From contig NZ_JARKMZ010000028.1 of NCBI RefSeq assembly GCF_029360775.1, positions 124,001 to 188,000 on the forward strand: DNA of 64,000 bases, read 5' to 3'. The position numbers and the translations under genes are program-made. Below are positions 1 through 64,000 of this stretch, piece by piece (within the stretch, counting starts at the first letter, position 1; each line of letters opens with the position of its first letter). The notes beneath the pieces were generated by a model. The model ran no database searches. It saw only the letters and a program-made list of their open reading frames with translations, and had not been told where the DNA came from. This stretch comes from Daejeonella sp. H1SJ63 (GTDB lineage Bacteria; Bacteroidota; Bacteroidia; Sphingobacteriales; Sphingobacteriaceae).

Positions 1-392
1 TTGAAGCTATGGCTTCGGGAATGTTAGGACAGCAGGAGATACCGGATGATAGTTTATTAATTCCTATGATTGATGCCCGCAGAATGGAGGTTTACACCGG
101 AATTTTTGAAAAGGATATGAAGGCGATTGAACCCGTTTCAGCCAAAATCGTAGATGAAGGCTCTTTTGTGGAGTTCAATGACAGACAACTTTATCTCTTC
201 GGCGATGGGGCAGGGAAATTCGAAGAGATGTTTGCCGATTACAGGAATGTTCACTTTATTGATTTTGTCAATTCGGCATCAAATATGAATTTGCTGGCCT
301 GTAGTAAATTTCTAAACAATGAAAAAGAAAACCTGGCCTATTTTGAACCCTTTTACCTGAAAGATTTTCTTCTTACTCAATCAAAAAAATAA
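1..392 (+). CDS. tsaB: TsaB, tRNA threonylcarbamoyladenosine modification protein (5'-truncated)
   Basis: C-terminal portion of TsaB, the inactive TsaD paralogue that scaffolds the TsaB-TsaD-TsaE complex making t6A37 on ANN-decoding tRNAs. The frame is open to the window's left edge, so the start codon lies outside; the ATG at base 9 is probably internal, because the residues before it (Glu-Ala) continue the family's conserved LEAxA stretch. The family-typical IDARRMEVY segment lies about 20 residues in. The stop is 4 nt from the end of the convergent DUF5723-like gene. The TsaC/Sua5 partner that makes the threonylcarbamoyl-AMP substrate is also in this window, near 59.1-59.7 kb. Confidence 0.85.
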   Translation, partial: EAMASGMLGQQEIPDDSLLIPMIDARRMEVYTGIFEKDMKAIEPVSAKIVDEGSFVEFNDRQLYLFGDGAGKFEEMFADYRNVHFIDFVNSASNMNLLACSKFLNNEKENLAYFEPFYLKDFLLTQSKK

Positions 393-396
393 GCAG

Positions 397-1839
397 CTAT
401 TCTTTCTTCCCAAATACCTTTTTCACAAAACCCTCTAATGGGTTTTTTCTGAAACCGGGAGTACTTGTTGCATTGTGCATATGCTCAAGAATAGTACCAA
501 ACTTAAGACCAAAACCCATATAAAATGAAACGCCGGTATATCCTGAAGAATATGGACGTTGATCAGAAATGGAGTTTTTTAACATTTCAAACGACTTAAA
601 TAGTTGATCACTTCCTATATAAAATTCAACATTCGGAGACTTGATCATAAACTGTCCGCCAATTTGTAAAAACCCATTGGTGTTGTAATCTGTTGATGCC
701 GTGAAAACATAATTTTTATAATGATAATTATGAATGAAAGCGATATCCCCTCCCTTGTAATATACACTTTTGGAAAGGATCAGGTTAGGTTTATAATCTC
801 CGAATTCTTTATGAACCAGGAATTCTGCCTTACCATTGATTGCACTGATGTAAGATTTGTTTACAAATTTTGAGATGATCTTTTGATCAAGACTGTCGGC
901 GAGACGATTGTCTGCGCTTGAATTAGATCCGTTTGCAATGATTATCTTACCCGTATCAAAATTATATTCATAAGAATCTTTGCTCCATCTGATAAAACCC
1001 AGGTCTTTCAGATTCCCCATGATTGACCATCCGTTACGCAGTTTATATCCTGCACTTGCGGTGACAGACATACCTGGGTTTTTAAAGTTTGGTTTAAGCA
1101 TCTCATTCTGAAAATTATCAAATTTGAAGCTTGATTTTAAAGTGCCTTTGAGGGAAACATCGAAAACATCTGCCGGACCATTCACGTTAAGCTCAGATTC
1201 TCTGATTTTAATGGATGAATAGCTTATTCCGCTCAGTAAACTGAATTTTGCGCCCAGTGATAGCCGCTTCGAATAATTTTGCCTGTAGGCAAAACTAAAC
1301 TGATGGTAATTTTGATTATATCCGTTATTGTTAAATAAGTCTTTATTCCCAGTATTTTGAAACACCCTGTAATCATCAAAAATTGCAAAGGTTTCATTGC
1401 TGATATCCATTCTCCCGTCGCTGCGTATTTGCCAGCTAAGTCCCATTTCCTGATAGTTCTTAACAGCTTTTAATACCCTGAACATTGCGATATAGTTATT
1501 TGAATTGAATGTCAGCACATTTCGCCGATTTTCGCCGAGCGTAATATCCCTGCCATTGAAGACGCCATCGTAGATCAAGGATTTGAAAGCTGATTCTGCA
1601 GGTCCCGAAAAACTGGTATTAAAACTAAGCGTAGGTATTAGAAAATTAAATGCAAACCTTCTGCTGGTATCAACCTGAGATGTCTTTTGCGAAGGGTTTT
1701 CAAAACTGTCATATAAAGTTCTGCTGTTATACAATGAGAATTGCTGTCCGTAAGAGGACATATTGCATACAAATATCAGGGTTAAAACAGAAAAAAAATC
1801 TCTTAAACGGCGGCAGATCATAGTTTTTGAATGGAGCAT
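397..1839 (-). CDS. DUF5723-like outer-membrane-associated protein
   Basis: Protein of 480 residues with an N-terminal signal peptide (hydrophobic stretch around residues 14-30, ending near Tyr-Gly-Gln). The body is rich in alternating aromatic/polar strands, as in Bacteroidota outer-membrane barrels, and the YNSRTLYDSFENPSQ segment after the signal resembles the DUF5723 family. That family is not biochemically characterised, so function is unknown. The start codon overlaps the stop of the upstream gene by one base (TAATG), so the two genes are probably co-transcribed and translationally coupled. A PorV-like barrel role is only a guess. Confidence 0.65.
   Translation of the reverse strand: MLHSKTMICRRLRDFFSVLTLIFVCNMSSYGQQFSLYNSRTLYDSFENPSQKTSQVDTSRRFAFNFLIPTLSFNTSFSGPAESAFKSLIYDGVFNGRDITLGENRRNVLTFNSNNYIAMFRVLKAVKNYQEMGLSWQIRSDGRMDISNETFAIFDDYRVFQNTGNKDLFNNNGYNQNYHQFSFAYRQNYSKRLSLGAKFSLLSGISYSSIKIRESELNVNGPADVFDVSLKGTLKSSFKFDNFQNEMLKPNFKNPGMSVTASAGYKLRNGWSIMGNLKDLGFIRWSKDSYEYNFDTGKIIIANGSNSSADNRLADSLDQKIISKFVNKSYISAINGKAEFLVHKEFGDYKPNLILSKSVYYKGGDIAFIHNYHYKNYVFTASTDYNTNGFLQIGGQFMIKSPNVEFYIGSDQLFKSFEMLKNSISDQRPYSSGYTGVSFYMGFGLKFGTILEHMHNATSTPGFRKNPLEGFVKKVFGKKE
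427..446. terminator. Hairpin terminator for tsaB, inside the end of the convergent gene
   Basis: A 7-bp perfect stem AAAACCC/GGGTTTT with a 6-nt loop, followed by T residues on the + strand. It lies 35 nt past the tsaB stop but within the last codons of the convergent DUF5723-like gene. Read from sequence only; the stem is modest in GC. Confidence 0.45.
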
Positions 1840-3449
1840 TAATCGTCTGTTTTAATACTATCTACGTTAAATGACAGTTCTTCTGCAGGTATGTTGTTCT
1901 TATATCCGGTATAAAAATTTGTAAAAAAGTGATCCTTATTGCCTGATAACTGAAACGAGACCGCATAAAGATCTTTTATCCCATATGATGGGCTACTGAA
2001 ATTATTTGCATAACTCTTTTTAAATATTGATCTGATGATGCTGTCAGAGTTTTTCAGATTAAATACAAATGAAATGTTTGCCTGATCGGCTACCAGTTGG
2101 TCAAACTGTGTAAAGGAGGTTGTTTTAAACAGGAACCTTTCAGAATTATAGTCATCAAGATACTTTTTTAAGGTGTTTGCTGAATTGGAAATAATAATAA
2201 GGTTGTCGCTGATTACAAAAAAGGGCTTATGAAATCTCTTTAAAGGATCACCCCAGTAATAATAAAAGAGTTCCGGATAATTTACTTTTCTGATCAGGCC
2301 AGAATATTCAGAACTGACTGGCTCAAGAAAGAATTGCAGCTTACTGCCGTCAGTTGTTTTAATAATCGCGAGGCTCTCATGCGTGGAGAGCTGCAGAATG
2401 CTCATTTCATCGCCCCATAATTTTTTAATGTCCCTGTCAGGATTCAATCCGCTTTCTGAAATAATAAGATCTATTTCTTTCTTCAGCGAGTCTGTTGATT
2501 TTCTTCGACTAAACAGTTCTTGAAGATCTTTGTGAAAAAGAGTGTAATCAGAAACGCCATAAGTTACTGAGTTAGCAGTATTGTATGGAAATATTCTTTT
2601 TAAGGTATTTTTAATTGGTTTTTGATGAAGGTAAAGATCAATATAGCTCTTTTGCCCCTCAGTGCCTGAAGTGATGCCGTTAAACATGAGTGCATCACTT
2701 TTGTAATTTAAAGTTAAGCCTGAGTAACCTGAAAAACTTCTGAATAATTCGAAATTTCCAATCTGATTTTGTCGCAAAAATGGAGTCAGAAGTCCTGGTT
2801 TTCTATAATTTATGAACAGGTTTGCCAGTGCGTTTTCATTGCTTTTTACCCCCTCGCTAATTTCTCTGACAAATGATTTCTCTATTTTTTTTGCTTCCCC
2901 ATCAATACAAATACCTAATAAGGATTTAGAAAAGCTCCCTCTGGCAATTCCTTTGTCGATACTGAGGTAGAAAGTGCGCTTTATATTTGGAGCAATGATT
3001 GACAATATTGGACCCGATTTTATTACTTTGATACCTGATCCCGATTTATTAAGTAATTCTGGCAGCTCATCATTAGAAACAGGCTCTTTTAAAGGTAATG
3101 ACCATAAAAAATCAATACTATCGCCTGCAGAAGGATGTACAGATACAAATACTTTCTGTCCTTCTGTAAACATTTCCAGTTCTTTGTCACTTAATAAGAT
3201 GTCTTTCAGCCAATGAATTTCATCTTTACTCTGATTTCCAATGATCGTATCAAACAGACGGTAATCCTTAAATATTTCATATAGACTACGGTCGTTGGGG
3301 TACTGAAAAATTATGGATGCATCAGCAGGAATTTCTGATAGGACGAGGTCATTATTCCGGCTTCTCGTATTTAGTTTTGAAAAGTATAAATATGCCACAG
3401 AAATTACTGCAAATAGTAAAAAAGTAGTAATTCCTATTATTTTTTTCAT
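1839..3449 (-). CDS. DUF3352-like membrane-anchored exported protein
   Basis: Protein of 536 residues with one N-terminal membrane segment (about residues 3-22) and a large presumably periplasmic domain. It begins, after the anchor, with a SEIPADASIIFQYPN-like segment reminiscent of DUF3352 proteins; I have not verified the family assignment. No catalytic motif is apparent. It is the first gene of a two-gene unit with the DUF5723-like protein, suggesting a shared cell-envelope role. A possible -7 element (CAAATTTA on the + strand at 3615-3622, i.e. TAAATTTG reading leftward) lies about 165 nt upstream, which would put the GC-rich palindrome at 3484-3538 in its 5' untranslated region. Confidence 0.6.
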   Translation of the reverse strand: MKKIIGITTFLLFAVISVAYLYFSKLNTRSRNNDLVLSEIPADASIIFQYPNDRSLYEIFKDYRLFDTIIGNQSKDEIHWLKDILLSDKELEMFTEGQKVFVSVHPSAGDSIDFLWSLPLKEPVSNDELPELLNKSGSGIKVIKSGPILSIIAPNIKRTFYLSIDKGIARGSFSKSLLGICIDGEAKKIEKSFVREISEGVKSNENALANLFINYRKPGLLTPFLRQNQIGNFELFRSFSGYSGLTLNYKSDALMFNGITSGTEGQKSYIDLYLHQKPIKNTLKRIFPYNTANSVTYGVSDYTLFHKDLQELFSRRKSTDSLKKEIDLIISESGLNPDRDIKKLWGDEMSILQLSTHESLAIIKTTDGSKLQFFLEPVSSEYSGLIRKVNYPELFYYYWGDPLKRFHKPFFVISDNLIIISNSANTLKKYLDDYNSERFLFKTTSFTQFDQLVADQANISFVFNLKNSDSIIRSIFKKSYANNFSSPSYGIKDLYAVSFQLSGNKDHFFTNFYTGYKNNIPAEELSFNVDSIKTDD

Positions 3450-3483
3450 CTGTTTATTTTTTGTTTTTTAAAGGTGATCAACC

Positions 3484-3538
3484 TGCCTGCGGCAAGCAGG
3501 CCTACCTGCCGGTAGGCGGGCCTGCTTGCCGTCAGGCA
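3484..3538. repeat. GC-rich 55-nt interrupted palindrome between divergent genes
   Basis: Outer arms 3484-3489/3533-3538 (6 bp) and 3491-3502/3519-3530 (12 bp, GGCAAGCAGGCC with GGCCTGCTTGCC) are separated by a small internal loop, and an inner CTACC/GGTAG pair closes on TGCC. The block is far more GC-rich than its surroundings and sits between two divergently transcribed genes, so it is not positioned as a terminator. It resembles a REP-like dispersed element. Confidence 0.75.
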
Positions 3539-3687
3539 TGGCGATCATGATTTAATAATCATACCCCTGCGGGTTTTGGCAAAATCATGATGGTTTTATC
3601 AATCAGCTTTTTAGCAAATTTATATTTTTAAGTCTTCGCAGAAGAATTGCAAACATGTTTGTTAAATTAGCAATCTATTCTAACAAT

Positions 3688-4074
3688 ATGAACAAACGCA
3701 TCATTATTATCGCTTCAGTGTTTGGGATGTTAGCTGTGATTTTAGGGGCATTCGGGGCTCATGCCTTAAAAGCACTTCTAAAACCTTCCGATCTGGAAGT
3801 TTGGAAGACGGCAGTTGACTATCAGTTCTATCATACTTTTGCCCTTTTGTTTTTGTCTGGTTTTTCAAGATTTAAAACAAGGTCAATAAATCTGGCTTCC
3901 TGGTTTTTTACTTTTGGTATTATTCTCTTCTCAGGTTCGCTGTACCTGCTTTCAACAAAAGATATTCATCATTTTTCACAGATATCTTTATTAGGCCCAA
4001 TCACTCCGATTGGCGGATTGTTTTTTATTCTTGGCTGGATCAGTCTGTTATTGGCTACCATAAAGAATAAATAA
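3688..4074 (+). CDS. DUF423 (YgdD-like) small membrane protein
   Basis: A 128-residue polytopic membrane protein. The N-terminal segment with GAFGAHAL, the WKTAVDYQFYHTFALL stretch and the C-terminal GPITPIGG motif are characteristic of DUF423/YgdD. Four hydrophobic segments are visible. The ATG at 3688 is preferred over an in-frame ATG 33 nt upstream because the family starts directly with the first membrane helix. The stop overlaps the priA start by one base (TAATG), so the two are probably co-translated. Cellular function of the family is unknown. Confidence 0.8.
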   Translation: MNKRIIIIASVFGMLAVILGAFGAHALKALLKPSDLEVWKTAVDYQFYHTFALLFLSGFSRFKTRSINLASWFFTFGIILFSGSLYLLSTKDIHHFSQISLLGPITPIGGLFFILGWISLLLATIKNK

Positions 4075-6557
4075 TGCTTGAGTTCAATGAATCTGAGGGT
4101 ATTGTCAGAAAGACAATTTTCATAGAGGTTATTTTACCCCTGGCTATTGCTAAAACCTATACTTACCGTGTACCTTTTGAAATGGCAGATGAAATTGCTG
4201 CAGGAAAACGTGTTGTGGTTCAATTTGGCAAGAGTAAGATTTATACCGCAATTGTATGCCGGATATCAGAAACTCCGCCTGCATTATACGAAGCCAAGTA
4301 TATCATTGACATTCTGGATCAGGAGCCAATCATCAATGAATTTAATCTGAAATTATGGAACTGGATGTCGGAATATTATCTCTGCCATATCGGAGAGGTA
4401 ATGCAGGCTGCTCTTCCGGCTGCCCTGAAGCTGGCCAGTGAAACCAGAATTGTACTGAATCATACAGAATCAATTGATAAGACACTGCTTACAGATAAGG
4501 AGTTTCTGATAGTTGATGCTCTTGACTTGCACACTGAGCTTCGTTTGAGCGATGTCAGTAAGCTATTGAGCCAGAAAACTGTTTTCCCGATTTTAAGGGG
4601 ACTTTTTGAAAAGAATGTCATTATTATTTCGGAAGAGATTGCCGAAAAATATAAGCCACGTGTAAAGTCGTTTATCAAGCTTCATCCCCAATTTACCGGG
4701 GCTGAGAATCGCAGGGCGTTATTTGAGGTTCTGGAGAGAGCACCCAAACAACTCGAATTATTACTGGCCTACTTTAAGCTTGAAAAGCAGCAAGGTGAAA
4801 TCAGCAAAGCCGATCTTCTGGAAGCAGCTGGAAGCGGACCTGCAGCTATCAAAGCATTGCTTGATAAGGAAATTTTTATTCAGGAAGAAAAAATTGTCAG
4901 TCGTTTAAGTGCCGGTGATCTTGAAATTTTACGTGATATTAAACTTAATGAAGCTCAGGAACTGGCGCTGAAAGAAACCAAAGAACAACTCGATGAAAAG
5001 GGTGTCGTTTTGCTGTTTGGTGAAACATCGTCCGGGAAAACCCAGATCTATATCCGCCTGATTGAAGAAATGCTTCAGCAGGACCGTCAGATACTTTATC
5101 TGTTACCTGAGATTGCACTTACAACCCAGGTTATTGAAAGATTGCGTGAGCATTTTGGGGATAAGGTGGGGGTTTATCATTCGAAATTTAATGATAATGA
5201 ACGTGCAGAAGTCTGGCAGAAGGTTTTAAAAGGGGAGTATAAAATGGTGCTTGGTGCCCGTTCCTCTGTCTTATTGCCTTTTGGGAATCTCGGATTAATA
5301 GTCGTTGATGAGGAACATGAATCTTCCTATAAACAGTACGATCCTGCCCCTCGTTATCATGCAAGGGATACAGCAATATATTTGGCACATCTTCACAAGG
5401 CGCAGATTGTTTTAGGCTCGGCAACACCAAGCCTGGAGAGCTTTTATAATACTAAGATCGGCAAATACGGACTTGTAAGTTTAAAGGGTCGTTACGGAGG
5501 AGTTAAATCTCCGCTGATTGAGGTTGTCAGTATTGCAGAAGAGACTCAAAGAAAGACGATGCAGTCGCACTTTACTTCTGTTCTGATGAAAGAGATTGCA
5601 GGAGCCTTATCCAGAAAGGAGCAGGTTATTCTTTTTCAGAATCGCAGAGGCTATACACCACTTTTACTTTGCACTACCTGTGGCTTTACGCCTAAATGCA
5701 TTAATTGTGATGTGAGCCTTACATTTCATAAGAGCAGTGCAAAACTTCATTGTCATTATTGTGGCTATAAGCAGGACGTTCTTACTGCTTGTCCGGCTTG
5801 TGGCTCTGCCCGTATAGAACAAAAGGGTTTTGGTACCGAAAAAATTGAGGATGAATTGCAGCATTTGTTTGAGGATGCAAGAATTGCCAGAATGGATCTG
5901 GATTCTACCCGAACCAGGAGCAGTTTTCAGGTTTTGCTGAATGATTTTGAGGACGGGAAGATTGATATTCTGGTTGGAACGCAAATGGTTGCCAAAGGAC
6001 TGGATTTTGGGAATGTGACTACCATTGGGATTATAAGTGCAGACAGTATGCTGAATTATCCTGATTTCAGGGCTTTTGAACGTAGTTTTCAAATGCTTTC
6101 TCAGGTTTCCGGAAGGGCGGGCCGCCGTGAAAAGCAGGGCAGGGTGATTATTCAGGCATATGATACCACCCACAGGATTATCAGCCAGGTAATCAGAAAT
6201 GATTATGAAGAGATGTTTAATACTGAGATTATTGAACGCCGTAATTTTCATTATCCGCCATTGTACCGCCTTATTCAGATCGATGTGAAGCATAAGGATA
6301 TCTCAAAGCTGCATGGTATTTCATCGTCATTTGCAAAGATTCTGCGGGCTCAGTTTGGTGATCGTATTCTTGGCCCCGAAGCTCCAATGATTAGCAGGAT
6401 TAGAAATTACTATATTCAGACCATCCTGATCAAAGTAGAAAAGGAAGGCGTGTCGATTAACAAGATTAAAGAAGCGCTTCAAAGGATACTTGTTGATTTT
6501 GAGACTGTTCCGGCAAATAAGGGAGTTTTCATGCATATTGATGTCGATCCTTATTAA
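4074..6557 (+). CDS. priA: PriA, primosomal replication restart helicase
   Basis: Superfamily 2 3'-5' DNA helicase (827 residues) that recognises stalled forks and reloads the replicative helicase. Visible features: N-terminal 3'-DNA-binding domain (LPLAIAKTYTYRVP), Walker A GETSSGKT at residues 316-323, DEEH box at about 412-415, a cysteine-rich zinc-binding insertion beginning at Cys533 (CTTC, CINC, CHYC, CPAC pairs), then the helicase C domain with GTQMVAKGLDF and a QVSGRAGRREK motif VI. Length fits the family. The start gives about 12 residues more than many homologues, but no later start codon precedes the conserved region. Confidence 0.95.
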   Translation: MLEFNESEGIVRKTIFIEVILPLAIAKTYTYRVPFEMADEIAAGKRVVVQFGKSKIYTAIVCRISETPPALYEAKYIIDILDQEPIINEFNLKLWNWMSEYYLCHIGEVMQAALPAALKLASETRIVLNHTESIDKTLLTDKEFLIVDALDLHTELRLSDVSKLLSQKTVFPILRGLFEKNVIIISEEIAEKYKPRVKSFIKLHPQFTGAENRRALFEVLERAPKQLELLLAYFKLEKQQGEISKADLLEAAGSGPAAIKALLDKEIFIQEEKIVSRLSAGDLEILRDIKLNEAQELALKETKEQLDEKGVVLLFGETSSGKTQIYIRLIEEMLQQDRQILYLLPEIALTTQVIERLREHFGDKVGVYHSKFNDNERAEVWQKVLKGEYKMVLGARSSVLLPFGNLGLIVVDEEHESSYKQYDPAPRYHARDTAIYLAHLHKAQIVLGSATPSLESFYNTKIGKYGLVSLKGRYGGVKSPLIEVVSIAEETQRKTMQSHFTSVLMKEIAGALSRKEQVILFQNRRGYTPLLLCTTCGFTPKCINCDVSLTFHKSSAKLHCHYCGYKQDVLTACPACGSARIEQKGFGTEKIEDELQHLFEDARIARMDLDSTRTRSSFQVLLNDFEDGKIDILVGTQMVAKGLDFGNVTTIGIISADSMLNYPDFRAFERSFQMLSQVSGRAGRREKQGRVIIQAYDTTHRIISQVIRNDYEEMFNTEIIERRNFHYPPLYRLIQIDVKHKDISKLHGISSSFAKILRAQFGDRILGPEAPMISRIRNYYIQTILIKVEKEGVSINKIKEALQRILVDFETVPANKGVFMHIDVDPY

Positions 6558-6610
6558 AAATACTTGATATTTTATCTGAATATTAGTTTCTGAAAATGCC
6601 TTCTTAAGGT

Positions 6611-6618
6611 TATTTTTG
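6611..6618 (+). promoter_or_regulatory. Bacteroidota -7 element upstream of pcm
   Basis: TATTTTTG fits TAnnTTTG and ends 7 nt before the pcm ATG, so the predicted transcript has a leader of only a few nucleotides. No clear TTG was found at the -33 position. Confidence 0.4.
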
Positions 6619-6625
6619 GAATAGA

Positions 6626-7282
6626 ATGGCACATAAGATAGTTGATAGTTACCGCGAAAAGGGAGCCCGTAAAAAGCTGGTTGAATTACTGAGAGAGCGT
6701 GGAATAGCAGATGAAAAGGTTTTAAGTGCTATTGGCAAGGTGCCGCGCCATTATTTTTTCGATGAAACTTTCTGGAAGCAGGCCTATAAGGATATTGCTT
6801 TTCCTATAGGTGATGGACAAACTATTTCACAGCCCTATACTGTAGCTTATCAGACTGAACTTTTACATATTAAAACAGGGGATAAAGTATTGGAAATTGG
6901 TACCGGCTCAGGTTATCAGACCTGCATTTTGTTAGAGCTGGGTGCCAGAGTTTATACTATTGAAAGGCAGGAGAATTTATATAACCGCACCCGCCAGGTG
7001 TTGCCGCATATTGGCTATAATGCCGAATTTTTCTATGGTGATGGTTCAAAGGGTATTGCAAAGCATGCACCCTACGATAAGATTATTGTTACTGCCGGTG
7101 CACCCCTCGTTCCGCAAATACTGCTTAAACAATTAAAAATAGGCGGCATCATTGTTATTCCGGTTGGAGATGAAAAATCTCAAAAGATGATTACTGTATT
7201 GCGGGTGGGAGAGAATGAGTTTGAGCGGTTTGAACTGGATACCTTCCGGTTTGTGCCGCTGGTGGGGGAGCAGGCCTGGTGA
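6626..7282 (+). CDS. pcm: Pcm, protein-L-isoaspartate O-methyltransferase
   Basis: SAM-dependent repair enzyme (218 residues) that methylates isoaspartyl residues in damaged proteins. The family signature is complete: the substrate-pocket motif GDGQTISQPYTVA, SAM motif I VLEIGTGSGYQT, acidic loop TIERQENL, motif II YDKIIVTAGAP and the C-terminal GGIIVIPVGD. Length matches cytosolic PCMTs. It follows priA by about 70 nt on the same strand but has its own predicted -7 element. Confidence 0.95.
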   Translation: MAHKIVDSYREKGARKKLVELLRERGIADEKVLSAIGKVPRHYFFDETFWKQAYKDIAFPIGDGQTISQPYTVAYQTELLHIKTGDKVLEIGTGSGYQTCILLELGARVYTIERQENLYNRTRQVLPHIGYNAEFFYGDGSKGIAKHAPYDKIIVTAGAPLVPQILLKQLKIGGIIVIPVGDEKSQKMITVLRVGENEFERFELDTFRFVPLVGEQAW

Positions 7283-7296
7283 TTGCCGGTTTCTTT

Positions 7297-7321
7297 GTTA
7301 GTTATTGGTTATCTGTTGCCA
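7297..7321. repeat. Short heptanucleotide-periodic repeat
   Basis: Reading from 7301, successive 7-mers GTTATTG, GTTATCT and GTTGCCA share a GTT head every seven bases, preceded by GTTA at 7297-7300. Weak on its own, but two much clearer arrays with the same period occur elsewhere in the window. Confidence 0.4.
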
Positions 7322-7426
7322 GCTTTCAGTAGAACGGCTGCAAAACTGAAATCATTATTTCATCATCCCGGGCCTATTAGCTCTTTATTCCTTACTCCAA
7401 CAGACAAGTGATAGTAGTTAACAGGT

Positions 7427-7876
7427 TTACCTTTTCATAGCCCTGCTCATCTCCAGTTTTGCATCGCGGTCTTTCAGCGTTTCACGTTTGTCGTATAGCT
7501 TTTTACCCTGAGCCAGTCCTATTTCGAGCTTCGCAAATCCTCTTTCTGAGGTAAATATCTTTAGAGGGATGATTGTAAAACCCTTTTCTTCAAGTTTTGT
7601 CTTTAGCTTAGCCAGCTCTTTCTTTCTTAATAAAAGTACCCTGTCGCGTTTGGCTTCATGATTGTAGAACGAGCCATGCGAGTACTCTGCGATCTGCATA
7701 TTTCTTACCTGCAAATGCCCATCCATAAAAGTGCAGAAAGCATCATTGATGTCAGCCTTTCCCTGCCGGATTGATTTTATCTCGGTACCAAGAAGCTTGA
7801 TACCGGCTGTGTATGTTTCAAGTATGTGATACTCAAAGTATGCTCTTTTATTCTTAATAGTAATTGCACCCGACAT
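7427..7876 (-). CDS. smpB: SmpB, SsrA (tmRNA)-binding protein
   Basis: 149-residue partner of tmRNA in trans-translation rescue of stalled ribosomes. Conserved: IKNKRAYFEYHILE, GTEIKSIRQGKADINDAF, the RDRVLLLRKKEL segment, and the C-terminal KKLYDKRETLKDRDA tail that occupies the mRNA channel. Length is normal. No tmRNA gene was recognised next to it. It is divergent from the TonB receptor gene, whose promoter/operator lies in the shared 118-nt gap. Confidence 0.95.
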   Translation of the reverse strand: MSGAITIKNKRAYFEYHILETYTAGIKLLGTEIKSIRQGKADINDAFCTFMDGHLQVRNMQIAEYSHGSFYNHEAKRDRVLLLRKKELAKLKTKLEEKGFTIIPLKIFTSERGFAKLEIGLAQGKKLYDKRETLKDRDAKLEMSRAMKR

Positions 7877-7944
7877 AAGTGCAAATATCCGAAAGAATTT
7901 TCATAACCCGAATTTTTGAAATTATGAGAATTGTTTAATTTATT

Positions 7945-7962
7945 TTTTAGATTAATCTAAAA
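7945..7962. promoter_or_regulatory. Putative MntR/DtxR operator upstream of the TonB receptor
   Basis: An 18-bp perfect palindrome with core TTTAGATTAATCTAAA (7946-7961). It sits 4 nt upstream of a TAnnTTTG -7 element, hence in the promoter spacer, 33 nt before the receptor start. The identical 16-bp core lies upstream of the DtxR-family gene at 12.8 kb. Size and symmetry match DtxR/MntR operators. Confidence 0.75.
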
Positions 7963-7965
7963 TTG

Positions 7966-7973
7966 TATTTTTG
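7966..7973 (+). promoter_or_regulatory. -7 promoter element of the TonB receptor gene
   Basis: TATTTTTG matches TAnnTTTG, 21 nt before the ATG at 7995. The -33 element is not clear; the expected region is a T-run merging into the operator. Confidence 0.45.
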
Positions 7974-7994
7974 TATATCTAATTTAAATTAAAG

Positions 7995-10283
7995 ATGATG
8001 CGTTCTATTCTGTTTACACTTTTACTTGCAGGGGTATTTGTTAATCTCCGGGCTCAAACTACTGTGGTTCACGGAACTGTACGTTCAGAAGAGAAAGCAC
8101 TCGTATTTGCGACGGTTGCAATAAGCAATAGCAGATATGGTACAACAACTGATCCGGAAGGGAAATTTTATCTCGATAAGCTGCCTGCCGGAAAATACAA
8201 CCTCGTGATTTCGGCTCTGGGTTATGCTCAAAAGAATATTCCTTTAAACTTAAAGAATGGGCAAACCCTGCATGTTGATGTTGAGATGAAGGAATCTCAT
8301 GCAATGGCAGATGAAGTGGTAGTCAGTGGAACTATGAAAGAAATAACCCGATTGGCCAGTCCTGTGCCGGTTGAAGTTTACAGTCCGGCATTTTTTCGTA
8401 AAAATCCTACTCCCTCAATTTTTGATGCTTTACAGAATGTAAATGGTGTTCGTCCTCAGCTTAACTGTAATGTATGTAATACCGGCGATATTCATATTAA
8501 CGGATTGGAAGGGCCTTATACCATGATCTTGATTGATGGAATGCCAATAGTGAGCGGTCTGTCTTCAGTTTACGGGCTTTCAGGTATTCCCAACGCCCTG
8601 ATCGAAAGGGTAGAAATTGTTAAAGGTCCGGCATCATCTCTGTACGGTTCAGAAGCAGTTGGAGGATTAATCAATATCATCACCAAAAGACCTCAGAATG
8701 CTCCTTCAGTATCTGCTGATGTGTTTAGTACATCATGGGGAGAGCTGAATACAGATCTTGGAATTAAGCTGAAAGCGGGAAAAAAAGCAGATGTGCTAAC
8801 CGGAATTAATTATTTCAAGTATAGCAACAGAATAGATAAGAACAATGACAATTTTACGGATGTAACATTACAGGACAGGATTTCATTGTTTCAGAAATGG
8901 AATTTCAACCGTAAAAATAAGCGGGTGTTCAGTCTGGCCGGAAGATATAATTACGAAGACAGGTGGGGCGGAGATATTTCATGGGACAGATCTTACAGAG
9001 GGGGAGAAACCAGATATGCAGAAAGTATTTATACAAACAGATGGGAGTTACTGGGCTCATATCAGCTGCCGTTTAAAGAGCCGCTTATGTTTGCATTTTC
9101 GGTGAATGATCATAAACAGAATTCTGTTTACGGTACAACAATTTATGGTGCCCGGCAGCAAATTGCATTCGGACAGTTAACATGGGATAAGAAAATAGAG
9201 GAACATGATCTTTTGATTGGAACTGCTTTGCGTTATACATTTTATGATGATAATACTCCCGCAACAGTTTCTTTGGGAGGACAGAACAAAGCTGATAAAG
9301 TTTGGCTTCCCGGGCTTTTCGTTCAGGACGAAATAGCGCTTTCAAAATCTCATAAACTATTATTAGGAATGCGATATGATTATAATTCAGTGCACAGGCA
9401 CATACTCACTCCAAGGTTTGCCTATAAATGGAATATTAATGATCATAATGTTCTGAGGTTTAATGCAGGTACGGGATTTCGGGTGGTAAGTTTGTTTACG
9501 GAAGAACATGCCGCACTAACCGGATCAAGGGAAGTGGTACTGACTCAAAAACTTGAACCTGAGCGTAGCTATAATGCCAACCTGAATTATCACAGGAAAT
9601 TCTATTTTATGAGCGGAAGCTTTTTGAGTATGGATGCGTCTGCCTGGTACACTCATTTTACAAATCAGATTATACCAGACTATTTGACTGATCCTGATAA
9701 AATTATATACAGTAATCTCGATGGATATGCAGTTTCCAGAGGACTTAGCATGAACATGGATTTAGAGTTAAATAATGGACTTAAAGTGATGGCGGGTGCT
9801 TCATTTCTTGATGTATACTCGAAAAATAATCAGACATCGTTTAAGAACAGACCATTGCTGACTGAAAAATGGACCGGGACATGGAGTATTTCCTATAAAT
9901 TCCCCGGCACACAAGTTAATCTTGATTACACCGGGAATGTTTATGGTTCAATGCAATTGCCTGTACTGGGCGATCTGGATCCAAGAAGCGAAAAATCGCC
10001 GGTCTGGAGTCTGCAGAATATTCAGATGAATTACAGTGGATTTAAGAACCTTGAAATATATGGCGGAGTGAAAAACCTGTTGAATTGGACACCCGGTAAA
10101 AGTGAGCCGTTCATCATAGCTCGCAGCCGTGATCCTTTTGATCAAAATATAGTTAAGAATGCACAGGGGCAGGTAATCCCGACCACGGATAATCCCTATG
10201 CCATGACATTTGACCCTGGATATGTTTATGCACCCAATCAGGGTTTACGTACGTTTTTGGGTGTCAGGGTGACGATCAGATAA
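7995..10283 (+). CDS. TonB-dependent outer-membrane receptor, probably for Mn/Fe
   Basis: 762-residue receptor: signal peptide (about 1-20), CarboxypepD_reg-like beta-sandwich (about 22-105, with VVHGTVRSEEKAL and TDPEGKFYLDKLPAGKY), plug domain (about 115-225, with EIVKGPASSLYGSEAVGGLINIIT), then a 22-stranded-type barrel ending in an aromatic/charged terminal strand. The plug holds a CNVC pair that could form a disulfide or bind metal. It imports a ligand across the outer membrane using TonB/ExbBD energy. Ligand is inferred from context: its promoter carries the same palindrome as the mntR-mntH operon, which converges on it 10 nt away. A heme or siderophore receptor cannot be excluded. Confidence 0.85.
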   Translation: MMRSILFTLLLAGVFVNLRAQTTVVHGTVRSEEKALVFATVAISNSRYGTTTDPEGKFYLDKLPAGKYNLVISALGYAQKNIPLNLKNGQTLHVDVEMKESHAMADEVVVSGTMKEITRLASPVPVEVYSPAFFRKNPTPSIFDALQNVNGVRPQLNCNVCNTGDIHINGLEGPYTMILIDGMPIVSGLSSVYGLSGIPNALIERVEIVKGPASSLYGSEAVGGLINIITKRPQNAPSVSADVFSTSWGELNTDLGIKLKAGKKADVLTGINYFKYSNRIDKNNDNFTDVTLQDRISLFQKWNFNRKNKRVFSLAGRYNYEDRWGGDISWDRSYRGGETRYAESIYTNRWELLGSYQLPFKEPLMFAFSVNDHKQNSVYGTTIYGARQQIAFGQLTWDKKIEEHDLLIGTALRYTFYDDNTPATVSLGGQNKADKVWLPGLFVQDEIALSKSHKLLLGMRYDYNSVHRHILTPRFAYKWNINDHNVLRFNAGTGFRVVSLFTEEHAALTGSREVVLTQKLEPERSYNANLNYHRKFYFMSGSFLSMDASAWYTHFTNQIIPDYLTDPDKIIYSNLDGYAVSRGLSMNMDLELNNGLKVMAGASFLDVYSKNNQTSFKNRPLLTEKWTGTWSISYKFPGTQVNLDYTGNVYGSMQLPVLGDLDPRSEKSPVWSLQNIQMNYSGFKNLEIYGGVKNLLNWTPGKSEPFIIARSRDPFDQNIVKNAQGQVIPTTDNPYAMTFDPGYVYAPNQGLRTFLGVRVTIR

Positions 10284-10293
10284 GTTTTTTATC

Positions 10294-12165
10294 TTATTTA
10301 ATAATCAGTATTGGTATGTTCAGATGGTGTCTGACCTTATCTACTGTGGTTCCGAAAATCAGGTCACTAATGCCTGAATGTCCATGAGCACCCATAACAA
10401 GGAGATCAAGGTCTCTCTTTTTTACAAGGTTAGATATTGCTTTTGCCGGTGCGCCATATCCTATAGAGGTCTCAACTCTGAATCCCAGTTTTTCCAGATT
10501 CAATTTGTACTTTATCATATTGTCATGATCGCTTTGGGTTTCGTGATCAAGTACCTTATCTCCATGAAATCGTGCACCTGCAGTTTCTACGATATGGATT
10601 AAATAATATTCAGCATCCTTACCACCCTGAATTAAGGCATGGCGAATAGTATTTCTGTCATTTTTGGAAAAGTCAACTGTGATTCCTATTGATTTGTATT
10701 CAATATGTTCCACTTCTCCCAGTTCTAATGCATTGCCATGCGGAACATTTGATAAACCGGCTTCATGTTTGCTCAAAAGTGGCTTAAGGAATACATAAAG
10801 AAGCAATAAGCCAATTCCAATTGCAAAGGGAATTACCAGAAAGTATATCCACATGATACCGACAGTGGTGCTATGTATCCAAAGGTTGATCTCTTCAACA
10901 ACAAGCTTAACATTCAAACTGACAATAATGAATGCACAAACCCATGCCAGAACCTTTACCCAGGGTTTGATTGTATATTCTCCCATTTTGCTGCGGTCTG
11001 AATTAAAATGAATCAGCGGGATTACTGCAAATCCAAGTTGTAAGCTAAGGGCTACCTGGCTTAATACCAGTAATCCACCCAGGGCCTCTTCGCCAAAGTA
11101 AATAATTGTAAAGAAGGCAGGAATGATTGCAAGTAAACGCGTAATTAATCTCCTGATCCAGGGCTGAATTCTCAGATTTAAATGCCCTTCCATTACGATC
11201 TGACCTGCAAGTGTTCCGGTAATAGTAGAGCTTTGTCCAGATGCAATTAATGCAATTGCAAATAAGGCGGGTGCTACTGAGCCGAAGATGTTTTCGAGTA
11301 ATTTATGTGCATCCTGAATCGCTGCAACTTCGTACAGACCGTTTTTGTAGAATGCAGTGGCTGCCAGGATTAAAATTGCAGCATTAACGAAAAAAGCCAG
11401 ATTCAATGCAACCGCTGTATCGATAAGATTGTACTTTAATGAATCCCTGATCCCCTTGCTGCTCCGTTCAATTTTTCTGGTTTGAACGAGTGATGAATGG
11501 AGATACAGATTATGTGGCATCACAGTTGCACCTATTATACCAATAGCTATATAAAGTGCTTTTCCTGAAAGTATGGAAGGGGCAAAACCGCTAATAACTT
11601 CTTCAATTGCAGGTTTCACAATAAACATTTCGGTCAGGAAGGAGATTCCCACGATAAAAACCATCGATACAATGAATACTTCCATCATTCTCATTCCTTT
11701 ATTCAGCAGGAAAAGCAGAAGGAAAGTGTCAAGAATGGTAATTGAAATCCCCCATATTAATGGCAGGCCGAAAAGCAGATTCAATCCAATAGCCATTCCG
11801 ATGATCTCTGCCAGATCGCAGGCCACAATTGCAATCTGAGCAAGAACGTACAGCGGGAAATTGATATAGCGAGGATAAGTGTTACGCGATGCCTGAGCCA
11901 GATCAAGTCCTCTGACAATCCCTAAACGGGCACTCAGCGACTGCAGTAATAAAGCCATCAGATTTGACATCAGTAAGACCCAGATCAGCGTGTATCCAAA
12001 CTGGCTTCCACCGGCGATATCGGTCGCCCAGTTCCCCGGATCCATATAACCTACACTGATCAGATATGCCGGACCGGCAAATGCCAGCAGTTTTCTCCAT
12101 CCGGTTTTTCCGGATGTAATTACTGAACTGTGTACTTCCCCTAAAGATTCATCGTGTTTGCTCAT
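10294..12165 (-). CDS. mntH: MntH, NRAMP-family Mn2+/Fe2+ transporter fused to a UspA domain
   Basis: 623-residue proton-coupled divalent metal importer. The NRAMP part (about 1-450) has the TM1 metal-binding DPGN (Asp42-Asn45) and TM6 MPHNLYLHSS, both diagnostic. Unlike the usual roughly 410-residue MntH it continues into a cytoplasmic universal-stress-protein domain (about 492-623) with the ATP-binding signature G-x2-G-x9-G-T (GAHGHSGISDLIFGT, from residue 592). The start overlaps the mntR stop by 4 nt (ATGA), so the two form one operon. Mn2+ is the favoured substrate given the MntR-type regulator. The UspA domain may sense adenine nucleotides; this is inference. Confidence 0.93.
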   Translation of the reverse strand: MSKHDESLGEVHSSVITSGKTGWRKLLAFAGPAYLISVGYMDPGNWATDIAGGSQFGYTLIWVLLMSNLMALLLQSLSARLGIVRGLDLAQASRNTYPRYINFPLYVLAQIAIVACDLAEIIGMAIGLNLLFGLPLIWGISITILDTFLLLFLLNKGMRMMEVFIVSMVFIVGISFLTEMFIVKPAIEEVISGFAPSILSGKALYIAIGIIGATVMPHNLYLHSSLVQTRKIERSSKGIRDSLKYNLIDTAVALNLAFFVNAAILILAATAFYKNGLYEVAAIQDAHKLLENIFGSVAPALFAIALIASGQSSTITGTLAGQIVMEGHLNLRIQPWIRRLITRLLAIIPAFFTIIYFGEEALGGLLVLSQVALSLQLGFAVIPLIHFNSDRSKMGEYTIKPWVKVLAWVCAFIIVSLNVKLVVEEINLWIHSTTVGIMWIYFLVIPFAIGIGLLLLYVFLKPLLSKHEAGLSNVPHGNALELGEVEHIEYKSIGITVDFSKNDRNTIRHALIQGGKDAEYYLIHIVETAGARFHGDKVLDHETQSDHDNMIKYKLNLEKLGFRVETSIGYGAPAKAISNLVKKRDLDLLVMGAHGHSGISDLIFGTTVDKVRHHLNIPILIIK

Positions 12166-12815
12166 AAAATAACCAGTATATTTTTTGCTACTTCACGACT
12201 TATCGTCAGTTCTTTTGTCTGTGCAGATAACATGATTGATCCGTCAAACTCGATTAATTCGGTGACGGTAATTTTTGTGCCAAGTGTTAGTCCCAGTTTT
12301 TCAAGAAGCTTGAGAAATACAGATGAATGTTCACTAACACCAGATATCGTTCCGCTGTCGTTTTGCTTCATTTCAGAAATTTTAACCAATTTTTTATGCT
12401 GAATGGTTCCTGAACGATCGGGAATTGGATCGCCATGGGGGTCTGTTGCCGGATTGCCTAAAAAATCATCCAGACGATTGATAAGATGTTCAGAATTGAT
12501 ATGTTCCAGTTCTTCAGCTATATCATGTACCTCATCCCATTTGAAACCCAGCTTCTCAACCAGGAAAACTTCCCACAAACGATGCTTTCTGATGATGTTA
12601 ACTGCTGCACGGATTCCACTCTCATTTAAAGTAACACCCTGATATTTTATGTAATTGATTAGTTTTTTGTCCGCCAGTTTTTTAAGCATATCTGTCACAG
12701 ATGCGGCTTTGGTACTGGTCATTTCTGCAATCTGATTCGTGCTAACTGCTTTGCTGTTGCCATCACTCAGATGATAGATAGCCTTCAGATAATTTTCTTC
12801 TGTAAATGAGTGCAT
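12162..12815 (-). CDS. mntR: MntR-like DtxR-family metalloregulator
   Basis: 217-residue metal-dependent repressor: N-terminal winged helix (about 1-65), dimerisation domain (about 66-140) and C-terminal FeoA/SH3-like domain (about 150-217). Aligned by eye with DtxR, it keeps the accessory-site His and Glu (RKHRLWE) and has EELEH where DtxR has C-x-x-E-H; Glu in place of DtxR Cys102 is the MntR pattern associated with Mn2+ response. The N-terminal ligand position (DtxR Met10, MntR Asp8) is Asn8 here, which is unusual. It lies first in an operon with mntH and has the 16-bp palindrome in its own promoter, implying autoregulation. Confidence 0.88.
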   Translation of the reverse strand: MHSFTEENYLKAIYHLSDGNSKAVSTNQIAEMTSTKAASVTDMLKKLADKKLINYIKYQGVTLNESGIRAAVNIIRKHRLWEVFLVEKLGFKWDEVHDIAEELEHINSEHLINRLDDFLGNPATDPHGDPIPDRSGTIQHKKLVKISEMKQNDSGTISGVSEHSSVFLKLLEKLGLTLGTKITVTELIEFDGSIMLSAQTKELTISREVAKNILVIL

Positions 12816-12829
12816 ATGAGTTTGTTAAG

Positions 12830-12837
12830 CAAATCTA
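12830..12837 (-). promoter_or_regulatory. -7 promoter element of the mntR-mntH operon
   Basis: CAAATCTA on the + strand reads TAGATTTG leftward, matching TAnnTTTG, 14 nt before the mntR ATG. The operator palindrome starts 8 nt further upstream. Confidence 0.55.
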
Positions 12838-12845
12838 ATTATTTA

Positions 12846-12861
12846 TTTAGATTAATCTAAA
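12846..12861. promoter_or_regulatory. Putative MntR operator upstream of mntR-mntH
   Basis: TTTAGATTAATCTAAA, a perfect 16-bp palindrome identical to the core upstream of the TonB receptor at 7946-7961. It lies just upstream of the predicted -7 element, where bound repressor would block RNA polymerase. Confidence 0.75.
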
Positions 12862-12911
12862 ATTTGAAATAAAAATATTTGCAAATTTTAAGGGGCTTTT
12901 TAGGAATAAAA

Positions 12912-12942
12912 TTTGGCTATTGCTATTTATAATTTACTTTTG
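12912..12942 (+). promoter_or_regulatory. Consensus promoter of the AsnC-family gene
   Basis: TTTG at 12912-12915, 19-nt spacer, TACTTTTG at 12935-12942: a textbook Bacteroidota primary-sigma promoter. The -7 element ends 8 nt before the ATG, so the mRNA should have a leader of about 4-5 nt. Confidence 0.7.
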
Positions 12943-12950
12943 TTCTAACT

Positions 12951-13421
12951 ATGGCAATAGAACTGGACAAAATTGATCTCAGAATTTTAAAAATTCTTCA
13001 GGAAAACGGCAGGATCACCAATTTGCAGCTTTCACATGAAGTTGGTCTGTCTCCTGCACCTACTTTAGAGCGTGTAAGAAAACTTGAACAGTCTAAGTAT
13101 ATCAAGAGTTATCATGCTCTGGTTGATGAAGAATTGCTTGGTCTTGGAATTAAGACTTTTATTCAGATTCAGCTTGATTTTCACAAGAATAATACCATAC
13201 AAGTATTTCTTGAAGAGATTGAAGCTATCAAAGAAATAACTGAATGTCATCATGTTACCGGTCAGTGCGATTTTCTTCTGAAAGCTTATGTGAAGGACAT
13301 TAAAGCATATGAGCGTTTGATCATGGATAAAATCAGTAAGATCAGTGTAGTTAAAACTTTTCAGACGATGATGATCATGTCTACCAATAAGAAGGAACCG
13401 GCGGTGCCTCTTGAATATTAA
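12951..13421 (+). CDS. Lrp/AsnC-family transcriptional regulator
   Basis: 156 residues. N-terminal winged helix-turn-helix (about 5-65: DLRILKILQENGRITNLQLS, VGLSPAPTLERVRKLE) and C-terminal RAM/AsnC ligand-binding domain (about 70-145, with ECHHVTGQCDFLLKAYVKD). Members bind DNA as octamers or dimers and respond to amino acids; the ligand here is unknown. It starts about 90 nt from the mntR operator, in the opposite direction from mntR. No target gene can be assigned from context. Confidence 0.9.
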   Translation: MAIELDKIDLRILKILQENGRITNLQLSHEVGLSPAPTLERVRKLEQSKYIKSYHALVDEELLGLGIKTFIQIQLDFHKNNTIQVFLEEIEAIKEITECHHVTGQCDFLLKAYVKDIKAYERLIMDKISKISVVKTFQTMMIMSTNKKEPAVPLEY

Positions 13422-13436
13422 TTTAACGATAAATCC

Positions 13437-14114
13437 TTATTTTATCTTCCATTCAATCTCCTCCATTCCATTTTTCTTCAGGATCTCATTGGTTTTTCTG
13501 AAGTGATTGCATCCGAAGAATCCACTGTGTGCAGAAAATGGAGATGGATGAGGAGCAATTAAAACAGTGTGTCTGGTTTGATCTATCATTGTTGATTTAG
13601 CAGAGGCATATTTCCCCCATAAGAGGAATACAATGTTTTCTCTCTTCTCAGATAAAATTTGAATAACCCGGTTAGTGAATTCCTCCCAGCCCTGGTTCTG
13701 ATGTGAACCCGGCTTTGAAGCCTCTACTGTTAAAGTCGCATTGAGTAAAAGAACTCCCTGATCAGCCCACTGACTAAGGTCTCCATGCCCGGGTATTTGA
13801 AAGTCAGGATATTCATTTTGCAATTCCTTAAATATATTCTGTAAAGAAGGGGGAATTGGAATGCCCTTTTGAACAGAAAAGGAAAGGCCGTGGGCCTGAT
13901 TAGTTCCATGATAAGGGTCCTGTCCAAGAATTACAACCTTTACTTTATCAAACGGGGTATGTGTAAATGCGTTGAAAATTAAGTTGTTAGGAGGATATAT
14001 GCTTTGTCCGGCATTTATTCTTTCCCGGAGAAAAGCCCGTAACTTTTTCATGTAATCCTTTTCAAATTCTTCTTCAAGTACTGCTTTCCAGCTTTCTTCA
14101 AGTTTAATAGACAT
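13437..14114 (-). CDS. ung: Ung, uracil-DNA glycosylase
   Basis: Family-1 UDG (225 residues) that excises uracil from DNA. Motif A GQDPYHG with catalytic Asp66, the SLQNIFKEL segment, and motif B HPSPFSAHSGFFG with the catalytic His are all present. Length is typical. Convergent with the AsnC-type gene (15 nt apart) and divergent from the TPR gene. Confidence 0.96.
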   Translation of the reverse strand: MSIKLEESWKAVLEEEFEKDYMKKLRAFLRERINAGQSIYPPNNLIFNAFTHTPFDKVKVVILGQDPYHGTNQAHGLSFSVQKGIPIPPSLQNIFKELQNEYPDFQIPGHGDLSQWADQGVLLLNATLTVEASKPGSHQNQGWEEFTNRVIQILSEKRENIVFLLWGKYASAKSTMIDQTRHTVLIAPHPSPFSAHSGFFGCNHFRKTNEILKKNGMEEIEWKIK

Positions 14115-14131
14115 AATTTCTAAGATAGATA

Positions 14132-14162
14132 TTGGTTAAGCGCTCAAATAAACGGATATTTG
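14132..14162 (+). promoter_or_regulatory. Predicted promoter of the TPR membrane protein gene
   Basis: TTG at 14132-14134, 20-nt spacer, GATATTTG at 14155-14162 (one mismatch to TAnnTTTG), 25 nt before the ATG. Confidence 0.45.
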
Positions 14163-14187
14163 CAACAAATTTAAAAGATAAGAAGAA

Positions 14188-14739
14188 ATGCCTAATTACA
14201 TCAGATTGATATTTGCAGCTATAGTATTGGGTGCAGCAGTAGCATTAATGATTTTTGGATTTTGGGGATGGGGGATACTTTCGGTATTCATCTCTATTTT
14301 GATAGCAGTAACTTATTTCTACAATGAGTATATGCTTATTGCTCAGTATTATCTCCGTAAGGATGATATGGACAAAGCCGCAGTTTGGTTGAACAAGATC
14401 TCAAATTATGAAACGCAGTTGTTCGCAGGGCAGCATGGATATTACAATTTATTGATCGGACTGATCGAGTCCCGTAAAGCACCAATGCAGGCTGAAAAAT
14501 ACTTTAAAAGAGCTATAAGTCTGGGTATGACTATGGATCATAATATTGCACTTGCAAAGTTAAGTCTTGCAGGTATTGCTATGGCAAAAAGAAATAAAAG
14601 AGAAGCCGCCCTGTATTTACAGGAGGCTAAGAAAGCGGATAAGAATAAATTACTTGCTGATCAGATCAAGATGATGAAAGATCAGATGGGTCAGCTTGAC
14701 AGGACGGTTCAGCAGAGATCGTATCGTCAAACCTTCTAA
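14188..14739 (+). CDS. TPR-containing membrane protein of unknown function
   Basis: 183 residues: two N-terminal transmembrane segments (about 5-22 and 25-43, Trp/Gly-rich turn between) and a cytoplasmic TPR-like helical region (about 50-165; EYMLIAQYYLRKDDMDKAAVWLNKI, then QAEKYFKRAISLGM). Presumably a protein-protein interaction scaffold at the inner membrane. I do not recognise a named family. It has its own predicted promoter and no obvious operon partner. Confidence 0.65.
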   Translation: MPNYIRLIFAAIVLGAAVALMIFGFWGWGILSVFISILIAVTYFYNEYMLIAQYYLRKDDMDKAAVWLNKISNYETQLFAGQHGYYNLLIGLIESRKAPMQAEKYFKRAISLGMTMDHNIALAKLSLAGIAMAKRNKREAALYLQEAKKADKNKLLADQIKMMKDQMGQLDRTVQQRSYRQTF

Positions 14740-14746
14740 GGAAGGA

Positions 14747-14962
14747 TTATTTATCCTGCAGACAATCAAAACGCAGGGCAAGTTCGCGATTAATTGAACT
14801 GCTTCTGATCTCTTCGGTTTGAAGTACCGGACGCGGATTCAAAAAATATTCTTCTGATTCAAGAGCCTTCAGGATCTGACGGAGGAGTGATAAATTAAAA
14901 TCATCCTTTTTTAATTTGATCAGGTATTCCTGATCGGTAATTTCAAGAATTGAATTTTTCAT
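14747..14962 (-). CDS. Small hypothetical protein (71 aa)
   Basis: The ATG at 14962 (MKNSILEITDQEYLIKL) is chosen over an in-frame upstream start because the upstream codons run back through the lysS terminator hairpin. The product is soluble, Leu/Glu/Lys-rich and probably helical in the middle, with no recognisable family. An 18-bp perfect palindrome (14964-14981) ends one base before the start codon, suggesting tight control. An orphan antitoxin-like protein is possible, but there is no toxin-like neighbour and the sequence does not show it. Confidence 0.5.
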   Translation of the reverse strand: MKNSILEITDQEYLIKLKKDDFNLSLLRQILKALESEEYFLNPRPVLQTEEIRSSSINRELALRFDCLQDK

Positions 14963-14963
14963 T

Positions 14964-14981
14964 GTGTATAATTTTATACAC
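14964..14981. promoter_or_regulatory. 18-bp palindrome abutting a start codon
   Basis: GTGTATAATTTTATACAC is two perfect 8-bp arms around TT. It ends one base before the ATG of the 71-aa gene, so a bound protein, or a hairpin in the mRNA, would cover the translation start. Confidence 0.55.
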
Positions 14982-14990
14982 AAAAATACG

Positions 14991-15023
14991 AAAGGCCGCT
15001 CTGCTGTATGTAAAGCGGCCTTT
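14991..15023 (-). terminator. Intrinsic terminator of lysS
   Basis: Perfect 10-bp stem AAAGGCCGCT/AGCGGCCTTT with a 13-nt loop, about 20 nt past the lysS stop. Leftward it is followed by TTTCGTATTTTTG. Confidence 0.8.
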
Positions 15024-15043
15024 ATCAAATTGTTAGATTTGTA

Positions 15044-16765
15044 TCAATTAAACCATTCCATTACCGCCTCTTTTGAAGGCATGGTAATCTCCAGTTTCAT
15101 TTTCTTTCTCATCCCTCCAAGATCGTTAAACACCTTGTTTGGATTACCGGCTTTCAGTTCATCAACGGTTTTGAACCCCATTTTATTGAGTACAGGTACC
15201 CATTCTGCAGGTATGCCAATAGCGGTAAAATCTTCGGCAGAAGCAATTTTTGCTTTCTTTTCAGGGCGCATTTGAGGAAAGAATAATACTTCCTGGATGG
15301 TACTCTGATCAGTCATTAACATTACCAAACGATCAATTCCAATTCCCAATCCTGAAGTAGGGGGCATTCCATATTCAAGGGCTCTCAGGAAATCATCGTC
15401 CATTGCCATTGCTTCTTCATCTCCTCGTCCGGCAAGCAATAATTGCTCCTCAAAGCGTTCCCGCTGGTCGATAGGATCGTTTAGCTCTGTATAAGCATTT
15501 GCAATTTCCTTGCCCATTACAAATAACTCAAAACGTTCTACCAAACCTTCCTGCGAGCGGTGTTTTTTAGCTAGAGGTGTCATTTCAATCGGATAATCGG
15601 TAATGTAGGTAGGCTGGATCAGATGTTCTTCAACTTTTTCGCTAAAGATCTCATCAATCAGTTTACCTCTTCCCATAGAATCATCGATCTCTATATTAAG
15701 GTCCTTACAGGTTTTTTTAAGGGTACCTTCATCCATCGATGATACATCAATTCCGGTATATTTCTTAATGGAATCGTACATCGATAGTTTCTCGTACGGA
15801 CCGGCAAATTCAATCAGGTGCTCACCTACTTTTACAGTAGATTTACCATGAATTGCTACTGCTACTTTTTCAAGGCACTCTTCCACCATAGCCATCATCC
15901 AGATATAATCCTTATAAGCCACATAGATTTCCATTGACGTAAATTCAGGGTTATGAGTGCGGTCCATTCCTTCATTACGGAACATTTTACCAAACTCATA
16001 AACTCCGTCGAAGCCTGCAACGATCAGTCGTTTAAGATATAACTCATTGGCAATGCGCAGGTAAAGCGGCATATCCAATGTATTGTGATGGGTTTTGAAC
16101 GGTCTTGCAGCTGCTCCACCATGAATTGGCTGAAGGATAGGCGTTTCAACTTCCATCCATCCCTGATCATCAAAATAGGAACGCATGGTGTTTATCACTT
16201 TGGAGCGCTTCATAAAAATATGCTTGTACTCCGGATTTACTGTCAGATCAACATAACGCTGGCGGTATCTCATTTCAGGATCAGTAAAGCCATCGTAGAT
16301 ATTTCCTTCATCATCACGTTTTACCACGGGCAGCGGTTTAAGTGACTTTGAAAGAATTTTCATTTCACTGACATGGATAGAGATCTCGCCGGTTTTTGTA
16401 GTAAAAACATATCCGCTGACCCCAACAAAATCGCCAATGTCAAGCAGCTTTTTGAATACGGTATTATAAAGGGTTTTGTCTTCCCCGGGACAAATTTCAT
16501 CACGGTTGATATAAGCCTGAATACGACCAGTTGAGTCCTGCAGTTCAGCAAAAGAAGCGCTGCCCATAATCCTGCGGCTCATGATTCTTCCAGCAAACCG
16601 GATGTTCTTATAGGATGTTTTATCGCGCTCGTAATTGTTCTTTATATCCTCTGCATTTACATTTACTTCAAAAGCTTCAGGGGGATAAGGGTCTATTCCC
16701 AGTTTACGCAGTTCCGACAGGGCCTCACGGCGCATGATCTCCAGTTCAGATAATCCAATACTCAT
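15044..16765 (-). CDS. lysS: LysS, lysyl-tRNA synthetase (class II)
   Basis: 573-residue class IIb synthetase charging tRNA-Lys. N-terminal OB-fold anticodon domain (about 55-165), motif 2 region (FRNEGMDRTHNPEFTSMEIY) and motif 3 (PPTSGLGIGIDRLVML) are intact. After the normal end (FFPQMRPEK) there is an extra C-terminal extension of about 70 residues (VLNKMGFKTVDEL and following), so it is longer than the roughly 505-residue enterobacterial enzyme. The extension looks like a small helical domain; its function is not known to me. Confidence 0.96.
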   Translation of the reverse strand: MSIGLSELEIMRREALSELRKLGIDPYPPEAFEVNVNAEDIKNNYERDKTSYKNIRFAGRIMSRRIMGSASFAELQDSTGRIQAYINRDEICPGEDKTLYNTVFKKLLDIGDFVGVSGYVFTTKTGEISIHVSEMKILSKSLKPLPVVKRDDEGNIYDGFTDPEMRYRQRYVDLTVNPEYKHIFMKRSKVINTMRSYFDDQGWMEVETPILQPIHGGAAARPFKTHHNTLDMPLYLRIANELYLKRLIVAGFDGVYEFGKMFRNEGMDRTHNPEFTSMEIYVAYKDYIWMMAMVEECLEKVAVAIHGKSTVKVGEHLIEFAGPYEKLSMYDSIKKYTGIDVSSMDEGTLKKTCKDLNIEIDDSMGRGKLIDEIFSEKVEEHLIQPTYITDYPIEMTPLAKKHRSQEGLVERFELFVMGKEIANAYTELNDPIDQRERFEEQLLLAGRGDEEAMAMDDDFLRALEYGMPPTSGLGIGIDRLVMLMTDQSTIQEVLFFPQMRPEKKAKIASAEDFTAIGIPAEWVPVLNKMGFKTVDELKAGNPNKVFNDLGGMRKKMKLEITMPSKEAVMEWFN

Positions 16766-16888
16766 GTAGAAAAAATTTCTGCAAAAATATGTTTTTTATC
16801 GGGAATTTCAGGTGTTACAGTGATGACCTGAGTGAACTGGTTTCAATGTGGGGATTCAAGCTCGTTAATAGGTCTTTCTGAGTCTGAA

Positions 16889-17057
16889 GAAGTCATACCG
16901 TCTATTGAAATGGCTGCTCGCAGGCGTTTTAATAGAGTATTTTACCGGTCTTTTTGATCAGGAACTTGATCAGGAATTGGTAAAACAGATCAATGAACTC
17001 CAATCCCTGAAAACAGAAGACAGGCAGCATATCTTATCAAATACTTGGTGCGCTTAA
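16889..17057 (+). pseudogene. Decayed XRE-family regulator remnant
   Basis: From 16889 the + strand reads EVIPSIEMAARR, then after a frameshift EYFTGLFDQELDQELVKQINELQSL followed by KTEDRQHIL and a stop. Together these match the C-terminal half of small XRE/helix-turn-helix regulators (PSIEVAAKLA, DYLTG, a KRINEIQSL-like helix, EDKEHI). The helix-turn-helix part is not recognisable. The rest of the 427-nt gap between lysS and the next gene shows nothing else I can identify. Confidence 0.5.
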
Positions 17058-17192
17058 TCCTATGTAAGCTTTTCTGAAAGTTCATTACACCGACATGATC
17101 TATGTTAAACCAATATCTGTACCAACCATAAGCAGTTTAGTGTTTGCAAGTAAGATGGCGTTTACATTTCAGCGGATCAGATGGTAATTTTA

Positions 17193-19622
17193 CTATCTAA
17201 CCACAAAGGTTAGACTGCTTCTTCCAAGCCTTCCTCTGTAGTCCAGACCCTCTACAACAACACGGTATGTTCCGGGAGTGTCGGCAGTGAAAAATTCAAT
17301 GTGGGATTCCCTTCCTTCATCAATAAACACGTCCGGATGCCAAAAGATGGTGCTTCGAAAATCATCTTTGTGTTCTTTTGTTCCTGCAACGCTGTAATCC
17401 GGCGAATAAAATTCACGACTCAGGCTATAACCTTTCGGAACATATTTTATAATGCCTTCCGACAGCGTTTGAATGGTATTTGGCATTCCGGCATGTCCCT
17501 TTGTAGTCACCACCACCACCCCGCCGAAGCCTTTGTCGCCATAAATAGCTGAATTCGCTCCCAGACCCTTTATAACTTCTACGTACGCAATATCCGCCAT
17601 ATTTAATTCACTGAAGTTATCACCTATATGCAGCCCATCCACAAAAATCTCCATATTCCGGGCTCCGCTCATTAGGTTATTCCGGGATAATTTTGCAGTA
17701 ACTACACCTGTTCTTGGGTTGATATCATAGTCTAGACCCAAAACTTTACCCTTTAATGCAAAAGCTAAATTATTGTCGGATAACTGATCATTCATGAATA
17801 CATAATCAGCTGGTGTATTACCCAGTTTACTGGAGTTTTCAAGTTTTTTAGGATCTTTAACTGCTTTTACTGCAACTTCATCCAATATATGGGTAGGATT
17901 TATCAATCCCTGATTCAGGAGCTCCAATAGTTCTTCTTTTAACCCTTTCAGCTTGCTATTTATGATTTCACTTTCCTTAGCTTCCAGATCTGGCTGGAAA
18001 TTATCAATCGTTACAGGCTGATGGTGTACCTGGTCAAGCTCGATCGTTATATTTGCTTTTGACCTTTCCCTTCGACCTTGAATTACAAATCGCATACTAT
18101 CAGCGAAAGCCAGCCTGTCAAACATAAACCGGCCTTGCTCGTTAGTAAGTGTGTCCATAAGTATACCAGCGTCGGGTGTAAACACTGTAACCTTACCACC
18201 AGTGACAATATTTCCACCTCGTAGAAGTCTTCCCGATATTGAAATACCATTCTCAGGATAATACTTTATTCTTTGATCTTCTTTCTGCCAGGTAAATCGA
18301 CGCCAGCCCTGAGTAAGCATCAGGTTATCTAAATGTCGTTGCCTTACTGTGCTTTCGACTGTGCTGGTAAAATAATAGTTGGGTTTCTCGATGAACCCTT
18401 TCAGTTCAGATTTTAAAAGCAATTCTGAAAGTATCGTACTTTCATTGACCTCATTCACTATTATTCGGTCCATGTCAGTTACTGAAATAGAAAAACTTCC
18501 TGTTACAACTGCATCATTTTCAGTTGAAGCCTTCAATGTCATTTTAACCCTTTCTCTTGGCTTATAGACAGGCTTTTCAGTCTCTAATTTAAGTTTAAGA
18601 TGATCATCCGGCCTGATGAAAACTAGACGCTCTGCAGCAGGGAGATCTTTCTCATCGAATAAGGTTAAGCGTGCGATTCCGGCAGGCACAGCTGTGACCG
18701 GTAAATTAATATCGGCAAATTGCCTGGTCATTTTGAATGTTGATTGTAAAGTTGACTCGTCAAAAGCGGTCATAATCAACTTAAATTCCTTTTCATGTCC
18801 CACCATTGATGGACTGGCTGTTACACGCACCAGAAGGCTGTGTGTCCCGTTACCAGTTACGTTCATAATATATCCGTCTTTGACTGCATTTGGAAGAGTA
18901 AACGGATCACTTAGAGTTGAGTCTATAATAACTCTGTAATTATTTCCTGCAAGGGGAGTTATCAAAAAGGAGCCCATACCCGCATGTTCTGTTTTAAGTG
19001 TGGCTACTTTACTGCCCAAGTTATCAATTACATAGCCGGTAACATCTACTCCCAAGCCATCAGACCCAATAGCTTTAAAGGCAACTCGTGATCTCAATCC
19101 TTCAATCAGATTACCCCCTTCAGGAAAGAACTTTAAAGCTAATTTTCCCGAAGCACGATTGGCAACTTCTTTCGGTTTCTGAGCCTTCCAGGAATTAACT
19201 ATAACAAAAGGATGATCATAAAAGCTTTCCTCACCATAATTTCGCATCCATTGCGTATAAGCGCGAATCCTATACTTACCTCCACTTAAAGTATCCGGCA
19301 GAGCGAAATCTCCTGATGCCAGTCCGGCAGCGAGCGGCAATTTTAGGGATTTATGGACACGCCTTTCATTGTCTACCAAATCCACATATATTATTTTACT
19401 GAGCATCGACGGTTGATTTGCCATATCAACTACATATACTTTAAACCAGATAGACTGGCCGGCTGCGTAGTAAGGTTTGTCCAAATGAAGGTGAACCTTT
19501 TCCGGTGTTACTGAGTTTCGTATATCATAACGATTAGATAAAGTATCTAAAGATGTTTGTTGAGCATTTATTGAACCGCAGAGAAGTTGAAGAAGAAAAA
19601 TACCCGATAAGATTGCTTTCAT
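17193..19622 (-). CDS. Large exported MG2/TonB-plug-domain protein
   Basis: 809 residues with signal peptide (about 1-20). Order of regions: macroglobulin-like MG2 segment (VHLHLDKPYYAAGQSIWFKVYV), further beta-sandwich repeats including a second MG-like KPVYKPRERVKMTL, a CarboxypepD_reg-like region (GISISGRLLRGGN, about 465-540), a TonB-plug-like domain (about 610-715, IAYVEVIKGLGANSAIYGDKG) and a C-terminal beta domain (DTPGTYRVVVEGLDYRG). There is no beta-barrel, so it is not itself a transporter. This architecture is a recurrent uncharacterised Bacteroidota family. The gene is flanked by debris of a regulator and of an IS element, hinting at acquisition by transfer. Confidence 0.75.
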   Translation of the reverse strand: MKAILSGIFLLQLLCGSINAQQTSLDTLSNRYDIRNSVTPEKVHLHLDKPYYAAGQSIWFKVYVVDMANQPSMLSKIIYVDLVDNERRVHKSLKLPLAAGLASGDFALPDTLSGGKYRIRAYTQWMRNYGEESFYDHPFVIVNSWKAQKPKEVANRASGKLALKFFPEGGNLIEGLRSRVAFKAIGSDGLGVDVTGYVIDNLGSKVATLKTEHAGMGSFLITPLAGNNYRVIIDSTLSDPFTLPNAVKDGYIMNVTGNGTHSLLVRVTASPSMVGHEKEFKLIMTAFDESTLQSTFKMTRQFADINLPVTAVPAGIARLTLFDEKDLPAAERLVFIRPDDHLKLKLETEKPVYKPRERVKMTLKASTENDAVVTGSFSISVTDMDRIIVNEVNESTILSELLLKSELKGFIEKPNYYFTSTVESTVRQRHLDNLMLTQGWRRFTWQKEDQRIKYYPENGISISGRLLRGGNIVTGGKVTVFTPDAGILMDTLTNEQGRFMFDRLAFADSMRFVIQGRRERSKANITIELDQVHHQPVTIDNFQPDLEAKESEIINSKLKGLKEELLELLNQGLINPTHILDEVAVKAVKDPKKLENSSKLGNTPADYVFMNDQLSDNNLAFALKGKVLGLDYDINPRTGVVTAKLSRNNLMSGARNMEIFVDGLHIGDNFSELNMADIAYVEVIKGLGANSAIYGDKGFGGVVVVTTKGHAGMPNTIQTLSEGIIKYVPKGYSLSREFYSPDYSVAGTKEHKDDFRSTIFWHPDVFIDEGRESHIEFFTADTPGTYRVVVEGLDYRGRLGRSSLTFVVR

Positions 19623-19744
19623 TAAATCAATTTAATCAAATATTTTAGCATTTCAAATCGACTCTGGCCAGGGAAAATTGACAAGTGAATCAATTTGTAA
19701 ATTAGTTAAAACCCTTTCCAATTCGTTGTCCATATACCAAAGCA

Positions 19745-19900
19745 TCACTCACTAAATTCACTTTTTATGCAGTTGTAAAGCGTGGTTTTATTGATAACGT
19801 AGACTCGGTACACATCCAATTCCTGACGAGCACCTTCATGCTTTTTGATGGATGTGGTAATTTGTGTTTCTGCGAATTGTTGCTTCTGCATATTCGACAT
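19745..19900 (-). pseudogene. IS3-family transposase OrfA remnant
   Basis: A 51-codon reading frame whose product, MSNMQKQQFAETQITTSIKK followed by HEGARQELDVYRVYVINKTT and LYNC, parallels IS3/IS407-group OrfA (F-xE-xQI-xxAIKKHE-G, ICRELGISxxTFYNWK). The key CRE and W residues have decayed, the C-terminus is missing and no OrfB or terminal repeats are nearby. The rest of the 508-nt gap (19623-20130) holds only short unassigned frames. Confidence 0.6.
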
Positions 19901-20130
19901 TTGAAATTTAACACTTTGTTTAATTACTCAATGTTTTAATTTCAGGGAAGCTTACATTGAAAATAGTATTAAATCTACTCAAAAATGAAAAGACTGCTAA
20001 AGTAGGACTAAAATGGAAAAGGCTTAAACAAGATGGGATAATCAGTATCCGGAAAAATTGATTAATTTATGATGCGTTTGCTCTGTGATGACTTATCTGT
20101 TGATAGCGATGAGTTTAATTTCATTGAGTT

Positions 20131-22044
20131 TCAATCATTCTCAACCGCATGCATATACATCTCATCGATATCCCCGGCGTATTTTCTCTCAATTACCTTT
20201 CGCTTGGCTTTCATCGTAGGGGTGATTTCGCCTTCTTCAATACTGAACGGATTACGTTTTACAAGAAATGATTTCATTCGTTCAAATTTAGCAAGTTCAT
20301 TGGAGTACTTCCGGATATCTTCATTGAGCCAGTCGAGTATTTTCTGATCGCGGATAAAGGAGTCCTTTTCCTGAAAATATTCTTCATTTAGGTGGAATGT
20401 TTCCTGAAGTACTTCTCTGGATGGGATAATAATTGCAGTGACATATTCACGTTTGTCGCCAATCAGGAAGATCTGTTCAATTTTAGAGCTCTTCAGGTAG
20501 GTGTTTTCTACCGGAGTAGGGTAGATGTTCTTTCCATAGGCATTAACAAGCATATTTTTGATACGGTCAGTGATCTGCAGATTTCCCTTGAAATACCTGC
20601 CTACATCACCTGTATGGAACCATCCGTCTTTATCAATTACTTCTGCAGTTTCCTGCGGTTTATTCCAGTAGCCTTTCATTACGCAATGTCCTCTGACAAT
20701 AATTTCTCCTTCTGCGCATTCGAAATTTTCGTTGAATGAATTATGGGTTTGAACTGTAATCAATTCCTTACTTTCCACATCCTGAATGGCTACCTCAATT
20801 CCCGGAATGATACGCCCCACAGTTCCATAAACCTGACGGTGATACTCCGTTACCGCCATTACAGGGGATGTTTCCGTCAATCCGAATCCTTCAAGGATCT
20901 TTATTCCCAGATTGCCAAAGAATTCACCCACATTTTTGGGTAATGCGGCTCCTCCGGAGATCATGAATTTTAGTCGGCCGCCAGTCTTTTCCTTGATCTT
21001 GCTGAATACCAGCTTTTCAGCGATGGCTTTGCTGATGCTTAAGAATATACCCGGAGTTTTACCTGTTTCCTTTACTTCACGGTATTCTTTGCCGGTTGCT
21101 ATGGCCCAGAGGAATATTTTTGCTTTTATTCCTCCTGCTGAGGTTCCGGTTTTCATGGCTTTGTCATGGATACGCTCCAGTAATCTTGGGACACAGCTCA
21201 TGACACTAGGTTTAACTTCCGCCATATTTTTGGCGAGCAGTTCCAGACTTTGAGCAAACGCGATCTTACTTCCAACTGCACTGCATACATGATAAGTTGC
21301 GGTACGTTCAAAAACATGTGACAATGGAAGGAAGGATAAGAAAAGGTCATTTTTATCAATAACAGGAATTTGTTCCAGACAAACCTTTACGTTTTGTACA
21401 AAGTTTGAGTGGGTAAGCATCACACCCTTTGGGGTTCCTGTTGTACCTGATGTATAGATAAGTGAAGTAAGATCTGATGGTAATATAGCTTCTCTTGCGA
21501 TTGCTATTTCTGATCTGAATTTATCAAGAACGTGTTTTCCTTCCTGAATCAGATCTTTAAAGCTGATCACTCCGGCATTCAGTGATTTATCTTTGGTGTA
21601 TTTTTCATAATCGTCAAAAACTGGTATAATTCGCTGTATATCAGAGCAGTTATTGGCAATTTTCAGAATCTTACGGAAGAGAAAATGATTGCCTACCAGA
21701 ATAGCTCTTGCGCCCGAATCATTTAATATATATTCTATTTCTGTTTCTGAAAGGGTTGGATAGATGGATACATTGACCGCACCGATCTGCTGTAAACCCT
21801 GATCATATAAAACCCAGTCCACAGAATTCTCAATAATAAGTGCAAGCCTGTCGCCTTTTTTTATGCCCATTTCAAGGAAATAGGCTGATAAGGCATCGGC
21901 TGTATCCAAAACCTGCTTATAGCTTACTTCAACCCAGTTTTCTTTAACCTTATGAAGTAAAAACGTAGTGTTTTCATCATGAATATGAGTAACCACATCA
22001 CGCAAAAGGTCAGGAATAGTTGTAGATTCTGTTATTGGATTCAT
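20131..22044 (-). CDS. Long-chain fatty acid--CoA ligase (FadD/FAA-type)
   Basis: 637-residue AMP-forming enzyme that activates long-chain fatty acids to acyl-CoA. Motifs: P-loop-like YTSGTTGTPKGVMLTHSN (about 195-212), LPLSHVFERT, the GGAALP and EGFGLTETSP block, GWFHTGDVG and DRIKNMLVNAYGKNIYP. The bulky insertion and length are typical of the large FAA1-like AMP-dependent synthetases that associate with the membrane. Monocistronic, with iscA upstream on the same strand and a terminator between them. Confidence 0.92.
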   Translation of the reverse strand: MNPITESTTIPDLLRDVVTHIHDENTTFLLHKVKENWVEVSYKQVLDTADALSAYFLEMGIKKGDRLALIIENSVDWVLYDQGLQQIGAVNVSIYPTLSETEIEYILNDSGARAILVGNHFLFRKILKIANNCSDIQRIIPVFDDYEKYTKDKSLNAGVISFKDLIQEGKHVLDKFRSEIAIAREAILPSDLTSLIYTSGTTGTPKGVMLTHSNFVQNVKVCLEQIPVIDKNDLFLSFLPLSHVFERTATYHVCSAVGSKIAFAQSLELLAKNMAEVKPSVMSCVPRLLERIHDKAMKTGTSAGGIKAKIFLWAIATGKEYREVKETGKTPGIFLSISKAIAEKLVFSKIKEKTGGRLKFMISGGAALPKNVGEFFGNLGIKILEGFGLTETSPVMAVTEYHRQVYGTVGRIIPGIEVAIQDVESKELITVQTHNSFNENFECAEGEIIVRGHCVMKGYWNKPQETAEVIDKDGWFHTGDVGRYFKGNLQITDRIKNMLVNAYGKNIYPTPVENTYLKSSKIEQIFLIGDKREYVTAIIIPSREVLQETFHLNEEYFQEKDSFIRDQKILDWLNEDIRKYSNELAKFERMKSFLVKRNPFSIEEGEITPTMKAKRKVIERKYAGDIDEMYMHAVEND

Positions 22045-22104
22045 CTTTTGAGAATATGAATTGATATAATCAACAAGTATAACAGAATAGTGCTAAAAAA
22101 ACAA

Positions 22105-22126
22105 AAGGCCCTGAATAGAGCCCCTT
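22105..22126 (-). terminator. Probable terminator of the isc operon
   Basis: Imperfect hairpin (AAGG/CCTT, a 2x2 internal loop, then CT/AG) about 40 nt beyond the iscA stop, followed leftward by TTTTGTTTTTTTAGC. Confidence 0.55.
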
Positions 22127-22166
22127 GTTGCATTTTGTTTTCAGTAATAAATATTTTTTTATACCA

Positions 22167-22493
22167 TCAGACAGAGAAACTTTCGCCACATCCGCAAGTG
22201 CGGGAAGCATTTGGGTTATGAAAATTAAATCCCTTGCCATTGAGTCCGTCTGAAAAGTCCAGTTCTGTTCCTGCCAGATAAAGAAATGATTTCATGTCAA
22301 GTGCCATGCGGATTCCTTTGTCCTCAAAGAACTGATCGCCGGGTTTTTCTTCATTATCGAAGTCCATTTTGTAGGACAGACCTGAACAACCACCTCCCTG
22401 AACAGAGACGCGAAGAAAATAGGTATTATCCAGTCCATTTTCATTCATGAGCTGTTCAACCTTGCTTTTCGCTTTATCTGTAACTGTTACCAT
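22167..22493 (-). CDS. iscA: IscA/SufA-type Fe-S cluster carrier
   Basis: A-type carrier (108 residues) that moves Fe-S clusters from the scaffold to target proteins. The three ligand cysteines are present: GGCSGLSY and the C-terminal CGCGESF. Length matches the HesB/IscA/SufA family. Last gene of iscS-iscU-iscA; whether it should be called IscA or SufA cannot be decided by sequence alone, but the company is Isc-type. Confidence 0.93.
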   Translation of the reverse strand: MVTVTDKAKSKVEQLMNENGLDNTYFLRVSVQGGGCSGLSYKMDFDNEEKPGDQFFEDKGIRMALDMKSFLYLAGTELDFSDGLNGKGFNFHNPNASRTCGCGESFSV

Positions 22494-22537
22494 TTTGAGT
22501 GTTATATAAAATTTTGCTGTATTCAGCAGGGAAATTA

Positions 22538-22951
22538 TTAGTGATGCGATTTAGGCAGCTCTAATGCTTCCATTCCATTTTTTACACGGTAATCGTTTAT
22601 CGCTGCTTTGATCGCATCTTCTGCTAAAACGGAGCAGTGGATTTTTACCGGAGGAAGGGCTAATTCTTCAACGATATCCATGTTATCAATCTTCATAGCA
22701 TCATCAATGCTTTTACCTTTTAACCATTCTGTAGCCAGTGATGAAGATGCGATAGCTGATCCGCAACCAAAAGTTTTGAATTTAGCATCTGTAATTACGT
22801 GGTTTTCATCTACCTGAATTTGCAGACGCATCACGTCGCCACATTCAGGGGCACCTACCAAACCTGTACCAACAGCTGTGCTGCTTTTGTCCAGGGTTCC
22901 AACATTACGTGGATGGGTGTAGTGATCGATTACTTTTTCTGAGTATGCCAT
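22538..22951 (-). CDS. iscU: IscU, Fe-S cluster assembly scaffold
   Basis: 137-residue scaffold on which IscS-derived sulfur and iron form a [2Fe-2S] cluster. The three cluster cysteines are in conserved contexts: APECGDVM, FGCGSAIASSS and KIHCSVLAED. The chaperone-binding region is the modified PPVKI (LPPVK in E. coli). Separated by 127 nt from iscS, a gap that carries a heptamer repeat. Confidence 0.95.
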   Translation of the reverse strand: MAYSEKVIDHYTHPRNVGTLDKSSTAVGTGLVGAPECGDVMRLQIQVDENHVITDAKFKTFGCGSAIASSSLATEWLKGKSIDDAMKIDNMDIVEELALPPVKIHCSVLAEDAIKAAINDYRVKNGMEALELPKSHH

Positions 22952-23004
22952 ATCTTTTTGTGCTTACCGGTTTCCCGGGTATGTTTTTTTACTAAATGTT
23001 TAAT

Positions 23005-23046
23005 CTGTTATCAGTTGTCTGTTACCTGTTATCAGTTGACTGTTGT
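23005..23046. repeat. Heptanucleotide tandem array between iscS and iscU
   Basis: Six consecutive 7-mers: CTGTTAT, CAGTTGT, CTGTTAC, CTGTTAT, CAGTTGA, CTGTTGT. All fit C(T/A)GTTxx with an exact 7-nt period. Non-coding, within the iscS-iscU gap. Confidence 0.8.
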
Positions 23047-23078
23047 TAATTAAGGTGTCAATTATAACGTACAGCTCA

Positions 23079-24290
23079 TTAATGTTCTGCCCATTCAATC
23101 TTATCCAGATCAATTCCTTCCTTGAACATTTCCCATAGCGGAGAAAGGTCGCGGAGGTGGTTTACAGCTTTTTTGGTTTGTTCGATTGCGAAATCAACTT
23201 CTTCTTCTGTAGTGAAACGGCCTAAACCGAAACGGATTGAAGAATGAGCCAGATCATCAGATAAGCCCAGGCTCTTTAATACATAAGAAGGTTCCAATGA
23301 AGCTGAAGTACACGCTGATCCGGAAGAAACTGCAAGATCTTTCATTGCCATCATTAAGCCTTCCCCTTCTACATATTTGAAAGAGATGTTTGCTACATGT
23401 GGTAAGCGATGCTCAGTATTTCCGTTAACATAACTTTCCTCAAGAACGGTCAGGGAAGTTTGAAGTTTATCGCGTAAAGCTGAGAGACGCTTTGCCTCTG
23501 AATCCATTTCCAAACGGCATAATTCACAGGCTTTTCCTAATCCCACGATTCCGGGAACATTTAATGTTCCTGAACGCATACCTCTTTCGTGGCCACCACC
23601 ATCCATCTGAGCAGTTACCTTAACTCTTGGATTTTTACGGCGAACATAAAGTGCACCCACTCCCTTAGGGCCATACATTTTATGTGCAGAAAATGCCATC
23701 AGGTCAATTCCGTCTGCATTAACATCTACAGGTATTTTCCCTACTGCCTGAGTTGCATCAGTCATGAAAAGTGCTCCGTGTTTATGTGTCATAGCAGCAA
23801 TTTCTTTTATCGGCTGAATTACACCAATCTCATTGTTTCCATACATGATTGAAACAAGTATAGTTTTCTCAGTGAAAGCAGCTTCCAGAGCCGTCAGGTC
23901 TATTAAACCATCAGATTTAACAGGCAGATAAGTTACTTCAGCACCCAGTTTCTCAACATGTTTGCATGCATCTAAAACCGCCTTGTGTTCAGTAACACAG
24001 GTAATGATATGATTTCCCTTGTCCTTGTACATTTCAAACACACCTTTAATTGCAAGGTTGTCTGATTCAGTTGCACCCGAAGTGAAAATAATTTCTTTTT
24101 CATTTGCCCCTATAAGCTTTGCCACCTGCTCACGGGCATAGTCAACACCTTCTTCTGCAGCCCATCCAAAAGCATGGTTTCTGCTCGCAGCATTTCCAAA
24201 TTTAGCATTGAAATATGGGAGCATCGCCTCGAGTACCCGGGGATCCATCGGAGTAGTTGCGTTATTATCTAAGTATATTGGCAAATTCAT
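23079..24290 (-). CDS. iscS: IscS, cysteine desulfurase
   Basis: PLP enzyme (403 residues from this start) that takes sulfur from cysteine for Fe-S clusters and tRNA thiolation. PLP lysine in [10 protein letters not shown] (Lys204) and catalytic cysteine in the loop [10 protein letters not shown] (Cys327) are present, as is the N-terminal [14 protein letters not shown]. The ATG at 24290 is chosen because the family begins here; an in-frame upstream start would add 23 non-conserved residues and run over the predicted promoter. First gene of iscSUA; no IscR, HscAB or ferredoxin gene adjoins. Confidence 0.96.
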
Positions 24291-24324
24291 TTTACTGTTA
24301 TTTATAATCTTTCTAAATCTCTTG

Positions 24325-24332
24325 CAAAGATA
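24325..24332 (-). promoter_or_regulatory. -7 element of the iscSUA operon
   Basis: CAAAGATA on the + strand reads TATCTTTG leftward, a full TAnnTTTG match 34 nt before the iscS ATG. A TTG 24 nt upstream (24357-24359) is slightly far for the -33 element. Confidence 0.5.
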
Positions 24333-24414
24333 CAAAATAATTTTTGGCTTAATTATCAATTTTGTCTATGCAGGTATAGATAAAATGGTCATTTTTATGC
24401 CATAAAATAAGTCG

Positions 24415-24819
24415 ATGGATAAAGTTGAACACATTGGAATCGCTGTCAGAAATTTAAAGGATGCAGGTTCATTGTACGAGCGTCTTCTGGGTTGTAAAAG
24501 CTATAAAAAGGAAGTCGTGGAATCAGAACAGGTAATTACTGAATTTTTTAAAGTCGGCGAGACCAAGATTGAACTGCTTGAGGCAAGTTCTGATAAAAGT
24601 GCGATTGCTTCATTTATAGAGAAGCGTGGGGAAGGGATTCATCACATTGCATTTGCTGTGGATAATATTGTTGCAGAGATGGAGCGTCTCAAAAACGAAG
24701 GCTTTAATCTATTGAACGAAACACCCAAAAGGGGCGCTGATAATAAGTTGGTTTGCTTTGTGCATCCGAAATCTGCAAATGGGGTTTTGATAGAGCTTTG
24801 TCAGGAGATAAAGTCTTAA
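24415..24819 (+). CDS. mce: Methylmalonyl-CoA epimerase
   Basis: 134-residue vicinal-oxygen-chelate enzyme interconverting (R)- and (S)-methylmalonyl-CoA in propionate/odd-chain metabolism. Two beta-alpha-beta-beta-beta modules with metal-ligand regions VEHIGIAVRNL (His5), KVGETKIELLEA, GEGIHHIAFAVDNI and the C-terminal GVLIELCQE. Length matches. Methylmalonyl-CoA mutase is not in the window. Confidence 0.92.
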   Translation: MDKVEHIGIAVRNLKDAGSLYERLLGCKSYKKEVVESEQVITEFFKVGETKIELLEASSDKSAIASFIEKRGEGIHHIAFAVDNIVAEMERLKNEGFNLLNETPKRGADNKLVCFVHPKSANGVLIELCQEIKS

Positions 24820-24908
24820 TTTCAGCTCATATTCCTCTCTTTCAAGAGTAATTTTTTAGTCTGCTCAGATAAATTTTGAAATTACTTTTAATAAATAAGA
24901 ATATATAC

Positions 24909-24916
24909 TATATTTG
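24909..24916 (+). promoter_or_regulatory. -7 element of rpmE2
   Basis: TATATTTG fits TAnnTTTG, 22 nt before the rpmE2 ATG. No -33 TTG lies at the usual distance. Confidence 0.4.
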
Positions 24917-24938
24917 CACCTCTTAAAAAGTATTGAAG

Positions 24939-25187
24939 ATGAAAGCTGAATTGCATCCCAAAAATTATAGATTAGTTGTGTTTAAAGACATGTCTAACGA
25001 GTATTCTTTCTTAACAAAATCATGCATTGATACAAAAGAAAGCATTAAATGGGAAGATGGTAACGAATATCCACTTGTAAAATTAGAGATATCACACACC
25101 TCTCACCCGTTTTACACCGGTAAGATGAAATTGGTTGATACTGCTGGACGTATCGATAAATTCCGTTCACGTTACGAGAAAAAATAA
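24939..25187 (+). CDS. rpmE2: Ribosomal protein L31 type B
   Basis: 82-residue large-subunit protein. The type-B form is indicated by the [19 protein letters not shown] start and by absence of the CxxC zinc ligands of type A. The ATG at 24939 is chosen over a TTG two codons earlier. A strong terminator follows. Type-B L31 commonly replaces the zinc form when zinc is scarce in organisms having both; only this copy is visible here and no Zur box was recognised. Confidence 0.95.
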
Positions 25188-25211
25188 TTTTTTTTAGTTT
25201 AATAATAAATT

Positions 25212-25247
25212 AAGGTCCCGGCTCATAAGGTCGGGACTTTTTTTATT
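25212..25247 (+). terminator. Intrinsic terminator of rpmE2
   Basis: GTCCCG/CGGGAC stem (25215-25220 with 25232-25237), extended by AAG/TTT pairs, then a T-run. Its T-run merges into the -7 element TATTTTTG (25244-25251) of the next gene. Confidence 0.85.
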
Positions 25248-25255
25248 TTTGCTCA

Positions 25256-26440
25256 ATGAGTGTTATTCTTTTCGACGATCAGTTCAGGAGTAATTTATTG
25301 CCTCTGGCATTTACCAGACCCATTTCTGAATTCAGGGTTGGTATACTTACAATTGCAGAAAAGTGGCAGAAATACCTTAATGCCGGGATTTCTTACCTTA
25401 CAGAAAATTATCTCAGCGAAAAGTATCCGCTCAAAATCAGCGCCTACAATCTTTTTATAAACTCTGCCATTTGCCCGGATGATTCTCTGCTATATGCAAT
25501 TGATTTACTTCAGGAGGGTCAATCGCTGTGTTCCGGTGATTTACTGATTGCTGTCAGGCTAAATGAAAGTGCGGCAAAAGAGTTTGATTTTAGAAATACA
25601 GGTATTTATGAATCTGTACAGTATGATGGTGCATTCACCAGAATTGCATATCCTGAAAACATATTTTCGTTTAACGACTCAGAGCTCCGAAAGGATTTTG
25701 ACTTATTGACCAAAGGTCGTACTTCTGCCAAAATCAGCAGCACAAACACGATAATTGGCGACAATATATTTATTGAAGAGGGGGCTGATGTTGAATGTTC
25801 TTCATTTAATACGAAGACCGGGCCAATATATATAGGTAAGAGGGCCCTGATCATGGAAGGTTGTCATATCAGGGGCTCATTTGCCATGGGAGATGATGCT
25901 GTATTGAAAATGGGAGCAAAAATCTATGGAATGACCTCTATCGGTCCACATACTAAAATCGGTGGGGAGATAAATAATTCAGTTGTGTTTGCCAATTCAT
26001 CAAAAGGTCATGAAGGGTATCTTGGAAATTCAGTGCTAGGTGAATGGTGCAATATTGGAGCCGACAGTAATAATTCCAATATGAAGAATAATTATGCAGA
26101 GGTCAGACTTTGGGATTACGAAAAGCAGAGTTTTCGTAAAACGGGACTGCAATTCTGCGGACTGATTATGGCTGATCATGCAAAATGTGCAATTAATACC
26201 ATGTTTAATACAGGGACAGTGGTTGGAGTAAGTGCCAATATTTTCGGATCAGGATTTCCCAGGAATTTTGTCCCTGATTTTTCATGGGGTGGGAATCATG
26301 GTTTTGAAGTATATCCGCTTAACAAGGTTTTTGATACAGCAAAGCGTGTCTATGTTCGAAGGAATTCTGATTTCAACGAAACTGAACAGAAGATACTTAG
26401 CAGGGTTTTTGAACTTACAGAGAAACACAGAAGGTTTTAA
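25256..26440 (+). CDS. GlmU-like sugar-nucleotidyltransferase / left-handed beta-helix protein
   Basis: 394 residues. The N-terminal half is a diverged nucleotidyltransferase-like fold (MSVILFDDQ, LPLAFTRPISEFRVG); the C-terminal half (about 165-345) is a left-handed beta helix of hexapeptide repeats (IGDNIFIEEGADV, IYIGKRALIMEGCHI, SIGPHTKIGGEI, AKCAINTMFNTGTVVG). This fits the alternative Bacteroidota GlmU-type family (TIGR03991), proposed for the UDP-GlcNAc route to cell wall. The classical LxxGxGTRM nucleotide-binding motif is absent, so the activity is not certain. Probably translated from a leaderless mRNA; tpiA follows 20 nt later. Confidence 0.8.
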   Translation: MSVILFDDQFRSNLLPLAFTRPISEFRVGILTIAEKWQKYLNAGISYLTENYLSEKYPLKISAYNLFINSAICPDDSLLYAIDLLQEGQSLCSGDLLIAVRLNESAAKEFDFRNTGIYESVQYDGAFTRIAYPENIFSFNDSELRKDFDLLTKGRTSAKISSTNTIIGDNIFIEEGADVECSSFNTKTGPIYIGKRALIMEGCHIRGSFAMGDDAVLKMGAKIYGMTSIGPHTKIGGEINNSVVFANSSKGHEGYLGNSVLGEWCNIGADSNNSNMKNNYAEVRLWDYEKQSFRKTGLQFCGLIMADHAKCAINTMFNTGTVVGVSANIFGSGFPRNFVPDFSWGGNHGFEVYPLNKVFDTAKRVYVRRNSDFNETEQKILSRVFELTEKHRRF

Positions 26441-26460
26441 ATATAATAGGGATTAGAAAT

Positions 26461-27225
26461 ATGAGAAAAAATATAGTTGCAGGAAATTGGAAAATGAATC
26501 TGGATTTAAATACAGGTATTCAGATTTTCAATGAAATCAATACATTAATTACTGAGGAAGTAAACGGCAATCAGGAGGCAGTTGTTTGTCCGCCTTTTAT
26601 ACACATCAGCGCCTTTACAGATGCTATTAAGCCGGGGATTAAACTTTCTCTGGGTGCACAAAACTGTCATCAGGCAGATGCAGGTGCATTTACCGGCGAG
26701 ATTTCAGCTTCTATGTTGGTATCATGTGGTGTAAAATATGTGATCATTGGACATTCTGAGCGCAGACAGTATTTTAATGAAACCGATGCTCTGCTGGCTA
26801 AGAAATTGGATGCTGCATTGAAAAATGGCCTTACTCCGATATTTTGTGTGGGCGAGACTCTGGAGCAAAGAAATTCAGGTATATACTTTGATATTATCAG
26901 AGAGCAGATATCTTCTGCTGCTTTTCATTTGCCATCTGCCGACTTTAGTAAATTAGTGCTTGCATATGAACCGGTTTGGGCAATTGGCACAGGTCTTACT
27001 GCCAGTCCTGAGCAGGCGCAAGAGATTCATGGATTTATTCGTAAACAGATCGCAGATAAGTATGATCAGAATCTTGCAGACTCGATCAGTATTCTTTATG
27101 GAGGAAGCTGTAACCCTAAGAATGCCTCTGAACTTTTTTCGCAGCCTGATATAGATGGTGGATTGATCGGAGGAGCTTCACTTAAGGCGCGTGATTTTGT
27201 AGATATTATAAAAGCCTTTAACTAA
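26461..27225 (+). CDS. tpiA: TpiA, triosephosphate isomerase
   Basis: 254-residue TIM barrel converting DHAP and glyceraldehyde-3-phosphate. Catalytic residues: Lys in AGNWKMN, His in IIGHSERRQYF, Glu in AYEPVWAIGTG; the phosphate-binding YGGSCNPKNA and GLIGGASLK are present. It abuts prmA with no gap, so they are co-transcribed. Confidence 0.97.
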   Translation: MRKNIVAGNWKMNLDLNTGIQIFNEINTLITEEVNGNQEAVVCPPFIHISAFTDAIKPGIKLSLGAQNCHQADAGAFTGEISASMLVSCGVKYVIIGHSERRQYFNETDALLAKKLDAALKNGLTPIFCVGETLEQRNSGIYFDIIREQISSAAFHLPSADFSKLVLAYEPVWAIGTGLTASPEQAQEIHGFIRKQIADKYDQNLADSISILYGGSCNPKNASELFSQPDIDGGLIGGASLKARDFVDIIKAFN

Positions 27226-28071
27226 ATGGTTTACAGCGAGCTTTTTTTTAATCTTTCCTCTTCTGAAGAGTTTCATAAGGATCTTTTAATTGATGCCTTG
27301 TCAGGAATTGGTTTTGATACCTTCGAGGATGCCGATCAGGGTTTTAAGGCATATATTCCATCTGCAGATCTTGATGAGGGAAAGGTTAATGAATTAAAGG
27401 ACTCTTTTTCAGGGATGTTTTCTTTTTCCTATACGGTAAACAGTATTCCGCATCAGAACTGGAATGAGGTATGGGAAAGTAATTTTGAGCCACTTCAGGT
27501 CGCAAATCGTTGTTACATCAGAGCAACCTTTCATGAGGCTCATCCCGAATTTGAGTTTGAAATTGTTATTGATCCGAAGATGGCATTTGGGACAGGGCAT
27601 CATCAAACTACGGCATTAATGATGGAGTTTATGCTGGAAGAGGATTTTGCGGGGAAAAGTGTTCTTGATATGGGATGTGGTACAGGTATTTTGGCTATTC
27701 TGGCTTCAAAACTGGGAGCCAAAGATATAATTGCAATTGATTATGATGATATCTGTTACGAAAGCACAATTGAAAATTCTGAACTTAACGGAATAGGTAA
27801 TATTATTCCTTTATGTGGCTCCAAAGAAGTTATTCCGTCACAAAAATTTGATATCATTTTGGCCAATATTAATCGGAATATTCTGCTCGATCAGCTGGAT
27901 CGTTATGCTGAAGTATCCGCAATTGATTCTGATCTTTTTTTGAGTGGTTTTTATCAGGAGCCTGATTTGTCAATAATCAAAGAGAAATGTGAAGCTGTTG
28001 GGTTTAAGTACCATAGTCATAAGGTGCTTAATGACTGGGTTGCGGCTAAATTCCATTTTTCGGGTAAATAG
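27226..28071 (+). CDS. prmA: PrmA, ribosomal protein L11 methyltransferase
   Basis: 281-residue SAM-dependent enzyme that trimethylates ribosomal protein L11. The substrate-recognition N-terminal domain (about 1-95, ending in QNWNEVWESNFEP) precedes a Rossmann methyltransferase domain with DPKMAFGTGHHQTT, motif I VLDMGCGTGILAI and the NPPY-like ANINRNIL. Directly follows the tpiA stop. The 410 nt after it, up to the XRE gene, contain no frame or structure I can identify. Confidence 0.94.
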   Translation: MVYSELFFNLSSSEEFHKDLLIDALSGIGFDTFEDADQGFKAYIPSADLDEGKVNELKDSFSGMFSFSYTVNSIPHQNWNEVWESNFEPLQVANRCYIRATFHEAHPEFEFEIVIDPKMAFGTGHHQTTALMMEFMLEEDFAGKSVLDMGCGTGILAILASKLGAKDIIAIDYDDICYESTIENSELNGIGNIIPLCGSKEVIPSQKFDIILANINRNILLDQLDRYAEVSAIDSDLFLSGFYQEPDLSIIKEKCEAVGFKYHSHKVLNDWVAAKFHFSGK

Positions 28072-28481
28072 AATGCATAATTTTTGTCTTTGTACTGTTG
28101 ATTTCTGTTTTAAGACTTAAAATCAGCTTTTCATGTTTCTTTTCACAACAGGACTTTCATTTTTACCCAATTCTTAGTTTTAAATTATTCATAAACGATA
28201 GACTAATTATTTCTGCAATTAGGGAATATATTTATCTGAGATTGAATTGTTTAATGAAATGTGAAAAATATTAGTCTAAAGTGGAACTTTTTTATCTTTT
28301 TTTCGTTAAAGTAGGAAGAGGAGTGTGATTGTGAAATGTTTATTCTGTTGAGGATAAATAAATTTTTGAGCCTTTGAACAGAAGGTTAAAATTGCTTTTC
28401 ATTGTGAATTTTGCCGGAATTGCTCTTTGGTAACCGGGAACACATACAAACCAGCATACATCTACTTGAATAAAATATAAA
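28072..28481. other. 410-nt intergenic region upstream of the XRE regulator
   Basis: AT-rich; no reading frame of note, no stable palindrome and no RNA family recognised. It must contain the XRE promoter, but I find no convincing TTG/TAnnTTTG pair. Confidence 0.3.
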
Positions 28482-28817
28482 ATGAAAACATTAGGTAAAA
28501 AGATTCGCTTATTAAGGCATCAGAAGAGTTGGAGTCAGGAAGATGTTGCCAGGCAATTAGAAATTTCAATTCCTGCATTTTCTAAAATAGAAACAGGAAT
28601 TACAGACGTGAATGTTTCCAGGCTGGAACAGATAGCTAAGCTGTTTGATATGAATGTTGTACAATTGCTAACCTTTAATGAATCTGAGGGAATGCCAGTA
28701 TATGCCTCAGAAATTGATGATCTTAATCAAAGATTGCAGGAAAGGGAGAAGGAGGTGATTGATTTGCAAAAGAAGATCATTGAGTTGTACGAAGAACTCT
28801 GGAATTACAAGAAATAA
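28482..28817 (+). CDS. Small XRE-family helix-turn-helix regulator
   Basis: 111 residues. Cro/CI-type helix-turn-helix at about 5-60 (KKIRLLRHQKSWSQEDVARQL, PAFSKIETG) followed by a C-terminal coiled coil (about 75-111, LNQRLQEREKEVIDLQKKI). This HTH-plus-coiled-coil form is frequent in Bacteroidota and is thought to oligomerise; the target is unknown. It has a long 410-nt upstream region and stands alone, so autoregulation is plausible but no operator is obvious. Confidence 0.85.
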   Translation: MKTLGKKIRLLRHQKSWSQEDVARQLEISIPAFSKIETGITDVNVSRLEQIAKLFDMNVVQLLTFNESEGMPVYASEIDDLNQRLQEREKEVIDLQKKIIELYEELWNYKK

Positions 28818-28962
28818 TAAAAAGACCCTGATGTGAATAAGGGCACTGAAAAAAGTCTACTCAGAAAAAATATGAAAATTAAGCGTGGTATAATAGTCAA
28901 ATAAACGCTCTGAGAATACTTGTTTTACACAGAAATTTTTTAAGCTCTCAAATATAGCAAGT

Positions 28963-29000
28963 AAAAGGGCCTGTACACACTTTATGGTACAGGCCCTTTT
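28963..29000. terminator. Bidirectional terminator between XRE and GNAT-like genes
   Basis: 14-bp perfect stem AAAAGGGCCTGTAC/GTACAGGCCCTTTT with a 10-nt loop, 33 nt beyond the end of the leftward GNAT-like gene. Runs of A and T on both sides allow it to work in either direction. Confidence 0.85.
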
Positions 29001-29032
29001 ATTTATAAGTACTTTTTCAGTGCCTTCGTGTA

Positions 29033-30151
29033 TTAAAATACTTTTCTCATCGTGGCATGTTTTTTCCCGAAAGTCGCTCCCGTTGCTTCGTGGATAGCCA
29101 GCATTTTATCATTGAAGTCGCCAACCCATGATAATTCAAGTTCTTCATACTGGTTTTTTGGTAGGACATATTCTTTTAATTTAATGAACAAAGCAGATTC
29201 CAGACCGTGTTTTTGATAGGCTTTCTTTGTCCCCATAACAACTGCACGCATTCTGCTAACACCTTTCCATCTGTTATAGAGAAATTTTAGTTTTTCGATG
29301 ATTCCCAGTTTCCCGTTAAAATCTTTAATCATCTGATTAGCATCCGGAATGATAACAACTACAGAAGCAGGTTCTCCATTAATATACGCAAACCAGATCA
29401 GCTTCTCATCCATAACGATTTTCATTTTATTGAAGCTTTCCAGAATTCCCTTTGTATCCAAGGGCACAAAGTTTTTAAAATTTTCCCAGGCATCATTATA
29501 GATTTCAGCAAAATCTATGGCATATTTTTCGAGTTTTCCTGTTTCAAGATGTTTGAATTCATAACCAGGCTTAGCGGCTACCCATTGTGCAATCTTGGTG
29601 AATCGTTCGGGGAATGGCTTTTTTACTGCAAGATGATTAGTAATCTGTTCATAAAGAGTGACGAAGCCATAATCATCAAACATCTTTTTATAATATGGAT
29701 GATGATAATTCATTCCGTAGGAGGGGGTAGTAAAGCCTTCAATTAGTAAACCCCAGAAACTGTCATTTTCTCCGAAATTAATGGGGCCGTCCATTGCCTT
29801 CATTCCTCTTTCCTGAAGCCAGTTACTGGCAGTATTGAAAAGAAGTTTTGCTGCTTCAGAGTCATTGATACACTCAAAGAATCCTATTCCTCCGGTAGCT
29901 TGTTCATTTTGATAGGCCTTTTCCTCATTGATGAATGCTGCAATTCTGCCGATTAATTTCCCATCATCTGATTTCAGAACCCAGCGTGTGCAGGTACCAT
30001 GGCTGTGGAAGACATTTTTTTTTGGATCGAAAACAGCTTCTATGTCCTGGTCAAGCGGACAAACCCAGAATGGATCATCTTTGTACAGTTCTCGTGCAAC
30101 GTCCAGAAATTCGCGGGCTGTTTTTCCACTTTTTACTTCTTCTAAAATCAT
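29033..30151 (-). CDS. GNAT-superfamily-like protein of unknown function
   Basis: 372 residues, soluble. The N-terminal segment KTAREFLDVARELYKDDPFWVCPL and the two acetyltransferase-like halves (ATGGIGFFECINDSEAAKLLF with ERGMKAMDGPINFGEND; later LIWFAYINGEPASVVVIIPD and KKAYQKHGLESALFIKL) resemble large uncharacterised GNAT-like proteins, of the YghO type. No substrate can be predicted. It begins close to a small acidic-tailed gene on the same strand and ends at a strong terminator. Confidence 0.65.
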   Translation of the reverse strand: MILEEVKSGKTAREFLDVARELYKDDPFWVCPLDQDIEAVFDPKKNVFHSHGTCTRWVLKSDDGKLIGRIAAFINEEKAYQNEQATGGIGFFECINDSEAAKLLFNTASNWLQERGMKAMDGPINFGENDSFWGLLIEGFTTPSYGMNYHHPYYKKMFDDYGFVTLYEQITNHLAVKKPFPERFTKIAQWVAAKPGYEFKHLETGKLEKYAIDFAEIYNDAWENFKNFVPLDTKGILESFNKMKIVMDEKLIWFAYINGEPASVVVIIPDANQMIKDFNGKLGIIEKLKFLYNRWKGVSRMRAVVMGTKKAYQKHGLESALFIKLKEYVLPKNQYEELELSWVGDFNDKMLAIHEATGATFGKKHATMRKVF

Positions 30152-30220
30152 CAGCTATGGCTTTAAATAAAAAAAGCATCCAGAGCGAACTGAATGCCTG
30201 TGTCTTATGGCAATATTTAC

Positions 30221-30421
30221 TTAGAAATCATCGTCATCATCATCAAAATCATCGAACCCTGGCATATCATCATCCAGGGGGATATCAAAATCATCTTCAT
30301 CATCCATAATCAGGCGATTTGACTCTTTTGGATCGGTGGTTTTATTCTGCTTCTTTACCGGGGCTGCAGCAGATTTCTTGTTTGACCCCTCGCTTTTAGT
30401 TACTTTTTTTGGCGACTTCAT
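30221..30421 (-). CDS. Small protein with basic head and acidic tail
   Basis: 66 residues from the ATG at 30421 (three more from an in-frame ATG at 30430). The N-terminal half is Lys/Ser/Ala-rich and basic, the C-terminal half strongly acidic, ending in GFDDFDDDDDDF. The acidic run is encoded by near-perfect ATC/GAT triplet repeats that could slip. Such charge-segregated small proteins recur in Bacteroidota but I know no function; nucleic-acid or ribosome association is speculative. Same strand as and between scpB and the GNAT-like gene. Confidence 0.6.
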   Translation of the reverse strand: MKSPKKVTKSEGSNKKSAAAPVKKQNKTTDPKESNRLIMDDEDDFDIPLDDDMPGFDDFDDDDDDF

Positions 30422-30527
30422 CTGTAGCAAATTACACGTTCTTTGTTATAATGTTATTCTAAAGTAAAATTAACAAGATTTTGAATTATCAACCCTTCTT
30501 TTTTTAATTTTCTTCAGACAAATATTA

Positions 30528-31112
30528 CTATTCTGTTTGTTCTCCTATATTATTGTTTTCAGTTGTCAACTCATTGAGCTGGGGGAGGTCTTCCGTTGAG
30601 TTTATGCCAAAATAGTCCATGAAAATACTGCTGGTAGCATAAAGGAGTGGTTTCCCAACCGTGTCTGATTTACCACTGATGCTAATCAGCTCTTTTTCGA
30701 GTAATTTTTGAACAGTATAATCACAGTTCACACCTCTGATCTGCTCAATTTCCAGCTTAGTGATCGGCTGCTTATAAGCAATGATCGAAAGGGTTTCGAG
30801 TGCTGCCTGACTTAGTTTTTTCCTCGATCGTTGAATCTGCAGCTGATTGATTACCGGATAGTATTCCTTTCTGGTCAGAAACTGAAAGCCGCCGTTTAAA
30901 TTCAGCAGTTCAATGGCAAGGTTAAGTTCCAGATATTTCAGACGGATTTGTTCTATAAACTCTGCAACCTTTTCTGAAGAATAATAATCCTCATTCAATT
31001 CAGCCAAAACCTGCTGTATTTCATCAATAGAAATACTCTTATCTGATGCAAAAATCAATGCTTCAATTAAATTTTCAGGCTTTTCAAAACTCATGAACAA
31101 ACATACAGACAA
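30528..31112 (-). CDS. scpB: ScpB, segregation and condensation protein B
   Basis: 194-residue subunit of the SMC-ScpAB condensin complex. Two tandem winged helices; the diagnostic central stretch KKLSQAALETLSIIAYKQPITKLEIEQIRGVNCDYTVQKLLE is intact (motif at about 90-135), followed by a GKPLLYATS segment. ScpA is not adjacent. The variable N-terminus (FEKPENLIEALIFAS) is typical. Start at 31112; a second in-frame ATG eight codons downstream is also possible. Confidence 0.92.
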   Translation of the reverse strand: MSVCLFMSFEKPENLIEALIFASDKSISIDEIQQVLAELNEDYYSSEKVAEFIEQIRLKYLELNLAIELLNLNGGFQFLTRKEYYPVINQLQIQRSRKKLSQAALETLSIIAYKQPITKLEIEQIRGVNCDYTVQKLLEKELISISGKSDTVGKPLLYATSSIFMDYFGINSTEDLPQLNELTTENNNIGEQTE

Positions 31113-31247
31113 TGCATTTTAAACAAAAAAAATCTTTAATAAATATTCAGACCTTTTCCAATATCTGAAAAATGTATAAAAAATAAATCTGCCTTGGAAC
31201 TGATGTCGTAGGTATAGCAAATCAATGAACAAAAAATCAGAACAGAT

Positions 31248-31934
31248 ATGAAAAACTTAAGAAAACAAGATGAGCAGCAAAGTAAACTGGATCGTCGCTC
31301 ATTCCTGCAATTTGCGGGTGCTGGTGCTGCAGGCTTAGCACTTTTTGCTGCCGGATGCAAAAAAGATGAAGCAATGATTAGCAACCCTGCGGGAGTTAAT
31401 CTGGGAAGCGGTGATATAGGTATTCTGAACTATGCTTATGCACTCGAACAGCTGGAAGCTGCATTTTATACCAAAGTAGCAGCCGCATTTTACGCAGGTA
31501 TTACCGAAGCTGAAAGATTGCTTCTTGCAGACATCAGGGACCATGAGATTGCACACCGCGAATTTTTCAAAAATGCCTTAGGTTCAAATGCAATTCCCGG
31601 ACTTGAAGTTGATTTTTCGATGATCAATTTCAGCAGCCGCGACAGTGTTTTGGCTACGGCCAAAGCTTTCGAGGATCTTGGAGTATCTGCCTATAATGGT
31701 GCCGGGGTACTGATTAAAGATTCTGCTTATCTGACCCTTGCCGGGAAGATAGTTTCTGTTGAAGCACGTCATGCGGCACTGATCCGGGACCTGATCAGTA
31801 ATGGCAGTTTTGCTGATTCTGAGGTAATTGACAATAACGGACTTGACAAATCCCGTCTGCCAATGGAAGTGCTCAGCATTGCAGCTCCATTCATTAAAAC
31901 AAAAATTAACGCAAACGATTTACCTAAATCTTAA
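31248..31934 (+). CDS. Exported ferritin-like lipoprotein (Tat-type signal)
   Basis: 228 residues. The N-terminus has a twin-arginine motif (DRRSFLQF, Arg16-Arg17), a hydrophobic Ala/Gly stretch and a lipobox-like AAGC with Cys37, suggesting Tat export and lipidation. The mature part is a ferritin-like four-helix bundle (Ferritin_2 type) with metal-ligand-like patterns: YALEQLEAAFY, RDHEIAHREFF, and SVEARHAALI. Homologues are often linked to desiccation or oxidative stress, but the activity is unknown. Followed 11 nt later by a second, related gene. Confidence 0.8.
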   Translation: MKNLRKQDEQQSKLDRRSFLQFAGAGAAGLALFAAGCKKDEAMISNPAGVNLGSGDIGILNYAYALEQLEAAFYTKVAAAFYAGITEAERLLLADIRDHEIAHREFFKNALGSNAIPGLEVDFSMINFSSRDSVLATAKAFEDLGVSAYNGAGVLIKDSAYLTLAGKIVSVEARHAALIRDLISNGSFADSEVIDNNGLDKSRLPMEVLSIAAPFIKTKINANDLPKS

Positions 31935-31945
31935 TTTAAACAGCC

Positions 31946-32782
31946 ATGAATTTACTGAACATATTAGAAGAAATTGAAAAAACAGATGCTGAAGTATATG
32001 AGCGCATCAGTCCGAGAAGAAAAGCTATGAGCGATTTCTACGGCTTTAGTAAGAAAGTTGCACTTGCATCACTTCCTTTTGCTCTCGGTTCCATATTTAA
32101 AAAAGCTTATGCTCAAAATTCTGCAGCCGATGTGGAAGGAGTCTTGCAGTTTGCTTTGACATTGGAGTATCTGGAGGCTGAATTTTATACTAAGGGTGTT
32201 GCCGCTGCCGGCCTTATTCCTTCCGGAGCCGCACTGGGAGCTATTACCGCCATCCGCGATCATGAAAATCAGCACGTAGCCTTTTTGAAGACCGCTCTGA
32301 TGTCGATGGGTAAAACCCCTGTGAATAAACCGGTATTTGATTTTTCAGCAGGAAATGGCTCCAATACAGGCCCATTTGCGAATGTATTTTCTGATTACGA
32401 TACCTTTCTTGCCGTAGCGCAGACTTTTGAAGATACCGGGGTTAGGGCTTATAAAGGACAGGCCCCGGCATTGATTGGCAGCGGGGGAGTGCTGACTGCC
32501 GCATTGAACATTCACTCGGTGGAAGCCAGGCATGCCGCACATATCAGGCAGATGCGCAAGGCGCGCGGAGCAAATGTCAAGCCATGGATTACCGGAAAAG
32601 ATACCGGAATCGGTGCTGCTGTACAGGCTTCTTATGATGGGGAGGAACTTGAAACCCAGGCTGGGATTAAAATTACCGGCATAAACGGACAAACAATTTC
32701 TATGAGTGCAGCAACTGAGGCCTTTGATGAACCTTTAACAAAAGCACAGATACTTGCTATTGTGGATCCGTTTATAGTATAA
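31946..32782 (+). CDS. Second exported ferritin-like protein
   Basis: 278 residues, paralogous to the preceding gene: TLEYLEAEFYTKG, RDHENQHVAFL, FEDTGVRAYKGQ and SVEARHAAHIRQ repeat the same ligand-like arrangement. The N-terminus has a longer lead (about 45 residues) before a hydrophobic segment ending in KKAYAQ, with no lipobox, so this partner is probably periplasmic and soluble while the first is lipid-anchored. A two-gene operon ended by a 10-bp hairpin. Confidence 0.8.
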   Translation: MNLLNILEEIEKTDAEVYERISPRRKAMSDFYGFSKKVALASLPFALGSIFKKAYAQNSAADVEGVLQFALTLEYLEAEFYTKGVAAAGLIPSGAALGAITAIRDHENQHVAFLKTALMSMGKTPVNKPVFDFSAGNGSNTGPFANVFSDYDTFLAVAQTFEDTGVRAYKGQAPALIGSGGVLTAALNIHSVEARHAAHIRQMRKARGANVKPWITGKDTGIGAAVQASYDGEELETQAGIKITGINGQTISMSAATEAFDEPLTKAQILAIVDPFIV

Positions 32783-32812
32783 TGTTCGTGCTGTGGGATT
32801 AGTTTAGTTTGG

Positions 32813-32844
32813 ATTGGGAAGCATATTTATATTTGCTTCCCAAT
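32813..32844. terminator. Terminator after the ferritin-like pair
   Basis: 10-bp perfect stem ATTGGGAAGC/GCTTCCCAAT with a 12-nt loop, between the ends of two convergent units. T-rich on the + side only. Confidence 0.65.
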
Positions 32845-32850
32845 TATTAT

Positions 32851-34680
32851 TTACAATTCAATAGTGATTAATACTTTGGTTCCTGAATCACCCATTTGTG
32901 TATGCGATATGGTGATTTGCTTTTCATTAAGTTTGTTCAGAAGATTTACTCTTTCATGAATTAATTCCAGTCCTCTGCTAATATGACCGGAATTTTTAGA
33001 ATTTAATGAATTTAAAATGCCAATCCCATTATCAATGATGCTTATTGTAAGTAAATTATCGATATAATTAAAATCCACCTTTATAAAACCGCCATTTTCT
33101 TTTGGCATAAGACCATGCCAAATGGCATTTTCAATAAATGGCTGAATCAGCATTGATGGAATAAATATTTCTTCTTCTTCAGTTTCGGGAGTAATATTGA
33201 TAAAATATTCCATCTTTTTAGAAAACCTGATTTTTTCCAAAGAAAGATAGAGATCTAAATACTGAATTTCTTCGAGAAGTGATATTGTATTATTCATGCA
33301 AATTTCAAGATGCTTGCGCATAAGTTTTGCAAACTTACTGAGCGTATTATTTGCTGAATGGTTATCCTGTTTGCCTATAAAGTATTGAATAGTAGTTAAG
33401 ATATTGTATATAAAGTGAGGGTTCATAAAGGCCTGAAGTGCCTTTTGTTCCAAAATATTGATTCTGCTATTGATCTCTAACTCTTCTTTTTCCCTTTTCT
33501 TTTTTAAATGATGTATAATAATGAATCCGGTAATAATAGCAAGCAAGACAAGAGCAATGATAATCGTTAATATCCACCAGTATATAGTTTCTTTGTATCT
33601 CTGTTTTGCAATGATTAACTCTTTCTCCTGAAGCTTATGAAGCTGTACATAGTAGGTGGAAGTCTTTCCGATATTATCCGATTGTTGCTTTGATAGGGCA
33701 AGACTATCATACTTATATAGTTGCTTTAAATGTTTTAGAGCTTCAAAGTAATTTTTCCTTTTATATTCTAATTCGTATGCAGTTAATAGTAAATCCTTTT
33801 CTGCATTTTTATCTTGGAGCTTTTTTGCAAATAAAAAGCCATTAGTTATATGTTTTTTAGCTAGATTAAATTCGTTTTTATCAATGTTAATACTTGCGAG
33901 AGTGTTATAGCAAGCAGGAAGTATTGAATAAAATTTTTTTCTTTTAGAGATGTCAATAGCTTTTAATAATTTAAAATTAGAGATGCTATATTGCCCTAGA
34001 TTAAAGTGGATTATTCCTGTATTAAGCAGATTCATTGCGATATTACTGGAGTCATTTCTTAGAAGAAAAATTCTATTGCTTCGATTATAATAGTAGATAG
34101 CTTTTGTATATTGTAAGTTTGATTGATAAATAGAAGCTATGTTGAAAAATATTCCAGCTTTCAATTCTTCATCAACTAGATGTTCTATCAATTTTAACGC
34201 ATTCTTGAAGTATCCTAATGACTTCTTGTAATCATTTTGTTTATAAAGATTTCCTATGTTATTGTAGACTCTTGCCTGTCTTTTGGGGGCACCTATTTTC
34301 CTGAAATAATTTAATGCCTCTATGTAATTTTTTATTGCAAATTCTGTATTGTTTAAGTAAGAATATCCAACCCCTTTTACCCTGAAAGCCTCACCAATAC
34401 CTGCCGGATAATTCATTTTTTCTGCAATATGTAATGCGCTATCTGCAATTAAAATAGTTTTCCCCGGATCGGTTAATCTTAAATCAAATGCTTTTTTATT
34501 TAACAGATTTACCCGGCTGGTATCTCCTGGAATTTTATTTGTTGATATTCTGTTGAACAGACCCGTAACCAGTTCAGAGTAATTTGAATTTTTCCGATTA
34601 TATAAGCATACAAAAGCTAAGAATAAGCTAATTGCTACAAGAAAGAGAATTATTGGTTTGGTTTTCAAACTGTTAACCAT
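32851..34680 (-). CDS. LytS-type sensor histidine kinase with TPR sensor region
   Basis: 609 residues from the ATG at 34680; an in-frame TTG 39 nt upstream is less likely. N-terminal membrane segment (about 5-25), periplasmic TPR repeats (about 60-330, e.g. ARVYNNIGNLYKQNDYKKSLGYF), second membrane segment (about 365-390, WWILTIIIALVLLAIITGF), then a His_kinase domain with phosphoacceptor box NPHFIYNILTTIQ and an ATPase domain (NAIWHGLMP, DNGIGI). Paired with the LytTR regulator encoded just upstream on the same strand, though a terminator separates them. The signal sensed is unknown. Confidence 0.9.
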   Translation of the reverse strand: MVNSLKTKPIILFLVAISLFLAFVCLYNRKNSNYSELVTGLFNRISTNKIPGDTSRVNLLNKKAFDLRLTDPGKTILIADSALHIAEKMNYPAGIGEAFRVKGVGYSYLNNTEFAIKNYIEALNYFRKIGAPKRQARVYNNIGNLYKQNDYKKSLGYFKNALKLIEHLVDEELKAGIFFNIASIYQSNLQYTKAIYYYNRSNRIFLLRNDSSNIAMNLLNTGIIHFNLGQYSISNFKLLKAIDISKRKKFYSILPACYNTLASINIDKNEFNLAKKHITNGFLFAKKLQDKNAEKDLLLTAYELEYKRKNYFEALKHLKQLYKYDSLALSKQQSDNIGKTSTYYVQLHKLQEKELIIAKQRYKETIYWWILTIIIALVLLAIITGFIIIHHLKKKREKEELEINSRINILEQKALQAFMNPHFIYNILTTIQYFIGKQDNHSANNTLSKFAKLMRKHLEICMNNTISLLEEIQYLDLYLSLEKIRFSKKMEYFINITPETEEEEIFIPSMLIQPFIENAIWHGLMPKENGGFIKVDFNYIDNLLTISIIDNGIGILNSLNSKNSGHISRGLELIHERVNLLNKLNEKQITISHTQMGDSGTKVLITIEL

Positions 34681-34737
34681 AAAACATGAATCAGTGGTTT
34701 CGATTTGTACATTGGTCAATTAAATTAACAAAAAAAA

Positions 34738-34769
34738 GGCGGAGAAACGCCCCAATCGTTTCAGCCGCC
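34738..34769 (-). terminator. Intrinsic terminator between the LytTR and kinase genes
   Basis: Leftward: GGCGG, AAACG, loop, CGTTT, CCGCC, then a T-run. Two stacked stems (GGCGG/CCGCC and AAACG/CGTTT). It lies 174 nt after the response-regulator stop and 58 nt before the kinase start. Confidence 0.85.
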
Positions 34770-34942
34770 AATTTTGTAATCTCTAACTAAAAATTTATCA
34801 GATAAGGTAATCTTTTCTTAAGAAATTAGATAGCTAATACAGTTTACAGTTTAAATTTAAAATCGATCTGGGATCAATTTTTCTTTAATGATTAAGTGGT
34901 AGTTATTTCTGAGTTAACGGTATTGGAATTTGCTGATTGAAC

Positions 34943-35725
34943 TTATCTTCTGAAATTAAGTCTGATAGTTTCTAAAAAGTCGGAAGCTCTTCTTCTGGAT
35001 ACAGCATGCTCAGAATTGTCTGATAATCTGACGATCAATCCGCTTTTGTTTGAATAATCAGTCAGATAGTTTAAATTGATAATAGTAGATTTATGAATCC
35101 GGCAGAAACCTGAATTTTCAAGAATTTCTTCATATTCTTTAAGATGTTTTGAAACAACAATTCTTTTTTGGTTGTTTAAATGAAACACCGAATAATTACT
35201 GTCTGCAACAACATAAATGATATTATTGATATCGAGTATTTGAAATCCATTTGAATTGGGTAAATTAATCTTACTGATTTTATTGATGTCATTTAGGTTT
35301 TCTTCTAAACTGTTTAATCTTTCAGAATTTATGCCCGACTTAATTTTGTCAGATTCTCCAAGTTTTTTCCAATGCAGGGCTTTTGCTATAGCGCATTTTA
35401 AATCTTCAATATCAATGGGCTTTAATAAATAATCAACTGCACTTGCCTTAAGTGCTCTTAATGCGTATCTGTCATAGGCAGTTGTGAAAATTACCGAAAC
35501 TGCACTTTCCTTCAGATCCGGGAGTAAACTGAATCCGTCTTCTACGGGCATCGCAATGTCAAGGAAGACCAATTCAATTTTATCTGATTTTATCTTTTTT
35601 CTTGCATCTGCAACTGAATGTACTATTCCTTTGATTGTAACCTCAGGACAATATCCATTGATTAAAAAATATAAAGACTTGCAGGAATATTCTTCATCAT
35701 CAACTATTAGGGCATTAATTGACAT
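34943..35725 (-). CDS. LytTR-family response regulator
   Basis: 260 residues. CheY-like receiver domain (about 3-120) with acidic pocket DDEE, phosphoacceptor Asp in VFLDIAMPVEDG, Thr in FTTAYD and Lys in LKPID; C-terminal LytTR DNA-binding domain (about 155-258) with FCRIHKSTIINLNYL. Acts with the LytS-type kinase encoded downstream. LytTR targets are not visible in the neighbourhood. Confidence 0.92.
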   Translation of the reverse strand: MSINALIVDDEEYSCKSLYFLINGYCPEVTIKGIVHSVADARKKIKSDKIELVFLDIAMPVEDGFSLLPDLKESAVSVIFTTAYDRYALRALKASAVDYLLKPIDIEDLKCAIAKALHWKKLGESDKIKSGINSERLNSLEENLNDINKISKINLPNSNGFQILDINNIIYVVADSNYSVFHLNNQKRIVVSKHLKEYEEILENSGFCRIHKSTIINLNYLTDYSNKSGLIVRLSDNSEHAVSRRRASDFLETIRLNFRR

Positions 35726-35813
35726 AGGTATATTAGAATTGTGATAAGACTAAACTATCAGCAATGTATAAAAATACCCCGGTAAATGAGTGTACGGTAT
35801 GTTTTTTTGAGTC

Positions 35814-36938
35814 TTAGTAATTAATGACCTGTTGTTCAGTCATTTCAGGCAGATCCCTGAACTCATACTGCTGGGTTCTGAGCTGTGGTTCAAAGCCTGC
35901 CTCCCTGATTGAATCCTGAATACCCTGTGAGGTAAAGCGATGCGGTGCTCCGGCTGCTGATACCACATTTTCTTCAATCATGATCGAACCGAAATCATTG
36001 GCTCCGGCATGAAGGCAAATCTGTGCCACCTGCTTGCCTACCGTTAACCAGCTTGCCTGAATGTTTTTGATATTGGGCAGCATGATGCGGCTTAAGGCAA
36101 TGGTACGGATATATTCATCAGCAGTAACCTGATTACTGATACCACGAACTCTTTTTAAGAGGGTGCCGTCATCCTGAAAAGGCCATGGAATAAAGGCAAT
36201 AAAACCTTTGGCATCTTTGGGCTTCTCAGACTGTACTTCGCGCAGCCATACCAGATGCTCAAAACGTTCTTCCAGCGTTTCTACGTGTCCGAACATCATG
36301 GTTGCAGAAGTGGTCAGACCGAGCTGATGTGCTGCACGCATCACATCGAGCCATTCCTGTCCACCACATTTGCCTTTTGAGATCAGTCGGCGCACCCGGT
36401 CGTTCAGTATTTCAGCTCCGGCTCCGGGCAGGGAATCCAGTCCGGCAGCCATCAAAGCTTTTAGCACTTCGGTATGACTGATGCTTTCGAGTTTGGCGAT
36501 ATGAGCAATTTCAGGCGGACCAAGCGAATGTAATTTCAGAGTAGGGTATAACTCTTTGAGCTGTTTGAACAGGTCAACATAATATTGCAGCCCCAGATCT
36601 GGATGATGCCCTCCCTGTAAAAGCAGCTGTTCACCTCCGAAACGGAAGGTTTCTTCGATCTTTACTTTATAAGTTTCAATATCGGTGATATAGCTTTCTT
36701 CATGTCCCGGTCTTCTGAAAAAATTACAGAATTTACAATTGGCAATACAAACATTGGTTGTATTCACATTGCGGTCGATGATCCAGGTTACTTTGCCATG
36801 AGGAACCTGCTTTTTACGTAATTCGTTGGCGGTGTACATCAGCTCGGAGGTAGCTGCATGTTTGAACAGAAATAATCCCTCTTCGGCAGAAAGAAATTCG
36901 AATTGAAGCGCGCGTAAAAGCAGGTCTGCTGTATTCAT
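35814..36938 (-). CDS. mqnC: MqnC, cyclic dehypoxanthine futalosine synthase
   Basis: Radical-SAM enzyme (374 residues) of the futalosine route to menaquinone: cyclises dehypoxanthine futalosine. The 4Fe-4S motif CX3CX2C is at Cys64, Cys68, Cys71 (NVCIANCKFCNF); the SLPGAGAEILNDRVRR, MMFGHVET and FIPWPFQ segments favour MqnC over MqnE. The ATG at 36938 is chosen over a TTG two codons earlier. Implies menaquinone as respiratory quinone. Other mqn genes are not in the window. Confidence 0.88.
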   Translation of the reverse strand: MNTADLLLRALQFEFLSAEEGLFLFKHAATSELMYTANELRKKQVPHGKVTWIIDRNVNTTNVCIANCKFCNFFRRPGHEESYITDIETYKVKIEETFRFGGEQLLLQGGHHPDLGLQYYVDLFKQLKELYPTLKLHSLGPPEIAHIAKLESISHTEVLKALMAAGLDSLPGAGAEILNDRVRRLISKGKCGGQEWLDVMRAAHQLGLTTSATMMFGHVETLEERFEHLVWLREVQSEKPKDAKGFIAFIPWPFQDDGTLLKRVRGISNQVTADEYIRTIALSRIMLPNIKNIQASWLTVGKQVAQICLHAGANDFGSIMIEENVVSAAGAPHRFTSQGIQDSIREAGFEPQLRTQQYEFRDLPEMTEQQVINY

Positions 36939-37341
36939 GCCCAAAGATAGTTTAGAAATGGGAATTTAGGTAATTACTACCATGTAAAGCAGAGAATTTG
37001 ACAATCTGCAAATGATTCTGCCGTAATTTAGCTTTTGGATGGCAGCGAAATGATTTTGGGGCTTTGCGGGTACTGCCCCGGGTTTTTAAACACGATAGCA
37101 GCGGATACCGGCCTGAAGCCTAATGCCTGTGGTGTATGAGCGGAAAGCGTGATTGCCATTCAACACAAGCAGAACAGCAGATTTTCAAATTAAAAGCCTG
37201 AAATCAGCTGAATGTCCGGCTATCCATTAAATGAGCTCAACTCACTTTAATCTGAATGTCATTCCTTCAGCACATTCTCTGATTTGCTCATTTACTCATA
37301 ATAATTTCTATAAATTCGCTTCTTCAAATTTAATCTGATCT
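36939..37341. other. 403-nt intergenic region with one hairpin
   Basis: No reading frame or RNA family recognised. A GGGGC/GCCCC hairpin (37058-37062 with 37075-37079) followed by GGGTTTTTA could be a terminator, but no upstream + strand gene ends here, so a small transcript would have to be invoked. The last 80 nt probably hold the promoter of the M16 pair. Confidence 0.3.
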
Positions 37342-38577
37342 ATGGTTTCTTTCGAACGCTTTACGCTTGCAAACGGCCTTAAAGTTCTTGTCCACGAAGA
37401 CCCAACCACACCTATGGCTGTGGTTAATATACTCTATGATGTTGGTGCACGCGATGAGCATCCTGATCAGACAGGTTTCGCACATCTTTTTGAGCATCTG
37501 ATGTTCGGAGGATCTGTGAATATTCCTTCTTACGATGAGCCTTTACAGCGTGTTGGGGGCGAGAATAATGCCTTTACCAGTAATGATATTACCAATTATT
37601 ATATTACGCTTCCGGCAGTAAATCTCGAAACAGCTTTCTGGCTGGAGAGCGACCGTATGCTGAGTCTTGCATTCTCTGAAAAGAGTCTGGAAGTGCAGCG
37701 TAATGTAGTTTGCGAGGAGTTTAAACAGAGATACCTGAACCAGCCTTATGGCGATGTATGGCTGAAACTGAGACCGATGGCTTATAAACAGCATCCTTAT
37801 CAGTGGGCAACTATCGGCAAATCACTTGATCATATTGAAAATGCTAAAATAGAGGATGTAAAAGCATTTTTTGCCCGTCATTATAATCCATGCAATGCTA
37901 TTATGGTTGTTGGTGGTGATGTCAGGACAGATGAAGTGAAGAAGCTTGCTGAGAAATGGTTTGGAAATATACCTTCAGGCGGGAAACTGTCACGTATGCT
38001 TCCAATGGAAGATGATCAGAATGAGGAACGAAAAGAAACTGTCAGAGCCAATGTGCCTTTGAATGCTTTATACAAGGTGTTTCATATGCCCTCACGCACT
38101 GAGTCGGGTTATTATGCTGCTGATCTGATTTCGGATATCCTTTCAAGAGGGAATTCTTCAAGATTGTTTCGCAATCTGTTGAAAGACAAAAAGTTATTTA
38201 GCGATATTAATGCATATCTCACTGGAAGTATGGATGCCGGACTCTTTGTGATTGAGGGGAAACCGATTCCGGGTGTTTCTATGGAGCAGGCAGAAGCTGC
38301 CATTTGGGAGGAGCTGGAGCGCATCGGCAATGAACTTGTTCCGCAAGCAGAGCTGACCAAGGTGAAGAACAAGATGGAATCAACCATGGTATTTTCAGAA
38401 ATGAGTTTGCTGGATAAAGCCATGAACCTGGCTTATTTTGAATTGCTGGGCGATGCAGAATTGCTGAATTCTGAAACGCAGAAATATCTGGATGTTACGG
38501 CAGAACAGATTCAGGCCCAGGCCAGGCATATTTTCCGTAAAGAAAATTCATCTACTTTATACTATTTAGCGAATTAA
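37342..38577 (+). CDS. M16-family zinc metallopeptidase, catalytic subunit
   Basis: 411 residues. Inverted zinc motif HxxEH (His48-Leu-Phe-Glu51-His52) plus the third ligand glutamate in RNVVCEEFKQR. Length and the VLVHEDPTTPMAVVNILYDVGARDE start fit the two-subunit bacterial pitrilysin/insulinase-like peptidases. No signal peptide is evident, so a cytoplasmic role is likely. One base separates it from the gene of its non-catalytic partner. Confidence 0.93.
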   Translation: MVSFERFTLANGLKVLVHEDPTTPMAVVNILYDVGARDEHPDQTGFAHLFEHLMFGGSVNIPSYDEPLQRVGGENNAFTSNDITNYYITLPAVNLETAFWLESDRMLSLAFSEKSLEVQRNVVCEEFKQRYLNQPYGDVWLKLRPMAYKQHPYQWATIGKSLDHIENAKIEDVKAFFARHYNPCNAIMVVGGDVRTDEVKKLAEKWFGNIPSGGKLSRMLPMEDDQNEERKETVRANVPLNALYKVFHMPSRTESGYYAADLISDILSRGNSSRLFRNLLKDKKLFSDINAYLTGSMDAGLFVIEGKPIPGVSMEQAEAAIWEELERIGNELVPQAELTKVKNKMESTMVFSEMSLLDKAMNLAYFELLGDAELLNSETQKYLDVTAEQIQAQARHIFRKENSSTLYYLAN

Positions 38578-38578
38578 T

Positions 38579-39853
38579 ATGATCAACAGAGTACAGGCAC
38601 CTGCATTCAGGCAGGTTGAAAATATAGAACTGATCAGGGCAGAGGAGCAGGTTCTTTCCAATGGACTGAAGATATTCAGTGTTAGTGGTGGTGAACAGGA
38701 TCTGGTTCGTATTGAGTTTATTTTTGAAAATATTGCTTACGATTCGGCCAAACCATTGCAGACTTTTGCTGCCAATACCATGCTTAATGATGGCACTTCA
38801 GAATTGAGCTCAACTGAAATCGCTGATAAGGTTGATTATTATGGTGCTTTTCTTCAGACAGAGTATTCCAATGATCAGTCGACGGTTACTTTATACACAC
38901 TGAACAAGCATCTGGCAAATACATTACCCATCGTAAAGGCAATTGTTTCAGACTCAGTTTTCCCGCAGGTAGAGCTTGATACACTGATCCGGAACCAAAA
39001 GCAAAAGCTGAGTGTGAACCTTGAAAAGAATGATTTTGTCAGCCGTAAAACCTTCAGCAATGTTCTTTTTGGAGATACTTTGTACGGCTATGATATTGCT
39101 GCAGCAGATTATGATAAACTCGACCGGGAGCAGCTTGTCAGCTATTTCAGGCAAGCCTATCAGCCAAAGAATTGTACGGTAATGATATCCGGTAAGGTGA
39201 ATGATGATATATTCACTTTAATTGATAAGTATTTTGGCAGCGACTGGAGTAACATTCTGGATGCAGATCAGAATAAGTTTCAGTTTAGTGCTTCGGCCGG
39301 GGCTGAGCATTATATAGAGAAGGCAGATGCATTGCAGTCTGCAATTCGTATAGGACAAATTGCAATTAACCGCAGCCATCCTGATTTTCCGGGACTGCAG
39401 GTTTTAAATACCATTCTGGGCGGATATTTTGGTTCCCGGTTAATGGCCAATATCCGTGAAGATAAGGGTTATACTTATGGCATAGGATCAGCTTTGGTGT
39501 CTTTGAAAAGCACGGGATACTTCTTTATCGCTTCTGAGGTTGGAGCAGACGTTTGTTCAGCTGCTATGTCTGAAATTGAGAAGGAGATCAAAATACTGAA
39601 GGAAGAGCCGGCTTCAGAAGAAGAGCTATCATTGGTAAAGAATTATATGCTGGGTTCAATGCTGGGGAGTTTGGAAAATGCATTATCGCATGCAGATAAG
39701 TTCAGGAATATTTATTTTTCAGGTTTGGGTTATGATTATTACAGCCGCTACATAGAAACAGTGAAGAGTATAAGCCCTGAGCATTTACTTCAGCTTGCTA
39801 ATCAATACCTTGACTTCTCTGATTTTCAGAGAGTGATTGTAGGAAAGAAATAA
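38579..39853 (+). CDS. M16-family peptidase, non-catalytic partner subunit
   Basis: 424 residues. Same fold as the preceding gene but lacks HxxEH; it retains the R/Y substrate-binding element (SRLMANIREDKGYTYGIGS) that completes the active site in heterodimeric M16B enzymes. Starts 1 nt after the stop of the catalytic subunit, giving equimolar expression. Substrates are unknown; small or unfolded peptides are usual. Confidence 0.92.
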   Translation: MINRVQAPAFRQVENIELIRAEEQVLSNGLKIFSVSGGEQDLVRIEFIFENIAYDSAKPLQTFAANTMLNDGTSELSSTEIADKVDYYGAFLQTEYSNDQSTVTLYTLNKHLANTLPIVKAIVSDSVFPQVELDTLIRNQKQKLSVNLEKNDFVSRKTFSNVLFGDTLYGYDIAAADYDKLDREQLVSYFRQAYQPKNCTVMISGKVNDDIFTLIDKYFGSDWSNILDADQNKFQFSASAGAEHYIEKADALQSAIRIGQIAINRSHPDFPGLQVLNTILGGYFGSRLMANIREDKGYTYGIGSALVSLKSTGYFFIASEVGADVCSAAMSEIEKEIKILKEEPASEEELSLVKNYMLGSMLGSLENALSHADKFRNIYFSGLGYDYYSRYIETVKSISPEHLLQLANQYLDFSDFQRVIVGKK

Positions 39854-39886
39854 TTACCGGCTCAGGAATGGTTCCTGAGCTGATAA

Positions 39887-41440
<1,554 letters not shown>

Positions 41441-41452
41441 GAGAGGGGGGGC

Positions 41453-41535
41453 TTACGTTGTACGTTGTAAGTTTTACGTTATACGTTTTAAGTTATATGT
41501 TTCGGTAGTTGGTTTTACGTTATAAGTTCTACGTA
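41453..41535. repeat. Heptanucleotide tandem array after guaB
   Basis: Consecutive 7-mers TTACGTT, GTACGTT, GTAAGTT, TTACGTT, ATACGTT, TTAAGTT, ATATGTT, then a 13-nt break, then TTACGTT, ATAAGTT, CTACGTA. Consensus xTAmGTT, strict 7-nt period, non-coding. Confidence 0.85.
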
Positions 41536-41581
41536 ATAAATTTCAGGTATGGGTGTTTAGTTTTAGTGCTAATTGCTTTGT

Positions 41582-41609
41582 ACTCATTACTCAATACTAA
41601 AAACTAATT
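41582..41609. repeat. Second heptamer array, directly before the LOG-family gene
   Basis: ACTCATT, ACTCAAT, ACTAAAA, ACTAATT: four 7-mers with a shared ACT head, ending 1 nt before the ATG. Different unit from the array just upstream but the same period. Confidence 0.6.
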
Positions 41610-41610
41610 A

Positions 41611-42195
41611 ATGAAAGCAATTTCAGTTTTCTGTGGTGCAAACTTTAATGGCGACCCCAAACTGCTTAAAGCTATTCATGAGCTTGCGGATGTCATGTGT
41701 GAAAAGGAAATTACCCTGGTATTTGGCGGGGGCAGGGTAGGTGTTATGGGATTAATTGCCGATGCAGTGCTTGAAAGAGGTGGCAATGCAATAGGTATTA
41801 TTCCTCAGTTTTTGATGGATAAAGAGGTTGGACATAGCGGACTTACAGAGTTGATCATCACTGAAAATATGCATCAGCGGAAGCAGAAAATGGCCGATCT
41901 TTCTGATGGAGTGATTACGCTTCCGGGAGGATTTGGCACTATGGAAGAATTCTTTGAGGTTCTTACCTGGCTGCAACTCGGATTGCATAATAATCCGATC
42001 GGACTGCTGAATGTAGATGGATTTTATAATCCTTTACTGGGTCAGATCGACCTCATGGTGGAGAAAAAATTTCTCAAACCTTTTAATCGCGAACTCGTAC
42101 TTTCTCATCACGACCCGCGAACCTTGTTCGGATTAATGGAAAACTTTGATTCTAACCCTGATGACGTTTGGTTTAAAGACAGGAATCTGACCTGA
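41611..42195 (+). CDS. LOG-family (TIGR00730) nucleotide phosphoribohydrolase-like protein
   Basis: 194-residue Rossmann-like protein with the signature PGGFGTMEEFFE and an N-terminal SVFCGANFNGD. Family members hydrolyse nucleoside 5'-monophosphates, including cytokinin riboside monophosphates, to base plus ribose 5-phosphate. The bacterial substrate is generally unproven; many are mislabelled lysine decarboxylase. Follows guaB but is separated by two heptamer arrays, so probably not co-transcribed. Confidence 0.88.
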   Translation: MKAISVFCGANFNGDPKLLKAIHELADVMCEKEITLVFGGGRVGVMGLIADAVLERGGNAIGIIPQFLMDKEVGHSGLTELIITENMHQRKQKMADLSDGVITLPGGFGTMEEFFEVLTWLQLGLHNNPIGLLNVDGFYNPLLGQIDLMVEKKFLKPFNRELVLSHHDPRTLFGLMENFDSNPDDVWFKDRNLT

Positions 42196-42354
42196 TAAAC
42201 CATTATTTGCAAATCATTCAGCTACCTGTTTATCAGTATAATGTAAATAATGTTTCTGAAAGACTATCTGTGGAATGATTTTTGTAGGTATATAATCATT
42301 AACTTTTACTTGCTAAATCCTTAAAAATCAGTTAAATTTTAGGCAAATAATCGC

Positions 42355-42382
42355 TTTGATGGTAGTTTTTTGTTTAAATTTG
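42355..42382 (+). promoter_or_regulatory. Predicted promoter of rpoD
   Basis: TTTG at 42355-42358 and TAAATTTG at 42375-42382, with a 16-nt spacer (slightly short). The -7 element ends 30 nt before the ATG. Confidence 0.45.
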
Positions 42383-42412
42383 CAGACTTTTATATAGAGT
42401 ATTTATTCATAA

Positions 42413-43273
42413 ATGAGACAACTCAAGATAACCCAATCCATTACCAATCGTGAATCGCAGTCGCTCGACAAGTATTTACATGAAATTGGTAAAGTAGATC
42501 TTATAACTGCCGAAGAAGAAGTAATTCTTGCACAAAAAATCAGAGAGGGCGATCAGGCAGCGCTCGAGCGTTTGACAAAAACTAACTTGCGTTTCGTTGT
42601 TTCTGTTGCTAAACAGTATCAGAATCAGGGGCTTACATTAGGAGATTTGATCAATGAAGGTAATCTTGGTTTGATTAAAGCGGCAAAGCGTTTTGACGAG
42701 ACCAAAGGATTTAAGTTCATTTCTTATGCCGTATGGTGGATTCGTCAGTCTATTCTTCAGGCTATCGCAGAGCAGTCGCGAATTGTCCGTTTGCCATTGA
42801 ATCAGGTAGGGTCATTAAGTAAAATCAGCAAGGCATTTTCAAAACTTGAGCAGGAATATGAGCGTGAGCCATCTCCTGAAGAGCTTGCAGACAATCTTGA
42901 AACTACTGTAGAAAAAATTTCTGATACCCTGAGTAATTCTGGCCGCCATGTATCAATGGATGCTCCGTTCGTGCAGGGTGAAGAAAATACATTGCTTGAC
43001 GTTTTAGAGAATAGTGATCCTAATACAGACAGTAATCTGATCAATGAGTCTTTGTCTGAAGAGATTAAACGTTCATTGTCAACATTAACTGAAAGAGAAA
43101 GAGAGATCATCGTACTGTTCTTCGGATTAAGCACAAATCATCCTTTATCGCTTGAGGAAATTGGAGAGAAATTTAATCTGACACGTGAACGTGTCAGGCA
43201 GATTAAGGATAAAGCCTTACAAAGATTAAGACATACCTCGAGAAGTAAAATTCTTAAATCTTATCTCGGATAG
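42413..43273 (+). CDS. rpoD: Primary sigma factor RpoD (Bacteroidota type)
   Basis: 286 residues, lacking region 1.1 as usual for the phylum. Region 1.2 ([16 protein letters not shown]), region 2.3-2.4 ([27 protein letters not shown]), region 3 and region 4.2 ([26 protein letters not shown]) are complete. It directs RNA polymerase to the TTTG/TAnnTTTG promoters seen throughout this window. Ends at a strong terminator. Confidence 0.96.
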
Positions 43274-43296
43274 TGTTTTTAAATAATTGAATTTGA

Positions 43297-43327
43297 AAAG
43301 ATTGGGCAAATGCCCGATCTTTTTTTA
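43297..43327 (+). terminator. Intrinsic terminator of rpoD
   Basis: AAAGATTGGGC/GCCCGATCTTT stem of 11 bp (one G-T) with the tetraloop AAAT, followed by a T-run. Lies 24 nt after the rpoD stop. Confidence 0.9.
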
Positions 43328-43353
43328 TTTTGGGGCAAATCAACTCAGGTATC

Positions 43354-44799
43354 ATGTTGAATAAATACGAAAACGAATTTAACAACTGGATAGATAAGGA
43401 GAAAAAAGCGATTGAACTTATCAATGTTGTCGGAAAATTATGGTTTGACCGTTCAATTGAACTTTTATTGTTTAGAAAGCCGCTTTTTGATATAGGAAGC
43501 AGTGAAGTGCTTGCACATCATCAGTATGCAAAAGATATTGTAAATAAGAATATCTCAATCTATGACTCCCTTGCAATCGCCCAGGCAATAGCTAAATCAA
43601 ATCTGGCTCCTTCACGAATTGATATTGGTCGCCTTGCTTCTGAATGGATCGATACCAGTGGGAAATTTACCAGTATTGAAGATTTTGTTATTCAAAAGCT
43701 GAGCCATCATATCGGAAAGGATAAAATTAAGATGCAGGCCAGGGATGTGGTGCTCTATGGCTTTGGACGTATCGGTCGTATAGCGGCCAGAGAGTTGGTT
43801 ATGCAGGCAGGAAAGGGAGAACAATTACGTCTCAGGGCAATTGTTACCCGTACCAACAGTGATGAAGACCTGATCAAACGTGCTGATCTGCTTAGGAATG
43901 ATTCAGTTCATGGGTCGTTTTTGGGTACCATTACTGAAGATTTTGAAAATAAGGCTCTGATTATTAATGGTCAGGTAATTTATATGATTGCTGCTAAAGA
44001 TCCTGCCGATGCAGATTATGAAGCATACGGGATCAATAATGCTTTGTTGATTGACAATACCGGGGTTTATCGCGATCGTGAAGGCCTGGGTAAGCATCTT
44101 CTGGCAAAGGGGATTGAAAGGGTTCTTCTTACAGCACCGGGAAAGGGTGATATTCCCAATATAGTTTTTGGAATCAATCATGCCGATTTCAGCTCATCAG
44201 AGACAATATTCTCAGCGGCTTCGTGTACAACCAATGCTATTGTTCCTGTCTTAAAGATTATTGAGGATACTTTCGGGATTGAAAAGGGACATATAGAAAC
44301 GGTTCACAGCTATACAAATGATCAGAATTTGCTGGATAACTATCATAAGAAATATCGTCGAGGGCGTTCAGCTGCATTAAACATGGTTATTACAGAAACC
44401 GGTGCTGACAAAGCCGTATCAAAAGTATTTCCGGCACTTGAGGGTAAGTTAACAGGTAATGCGGTAAGGGTTCCTACCCCCGATGTTTCTCTGGCCATAT
44501 TGAACCTGACATTAAATAGCCAGATAAGCAAAGCAGATATTGAGGGAAAATTGAAAAATGCATCTTTGTTTGGCAATTTAGTTGAACAGATTGAATACTC
44601 TATCTCCAATGAGCTTGTTTCAAGTGATGTGATAGGGAATAGTCATGCATCCATTGTTGACGGACCAGCTACAATACTTTCAAAAGATGGCCGGTCAGCA
44701 GTGATTTATGTGTGGTATGATAATGAGTACGGATATACTCGTCAGGTTGTGCGTTTGGCAAAATCGCTGGCTGGTGTAATAAGATTAACCTATTATTGA
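43354..44799 (+). CDS. Glyceraldehyde-3-phosphate dehydrogenase, long form
   Basis: 481 residues from the ATG at 43354; a TTG 24 nt upstream is less likely. The NAD(P)-binding start VVLYGFGRIGR lies at about residue 131, preceded by a helical N-terminal extension not found in GapA. Catalytic Cys291 in SAASCTTNAIVPV, and the HSYTNDQNLLDN and WYDNEYGYTRQV motifs are intact, so it is enzymatically complete. Long GAPDHs of this type occur in Bacteroidota and Gammaproteobacteria and may be gluconeogenic; the direction here is unproven. Confidence 0.92.
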   Translation: MLNKYENEFNNWIDKEKKAIELINVVGKLWFDRSIELLLFRKPLFDIGSSEVLAHHQYAKDIVNKNISIYDSLAIAQAIAKSNLAPSRIDIGRLASEWIDTSGKFTSIEDFVIQKLSHHIGKDKIKMQARDVVLYGFGRIGRIAARELVMQAGKGEQLRLRAIVTRTNSDEDLIKRADLLRNDSVHGSFLGTITEDFENKALIINGQVIYMIAAKDPADADYEAYGINNALLIDNTGVYRDREGLGKHLLAKGIERVLLTAPGKGDIPNIVFGINHADFSSSETIFSAASCTTNAIVPVLKIIEDTFGIEKGHIETVHSYTNDQNLLDNYHKKYRRGRSAALNMVITETGADKAVSKVFPALEGKLTGNAVRVPTPDVSLAILNLTLNSQISKADIEGKLKNASLFGNLVEQIEYSISNELVSSDVIGNSHASIVDGPATILSKDGRSAVIYVWYDNEYGYTRQVVRLAKSLAGVIRLTYY

Positions 44800-44818
44800 T
44801 CTAAGAGAAAAACGAAAT

Positions 44819-45607
44819 ATGCAAACCATTTCAATTTACCAGGTAGATGCCTTCACTGATACACTTTTTGGAGGAAATCCGGCAGCAATTTGTCCCTTAA
44901 AAGAATGGCTCCCTGCCCCTGCTATGCAAAAAATTGCTGCAGAGAACAATCTGGCAGAAACTGCTTTTTTTATCCCTCAGGGGAAAGATTTTGAATTGAG
45001 GTGGTTCACCCCTGAAACTGAGGTGGATCTTTGCGGACATGCAACATTGGCCACCGCTCATGTATTATTTAATATACTCAATCATGAAGGGGATACGATC
45101 CACTTTCATACCCTGAAGGTCGGAACACTGACGGTGCATCGTAAGGAGGATGTTTACACGCTTGATTTTCCTTCAAGAATACCGGAACCCTGCGAATTAC
45201 CATTGGGTTTGATCGAAGCTATGGGAGGCCCCAGGCCGCAAGTTGTACTTCGTTCCAGGGATTACTTTCTGGTTTATGAAAAGGAAGCGGATGTGCTTGC
45301 CCTTAAGCCTGATTTTAAGGCTCTGAAAGCAATTGAATCATTAGGATTTATTGCAACTGCTCCTGGCGATCATTGTGATTTTGTATCCAGATTTTTTGCT
45401 CCGGCGGCGGGTATAGATGAAGATCCGGTTACAGGTTCAGCACATTGTAATCTGATCCCATACTGGGCAGAACGCCTGGGAAAGCATGAACTTCATGCTT
45501 TTCAGTTATCCGCCCGCGGGGGTGAGCTTTGGTGTGAGCAAAGAGGCGACAGAGTATTAATGTCGGGTAAAGCTGTTACATACCTGAAAGGTGAAATCTA
45601 TATTTAA
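44819..45607 (+). CDS. PhzF-family isomerase-like protein
   Basis: 262 residues with diaminopimelate-epimerase-like twin domains. PhzF signatures: YQVDAFTDTLFGGNPAAIC, the catalytic glutamate in AAENNLAETAFF, and DEDPVTGSAHC. The substrate is unknown; there are no phenazine genes nearby, so the family name is structural only. It follows the GAPDH gene by 20 nt and may share its transcript. Confidence 0.9.
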   Translation: MQTISIYQVDAFTDTLFGGNPAAICPLKEWLPAPAMQKIAAENNLAETAFFIPQGKDFELRWFTPETEVDLCGHATLATAHVLFNILNHEGDTIHFHTLKVGTLTVHRKEDVYTLDFPSRIPEPCELPLGLIEAMGGPRPQVVLRSRDYFLVYEKEADVLALKPDFKALKAIESLGFIATAPGDHCDFVSRFFAPAAGIDEDPVTGSAHCNLIPYWAERLGKHELHAFQLSARGGELWCEQRGDRVLMSGKAVTYLKGEIYI

Positions 45608-45642
45608 GTTGCTTTCGAAACAGGTTCAGAACAGATTTATTC

Positions 45643-45686
45643 GTGTATCCTGAGGCATTTAGTGTATACTATGCCCCGGGATACAC
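45643..45686. terminator. Long hairpin after the PhzF-family gene
   Basis: Outer stem GTGTATCC/GGATACAC (8 bp) and inner GGCAT/ATGCC, separated by a 3x3 internal loop. No T-run follows on the + strand, so it may protect the 3' end rather than terminate. Confidence 0.5.
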
Positions 45687-45698
45687 AAACGTATAAGG

Positions 45699-45723
45699 AA
45701 TCCGGGAATTATTTTTCCGGATT
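45699..45723. terminator. Hairpin between PhzF-family gene and symporter gene
   Basis: AATCCGG/CCGGATT (7 bp, 11-nt loop) followed by TTGG on the + strand. Sits between two convergent genes. Confidence 0.55.
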
Positions 45724-45752
45724 TTGGTTCTTAATACATCCAAACTCTTCCT

Positions 45753-47261
45753 TTAAAATTTCGTTCTGCCGATAGCAGGCTTGCTGATTGCCAGTAGTCC
45801 GATAAAGGTTATTAATCCATTAACAACAATCATTTCGTTATCAAAGATATATCCACCCATTAGTGTCTTTGAATTTGCATTCAGGAAGAAGCATATTGCA
45901 GGAGCAAGAAGGCAAATAATAGGAACGAGTTTGTCGTACACGGTTCTTTTCTTCATGAATAATCCAAATCCGTAAAGACCAATGAGTGGGCCATAAGTAT
46001 AGGATGCAACGGTGAAAATGGCACTTACAACGGCTGCATTATTCACTGCATTGAATAATAGAATAACCAGAAACATCAGTATTGAAAATCCAACATGAAC
46101 CATATGTCTGGCTCTTATTGATGAAGCTGAATTCACATCTTCCTTTTTTGAAAAGCTAAGGAAATCAACACAAAAAGATGTTGTTAATGCAGTCAGTGCA
46201 GAGTCTGTAGTTGCAAAGGTTGCGGCAGTTAATCCCAGCATGAAAACAATGGCAGGAATAAGACTTAAATGATTCAGGGCTATTTCTGGGAAAAGAAAAT
46301 CAGTGCGTGGTTTTCCGGTAACACTATCCATAGGTATTTCTATTCCATTCTTGCTTGCGTAAACATATAAAAGAGCTCCTACACTTAGAAAAAACAGGTT
46401 AATGATCACAAATACAGTGGTGAATGTGAACATATTCTTTTGTGCTTCACCAATGTTTTTACAGCTCAGATTTTTTTGCATCATATCCTGATCAAGGCCT
46501 GTCATGGCAATCGTTACAAAAATTCCGCCCAGCAATTGTTTGCTCACATGAAATTTGCTGGTAATGAAGTCTTCATAGAAAAATACCTTTGAATAACCAC
46601 TGTTTTTGATGGTTTCAAAAGCCTGGAAAATATTAAGATCGAGGCTGTCGCAGATGAAGTAAATTGTGAGTATGACCGATGAAACCAGAAATAAGGTCTG
46701 AAGTGTATCGGTGATGATGATTGTTTTTAGCCCGCCTTTAAATGTGTAAGACCAGATCAGGGCCAGAGATATCAGAACCGTTGCCCAGAACGGGATTCCA
46801 TATGAATCAAAAATGAATCTTTGCAATACAATAACAACCAGGTAAAGCCTGAATGATGATCCGATGGTACGGCTTAAAAGAAAAATACTTGCAGCAGTTT
46901 TATAACTATATGTTCCGAGTCTTTCTTCAATATAGGTATAAATAGATGTAAGATTCATCCTGTAATACAATGGAAGAAGTACTGTAGCGATCAGTATAAA
47001 CCCGATAGCATTACCAATAACAAACTGGAAGTATTTAAATTCATTACCTGCCGGATTTCCTACTTCGCCTGGTACTGAAATAAATGTTACTCCTGATAGA
47101 GCAGTACCAATCATTCCAAAAGCTACCAGATACCATTTGGAGTTTCTGTTTGCGGTAAAGAACGTTGAGTTATCGGATGATTTTTTTGATGTAAAATAAG
47201 ATATGCCTATTAATATCAGAAAGTATCCGATAAGGAAAGTAAGTAAAACTCCTGGAGCCAT
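45753..47261 (-). CDS. Sodium:solute symporter (SSS family)
   Basis: 502-residue integral membrane protein with about 13 hydrophobic segments. The SSS signature region is GTALSGVTFISVPGEVG in the second helix, and TAATFATTDSALTALTTSFCVDF corresponds to the sodium-binding TM8 segment. Length and topology match the PutP/SGLT superfamily. The substrate cannot be read from sequence; there are no metabolic neighbours to suggest one. Confidence 0.9.
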   Translation of the reverse strand: MAPGVLLTFLIGYFLILIGISYFTSKKSSDNSTFFTANRNSKWYLVAFGMIGTALSGVTFISVPGEVGNPAGNEFKYFQFVIGNAIGFILIATVLLPLYYRMNLTSIYTYIEERLGTYSYKTAASIFLLSRTIGSSFRLYLVVIVLQRFIFDSYGIPFWATVLISLALIWSYTFKGGLKTIIITDTLQTLFLVSSVILTIYFICDSLDLNIFQAFETIKNSGYSKVFFYEDFITSKFHVSKQLLGGIFVTIAMTGLDQDMMQKNLSCKNIGEAQKNMFTFTTVFVIINLFFLSVGALLYVYASKNGIEIPMDSVTGKPRTDFLFPEIALNHLSLIPAIVFMLGLTAATFATTDSALTALTTSFCVDFLSFSKKEDVNSASSIRARHMVHVGFSILMFLVILLFNAVNNAAVVSAIFTVASYTYGPLIGLYGFGLFMKKRTVYDKLVPIICLLAPAICFFLNANSKTLMGGYIFDNEMIVVNGLITFIGLLAISKPAIGRTKF

Positions 47262-47397
47262 AAATTTTGATTTGGGTATAAGTCGACTAAATTAACAATT
47301 AAGTTAGTAAAATGAATTAATTCATTCAGCATGCAGATATTGTATTCATTGTATTCAATTTATAATTAGCGGCTTAGAAAACATTAAGTTTTAAATT

Positions 47398-47405
47398 TAA
47401 ATTTG
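47398..47405 (+). promoter_or_regulatory. -7 element immediately before recR
   Basis: TAAATTTG, ending 4 nt before the ATG; predicts a leaderless recR mRNA. No -33 TTG is evident. Confidence 0.4.
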
Positions 47406-47409
47406 CAGT

Positions 47410-48027
47410 ATGAACTTTTCTTCAAAGTTGCTTGAAAATGCCGTAAATGAATTCGCTGCACTACCCGGGATTGGCCAGAAAACCGCACTCAGGCTGGTTT
47501 TGCATTTGCTGAATCAACCACAGGTGGAAATTGAGAAATTTAGTAATGCCCTTACTGTTTTAAAACGGGATATCAGATATTGTACTGTATGCTGCAATAT
47601 ATCTGATGATCAGTTATGCCGGATTTGCAGTTCCGTAAAAAGAGATAAATCCCTGATTTGTGTAGTTGAAGATACACGTGATGTGATGGCAATAGAAAAT
47701 ACCGGTCAGTATCAGGGAGTTTATCATGTGCTGGGTGGATTAATTTCACCAATGGATGGTATCGGCCCTTCTGACCTGAATATCGAAAGTTTGGTAGACA
47801 GGGTGAAGGAGGGGGGTATATCTGAAGTTATTCTTGCCCTTAGCGCTACAATGGAGGGTGACACTACCATTTTTTATCTTTATAAAAAACTGAAGGAAAC
47901 CGGAATTCAGATCAGTACTATAGCCAGAGGAATAGCTTTCGGCGGTGAGCTTGAATATGTTGATGAAATTACACTTGGCAAGTCTATTGCCACCCGTGTG
48001 CCATATGAAAATTCGCTTGTCAGATGA
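47410..48027 (+). CDS. recR: RecR, recombination mediator
   Basis: 205-residue protein that, with RecF/RecO, loads RecA at gaps. Helix-hairpin-helix [12 protein letters not shown], a CysX2Cys...CysX2Cys zinc motif ([16 protein letters not shown]) and a Toprim domain ([13 protein letters not shown]). Length is typical. Leads a run of three + strand genes. Confidence 0.96.
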
Positions 48028-48062
48028 TATATCCTTATTGTCATTTAAACTAAATCCGATAC

Positions 48063-48878
48063 ATGGATCTTAAAAATAAAACAGTAATAATTACCGGAGC
48101 ATCCTCCGGTATTGGTAAATCATGTGCCGTGCAATTTGCTGCAAGAGGGGCAAATCTTGTGCTTGGAGCACGCCAGTATGTAACTCTCTGCGAAATTGCA
48201 CAGGATCTGGAAACCCGTTATGCTATTAAAGCAGTTGCAGTGCAGTGCGATGTGTCAAAAGAGTCAGATTGTAAGGATCTGATTGCTCAGGCGAATAATA
48301 CCTTCGGCAGGATTGATGTTCTGGTTAATAATGCGGGTATATCAATGCGGGCTTTGTTCAAAGATCTCGATCTTCAGGTATTGAAGAATCTTATGGATGT
48401 CAATTTCTGGGGGGCAGTTTATTGCACAAAATATGCTTTACCCGAATTATTGAAAAGTAAAGGTTCTGTAGTTGGAGTGTCGTCTATTGCAGGTTATCGG
48501 GGTTTGCCCGGACGTACAGGATATTCAGCTTCAAAATTTGCATTGAATGGCTTTATGGAGGCTCTGAGGGTGGAAAATTTGAAGACAGGGCTTCATGTTA
48601 TGCTTGCCTCTCCGGGATTTACCGCCTCCAATATCAGAAATGTAGCATTGGTAAAAGATGGCAGTGCTCAGGGCGAGACCAGTATGAATGAAGATAAGAT
48701 GATGAGTTCTGATGAAGTTGCCCAAATTATAGTAAGAGGTGTTGAACAACGTAAGCGTTCGCTGGTAATGACTGCTCAGGGGAAACTTACTGTATTTTTA
48801 AATAAGATATTACCGGGCTGGTTAGATGGTCTGGTATATAATCATTTTACAAAAGAAAAGGATCCGCTGATTAAATAA
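48063..48878 (+). CDS. Short-chain dehydrogenase/reductase
   Basis: 271 residues, classical SDR: cofactor motif TGASSGIGKS near the N-terminus, NNAG at about residue 94, catalytic Ser in GVSSIAG and YSASK (Tyr-x3-Lys). The Arg/Gly-rich beta2 end (GARQYVT) fits NADP(H). The C-terminal tail (FLNKILPGWLDGLVYN) is slightly hydrophobic, as in DhrS7-like enzymes. The substrate is unknown. Its stop overlaps the esterase start by 1 base. Confidence 0.92.
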   Translation: MDLKNKTVIITGASSGIGKSCAVQFAARGANLVLGARQYVTLCEIAQDLETRYAIKAVAVQCDVSKESDCKDLIAQANNTFGRIDVLVNNAGISMRALFKDLDLQVLKNLMDVNFWGAVYCTKYALPELLKSKGSVVGVSSIAGYRGLPGRTGYSASKFALNGFMEALRVENLKTGLHVMLASPGFTASNIRNVALVKDGSAQGETSMNEDKMMSSDEVAQIIVRGVEQRKRSLVMTAQGKLTVFLNKILPGWLDGLVYNHFTKEKDPLIK

Positions 48879-49720
48879 TGAAGCTGAATATTGGTTTATT
48901 CTTCATATTCATAGCTTTTATGCCGCGTGCATTTGCAGGGATAGGCATTAAGCATGATATTTCCTATTCCGGACAGACTGAAAATATACGTAACCTGCTT
49001 GATATTTACTACCCTGAAGATGTTTCTGTTCCCAAAGATGTTCTGCTATTCATTCATGGTGGTTCATGGAACAGTGGAAAGAAGGAAACATACTGGTGGT
49101 TAGGTAAAAATATGGCTCGAAAGAATGTAGTGTCTGTGATCATAAACTACAGTTTAAGTCCGGAGGCTCAGTTCGAACAAATGGCAATGGATTGTGCATT
49201 GGCTATTAAATGGGTTAATGAGAATATTGCCGGGTTTGGAGGTAAACCTGACCGGATATTTGTGATGGGGCATTCGGCCGGGGGACATTTGGCGGCTTTG
49301 ATTAATAATGATCCAAGATTTTTTAAGAAGCAGGGTATCCCAAATCCGATCAAAGCAGTTATTTTAAATGACGGTTTCGGTCTGGATATGTTTGAATATC
49401 TTACTGTTGCCGTGCCGAATAAGAGAACGAAGAACTTTTTGAAAACTTTCTCGAATGATAAGGAGTTATGGAAAGCCGGTTCTCCGAGCTACTATCTTGA
49501 GAACGTGAACAATCCATATTTAATCTTTATAGGGGAGCGAACTTATCCTGCCATAAAACATCAGTCTGATCGTTTATTTAAGGATCTGAATCAATTGAAT
49601 AAAACGACAGAATTTAAGGTTATACCGCGTAAAAAACATGTAGGGATGATTTCTCAGATGGTTTTCAGAAAAAACCAGATGTATGCTATCATCCTGCAAT
49701 TTATGAAAAAGTACTCCTGA
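48878..49720 (+). CDS. Exported alpha/beta hydrolase (carboxylesterase-like)
   Basis: 280 residues with a probable signal peptide (about 1-20, IGLFFIFIAFMPRAFA). Oxyanion motif HGGSWNSG, nucleophile elbow GHSAGGH and a C-terminal His (KKHVGM) indicate a BD-FAE/HSL-like esterase. Coupled by TAATG overlap to the SDR, suggesting a joint step on one compound, but the substrate is unknown. Confidence 0.85.
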   Translation: MKLNIGLFFIFIAFMPRAFAGIGIKHDISYSGQTENIRNLLDIYYPEDVSVPKDVLLFIHGGSWNSGKKETYWWLGKNMARKNVVSVIINYSLSPEAQFEQMAMDCALAIKWVNENIAGFGGKPDRIFVMGHSAGGHLAALINNDPRFFKKQGIPNPIKAVILNDGFGLDMFEYLTVAVPNKRTKNFLKTFSNDKELWKAGSPSYYLENVNNPYLIFIGERTYPAIKHQSDRLFKDLNQLNKTTEFKVIPRKKHVGMISQMVFRKNQMYAIILQFMKKYS

Positions 49721-49814
49721 TTAATTCTTTATTAATTTTCAGGATTTACTTAAGGCTGATGTTTGTCTTTGTATTATTCTCTATTTTGCACCGAATTTAA
49801 AATAGCATTTAATC

Positions 49815-50123
49815 ATGTTTAAAACTCCTCTCGATCGTTTCCGTTTTATTGCTTTTGTTGAAGGCTGTTCATTCCTGCTTATCGGATTTACGATGATTTT
49901 AAAATACAGGTTTGATATGCCTGAACCCAATTATGTTGTAGGCATGATCCATGGAGTACTGTTTATTCTGTACGTTTTTATGCTGTTCCAGGTGTCTTAT
50001 CTTTACAAATGGTCTTTCATGAAGCTAAGCCTGGGCTTTATTGCTTCCCTGATACCTTTCGGTACTTTTTATGCCGATAAAAAATTATTCAGACAACAGA
50101 ATTCAGCCGGTAATTTGAATTAA
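49815..50123 (+). CDS. DUF3817 membrane protein
   Basis: 102 residues, three transmembrane helices. FRFIAFVEGCSFLLIGFTMILKY and GMIHGVLFILYVFML match DUF3817, a domain of unknown function in small membrane proteins. Monocistronic, 95 nt after the hydrolase gene and convergent with the next gene. Confidence 0.85.
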   Translation: MFKTPLDRFRFIAFVEGCSFLLIGFTMILKYRFDMPEPNYVVGMIHGVLFILYVFMLFQVSYLYKWSFMKLSLGFIASLIPFGTFYADKKLFRQQNSAGNLN

Positions 50124-50132
50124 TTCAGATCA

Positions 50133-51422
50133 TCAGGGTATTTTTCTCTGAATTTTCCGGATGGCTGTTTCAATTGATTTTTCAGGTTCAATAATATTGT
50201 ATTCTCCCCAGAATTCAGGGTCAGCAAAATTTGAAACCTTGTCGATCATGATTACATTTTGACGGAGCTTTTGAGTAGTCTTTGCGGGATCATTGGTTTT
50301 TTTCTTCCAGTCTGTTACAGCTAATTCAATCGATGATTCATAAGTGGTATTAAACAGCTTTTTCTTCCAGTCTACTTTGAATGTAATATCGCCACGTGAA
50401 TAGCCGAAAAGCCATTTGCCGTTTTGTTCACGGTAATTAATCTGGTAATTTGCTTCAATCGGATAAACTTCGGCTCCTGCCGGCTTTTTCTGTGTAAATA
50501 AAGCACTTACAGCTTTCTTATTTTCTACGTTCAGATTGAATGTAGCACTTATTACGGCCAGACTTTCAGTATCGATATATAATTTCCCGTAATAAAGCGG
50601 GTCAAGAACAGCAGGCTTTTGCCTGAAGGCAAGAACATATACTTTTTTATCATCAATTTGAGTGTTGTTTTCAAGGCTGAACTCATAATTCTTCATTGGA
50701 TCCTCTGTGAATATGAAATCAGGATATTTCATGATATCCAGAAAAATTGTGGTGTAAGGCCCGCCCTGCAGCTTAAAGGTTAAAGTGTCGAGTTTGGTAT
50801 AGTCTGTATTTTTACGGCCTTTGAACAGCTCTATAAAATCGTCAGTTTCGCTGCGATAGGGTTGTTTTTGAATCTCAAGTACAGATTCAGAGAGCGATAA
50901 ATAATTCTTGCGTTTTCGGATCGTTTCTCTGTAAAATCCGGTCATTAAATTAAGATCTTCACTATAGTTTTGTATCCTTTTACTCATCACCTGATTGAAG
51001 AGAAGTTCAGCTTCATTGGTTGAGACTATAATTTCGCTGAGAGCTATGTTGGATGGATCGAGTGCGATGAGATTGTTTTCTGCTTTTAATTCCTGCAGCT
51101 TTACAGTCTTATTCTTATATCCAAGGTACGAGAACAATAATTCTCCCGATGAATTAATTTTGGGAATTTTAATTGAAAATTCTCCCTCGCTATTGGTTAC
51201 ACCCGCAATATTGGTCCCCCTGAGCGATAAAGTAGCAAAACTCAAAACATTTTTATTTTTGCTGTCAATAACCTTTCCCCTGAATTGAATAAAGCTGACA
51301 GTATCCTGAGGTGCAGAGTTTTGAGTTGATGCATATAGCATTTCGGTGCCGGATCCGATAATAAACAGTATTATCGAAATAGTCATTATTCCTTTAATGA
51401 CAGAGTTGATCAGTGTGTTCAT
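50133..51422 (-). CDS. CarboxypepD_reg-like domain protein, exported
   Basis: 429 residues. Signal/hydrophobic segment at about 10-30; CarboxypepD_reg-like beta sandwich (about 47-135, FRGKVIDSKNKNVLSFATLSLRGTN, TNSEGEFSIKIP), then an unassigned domain (about 140-420) rich in aromatic and charged strands. Widespread uncharacterised Bacteroidota envelope architecture; probably periplasmic or outer-membrane associated. The 497-nt gap on its 5' side contains, as far as I can tell, only the ctaA promoter. Confidence 0.75.
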   Translation of the reverse strand: MNTLINSVIKGIMTISIILFIIGSGTEMLYASTQNSAPQDTVSFIQFRGKVIDSKNKNVLSFATLSLRGTNIAGVTNSEGEFSIKIPKINSSGELLFSYLGYKNKTVKLQELKAENNLIALDPSNIALSEIIVSTNEAELLFNQVMSKRIQNYSEDLNLMTGFYRETIRKRKNYLSLSESVLEIQKQPYRSETDDFIELFKGRKNTDYTKLDTLTFKLQGGPYTTIFLDIMKYPDFIFTEDPMKNYEFSLENNTQIDDKKVYVLAFRQKPAVLDPLYYGKLYIDTESLAVISATFNLNVENKKAVSALFTQKKPAGAEVYPIEANYQINYREQNGKWLFGYSRGDITFKVDWKKKLFNTTYESSIELAVTDWKKKTNDPAKTTQKLRQNVIMIDKVSNFADPEFWGEYNIIEPEKSIETAIRKIQRKIP

Positions 51423-51854
51423 ATTAAATGATTTAAGAATCTATTTTGAATATGTATGCCTGTCGCTAATAATTGGTTATACAAATTTACGCAGGTAAAT
51501 CGGTATTTGATACTGCTATTTTTTCAGTAAGTTCTAATTAATGTTAAATAATAGATTTTGGATCTGATACGATCTGAAGAATTTAATAAGTAAAAACCCG
51601 GAAATGACATCTTGTTATTTTGTAATATATTGATTTTTAGATATTTGCAATGGATTGTTTAATAAAAAACTCAATCTTGTTTTTTGCTTCTTCAATTATT
51701 TTGATAAAAGAATGAATCTGCTTATTCAAAATGTTACATAATATTCAGAATGTATGAGATATATCTTGCTTAATCTAAAGTGTATTTCCAGTTTTTATGA
51801 AGATATTATGCCTGATACAGCGATATATTTTATAGTCATTGTGTTGATTATTAA

Positions 51855-51884
51855 TTGAAATAAAGGTTTTATTGCAGATATTTG
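51855..51884 (+). promoter_or_regulatory. Predicted promoter of ctaA
   Basis: TTG at 51855-51857, 19-nt spacer, GATATTTG at 51877-51884 (one mismatch), 35 nt before the ATG. Confidence 0.5.
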
Positions 51885-51919
51885 CCGCCGTAATTTTCTT
51901 TTCTCACCAAAAAAATATT

Positions 51920-52975
51920 ATGGATTTGCCAAAAGATAATCGAGCAGTGGCCAAATGGTTATTTGTCGGTTTAGTTATGATCATGGTTCAGGTTTTACTG
52001 GGTGGTATTACCCGTTTAACTGGTTCTGGTTTATCTATCACTGAATGGCAGCCTATTATTGGTGCATTTCCTCCAATGAATGAGGATGCATGGCAGCAGG
52101 CTTTTGATAAGTATAAAGAAATTGCTCAGTTCAAGCATCTGAACAGCCATTTTTCTCTGAGCGATTTTAAATTCATTTTCTTCTGGGAATGGCTGCATCG
52201 CGACTGGGCCAGATTAATGGGCTTAGTTTTCATATTCCCTTTTATTTATTTCCTCATCAGGAAGAAAATTGAAAGAAGCATGGTCAATCCGATGATTATT
52301 CTTTTTATTCTGGGAGGTCTGCAGGGAGCAATTGGATGGATTATGGTTCAAAGCGGCTTAAATGCTGAAAATCTTTATGTGAGTCATATCCGTTTGGCTG
52401 TTCATTTTATCGCTGCACTGATTTTATTATGTTATGTTTTTTGGTTCGCACTTAAGCTGAGTATTCCTTCAACAGAGATTCTTTCTGTTCCATCTCTCAG
52501 AGGTATAAATCTGATCCTATTGGTACTGGTAACTATCCAGTTAATTTACGGAGCATTTATGGCCGGATTACATGCTGCCTTAGCTTCACATACCTGGCCG
52601 GATATCAATGGAAGTTACTGGCCGGCAGGTATGCTTAAATTTTCAAATTTCTGGGATGATATTTCGCATAATCTGATTACTGTACAATTTATTCATCGTG
52701 GACTGGCCTATCTGATTTGTATACCGGTAGTAATCTGGACTTTGAGAACCAAACAACTGCCTGCAAATAGTGTTTTATATGCTACCAGATATTTACCTCT
52801 GTTATTTTTGATCATTCAGATGGTATTAGGGATATTGACTATTTTAAACAGCAGGGTTGAAATTCCAGTTCTGTTTGCTATTCTTCATCAGTTTGTGGGT
52901 ATGCTGTTCCTGTTATCGCTGGTATTTACCTTGTTTTTAAGCAGGGGAAATTCTATGAGAAACTCTCAGGCTTAA
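51920..52975 (+). CDS. ctaA: CtaA/COX15-family heme A synthase
   Basis: 351 residues from the ATG at 51920; an in-frame TTG 48 nt upstream would overlap the promoter. Eight transmembrane helices; conserved heme-ligand regions LGGITRLTGSGLSITEWQP, FWEWLHRDWARLMG (His), and two later histidines in HRGLAYL and LHQFVGML. Oxidises heme O to heme A for aa3-type cytochrome oxidase, consistent with the SCO1 and cytochrome c genes at the right end of the window. COX15-type length, without the CtaA cysteine pair. Confidence 0.93.
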   Translation: MDLPKDNRAVAKWLFVGLVMIMVQVLLGGITRLTGSGLSITEWQPIIGAFPPMNEDAWQQAFDKYKEIAQFKHLNSHFSLSDFKFIFFWEWLHRDWARLMGLVFIFPFIYFLIRKKIERSMVNPMIILFILGGLQGAIGWIMVQSGLNAENLYVSHIRLAVHFIAALILLCYVFWFALKLSIPSTEILSVPSLRGINLILLVLVTIQLIYGAFMAGLHAALASHTWPDINGSYWPAGMLKFSNFWDDISHNLITVQFIHRGLAYLICIPVVIWTLRTKQLPANSVLYATRYLPLLFLIIQMVLGILTILNSRVEIPVLFAILHQFVGMLFLLSLVFTLFLSRGNSMRNSQA

Positions 52976-52977
52976 AC

Positions 52978-53865
52978 TTAATGCAATGGCCTTGGTTTGA
53001 TGATACCTCCTTTGGTATCACTGATTGTGCTCATTACCACAAATGCTTTGTGGTCAATTAAGTCAACCTCCTGTTTAAGTTTTGATAGCTCCAGTCGGGT
53101 CACAACTGTGAAAATGATGTCAATATCCTTGTTCTTAAACTGCGAGTGCTCCAGTCCTCTTTCTCCTTTATAGATTGTTACACCCCTGCCAAGTTTTTGA
53201 GTAATTGCTTCGCGGATCTGTGCACTTTTTGAAGAGATGATCGTTACCCCGGTATATTCCTCAATACCCTGAATGATGAAGTCTACCGTTTTTGAAGCCG
53301 ATAAATAAGTGAGAATCGAATAAAGTGCAGTTTCAATATTCAGGATGAACGCCGCAATTATGAATATGAATACGTTGATCAGCAGGATGATATCGCCCAT
53401 GCTTAATATACTTTTCCGGTTGATGTAAACCGCCAGGATTTCTGTTCCATCAATTACACATCCTCCTCTTATAGCCAGACCAATACCGGCCCCGAGAAAA
53501 AAGCCGCCAAAAATTGAAATCAGCAATTTGTCATCTGTAATTACCGGAAAATCAATAAAAAATATAATTGCAGCAAGGGTAAGAATGGCCATTGATGTGC
53601 TTACTGCAAAACTTTTGCTGATTTGTCTGGCTCCGAGAATTATGAACGGAGCATTGAATACGATCAGCCAGACTGATACCGGGATGCCCGTTAACTGATG
53701 AGTTAACAGTGATATACCTGTGATGCCTCCGTCGATAAAATGATTTGGAACTAAAAAACCTTTCAGTCCAAATGACGCAAGGCAAATTCCTAAAAATATC
53801 AGAGCCCCTTTTCCTAAACTTTTCTTTAACAGTAATAACCTTCTTGATTTTCTCGTTGCCTTCAT
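52978..53865 (-). CDS. YitT-family membrane protein (DUF161/DUF2179)
   Basis: 295 residues from the ATG at 53865; an in-frame start 72 nt upstream is possible but would overlap the trp leader on the other strand. Five or six hydrophobic segments, the GITGISLLTHQLTGIPVSVWLIVFNAPF motif and a C-terminal DUF2179 soluble domain (about 210-290, FIIQGIEEYTGVTIIS, GRGVTIYKGERG). Function of the family is unknown, though transport is suspected. Divergent from the trp leader. Confidence 0.88.
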   Translation of the reverse strand: MKATRKSRRLLLLKKSLGKGALIFLGICLASFGLKGFLVPNHFIDGGITGISLLTHQLTGIPVSVWLIVFNAPFIILGARQISKSFAVSTSMAILTLAAIIFFIDFPVITDDKLLISIFGGFFLGAGIGLAIRGGCVIDGTEILAVYINRKSILSMGDIILLINVFIFIIAAFILNIETALYSILTYLSASKTVDFIIQGIEEYTGVTIISSKSAQIREAITQKLGRGVTIYKGERGLEHSQFKNKDIDIIFTVVTRLELSKLKQEVDLIDHKAFVVMSTISDTKGGIIKPRPLH

Positions 53866-53887
53866 ATCTTTAAAAATACTTAAAACG

Positions 53888-53919
53888 TTTGCAGCTAAGA
53901 AAAAGTTTATCCATATTTG
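53888..53919 (+). promoter_or_regulatory. Predicted promoter of the trp leader and trpDFBA
   Basis: TTTG at 53888-53891, 20-nt spacer, CATATTTG at 53912-53919 (one mismatch to TAnnTTTG). The predicted start of transcription is about 4-5 nt before the leader-peptide ATG. Confidence 0.55.
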
Positions 53920-53927
53920 TTTAAACA

Positions 53928-54002
53928 ATGAACTCAAACAAACTATATACTATCTGGTGGTGGCAAATGTTTAAACATTCGGCAATCAGCAGAGGTATAT
54001 AA
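53928..54002 (+). CDS. trpL: TrpL-like leader peptide with three tandem Trp codons
   Basis: A 24-codon frame (ATG 53928, TAA 54000-54002) encoding MNSNKLYTIWWWQMFKHS and six more residues. The three consecutive TGG codons at 53955-53963 are the hallmark of tryptophan leader peptides. The next genes on this strand are trpD-F-B-A and an intrinsic terminator lies 29 nt after the stop. Too short for standard gene calling. A ribosome stalled at TGG would leave 53981-53987 unpaired for the antiterminator; one reaching the stop would mask it. Inference from sequence; not tested. Confidence 0.85.
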   Translation: MNSNKLYTIWWWQMFKHSAISRGI

Positions 54003-54059
54003 TTTTCAGAACATAGAAAAAAAATTACTTAGGGTTGCTCAGAAGGCAACCCTTTTTTT
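53981..54059 (+). terminator. trp attenuator: intrinsic terminator with alternative antiterminator
   Basis: Terminator: GGGTTGC (54032-54038), 7-nt loop, GCAACCC (54046-54052), then seven T (54053-54059). Competing arm: GGCAATC (53981-53987) can pair with GGTTGCT (54033-54039), including G-T pairs. This terminator has no upstream + strand gene except the leader, so its only visible role is control of trpDFBA. Confidence 0.82.
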
Positions 54060-54112
54060 GTGAAAATTATAACAGATCGTCGGGACTTTATACCGAAATG
54101 CAAAAGATACAA

Positions 54113-55099
54113 ATGAAAAATATACTTAATCACCTTTTTGAACACAAAACATTCAGTCGTGAAGAGTCTAAAGAGATTCTGACTAATATTACATTGGGGA
54201 AGTATAACTCTTCTCAGATGGCTGCATTTATGGCTGCTTATTGTATGAGAAGCATCACGGTAGAAGAGCTTGAAGGCTTTCGTGATGGTATGCTGGATCT
54301 TTGTTTAAAAGCAGAGCTTAGTGAATATGAGCTTATTGATCTTTGCGGCACCGGTGGCGATGGAAAAGATACTTTTAATATTTCTACTTTGGCTTCATTT
54401 GTAGTTGCCGGTGCCGGCTACAAAGTATCTAAACATGGCAATTACGGTGTTTCCTCCGGATGTGGTTCTTCAAACGTAATGGAGTATCTTGGGTATAATT
54501 TTACTGCTGAAAACGATAAACTGAAAAAAAGCCTGGAAGAAGCCGGAATATGCTTCTTACATGCCCCGCTCTTTCATGCTGCGATGAAAACGGTTGCCCC
54601 AATACGCAGGGAACTTGGCGTGAAGACCTTCTTTAATATGCTTGGTCCAATGGTTAATCCGGCAATGCCTAAATATCAGATGGTGGGGGTATTCAGCCTT
54701 GAGTTAGCCAGACTATATGCTTATTTATATCAGAAATCGGATACGAAATATACCATCATTCATGCTTTGGAAGGATATGATGAAATTTCATTGACCTGTG
54801 ATTTCAAAACATTCTCAGCGTCAGGTGAGCATATCCATTCCATTGCAGAGCTTGGGTTCGATAAGATTGATCCGGTAAAAATAGGAGGGGGAAGTACAGT
54901 AAAGGAATCTGCAGATATCTTTACGGCGGTACTTGAAGGAAATGGCACAACCGAACAAAACAATGTGGTTGTATGTAATGCTGCAGTTGCTATTCGCACT
55001 ATCAAACCTGAAAGATCATTTTCAGATTGTTTTTATGAGGCTGAGGAATCATTGGTAAGTAAAAAAGCCCTGAACAGCTTTAAAAAATTGCTTGCATGA
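54113..55099 (+). CDS. trpD: TrpD, anthranilate phosphoribosyltransferase
   Basis: 328 residues; transfers phosphoribose from PRPP to anthranilate. PRPP-binding GTGGDGKDTFNIST, anthranilate-site KHGNYGVSSGCGSSNVME and the RRELGVKTFFNMLGPMVNP block are complete. The ATG at 54113 fits family starts; one at 54098 is also possible, whereas an in-frame TTG at 54035 lies inside the terminator and is rejected. First structural gene behind the attenuator; its stop overlaps the trpF start by 4 nt (ATGA). Confidence 0.96.
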   Translation: MKNILNHLFEHKTFSREESKEILTNITLGKYNSSQMAAFMAAYCMRSITVEELEGFRDGMLDLCLKAELSEYELIDLCGTGGDGKDTFNISTLASFVVAGAGYKVSKHGNYGVSSGCGSSNVMEYLGYNFTAENDKLKKSLEEAGICFLHAPLFHAAMKTVAPIRRELGVKTFFNMLGPMVNPAMPKYQMVGVFSLELARLYAYLYQKSDTKYTIIHALEGYDEISLTCDFKTFSASGEHIHSIAELGFDKIDPVKIGGGSTVKESADIFTAVLEGNGTTEQNNVVVCNAAVAIRTIKPERSFSDCFYEAEESLVSKKALNSFKKLLA

Positions 55100-55740
55100 A
55101 AATAAAAGTCTGCGGTATGAGAGACAGGGAAAATATAATCAGGCTTGCTGAACTGAAGCCGGATTATATGGGACTGATTTTTTATGCTCAATCGAAACGC
55201 TATGCTAATAATCCTGATAGAGAACTTTTAGATACTCTGCCTGATACGATTAAGCTTACAGGCGTTTTTGTCAATGCAGACCTTAGTGAGATTGTTCAAA
55301 AAGTTTGCGAATATAGTCTTGATGCAGTTCAGTTGCATGGTTCTGAAAGTGCTGATTTTTGTGCCGGATTAAGGACTGCACTTGAAAAGTCAATTCCCGG
55401 GAAAAAAGTGGAATTGCTTAAGGCGTTTGGAGTATCGTCTGATTTTAACTTTGAGCTACTGATAGCTTATAATGATGTATGTGATTTTTTTCTTTTTGAT
55501 ACGAAAACAACAGAACATGGGGGCTCAGGCACGACATTTGACTGGGGCTTGCTCGCAAAATATCAGGGCTCTAAACCGTATTTTCTAAGTGGGGGATTGG
55601 GGCTGGAAAATATCTCAGGTATCAGTAAATTTGCCGGTAAATATCTTTATGGAGTAGATCTGAACAGTAGATTTGAGACTGAGCCCGGACTGAAGAACAT
55701 TGAGAGCCTTAAGCAGGCATTTAAGTTATTAAGGAATTAA
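55096..55740 (+). CDS. trpF: TrpF, phosphoribosylanthranilate isomerase
   Basis: 214-residue TIM barrel. General-base cysteine in KVCGMRD (Cys6) and general-acid Asp in [13 protein letters not shown]; phosphate-binding [12 protein letters not shown] and GVDLNSRFE present. Coupled to trpD by ATGA overlap. The usual neighbour trpC, whose product uses CdRP made by TrpF, is missing. Confidence 0.95.
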
Positions 55741-55766
55741 AAATACCCCTGAAGGGGATAATAGAT

Positions 55767-56975
55767 ATGAACAAGGAATATTTACAGAGTTCGATTAAAT
55801 GGGGGGTAAACGAAAAAGGCTATTTCGGTGACTTCGGAGGTGCATACATCCCTGAGATGCTATACCCGAATGTGGAAGAGTTGCGCAAGCAGTATCTTGA
55901 AATTATTTATGAAGCCGGATTTCAGGCTGAATTTCAGATGTTATTAAAAGATTATGTTGGAAGGCCCTCCCCACTATTTCATGCCGAGAGGTTATCAGCT
56001 AAATATGGAACGAATATTTATCTGAAGAGAGAAGACCTGAATCATACCGGAGCACATAAGATTAACAATACTATAGGTCAAATTCTGCTGGCAGAACGAT
56101 TGGGTAAGAAAAGGATTATTGCAGAAACCGGAGCTGGACAGCATGGTGTTGCTACTGCTACAGTATGCGCCCTTAAGGGACTGGAATGTGTAGTTTATAT
56201 GGGGGAAGTAGATATTGCCAGACAGGCACCCAATGTAGCGAGAATGAAAATGATGGGAGCAAAGGTAATTCCGGCAACATCAGGAAGCAGAACACTTAAG
56301 GATGCTACCAATGAAGCGATGAGAGACTGGATAAATAATCCTGTTGATACGCATTATATTATAGGCTCAGTGGTTGGTCCGCATCCTTATCCTGATATGG
56401 TTGCCCGGTTTCAATCGGTCATTTCAGAAGAAACCAAAAAGCAATTGCTTGAGAAAACAGGATCTGAAAATCCTGATATAGTAATGGCTTGTGTTGGCGG
56501 TGGAAGTAATGCAATGGGAATGTTCTATCATTTTCTGGATGATGAGGATGTTAAACTTATTGCTATTGAAGCTGCCGGTTTAGGTGTTAACAGCGGTGAA
56601 TCAGCGGCAACAACATCACTGGGTAAAGAGGGGGTATTGCATGGAAGCCGTTCTATTTTGATGCAAACAGAGGATGGACAGGTTATCGAGCCTTATTCCA
56701 TTTCTGCAGGACTTGATTATCCGGGAATTGGTCCGCAGCATGCCCATCTCTTCAAAGAAAACCGTGCTGATTATGTTAGCGTTACGGATGATGAAGCAAT
56801 GCAGGCCGGCAGATTATGTGCTGAACTGGAAGGGATTATTCCGGCTATTGAAAGCTCGCATGCACTTGCATATCTGGAGAAAATGGAGTTTACTGGTAAG
56901 GAAAGTGTTGTAATCTGTCTTTCAGGGCGTGGCGACAAAGATCTGGATACCTACATGAAATATTTTAATTTATAA
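55767..56975 (+). CDS. trpB: TrpB, tryptophan synthase beta chain
   Basis: 402-residue PLP enzyme joining indole and serine. PLP lysine Lys98 in [32 protein letters not shown] phosphate loop and the [21 protein letters not shown]-domain region are intact; this is the standard TrpB1 type that pairs with TrpA. 26 nt after trpF. Confidence 0.97.
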
Positions 56976-57032
56976 TAATCGAATTACATTGAAAGGACAG
57001 AGGTCATCTGCTTTTTCGGTATAGAAATAACC

Positions 57033-57803
57033 ATGAACAGACTTAATAAATTGTTTCAAAATAAACAGGAACCGCTTTTATCTCTATATTTTACAGCAGG
57101 TTACCCTGAGTTAAACAGTACTGTAGATATTGCAGAAGCAGTAGAAAAGGCGGGTGTCGATTTCATAGAAATTGGTTTTCCGTACTCTGATCCGCTTGCA
57201 GACGGACCCGTTATTCAGCACAGTTCTCAGGTTTCGCTAAAGAACGGGATGAATCTGAAAGTACTTTTTGAGCAGTTAAAGGAATTAAGAAAGAGAGTAA
57301 GTATTCCGGTTTTACTGATGGGGTATGTAAATCCTGTATTACAGTATGGTGTGAAGAATTTTTGCGATTCTTGTGCAGCAGTAGGAGTAGACGGTGTAAT
57401 TGTACCCGATCTTCCAATGTATGAGTATGAGGAGCTGTACAAAGAGAATTTTATCAGTAATAACCTGAGTAATATCTTTCTGGTTACTCCTCAGACTTCA
57501 GAAGAGCGTATTCGTAAAATAGATGAATTAAGTAACGGATTTATCTATCTGCTTTCTTCTTCTTCAACAACAGGCAAAAACCTGAAAGTTTCTGATGTGG
57601 CTGAATCGTATTTTTCCCGGATCCGGGATATGAAGCTTAAAAATCCAACAATGATTGGGTTTGGTATTTCAGATCAGGCAAGTTTTAATAAAGCTGCTGA
57701 ATATACCCGTGGAGCTATCGTGGGCAGTGCATTTGTTAAATTTCTGGGAACGGAAAATGCAATGCAGCGGATTCCTGAGTTTGTCAAGTCAATCAGACCC
57801 TGA
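57033..57803 (+). CDS. trpA: TrpA, tryptophan synthase alpha chain
   Basis: 256-residue TIM barrel cleaving indole-glycerol phosphate. Catalytic Glu46 (FIEIGFPYSDP) and Asp57 (DPLADGP) are present with the phosphate-binding IGFGIS and GAIVGSAFV segments. Last gene of trpDFBA, 57 nt after trpB. Convergent with nhaA; no clear terminator seen between them. Confidence 0.96.
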   Translation: MNRLNKLFQNKQEPLLSLYFTAGYPELNSTVDIAEAVEKAGVDFIEIGFPYSDPLADGPVIQHSSQVSLKNGMNLKVLFEQLKELRKRVSIPVLLMGYVNPVLQYGVKNFCDSCAAVGVDGVIVPDLPMYEYEELYKENFISNNLSNIFLVTPQTSEERIRKIDELSNGFIYLLSSSSTTGKNLKVSDVAESYFSRIRDMKLKNPTMIGFGISDQASFNKAAEYTRGAIVGSAFVKFLGTENAMQRIPEFVKSIRP

Positions 57804-57828
57804 CCCTGTCAGATTTTCAGATTTATAG

Positions 57829-59004
57829 TTATTTCAGACTCTTCTTGTTTAAAAAATTAAGAAAGATATATCCGGCAATGCCTGCACTAACCGATGCAGT
57901 CAGAATGGCAAATTTTGCTTCAGTCTGAAAATCAGGATTGCTGAAAGATAGCATGGATACAAAAATTGACATTGTAAATCCGATGCCTGCAAGCATACCT
58001 AATCCTATAATATGCTTCCAGCCTGCTCCTGAAGGTAAAGTTCCGAATCCTAATTTGACAGATAACCATGAAAATATGGCTACACCAATTGGCTTTCCAA
58101 TGAACAGGCCAAGTATGATACCTAAACCCAGCGGACTGTAAAGTTCGTCAATCATATCTTGTTCAAAGCGGATGTTTGTATTTGCCAATGCAAATATTGG
58201 CATGATCAGAAAATTTACCGGTCTGACAATGATATGTTCAAATTTTTCAAGCGGTGAAGTTTCTTTCACCGGGTTTGTAGGCACAGTCAATGCGAGTAAT
58301 ACACCGGCAATTGTTGCGTGTATGCCTGAATGATGGACAAAATACCAGAGGAATATTCCGGGAATAATGTAGAATAGGAGTTTTGTTACTCCCATTCTGT
58401 TCATTAGTATCAGCAAGGCAAGAATACCACCGGAGTATAGAAAATACATCCAATGAAGTTCATTGGTGTAAAAAACTGCAATTACAATAATTGCACCAAG
58501 GTCATCAGCAATTGCCAGTGCCGCTAAAAATACTTTTAAGGAAGCTGGAACTCTCTTTCCAAGTAGTGAGATAACTCCAAGCGCAAAAGCAATATCAGTA
58601 GCCATTGGGATACCCCAACCCCGTGCAGTATCAAGTCCCTGATTGAATATTACATATATTGCTGCAGGCAAGAGCATTCCTCCCAGTGCTGCCATAATTG
58701 GCATGGCTGCCTTTCGTGGATTTGATAATTCACCCTCAATCATTTCCCGTTTTATTTCAAGGCCGACGAGTAAAAAGAAGATAGCCATTAACCCGTCATT
58801 AATCCACATGGATAATGAATATTCCAACTGCAGGTTTTCAGTACTGAACCCAAGTTTAGTGGATAGCAACTGTTCGAATCCATTTCCCAGTGCAGAATTG
58901 GCAATACCAATGGATGTAGCCACACAAAAAAGCAGTATGATGCCGCCAATTTGTTCTGATCGAAAAAAGTCTTTGAAAGGTTGCAGGTTAATTTGTTTAG
59001 CCAT
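57829..59004 (-). CDS. nhaA: NhaA, Na+/H+ antiporter
   Basis: 391-residue inner-membrane antiporter for sodium and alkaline pH tolerance. The paired aspartates of the ion site are in ALAIADDLGAIIVIA, with GGMLLPAAIY and WGIPMATDIAFALG upstream. Twelve helices; length typical (E. coli 388). The ATG at 59004 is preferred over a GTG two codons earlier. Monocistronic. Confidence 0.96.
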   Translation of the reverse strand: MAKQINLQPFKDFFRSEQIGGIILLFCVATSIGIANSALGNGFEQLLSTKLGFSTENLQLEYSLSMWINDGLMAIFFLLVGLEIKREMIEGELSNPRKAAMPIMAALGGMLLPAAIYVIFNQGLDTARGWGIPMATDIAFALGVISLLGKRVPASLKVFLAALAIADDLGAIIVIAVFYTNELHWMYFLYSGGILALLILMNRMGVTKLLFYIIPGIFLWYFVHHSGIHATIAGVLLALTVPTNPVKETSPLEKFEHIIVRPVNFLIMPIFALANTNIRFEQDMIDELYSPLGLGIILGLFIGKPIGVAIFSWLSVKLGFGTLPSGAGWKHIIGLGMLAGIGFTMSIFVSMLSFSNPDFQTEAKFAILTASVSAGIAGYIFLNFLNKKSLK

Positions 59005-59088
59005 GGTCACAAAGTAATAAAATTGCCCGTAAAATGAATAAAGGGGTTAAAGTGCAGATATAATGAATAGTCTAAGAATATGTAGAAA

Positions 59089-59709
59089 TCAGAGATATAA
59101 ATCCAGGTTCCCTTTACCTTGTCTTATGATTTCAAATTCACCTTCGCTGCAATCCACAATTGTGGACGGTTCATTATCACCATAACCTCCATCAATAACC
59201 ATATCCACAATTTCTTCGTATTTTTCATGAATTAATTCCGGATCAGTTGAATATTCTACGATTTCATCGTCGTCATGTATTGAGGTAGAAATGATGGGGT
59301 TGCCAAGAGATTTTACAATGGTTCTCGCAATATTATTGTCGGGTATTCTGATACCAACTGTTTTTTTGTTGGAGCTTAGCAGTTTGGGAACATTTTTATT
59401 TGCATTAAAGATAAAAGTAAAGGGGCCGGGGAGTGCTTTTTTAATTACCCGATAGGTTTCGTTGTCAATTTGTCTTGTATAATCTGAAATATGGCTAAGA
59501 TCATAGCAGATAAATGAAAAATTAGCTTTTTCAGGTTTTATACCTCTGATCCTGCAAATCTTCTCAATTGCTTTTGAATTTGTGATGTCGCAGCCCAACC
59601 CGTATACTGTATCTGTAGGGTAAATAATAATCCCCCCTTTTTGCAATACTTCTACAATCTGCTGTATCAGCTTTTCGTTTGGGTTTTCGGGATATAATTT
59701 GACTAACAT
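59089..59709 (-). CDS. TsaC/Sua5 (YciO/YrdC)-family L-threonylcarbamoyladenylate synthase
   Basis: 206 residues. YrdC domain: [53 protein letters not shown]. Makes threonylcarbamoyl-AMP for t6A, the step before TsaBDE; tsaB is at the left end of this window. No C-terminal Sua5 domain. The YciO branch is an alternative that cannot be excluded, because the substitution SIHDD replaces the usual SAN/SAP-like segment. Confidence 0.85.
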
Positions 59710-59797
59710 GTTTAAATGTACTAAATTATGCGTTTTCTATCTGTAAGGAATGTGATTTTAGCAGTCCGGTGTTTAATCTAAATTTATATTGCATGTA

Positions 59798-61426
59798 ATG
59801 AGAAAGATTTTTTTAGTTTTTTCGCTGCTGTCGACACTTGCCATTCTGGGACTTAGCATATTTTCAAAACAAATTTTATGGGGTTTTCTATTGACGGGCC
59901 CGCTTATATTACTGGGTACGTATGATATGATTCAACGCCGTCATAGTATCGCCAGAAACTTTCCGGTGTTTGGAAGATTGCGTTTTTTTATGGAAGATCT
60001 CAGACCGAAGATCTATCAATATTTTGTAGAAAGCGATACCAGTGGCACTCCTTTTAACAGACTAAGCAGGTCAGTCATTTATCAACGGGCAAAAAACGTT
60101 GACGACTCAGTGCCCTTCGGAACCCAACTTGATGTTTACCAGAGTGGATATGAGTGGTTGAACCACAGTATATCTGCATATTCTCCGCATGAGATTAATC
60201 ATAACCCCAGAGTTATGGTTGGTGGTCTGGATTGTTCACAACCTTATTCAGCAAGTATTTACAATATATCGGCAATGAGTTTTGGATCATTGAGTGAAAA
60301 TGCCATCCTTGCTCTTAACGGAGGGGCTAAGATTGGAAATTTTGCACACAATACCGGTGAGGGTGGTTTAAGTGATTATCATTTACAGCCTGGTGGAGAT
60401 CTGATCTGGCAGATCGGAACCGGGTATTTCAGCTGTCGGAATAAAGATGGCAGTTTTAATGAACAAGCTTTTGGTGAACGGGCACGCTTGCCTCAGGTTA
60501 AAATGATAGAAATTAAAATGTCGCAGGGAGCTAAGCCGGGGCATGGTGGTATTTTACCGGCACGTAAGGTAAGCGAAGAGATTGCCAGAATTCGGCTGGT
60601 AGAAAAGGGACATGATGTTATTTCTCCGCCTACACATTCTGCCTTTTCAAATCCTTTGGAGATGGTGACATTCATTAAAACGCTAAGGGAACTTTCAGGA
60701 GGTAAACCGGTGGGTTTTAAATTATGTATTGGCAATAAGTGCGAATTTATTGCGATATGTAAAGCGATGAAATTTACCGGAATTTATGCTGATTTCATTA
60801 CCGTAGACGGTGGTGAGGGTGGTACCGGTGCAGCACCACAGGAATTTTCCAATGCGGTAGGTATGCCTTTGCGGGATGCATTGGCCTTTGTACATGATAT
60901 TTTAACAGGGTTTGATCTCAGACGGCATATCAGAGTCATTGCATCGGGTAAAATTATTACAGGTTTTGATATGATTAAGTGTTTCGCTCTGGGTGCCGAC
61001 ATGTGTAATGCAGCCCGTGGGATGATGTTTGCCTTAGGATGTATTCAGGCGCTGGAATGTAATAAAAATACCTGTCCAACGGGTATTGCTACTCAGGATC
61101 CTTCATTGATCGCTGGCCTGGACGTGACTGACAAGAAGGTTAGGGTTTATAATTTTCATAAATCAACGGTAAATAGTGCGGTGCATTTGATTGCAGCTGC
61201 AGGATTAAAGCACCCCGGCGAGATTCACCGTGCCTTGATTTACAGGCGGACTGGTCCGAACCAGATACAAACCTATGCCGAAACCTATCCACCGGTTCAA
61301 TCCGGAAGTTTGACAAAAAGACCCTATCCTCCTCAATATGAGAATGAAATGAATATAAGTTCTGAGGATACCTTCAGGCCGCAATATGAAAAAATAATGG
61401 ATCTTGCGTCTGTAGATAATGTTTAA
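59798..61426 (+). CDS. Membrane-anchored FMN-binding glutamate-synthase-family protein
   Basis: 542 residues from the ATG at 59798. Two N-terminal membrane segments (about 3-20, 23-40) precede a GltS-type FMN TIM barrel: [65 protein letters not shown] and the 3Fe-4S cysteines C-x5-C-x4-C in [19 protein letters not shown]. It lacks the glutaminase and GltD parts, so it is a stand-alone catalytic-like domain of unknown substrate. The 3' end overlaps the convergent asnS by 4 nt. Confidence 0.85.
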
Positions 61427-62871
61427 AACTCTGCGTTTTTAGGAGTTCTCGGGAAAGGAATAACATCTCTGATATTTGTCATTCCGGTAACGAAAAGAAC
61501 AAGACGTTCAAAACCCAGACCAAATCCGGCATGTGGTGCAGAACCAAAACGGCGGGTATCCAGATACCATGACATTTCTTCGGCAGGAATGTGCATTTCT
61601 TCCATTCTTTTCTCCAGTTTCTCCAGACGCTCCTCGCGTTGCGAACCACCTACAATCTCTCCGATGCCCGGGAATAAGATATCCATTGCTCTAACCGTTG
61701 TTCTTCCTTCTGCATCCGGTTCATTTAAACGCATATAGAAAGATTTGATATCAGCAGGATAGTCGGTTAAGATTACGGGTTTCTTAAAATGCTTTTCAAC
61801 AAGGAAACGTTCATGTTCCGACTGAAGGTCAGAACCCCATCCCTCAATAAGATATTTGAATTGCTTCTTCTGATTTGGTTTTGAATTTTTAAGTATACTT
61901 ACCGCCTCAGTGTAGCTTATTCTTTCAAAATTATTATCCAGGCAGAAATTCAGTTTTGCCAACAGATCAAATTCAGAGCGTTCAGCCTGTGGTTTTGATT
62001 TTTCTTCTTCCAGTAATCTGTTTTTCAGGAACTCAAGCTCATCTGCACAGTGATCTAAGGCATATTGGATCAGGTATTTCAAAAGTTCTTCTGCCAGATC
62101 CATATTGTCATTGAGGTCATAGAACGCCATTTCGGGTTCTATCATCCAAAATTCTGCAAGATGACGGGTAGTATTAGAGTTTTCGGCACGGAAAGTTGGC
62201 CCGAAGGTATAAATATCTCCAAAAGCCATGGCTGCTAATTCTCCTTCCAGCTGACCTGAAACCGTTAGATTGGTGGCTCTGCCGAAAAAATCTTCTTTAT
62301 AATTTATGCTCCCATCTTCATTTCTCGGGATGTTATCAGGGTCAATGGTAGATACCCTGAACATTTCACCCGCTCCTTCAGCATCTGATGCCGTAATAAT
62401 TGGGGTATGCATGTACACAAAGCCCTTATCATTAAAAAACTTATGAACCGCATAGGCCAATGCATGGCGGATTTTGAAAACTGCGTTGAATGTATTGGTA
62501 CGAAAACGCAGGTGTGCAATTTCGCGAAGAAATTCAAGACTATGCTTTTTAGGCTGCAAAGGAAACTTTTCAGCATCACTGTCGCCCAGTATCTCTAATT
62601 CATTTACTTTAATCTCGATACGCTGACCCTTACCAAGTGATTCTACAACCTCTCCCTTAATGGATACTGCAGCACCGGTAGTCAGTCTTTTTAAAAGGCT
62701 TTCATCAAAAGAATTAAAATCAACAACCGCCTGAATATTGTTAATGCTGGAACCATCATTTAATGCAATAAACTGGTTATTTCTGAAGGTTTTAACCCAG
62801 CCCATCACAGTAACTTTCTTGCCGAAATCAGTTGTGTTTAATAAATCTTTAATTCGTGTACGCTTAGCCAT
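61423..62871 (-). CDS. asnS: AsnS, asparaginyl-tRNA synthetase
   Basis: 482-residue class IIb enzyme charging tRNA-Asn. OB-fold (about 18-105), motif 2 in [22 protein letters not shown], and motif 3 [12 protein letters not shown]; the TRHLAEF context and the [14 protein letters not shown] region favour Asn over Asp. The ATG at 62871 is chosen; an in-frame start 45 nt upstream is not conserved and overlaps the promoter. Confidence 0.95.
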
Positions 62872-62888
62872 GATTTTTTTATGAGTTG

Positions 62889-62918
62889 CAAAAATACAAA
62901 TCGTTCCGTTAACCACAA
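62889..62918 (-). promoter_or_regulatory. Consensus promoter of asnS
   Basis: Leftward: TTG (62918-62916), 19-nt spacer, TATTTTTG (62896-62889), 17 nt before the ATG. Confidence 0.65.
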
Positions 62919-62939
62919 GAAAGAAGCGATTCTCTGATG

Positions 62940-63365
62940 TTATTTGCAGTTATTTAAGTCGTTCAGGACCTGCTGGTCTGAATAGAACCCCTGCTTGTTA
63001 CCAAAGGAATTGGTGATGTAAACAATTACTTGTGCAATATCAATATCTGCGAGATTGGGATTAGCGGGCATATTCCCATCAAAGGGGACATTGTTGATCT
63101 GTATTGTTTCATTCTGACCATTTTTAATAATACAGGCCAGTTTGTTTTTATTTTGTTTGAGATAAAGGCTGTCGGTTAGTGGGGGATACAAAGTGCCAAG
63201 GCCCTTTCCATCTGCACCATGACAGCTTTGACAATTCTTTTCATAAATCCCCTTGCCATTGACATAGTATCTTTTATAATTTATTCCTTCTTCATTCTGA
63301 CAAGAATGGAAAACGGCTGAGATACTTAAAAGAAAAAGCAGGGTATATATGATTCTATTTCTCAT
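62940..63365 (-). CDS. c-type cytochrome lipoprotein
   Basis: 141 residues from the ATG at 63365. Lipoprotein signal peptide ([18 protein letters not shown]) and a single class I cytochrome c domain with heme motif CQSCH and an axial Met in the GNMPANP segment. Its start overlaps the SCO1 coding end by 11 nt, so the two are translated from one mRNA. Likely an electron carrier or domain for an aa3-type oxidase assembled with SCO1 help; the oxidase genes are not in the window. Confidence 0.9.
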
Positions 63366-64000
63366 TGGCAGCTTCTTCTGCAAGTAATTTATCTATATCC
63401 AGCATCAGTTGTTTTACCTGGTTTTCTTTAGTTCCGTCATAAGCACCTCTTAAATGCTTCTTGGTATCAACCAGAATGAACCAGCCCTGGTGGACGAGCC
63501 CTTGCGGATCTGTACTGTCCTCAAATGCAGAAACCAGATAACTTTTTGCAGCTATCCCAAATATTGAATCTCTGCTGCCATGTACAAATTCCCACTGATT
63601 CCCTTCAACGCCAAGTTTGGTTGCATATTTTTTTAGTCGGGAAGGGAGGTCATATTTGATATCTATTGAGTGTGAAAGGAATTTAATTTTGGGATTTCCC
63701 TTGTACTTGTTATACACATTCAGCATGTTTCTGTGCATTACAGGGCAGATGGTTGTACAAGAAGTAAAAAAGAAATCGGATACATAAATTTTGCCATCAA
63801 AGTCCTTATCAGTTACTGCAATGCTATCCTGATTCAGATAACTGAATGGAGGGATAGTCTGATAGATTGTATCTACAACTGTTTTACCATTTACGTTTTT
63901 TTCAACAGGCTCCCGACTTCCTAAAATCGGGAGCCTGTCGTCAGATTTATTGGTACAAGACTGGATTAAAGCAGCTGCAATTGTAAAAAACAGAATTTTG
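63355..64000 (-). CDS. SCO1/SenC-family copper-chaperone lipoprotein (5' end cut by window)
   Basis: Thioredoxin-like protein that delivers copper to the CuA site of cytochrome oxidase. The frame is open to base 64000; the sequence there (KILFFTIAAALIQSC) is a lipoprotein signal with its Cys, so only the first residue or two are missing. The metal-binding CTTIC in FFTSCTTICPVMHRN (CxxxC) and a downstream His in LVHQGW, with DIKYD/N-like segments, are seen. A perfect 12-bp inverted repeat lies within the codons for the LPILGSREP region. Confidence 0.9.
   Translation of the reverse strand, partial: KILFFTIAAALIQSCTNKSDDRLPILGSREPVEKNVNGKTVVDTIYQTIPPFSYLNQDSIAVTDKDFDGKIYVSDFFFTSCTTICPVMHRNMLNVYNKYKGNPKIKFLSHSIDIKYDLPSRLKKYATKLGVEGNQWEFVHGSRDSIFGIAAKSYLVSAFEDSTDPQGLVHQGWFILVDTKKHLRGAYDGTKENQVKQLMLDIDKLLAEEAANEK
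63905..63938. repeat. 12-bp inverted repeat inside the SCO1 gene
   Basis: ACAGGCTCCCGA (63905-63916) and TCGGGAGCCTGT (63927-63938) around a 10-nt loop. Strong hairpin in the mRNA close to the start of the SCO1 gene. Confidence 0.7.

Follow-up and report, generated by a model that had tools for sequence, protein, structure and literature searches.

The leader that precedes trpD in Daejeonella sp. H1SJ63 is best explained, very probably, as an attenuator through which a translating ribosome controls transcription of trpDFBA. We base this reading on sequence, conservation, folding and covariation, taking as reference a stretch of 64,000 nucleotides (the window), and we infer from them ribosome stalling, termination, read-through and their tryptophan dependence. 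Both ribosome-mediated trp attenuation and its Bacteroidota class are already known; the interesting part is the pair of attenuators on a split pathway.

The leader ahead of trpDFBA and its predicted folding

The original prediction listed promoter-like boxes, a 24-codon ORF, a TGG run, a GGCAATC arm and a terminator followed by seven T, and each of these was found base for base. The region that it delimited ahead of trpD (53888-54115) has its features in place, but the likely trpD start, the ATG at 54113, lies 2 bases before that end. This start is the most likely one, as homologues open with MKxILNHLFE. From there trpD, the first regulated gene, runs on the plus strand to 55099 (TIGR01245, 298.5 bits), followed on the same strand by trpF (55096-55740), whose best match is phosphoribosylanthranilate isomerase at a score below the curated cut-off, and by trpB (55767-56975) and trpA (57033-57803), both with matches over the curated cut-off. 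The order trpD-F-B-A is kept in relatives. The gene adjoining the leader upstream, at 52978-53865 on the minus strand, is divergent and membrane-protein-like, gave no NCBIfam match and stands beside trpD in many near relatives. The genes trpE, trpG and trpC are found, in that order, on a different contig of this genome. The attenuator had been called complete, which holds for the trpDFBA locus only, since trpEGC elsewhere has an attenuator of its own. Neither TrpR nor TRAP was found when they were searched for in the window's genome.

A Bacteroidota-type promoter occupies 53888-53919 of the plus strand, with TTTG (-33) at 53888-53891, 20 nt, and then CATATTTG (-7) at 53912-53919. Among trpD leaders a YAnnTTTG followed by an in-frame ATG is present in 96 of 114, with a -33 TTTG/TTG as well in 92 of those, and the -7 motif stands 2-17 nt before the ATG in nearly all of these 96, with a single outlier at 54 nt; the same distance is 5-10 nt in 40 of 51 trpE leaders. 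The strict TAnnTTTG was discarded as the trpD-leader motif, being rare there, with CATATTTG/CATCTTTG carried instead. Because passages of PMC9723704 place TAnnTTTG at -12 to -5 relative to the transcription start, transcription in the window would begin near 53924, leaving a 5' UTR of ~4 nt before the leader ATG. The predicted start lies a few nt from the leader ATG at both the trpD and the trpE leader of this genome, which would make their transcripts nearly leaderless mRNAs. Very short 5' UTRs are the exception in this phylum: passages of PMC9723704 give a leaderless share of 5.5% in Flavobacterium psychrophilum, and 5' UTRs under 10 nt occur in about 3.7% in B. thetaiotaomicron; trpL of Sinorhizobium meliloti is a precedent (PMC7298713). 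Leader ORFs apparently set only a few nt from the 5' end of the transcript bear on how ribosomes start on them in a phylum where Shine-Dalgarno sites are scarce.

The trpL-like leader ORF (53928-54002, plus strand, as are all elements that follow) encodes 24 codons, MNSNKLYTIWWWQMFKHSAISRGI, from the ATG at 53928-53930 to the stop TAA at 54000-54002. Its putative sensor is the run of three tandem Trp codons at 53955-53963 (TGGTGGTGG, TGG TGG TGG), which is kept in relatives. This string is unremarkable by itself, occurring 3 times in the window, 2 of them within long minus-strand ORFs. The Trp codons lie in the 5' arm of hairpin 1:2 (53944-54001), the predicted pause or anti-antiterminator structure, whose core is kept in the consensus fold of 16 close relatives. 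Arm 2, the 5' arm of the antiterminator, is GGCAATC at 53981-53987, which starts 26 nt downstream of the first Trp codon, with the stop codon a further 19 nt on, and arm 3 is GGTTGCT at 54033-54039, which may serve either as partner of arm 2 or as the 5' arm of the terminator. The intrinsic terminator covers 54031-54059, with a stem of 9 bp and a loop of 5 at 54031-54053, a T run of 7 T at 54053-54059, and a core that reads GGGTTGC (54032-54038) against GCAACCC (54046-54052).

Folding calculations gave 53924-54061 a minimum free energy of -37.6 kcal/mol, against -20.8 +/- 3.1 kcal/mol for shuffled sequences (z -5.4; 0 of 200 shuffles as good). Hairpin 1:2 forms in 53928-54011 with -21.9 kcal/mol, the 2:3 helix becomes the minimum free energy structure in a transcript cut off at 54041, before the 3' arm of the terminator, with its 5' part masked, and when folding is taken from 54012 onward the terminator alone remains. 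The terminator is a strong one in itself, and 2 terminator-like sites were counted in 601 bases where 0.3 were expected. It also wins in the isolated full-length fold, and therefore the model needs a co-transcriptional order of folding.

Conservation among trpD leaders

The trpD sample comprised 121 loci, with some genomes present twice, and the nearest named relatives were Mucilaginibacter, Pedobacter and Pararcticibacter (Sphingobacteriaceae). At 114 of these loci trpD is preceded by a mini-ORF with tandem Trp codons and then by a terminator, the latter 55-79 nt away from the first of those codons. The seven loci outside the count include L056, which has only 204 bases upstream, L063, which has a leader without a called terminator, L029, with its leader further upstream, and L085, an intact operon with the leader before trpE. 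When the upstream regions of 1162 ORFs were scanned for the same combination, matches came up almost only before trpD and trpE, as judged by inspection of the list.

Both the TGG run and the pairing arms, which the original prediction proposed to follow in an alignment of relatives together with compensatory changes, proved to be conserved. The 2:3 pairing (GGCAATC/GGTTGCT) is retained in 99.1% of cells in the 16 close relatives and in 86.5% of cells in 60 leaders, compared with at most 57% and 53%, respectively, when the arms are slid. Compensatory change is clear for the terminator: it is paired in 99.4% of cells in the 60 leaders, and 18 cells show changes in both partners (0 of 500 shuffles). 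The 2:3 pairing at trpD has 3 compensatory cells in the 60 leaders, which is not significant (69 of 500 shuffles do at least as well), since its arms scarcely change; support for this helix at trpD therefore comes from conservation, position and energy. For the same reason, exchanging arm 3 between species barely weakens it, from -12.0 to -11.4 kcal/mol.

In 60 of 60 aligned trpD leaders the distance from the first Trp codon to the start of arm 2 falls within 23-29 nt. The stop codon, by contrast, may follow the start of arm 2 by up to 19 nt or precede it by up to 11 nt. Arm 2 is read in all three frames, or lies beyond the stop codon, and the leader peptide varies outside the Trp run. Since the spacing to the Trp codons is constant and the frame is variable or already past, arm 2 is kept as RNA and not as peptide.

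A second leader before trpEGC and the history of the operon

The trp operon is split into trpEGC and trpDFBA in Sphingobacteriaceae, and a second predicted attenuator precedes trpE on the minus strand of another contig of the window's genome (L004, ~9783-9640 of G000:C10). It comprises a leader, MNNKQNTGNWWCTSGEWRAVQVF, with Trp codons in the arrangement WW...W and a terminator, AACCCGACG...CGTCGGGTT, followed by a T run; this terminator differs from that of trpD. Close Trp codons were found in a leader before trpE in 58 of 61 genomes of the family, and in 51 a suitably spaced terminator was called as well. Covariation in the trpE leaders is significant for both alternative helices, with 22 cells changed on both sides in 2:3 and 25 in 3:4 (0 of 500 shuffles in each case), and the cross-species exchange of arm 3 takes the 2:3 helix from -12.3 to -10.3 kcal/mol, a greater loss than at trpD.

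Models built on the trpD leaders (R1) and on the trpE leaders (R2) each found one strong site in the window's genome, with E values of 1e-15 and 3e-13, and the remaining matches, all with E>0.1, were rejected as further copies. A candidate third trp attenuator was also set aside: in G015 an RF01692 match lies near the end of one contig and trpD near the end of its own, which we read as a contig break, a reading that is not proven. In genus g3 (L222, L223 and L226; G044, G027 and G002) all that is left of the trpE leader is Trp codons that no longer adjoin. Two of these genomes, G044 and G002, keep the trpD terminator with no recognisable Trp leader, and attenuation may be decaying in this one genus.

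Outside the family, trpE, trpG, trpD and trpC form one operon in 20 genomes of the class and in L085 (Cyclobacteriaceae), followed by trpF, trpB and trpA too where the examined DNA extends to them, and all 21 intact-operon loci have a WWW leader before trpE. The cut-off of RF01692, the Rfam model of the Bacteroid-trp RNA, is reached by 7 of the 20 such leaders from other families of the class (L188-L207), so a good share of the class escapes this model. Our family models also find the intact-operon WWW leaders of other families, with up to 58 bits for the trpD-leader model, RF01692-positive ones included, and up to 42 bits for the trpE-leader model. The simplest reading would be one attenuator before the whole operon, then the split, then two attenuators, of which the trpD copy would be closer to the original. 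We lean modestly towards a split of trpEGDCFBA within the Sphingobacteriaceae lineage by which the single attenuator became two diverged copies, with different terminators and antiterminators and the same Trp sensor; duplication rather than separate origin of the two is unproven. If this is true, the entire split pathway would still be under the control of one charged-tRNA signal. A natural case of a split operon with an attenuator on each half allows direct tests of how cis-regulation is duplicated and how a single charged tRNA coordinates two operons.

Proposed mechanism and relation to known systems

When Trp-tRNA is short, a ribosome would stall on the Trp codons (53955-53963) and hide arm 1, so that arm 2 would pair with the emerging arm 3, no terminator would form and trpDFBA would be transcribed. 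With plentiful Trp-tRNA, a ribosome at the stop codon (54000) would cover arm 2, arms 3 and 4 would pair and transcription would end at the T run. If the leader is not translated, hairpin 1:2 would form, followed by termination. With the similarly built attenuator before trpEGC, the two halves of the pathway would answer one signal. That a stalled and a finished ribosome would cover different arms follows from the positions of these elements and from a footprint size that is general knowledge. The mechanism and geometry originally proposed agree with the folding, the conserved Trp run, both alternative pairings and the constant spacing between arm 2 and the Trp codons.

A stem that is strong in itself, and that persists in genus g3 with no clear Trp leader, could also belong to a terminator that ends upstream transcription or works at a fixed level as an insulator, with the Trp-rich ORF incidental. 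Because the upstream neighbour is divergent, however, no upstream gene's transcript is there to be ended, and the Trp run is conserved at a fixed spacing from arm 2 in nearly all relatives; we regard this explanation as very unlikely. Action in trans by the leader peptide, or by the leader RNA once terminated, besides or instead of attenuation in cis, has its model in peTrpL and rnTrpL of S. meliloti, and the terminated product here would likewise be a small RNA with a mini-ORF and a very short 5' UTR, comparable to rnTrpL (PMC7298713). It is nevertheless improbable, given a peptide that varies outside the Trp run and an arm 2 conserved as RNA whatever the frame. Direct sensing of tryptophan or tRNA-Trp by a riboswitch or T-box, without a leader peptide, would account for a structured 5' region with a terminator but would leave the Trp codons unexplained. 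As zero Rfam families reach their gathering score within the window and the permissive matches include no T-box or riboswitch, such sensing is almost certainly not the answer.

The Bacteroid-trp motif mentioned in the original prediction does exist: it is Rfam RF01692, described there as "Bacteroidete tryptophan peptide leader RNA", and the class received the name Bacteroid-trp in 2010 (Weinberg et al., PMC2864571). The covariance search proposed with it was only partly favourable: the window copy matched neither RF01692, even at E<=10, nor the Trp_leader family RF00513, but RF01692 scores the position before trpD in ~50 of 121 family genomes, 6 of them over its gathering cut-off of 49 bits. 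Since this is the same trpD position, we take the window copy for a diverged syntenic relative; judged by sequence, the element is a ribosome-mediated trp attenuator related by synteny to Bacteroid-trp and not a member of RF01692. The two share a place before trpD in Sphingobacteriaceae and before trpE elsewhere, a tandem-Trp leader, a 1:2 hairpin and the 5' arm of the terminator, but the model leaves unmatched both the window copy and the trpEGC leaders (121 of 121 family genomes). The Bacteroid-trp class is thus wider than its Rfam model, which misses the window copy, close relatives and the trpE copies. No Rfam family reaches threshold at the trpE leader of the window's genome, and matches to AfaR, SpF11, STnc240 and Leu_leader at both leaders, all below gathering, were rejected as probably following the terminator or low complexity.

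By its anatomy the mechanism resembles that of E. coli trpL (RF00513), with tandem Trp codons, competing arms and a terminator, but RF00513 has no match in the window and scores 17.5 bits at the trpE leader against a cut-off of 41, and the E. coli system also differs in that no TrpR was found in the window's genome. Within the same phylum, passages on F. psychrophilum propose the same kind of regulation, with leader-peptide attenuators before amino-acid operons inferred from transcripts (PMC9723704) and a Bacteroid-trp RNA before the trp operon (PMC6414381); this species belongs to another family, and those passages do not describe a split pathway with an attenuator on each part. Nor did the literature searched, open-licence papers only and so weak evidence, yield a description of a divided trp operon bearing two attenuators in this phylum. 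The trpLE(G) system of S. meliloti (PMC7298713) resembles the present one in its split trp genes and in a transcript that begins directly, or nearly so, with the leader ORF, but of its three trp operons only trpE(G) is attenuated, whereas here both halves carry an attenuator.
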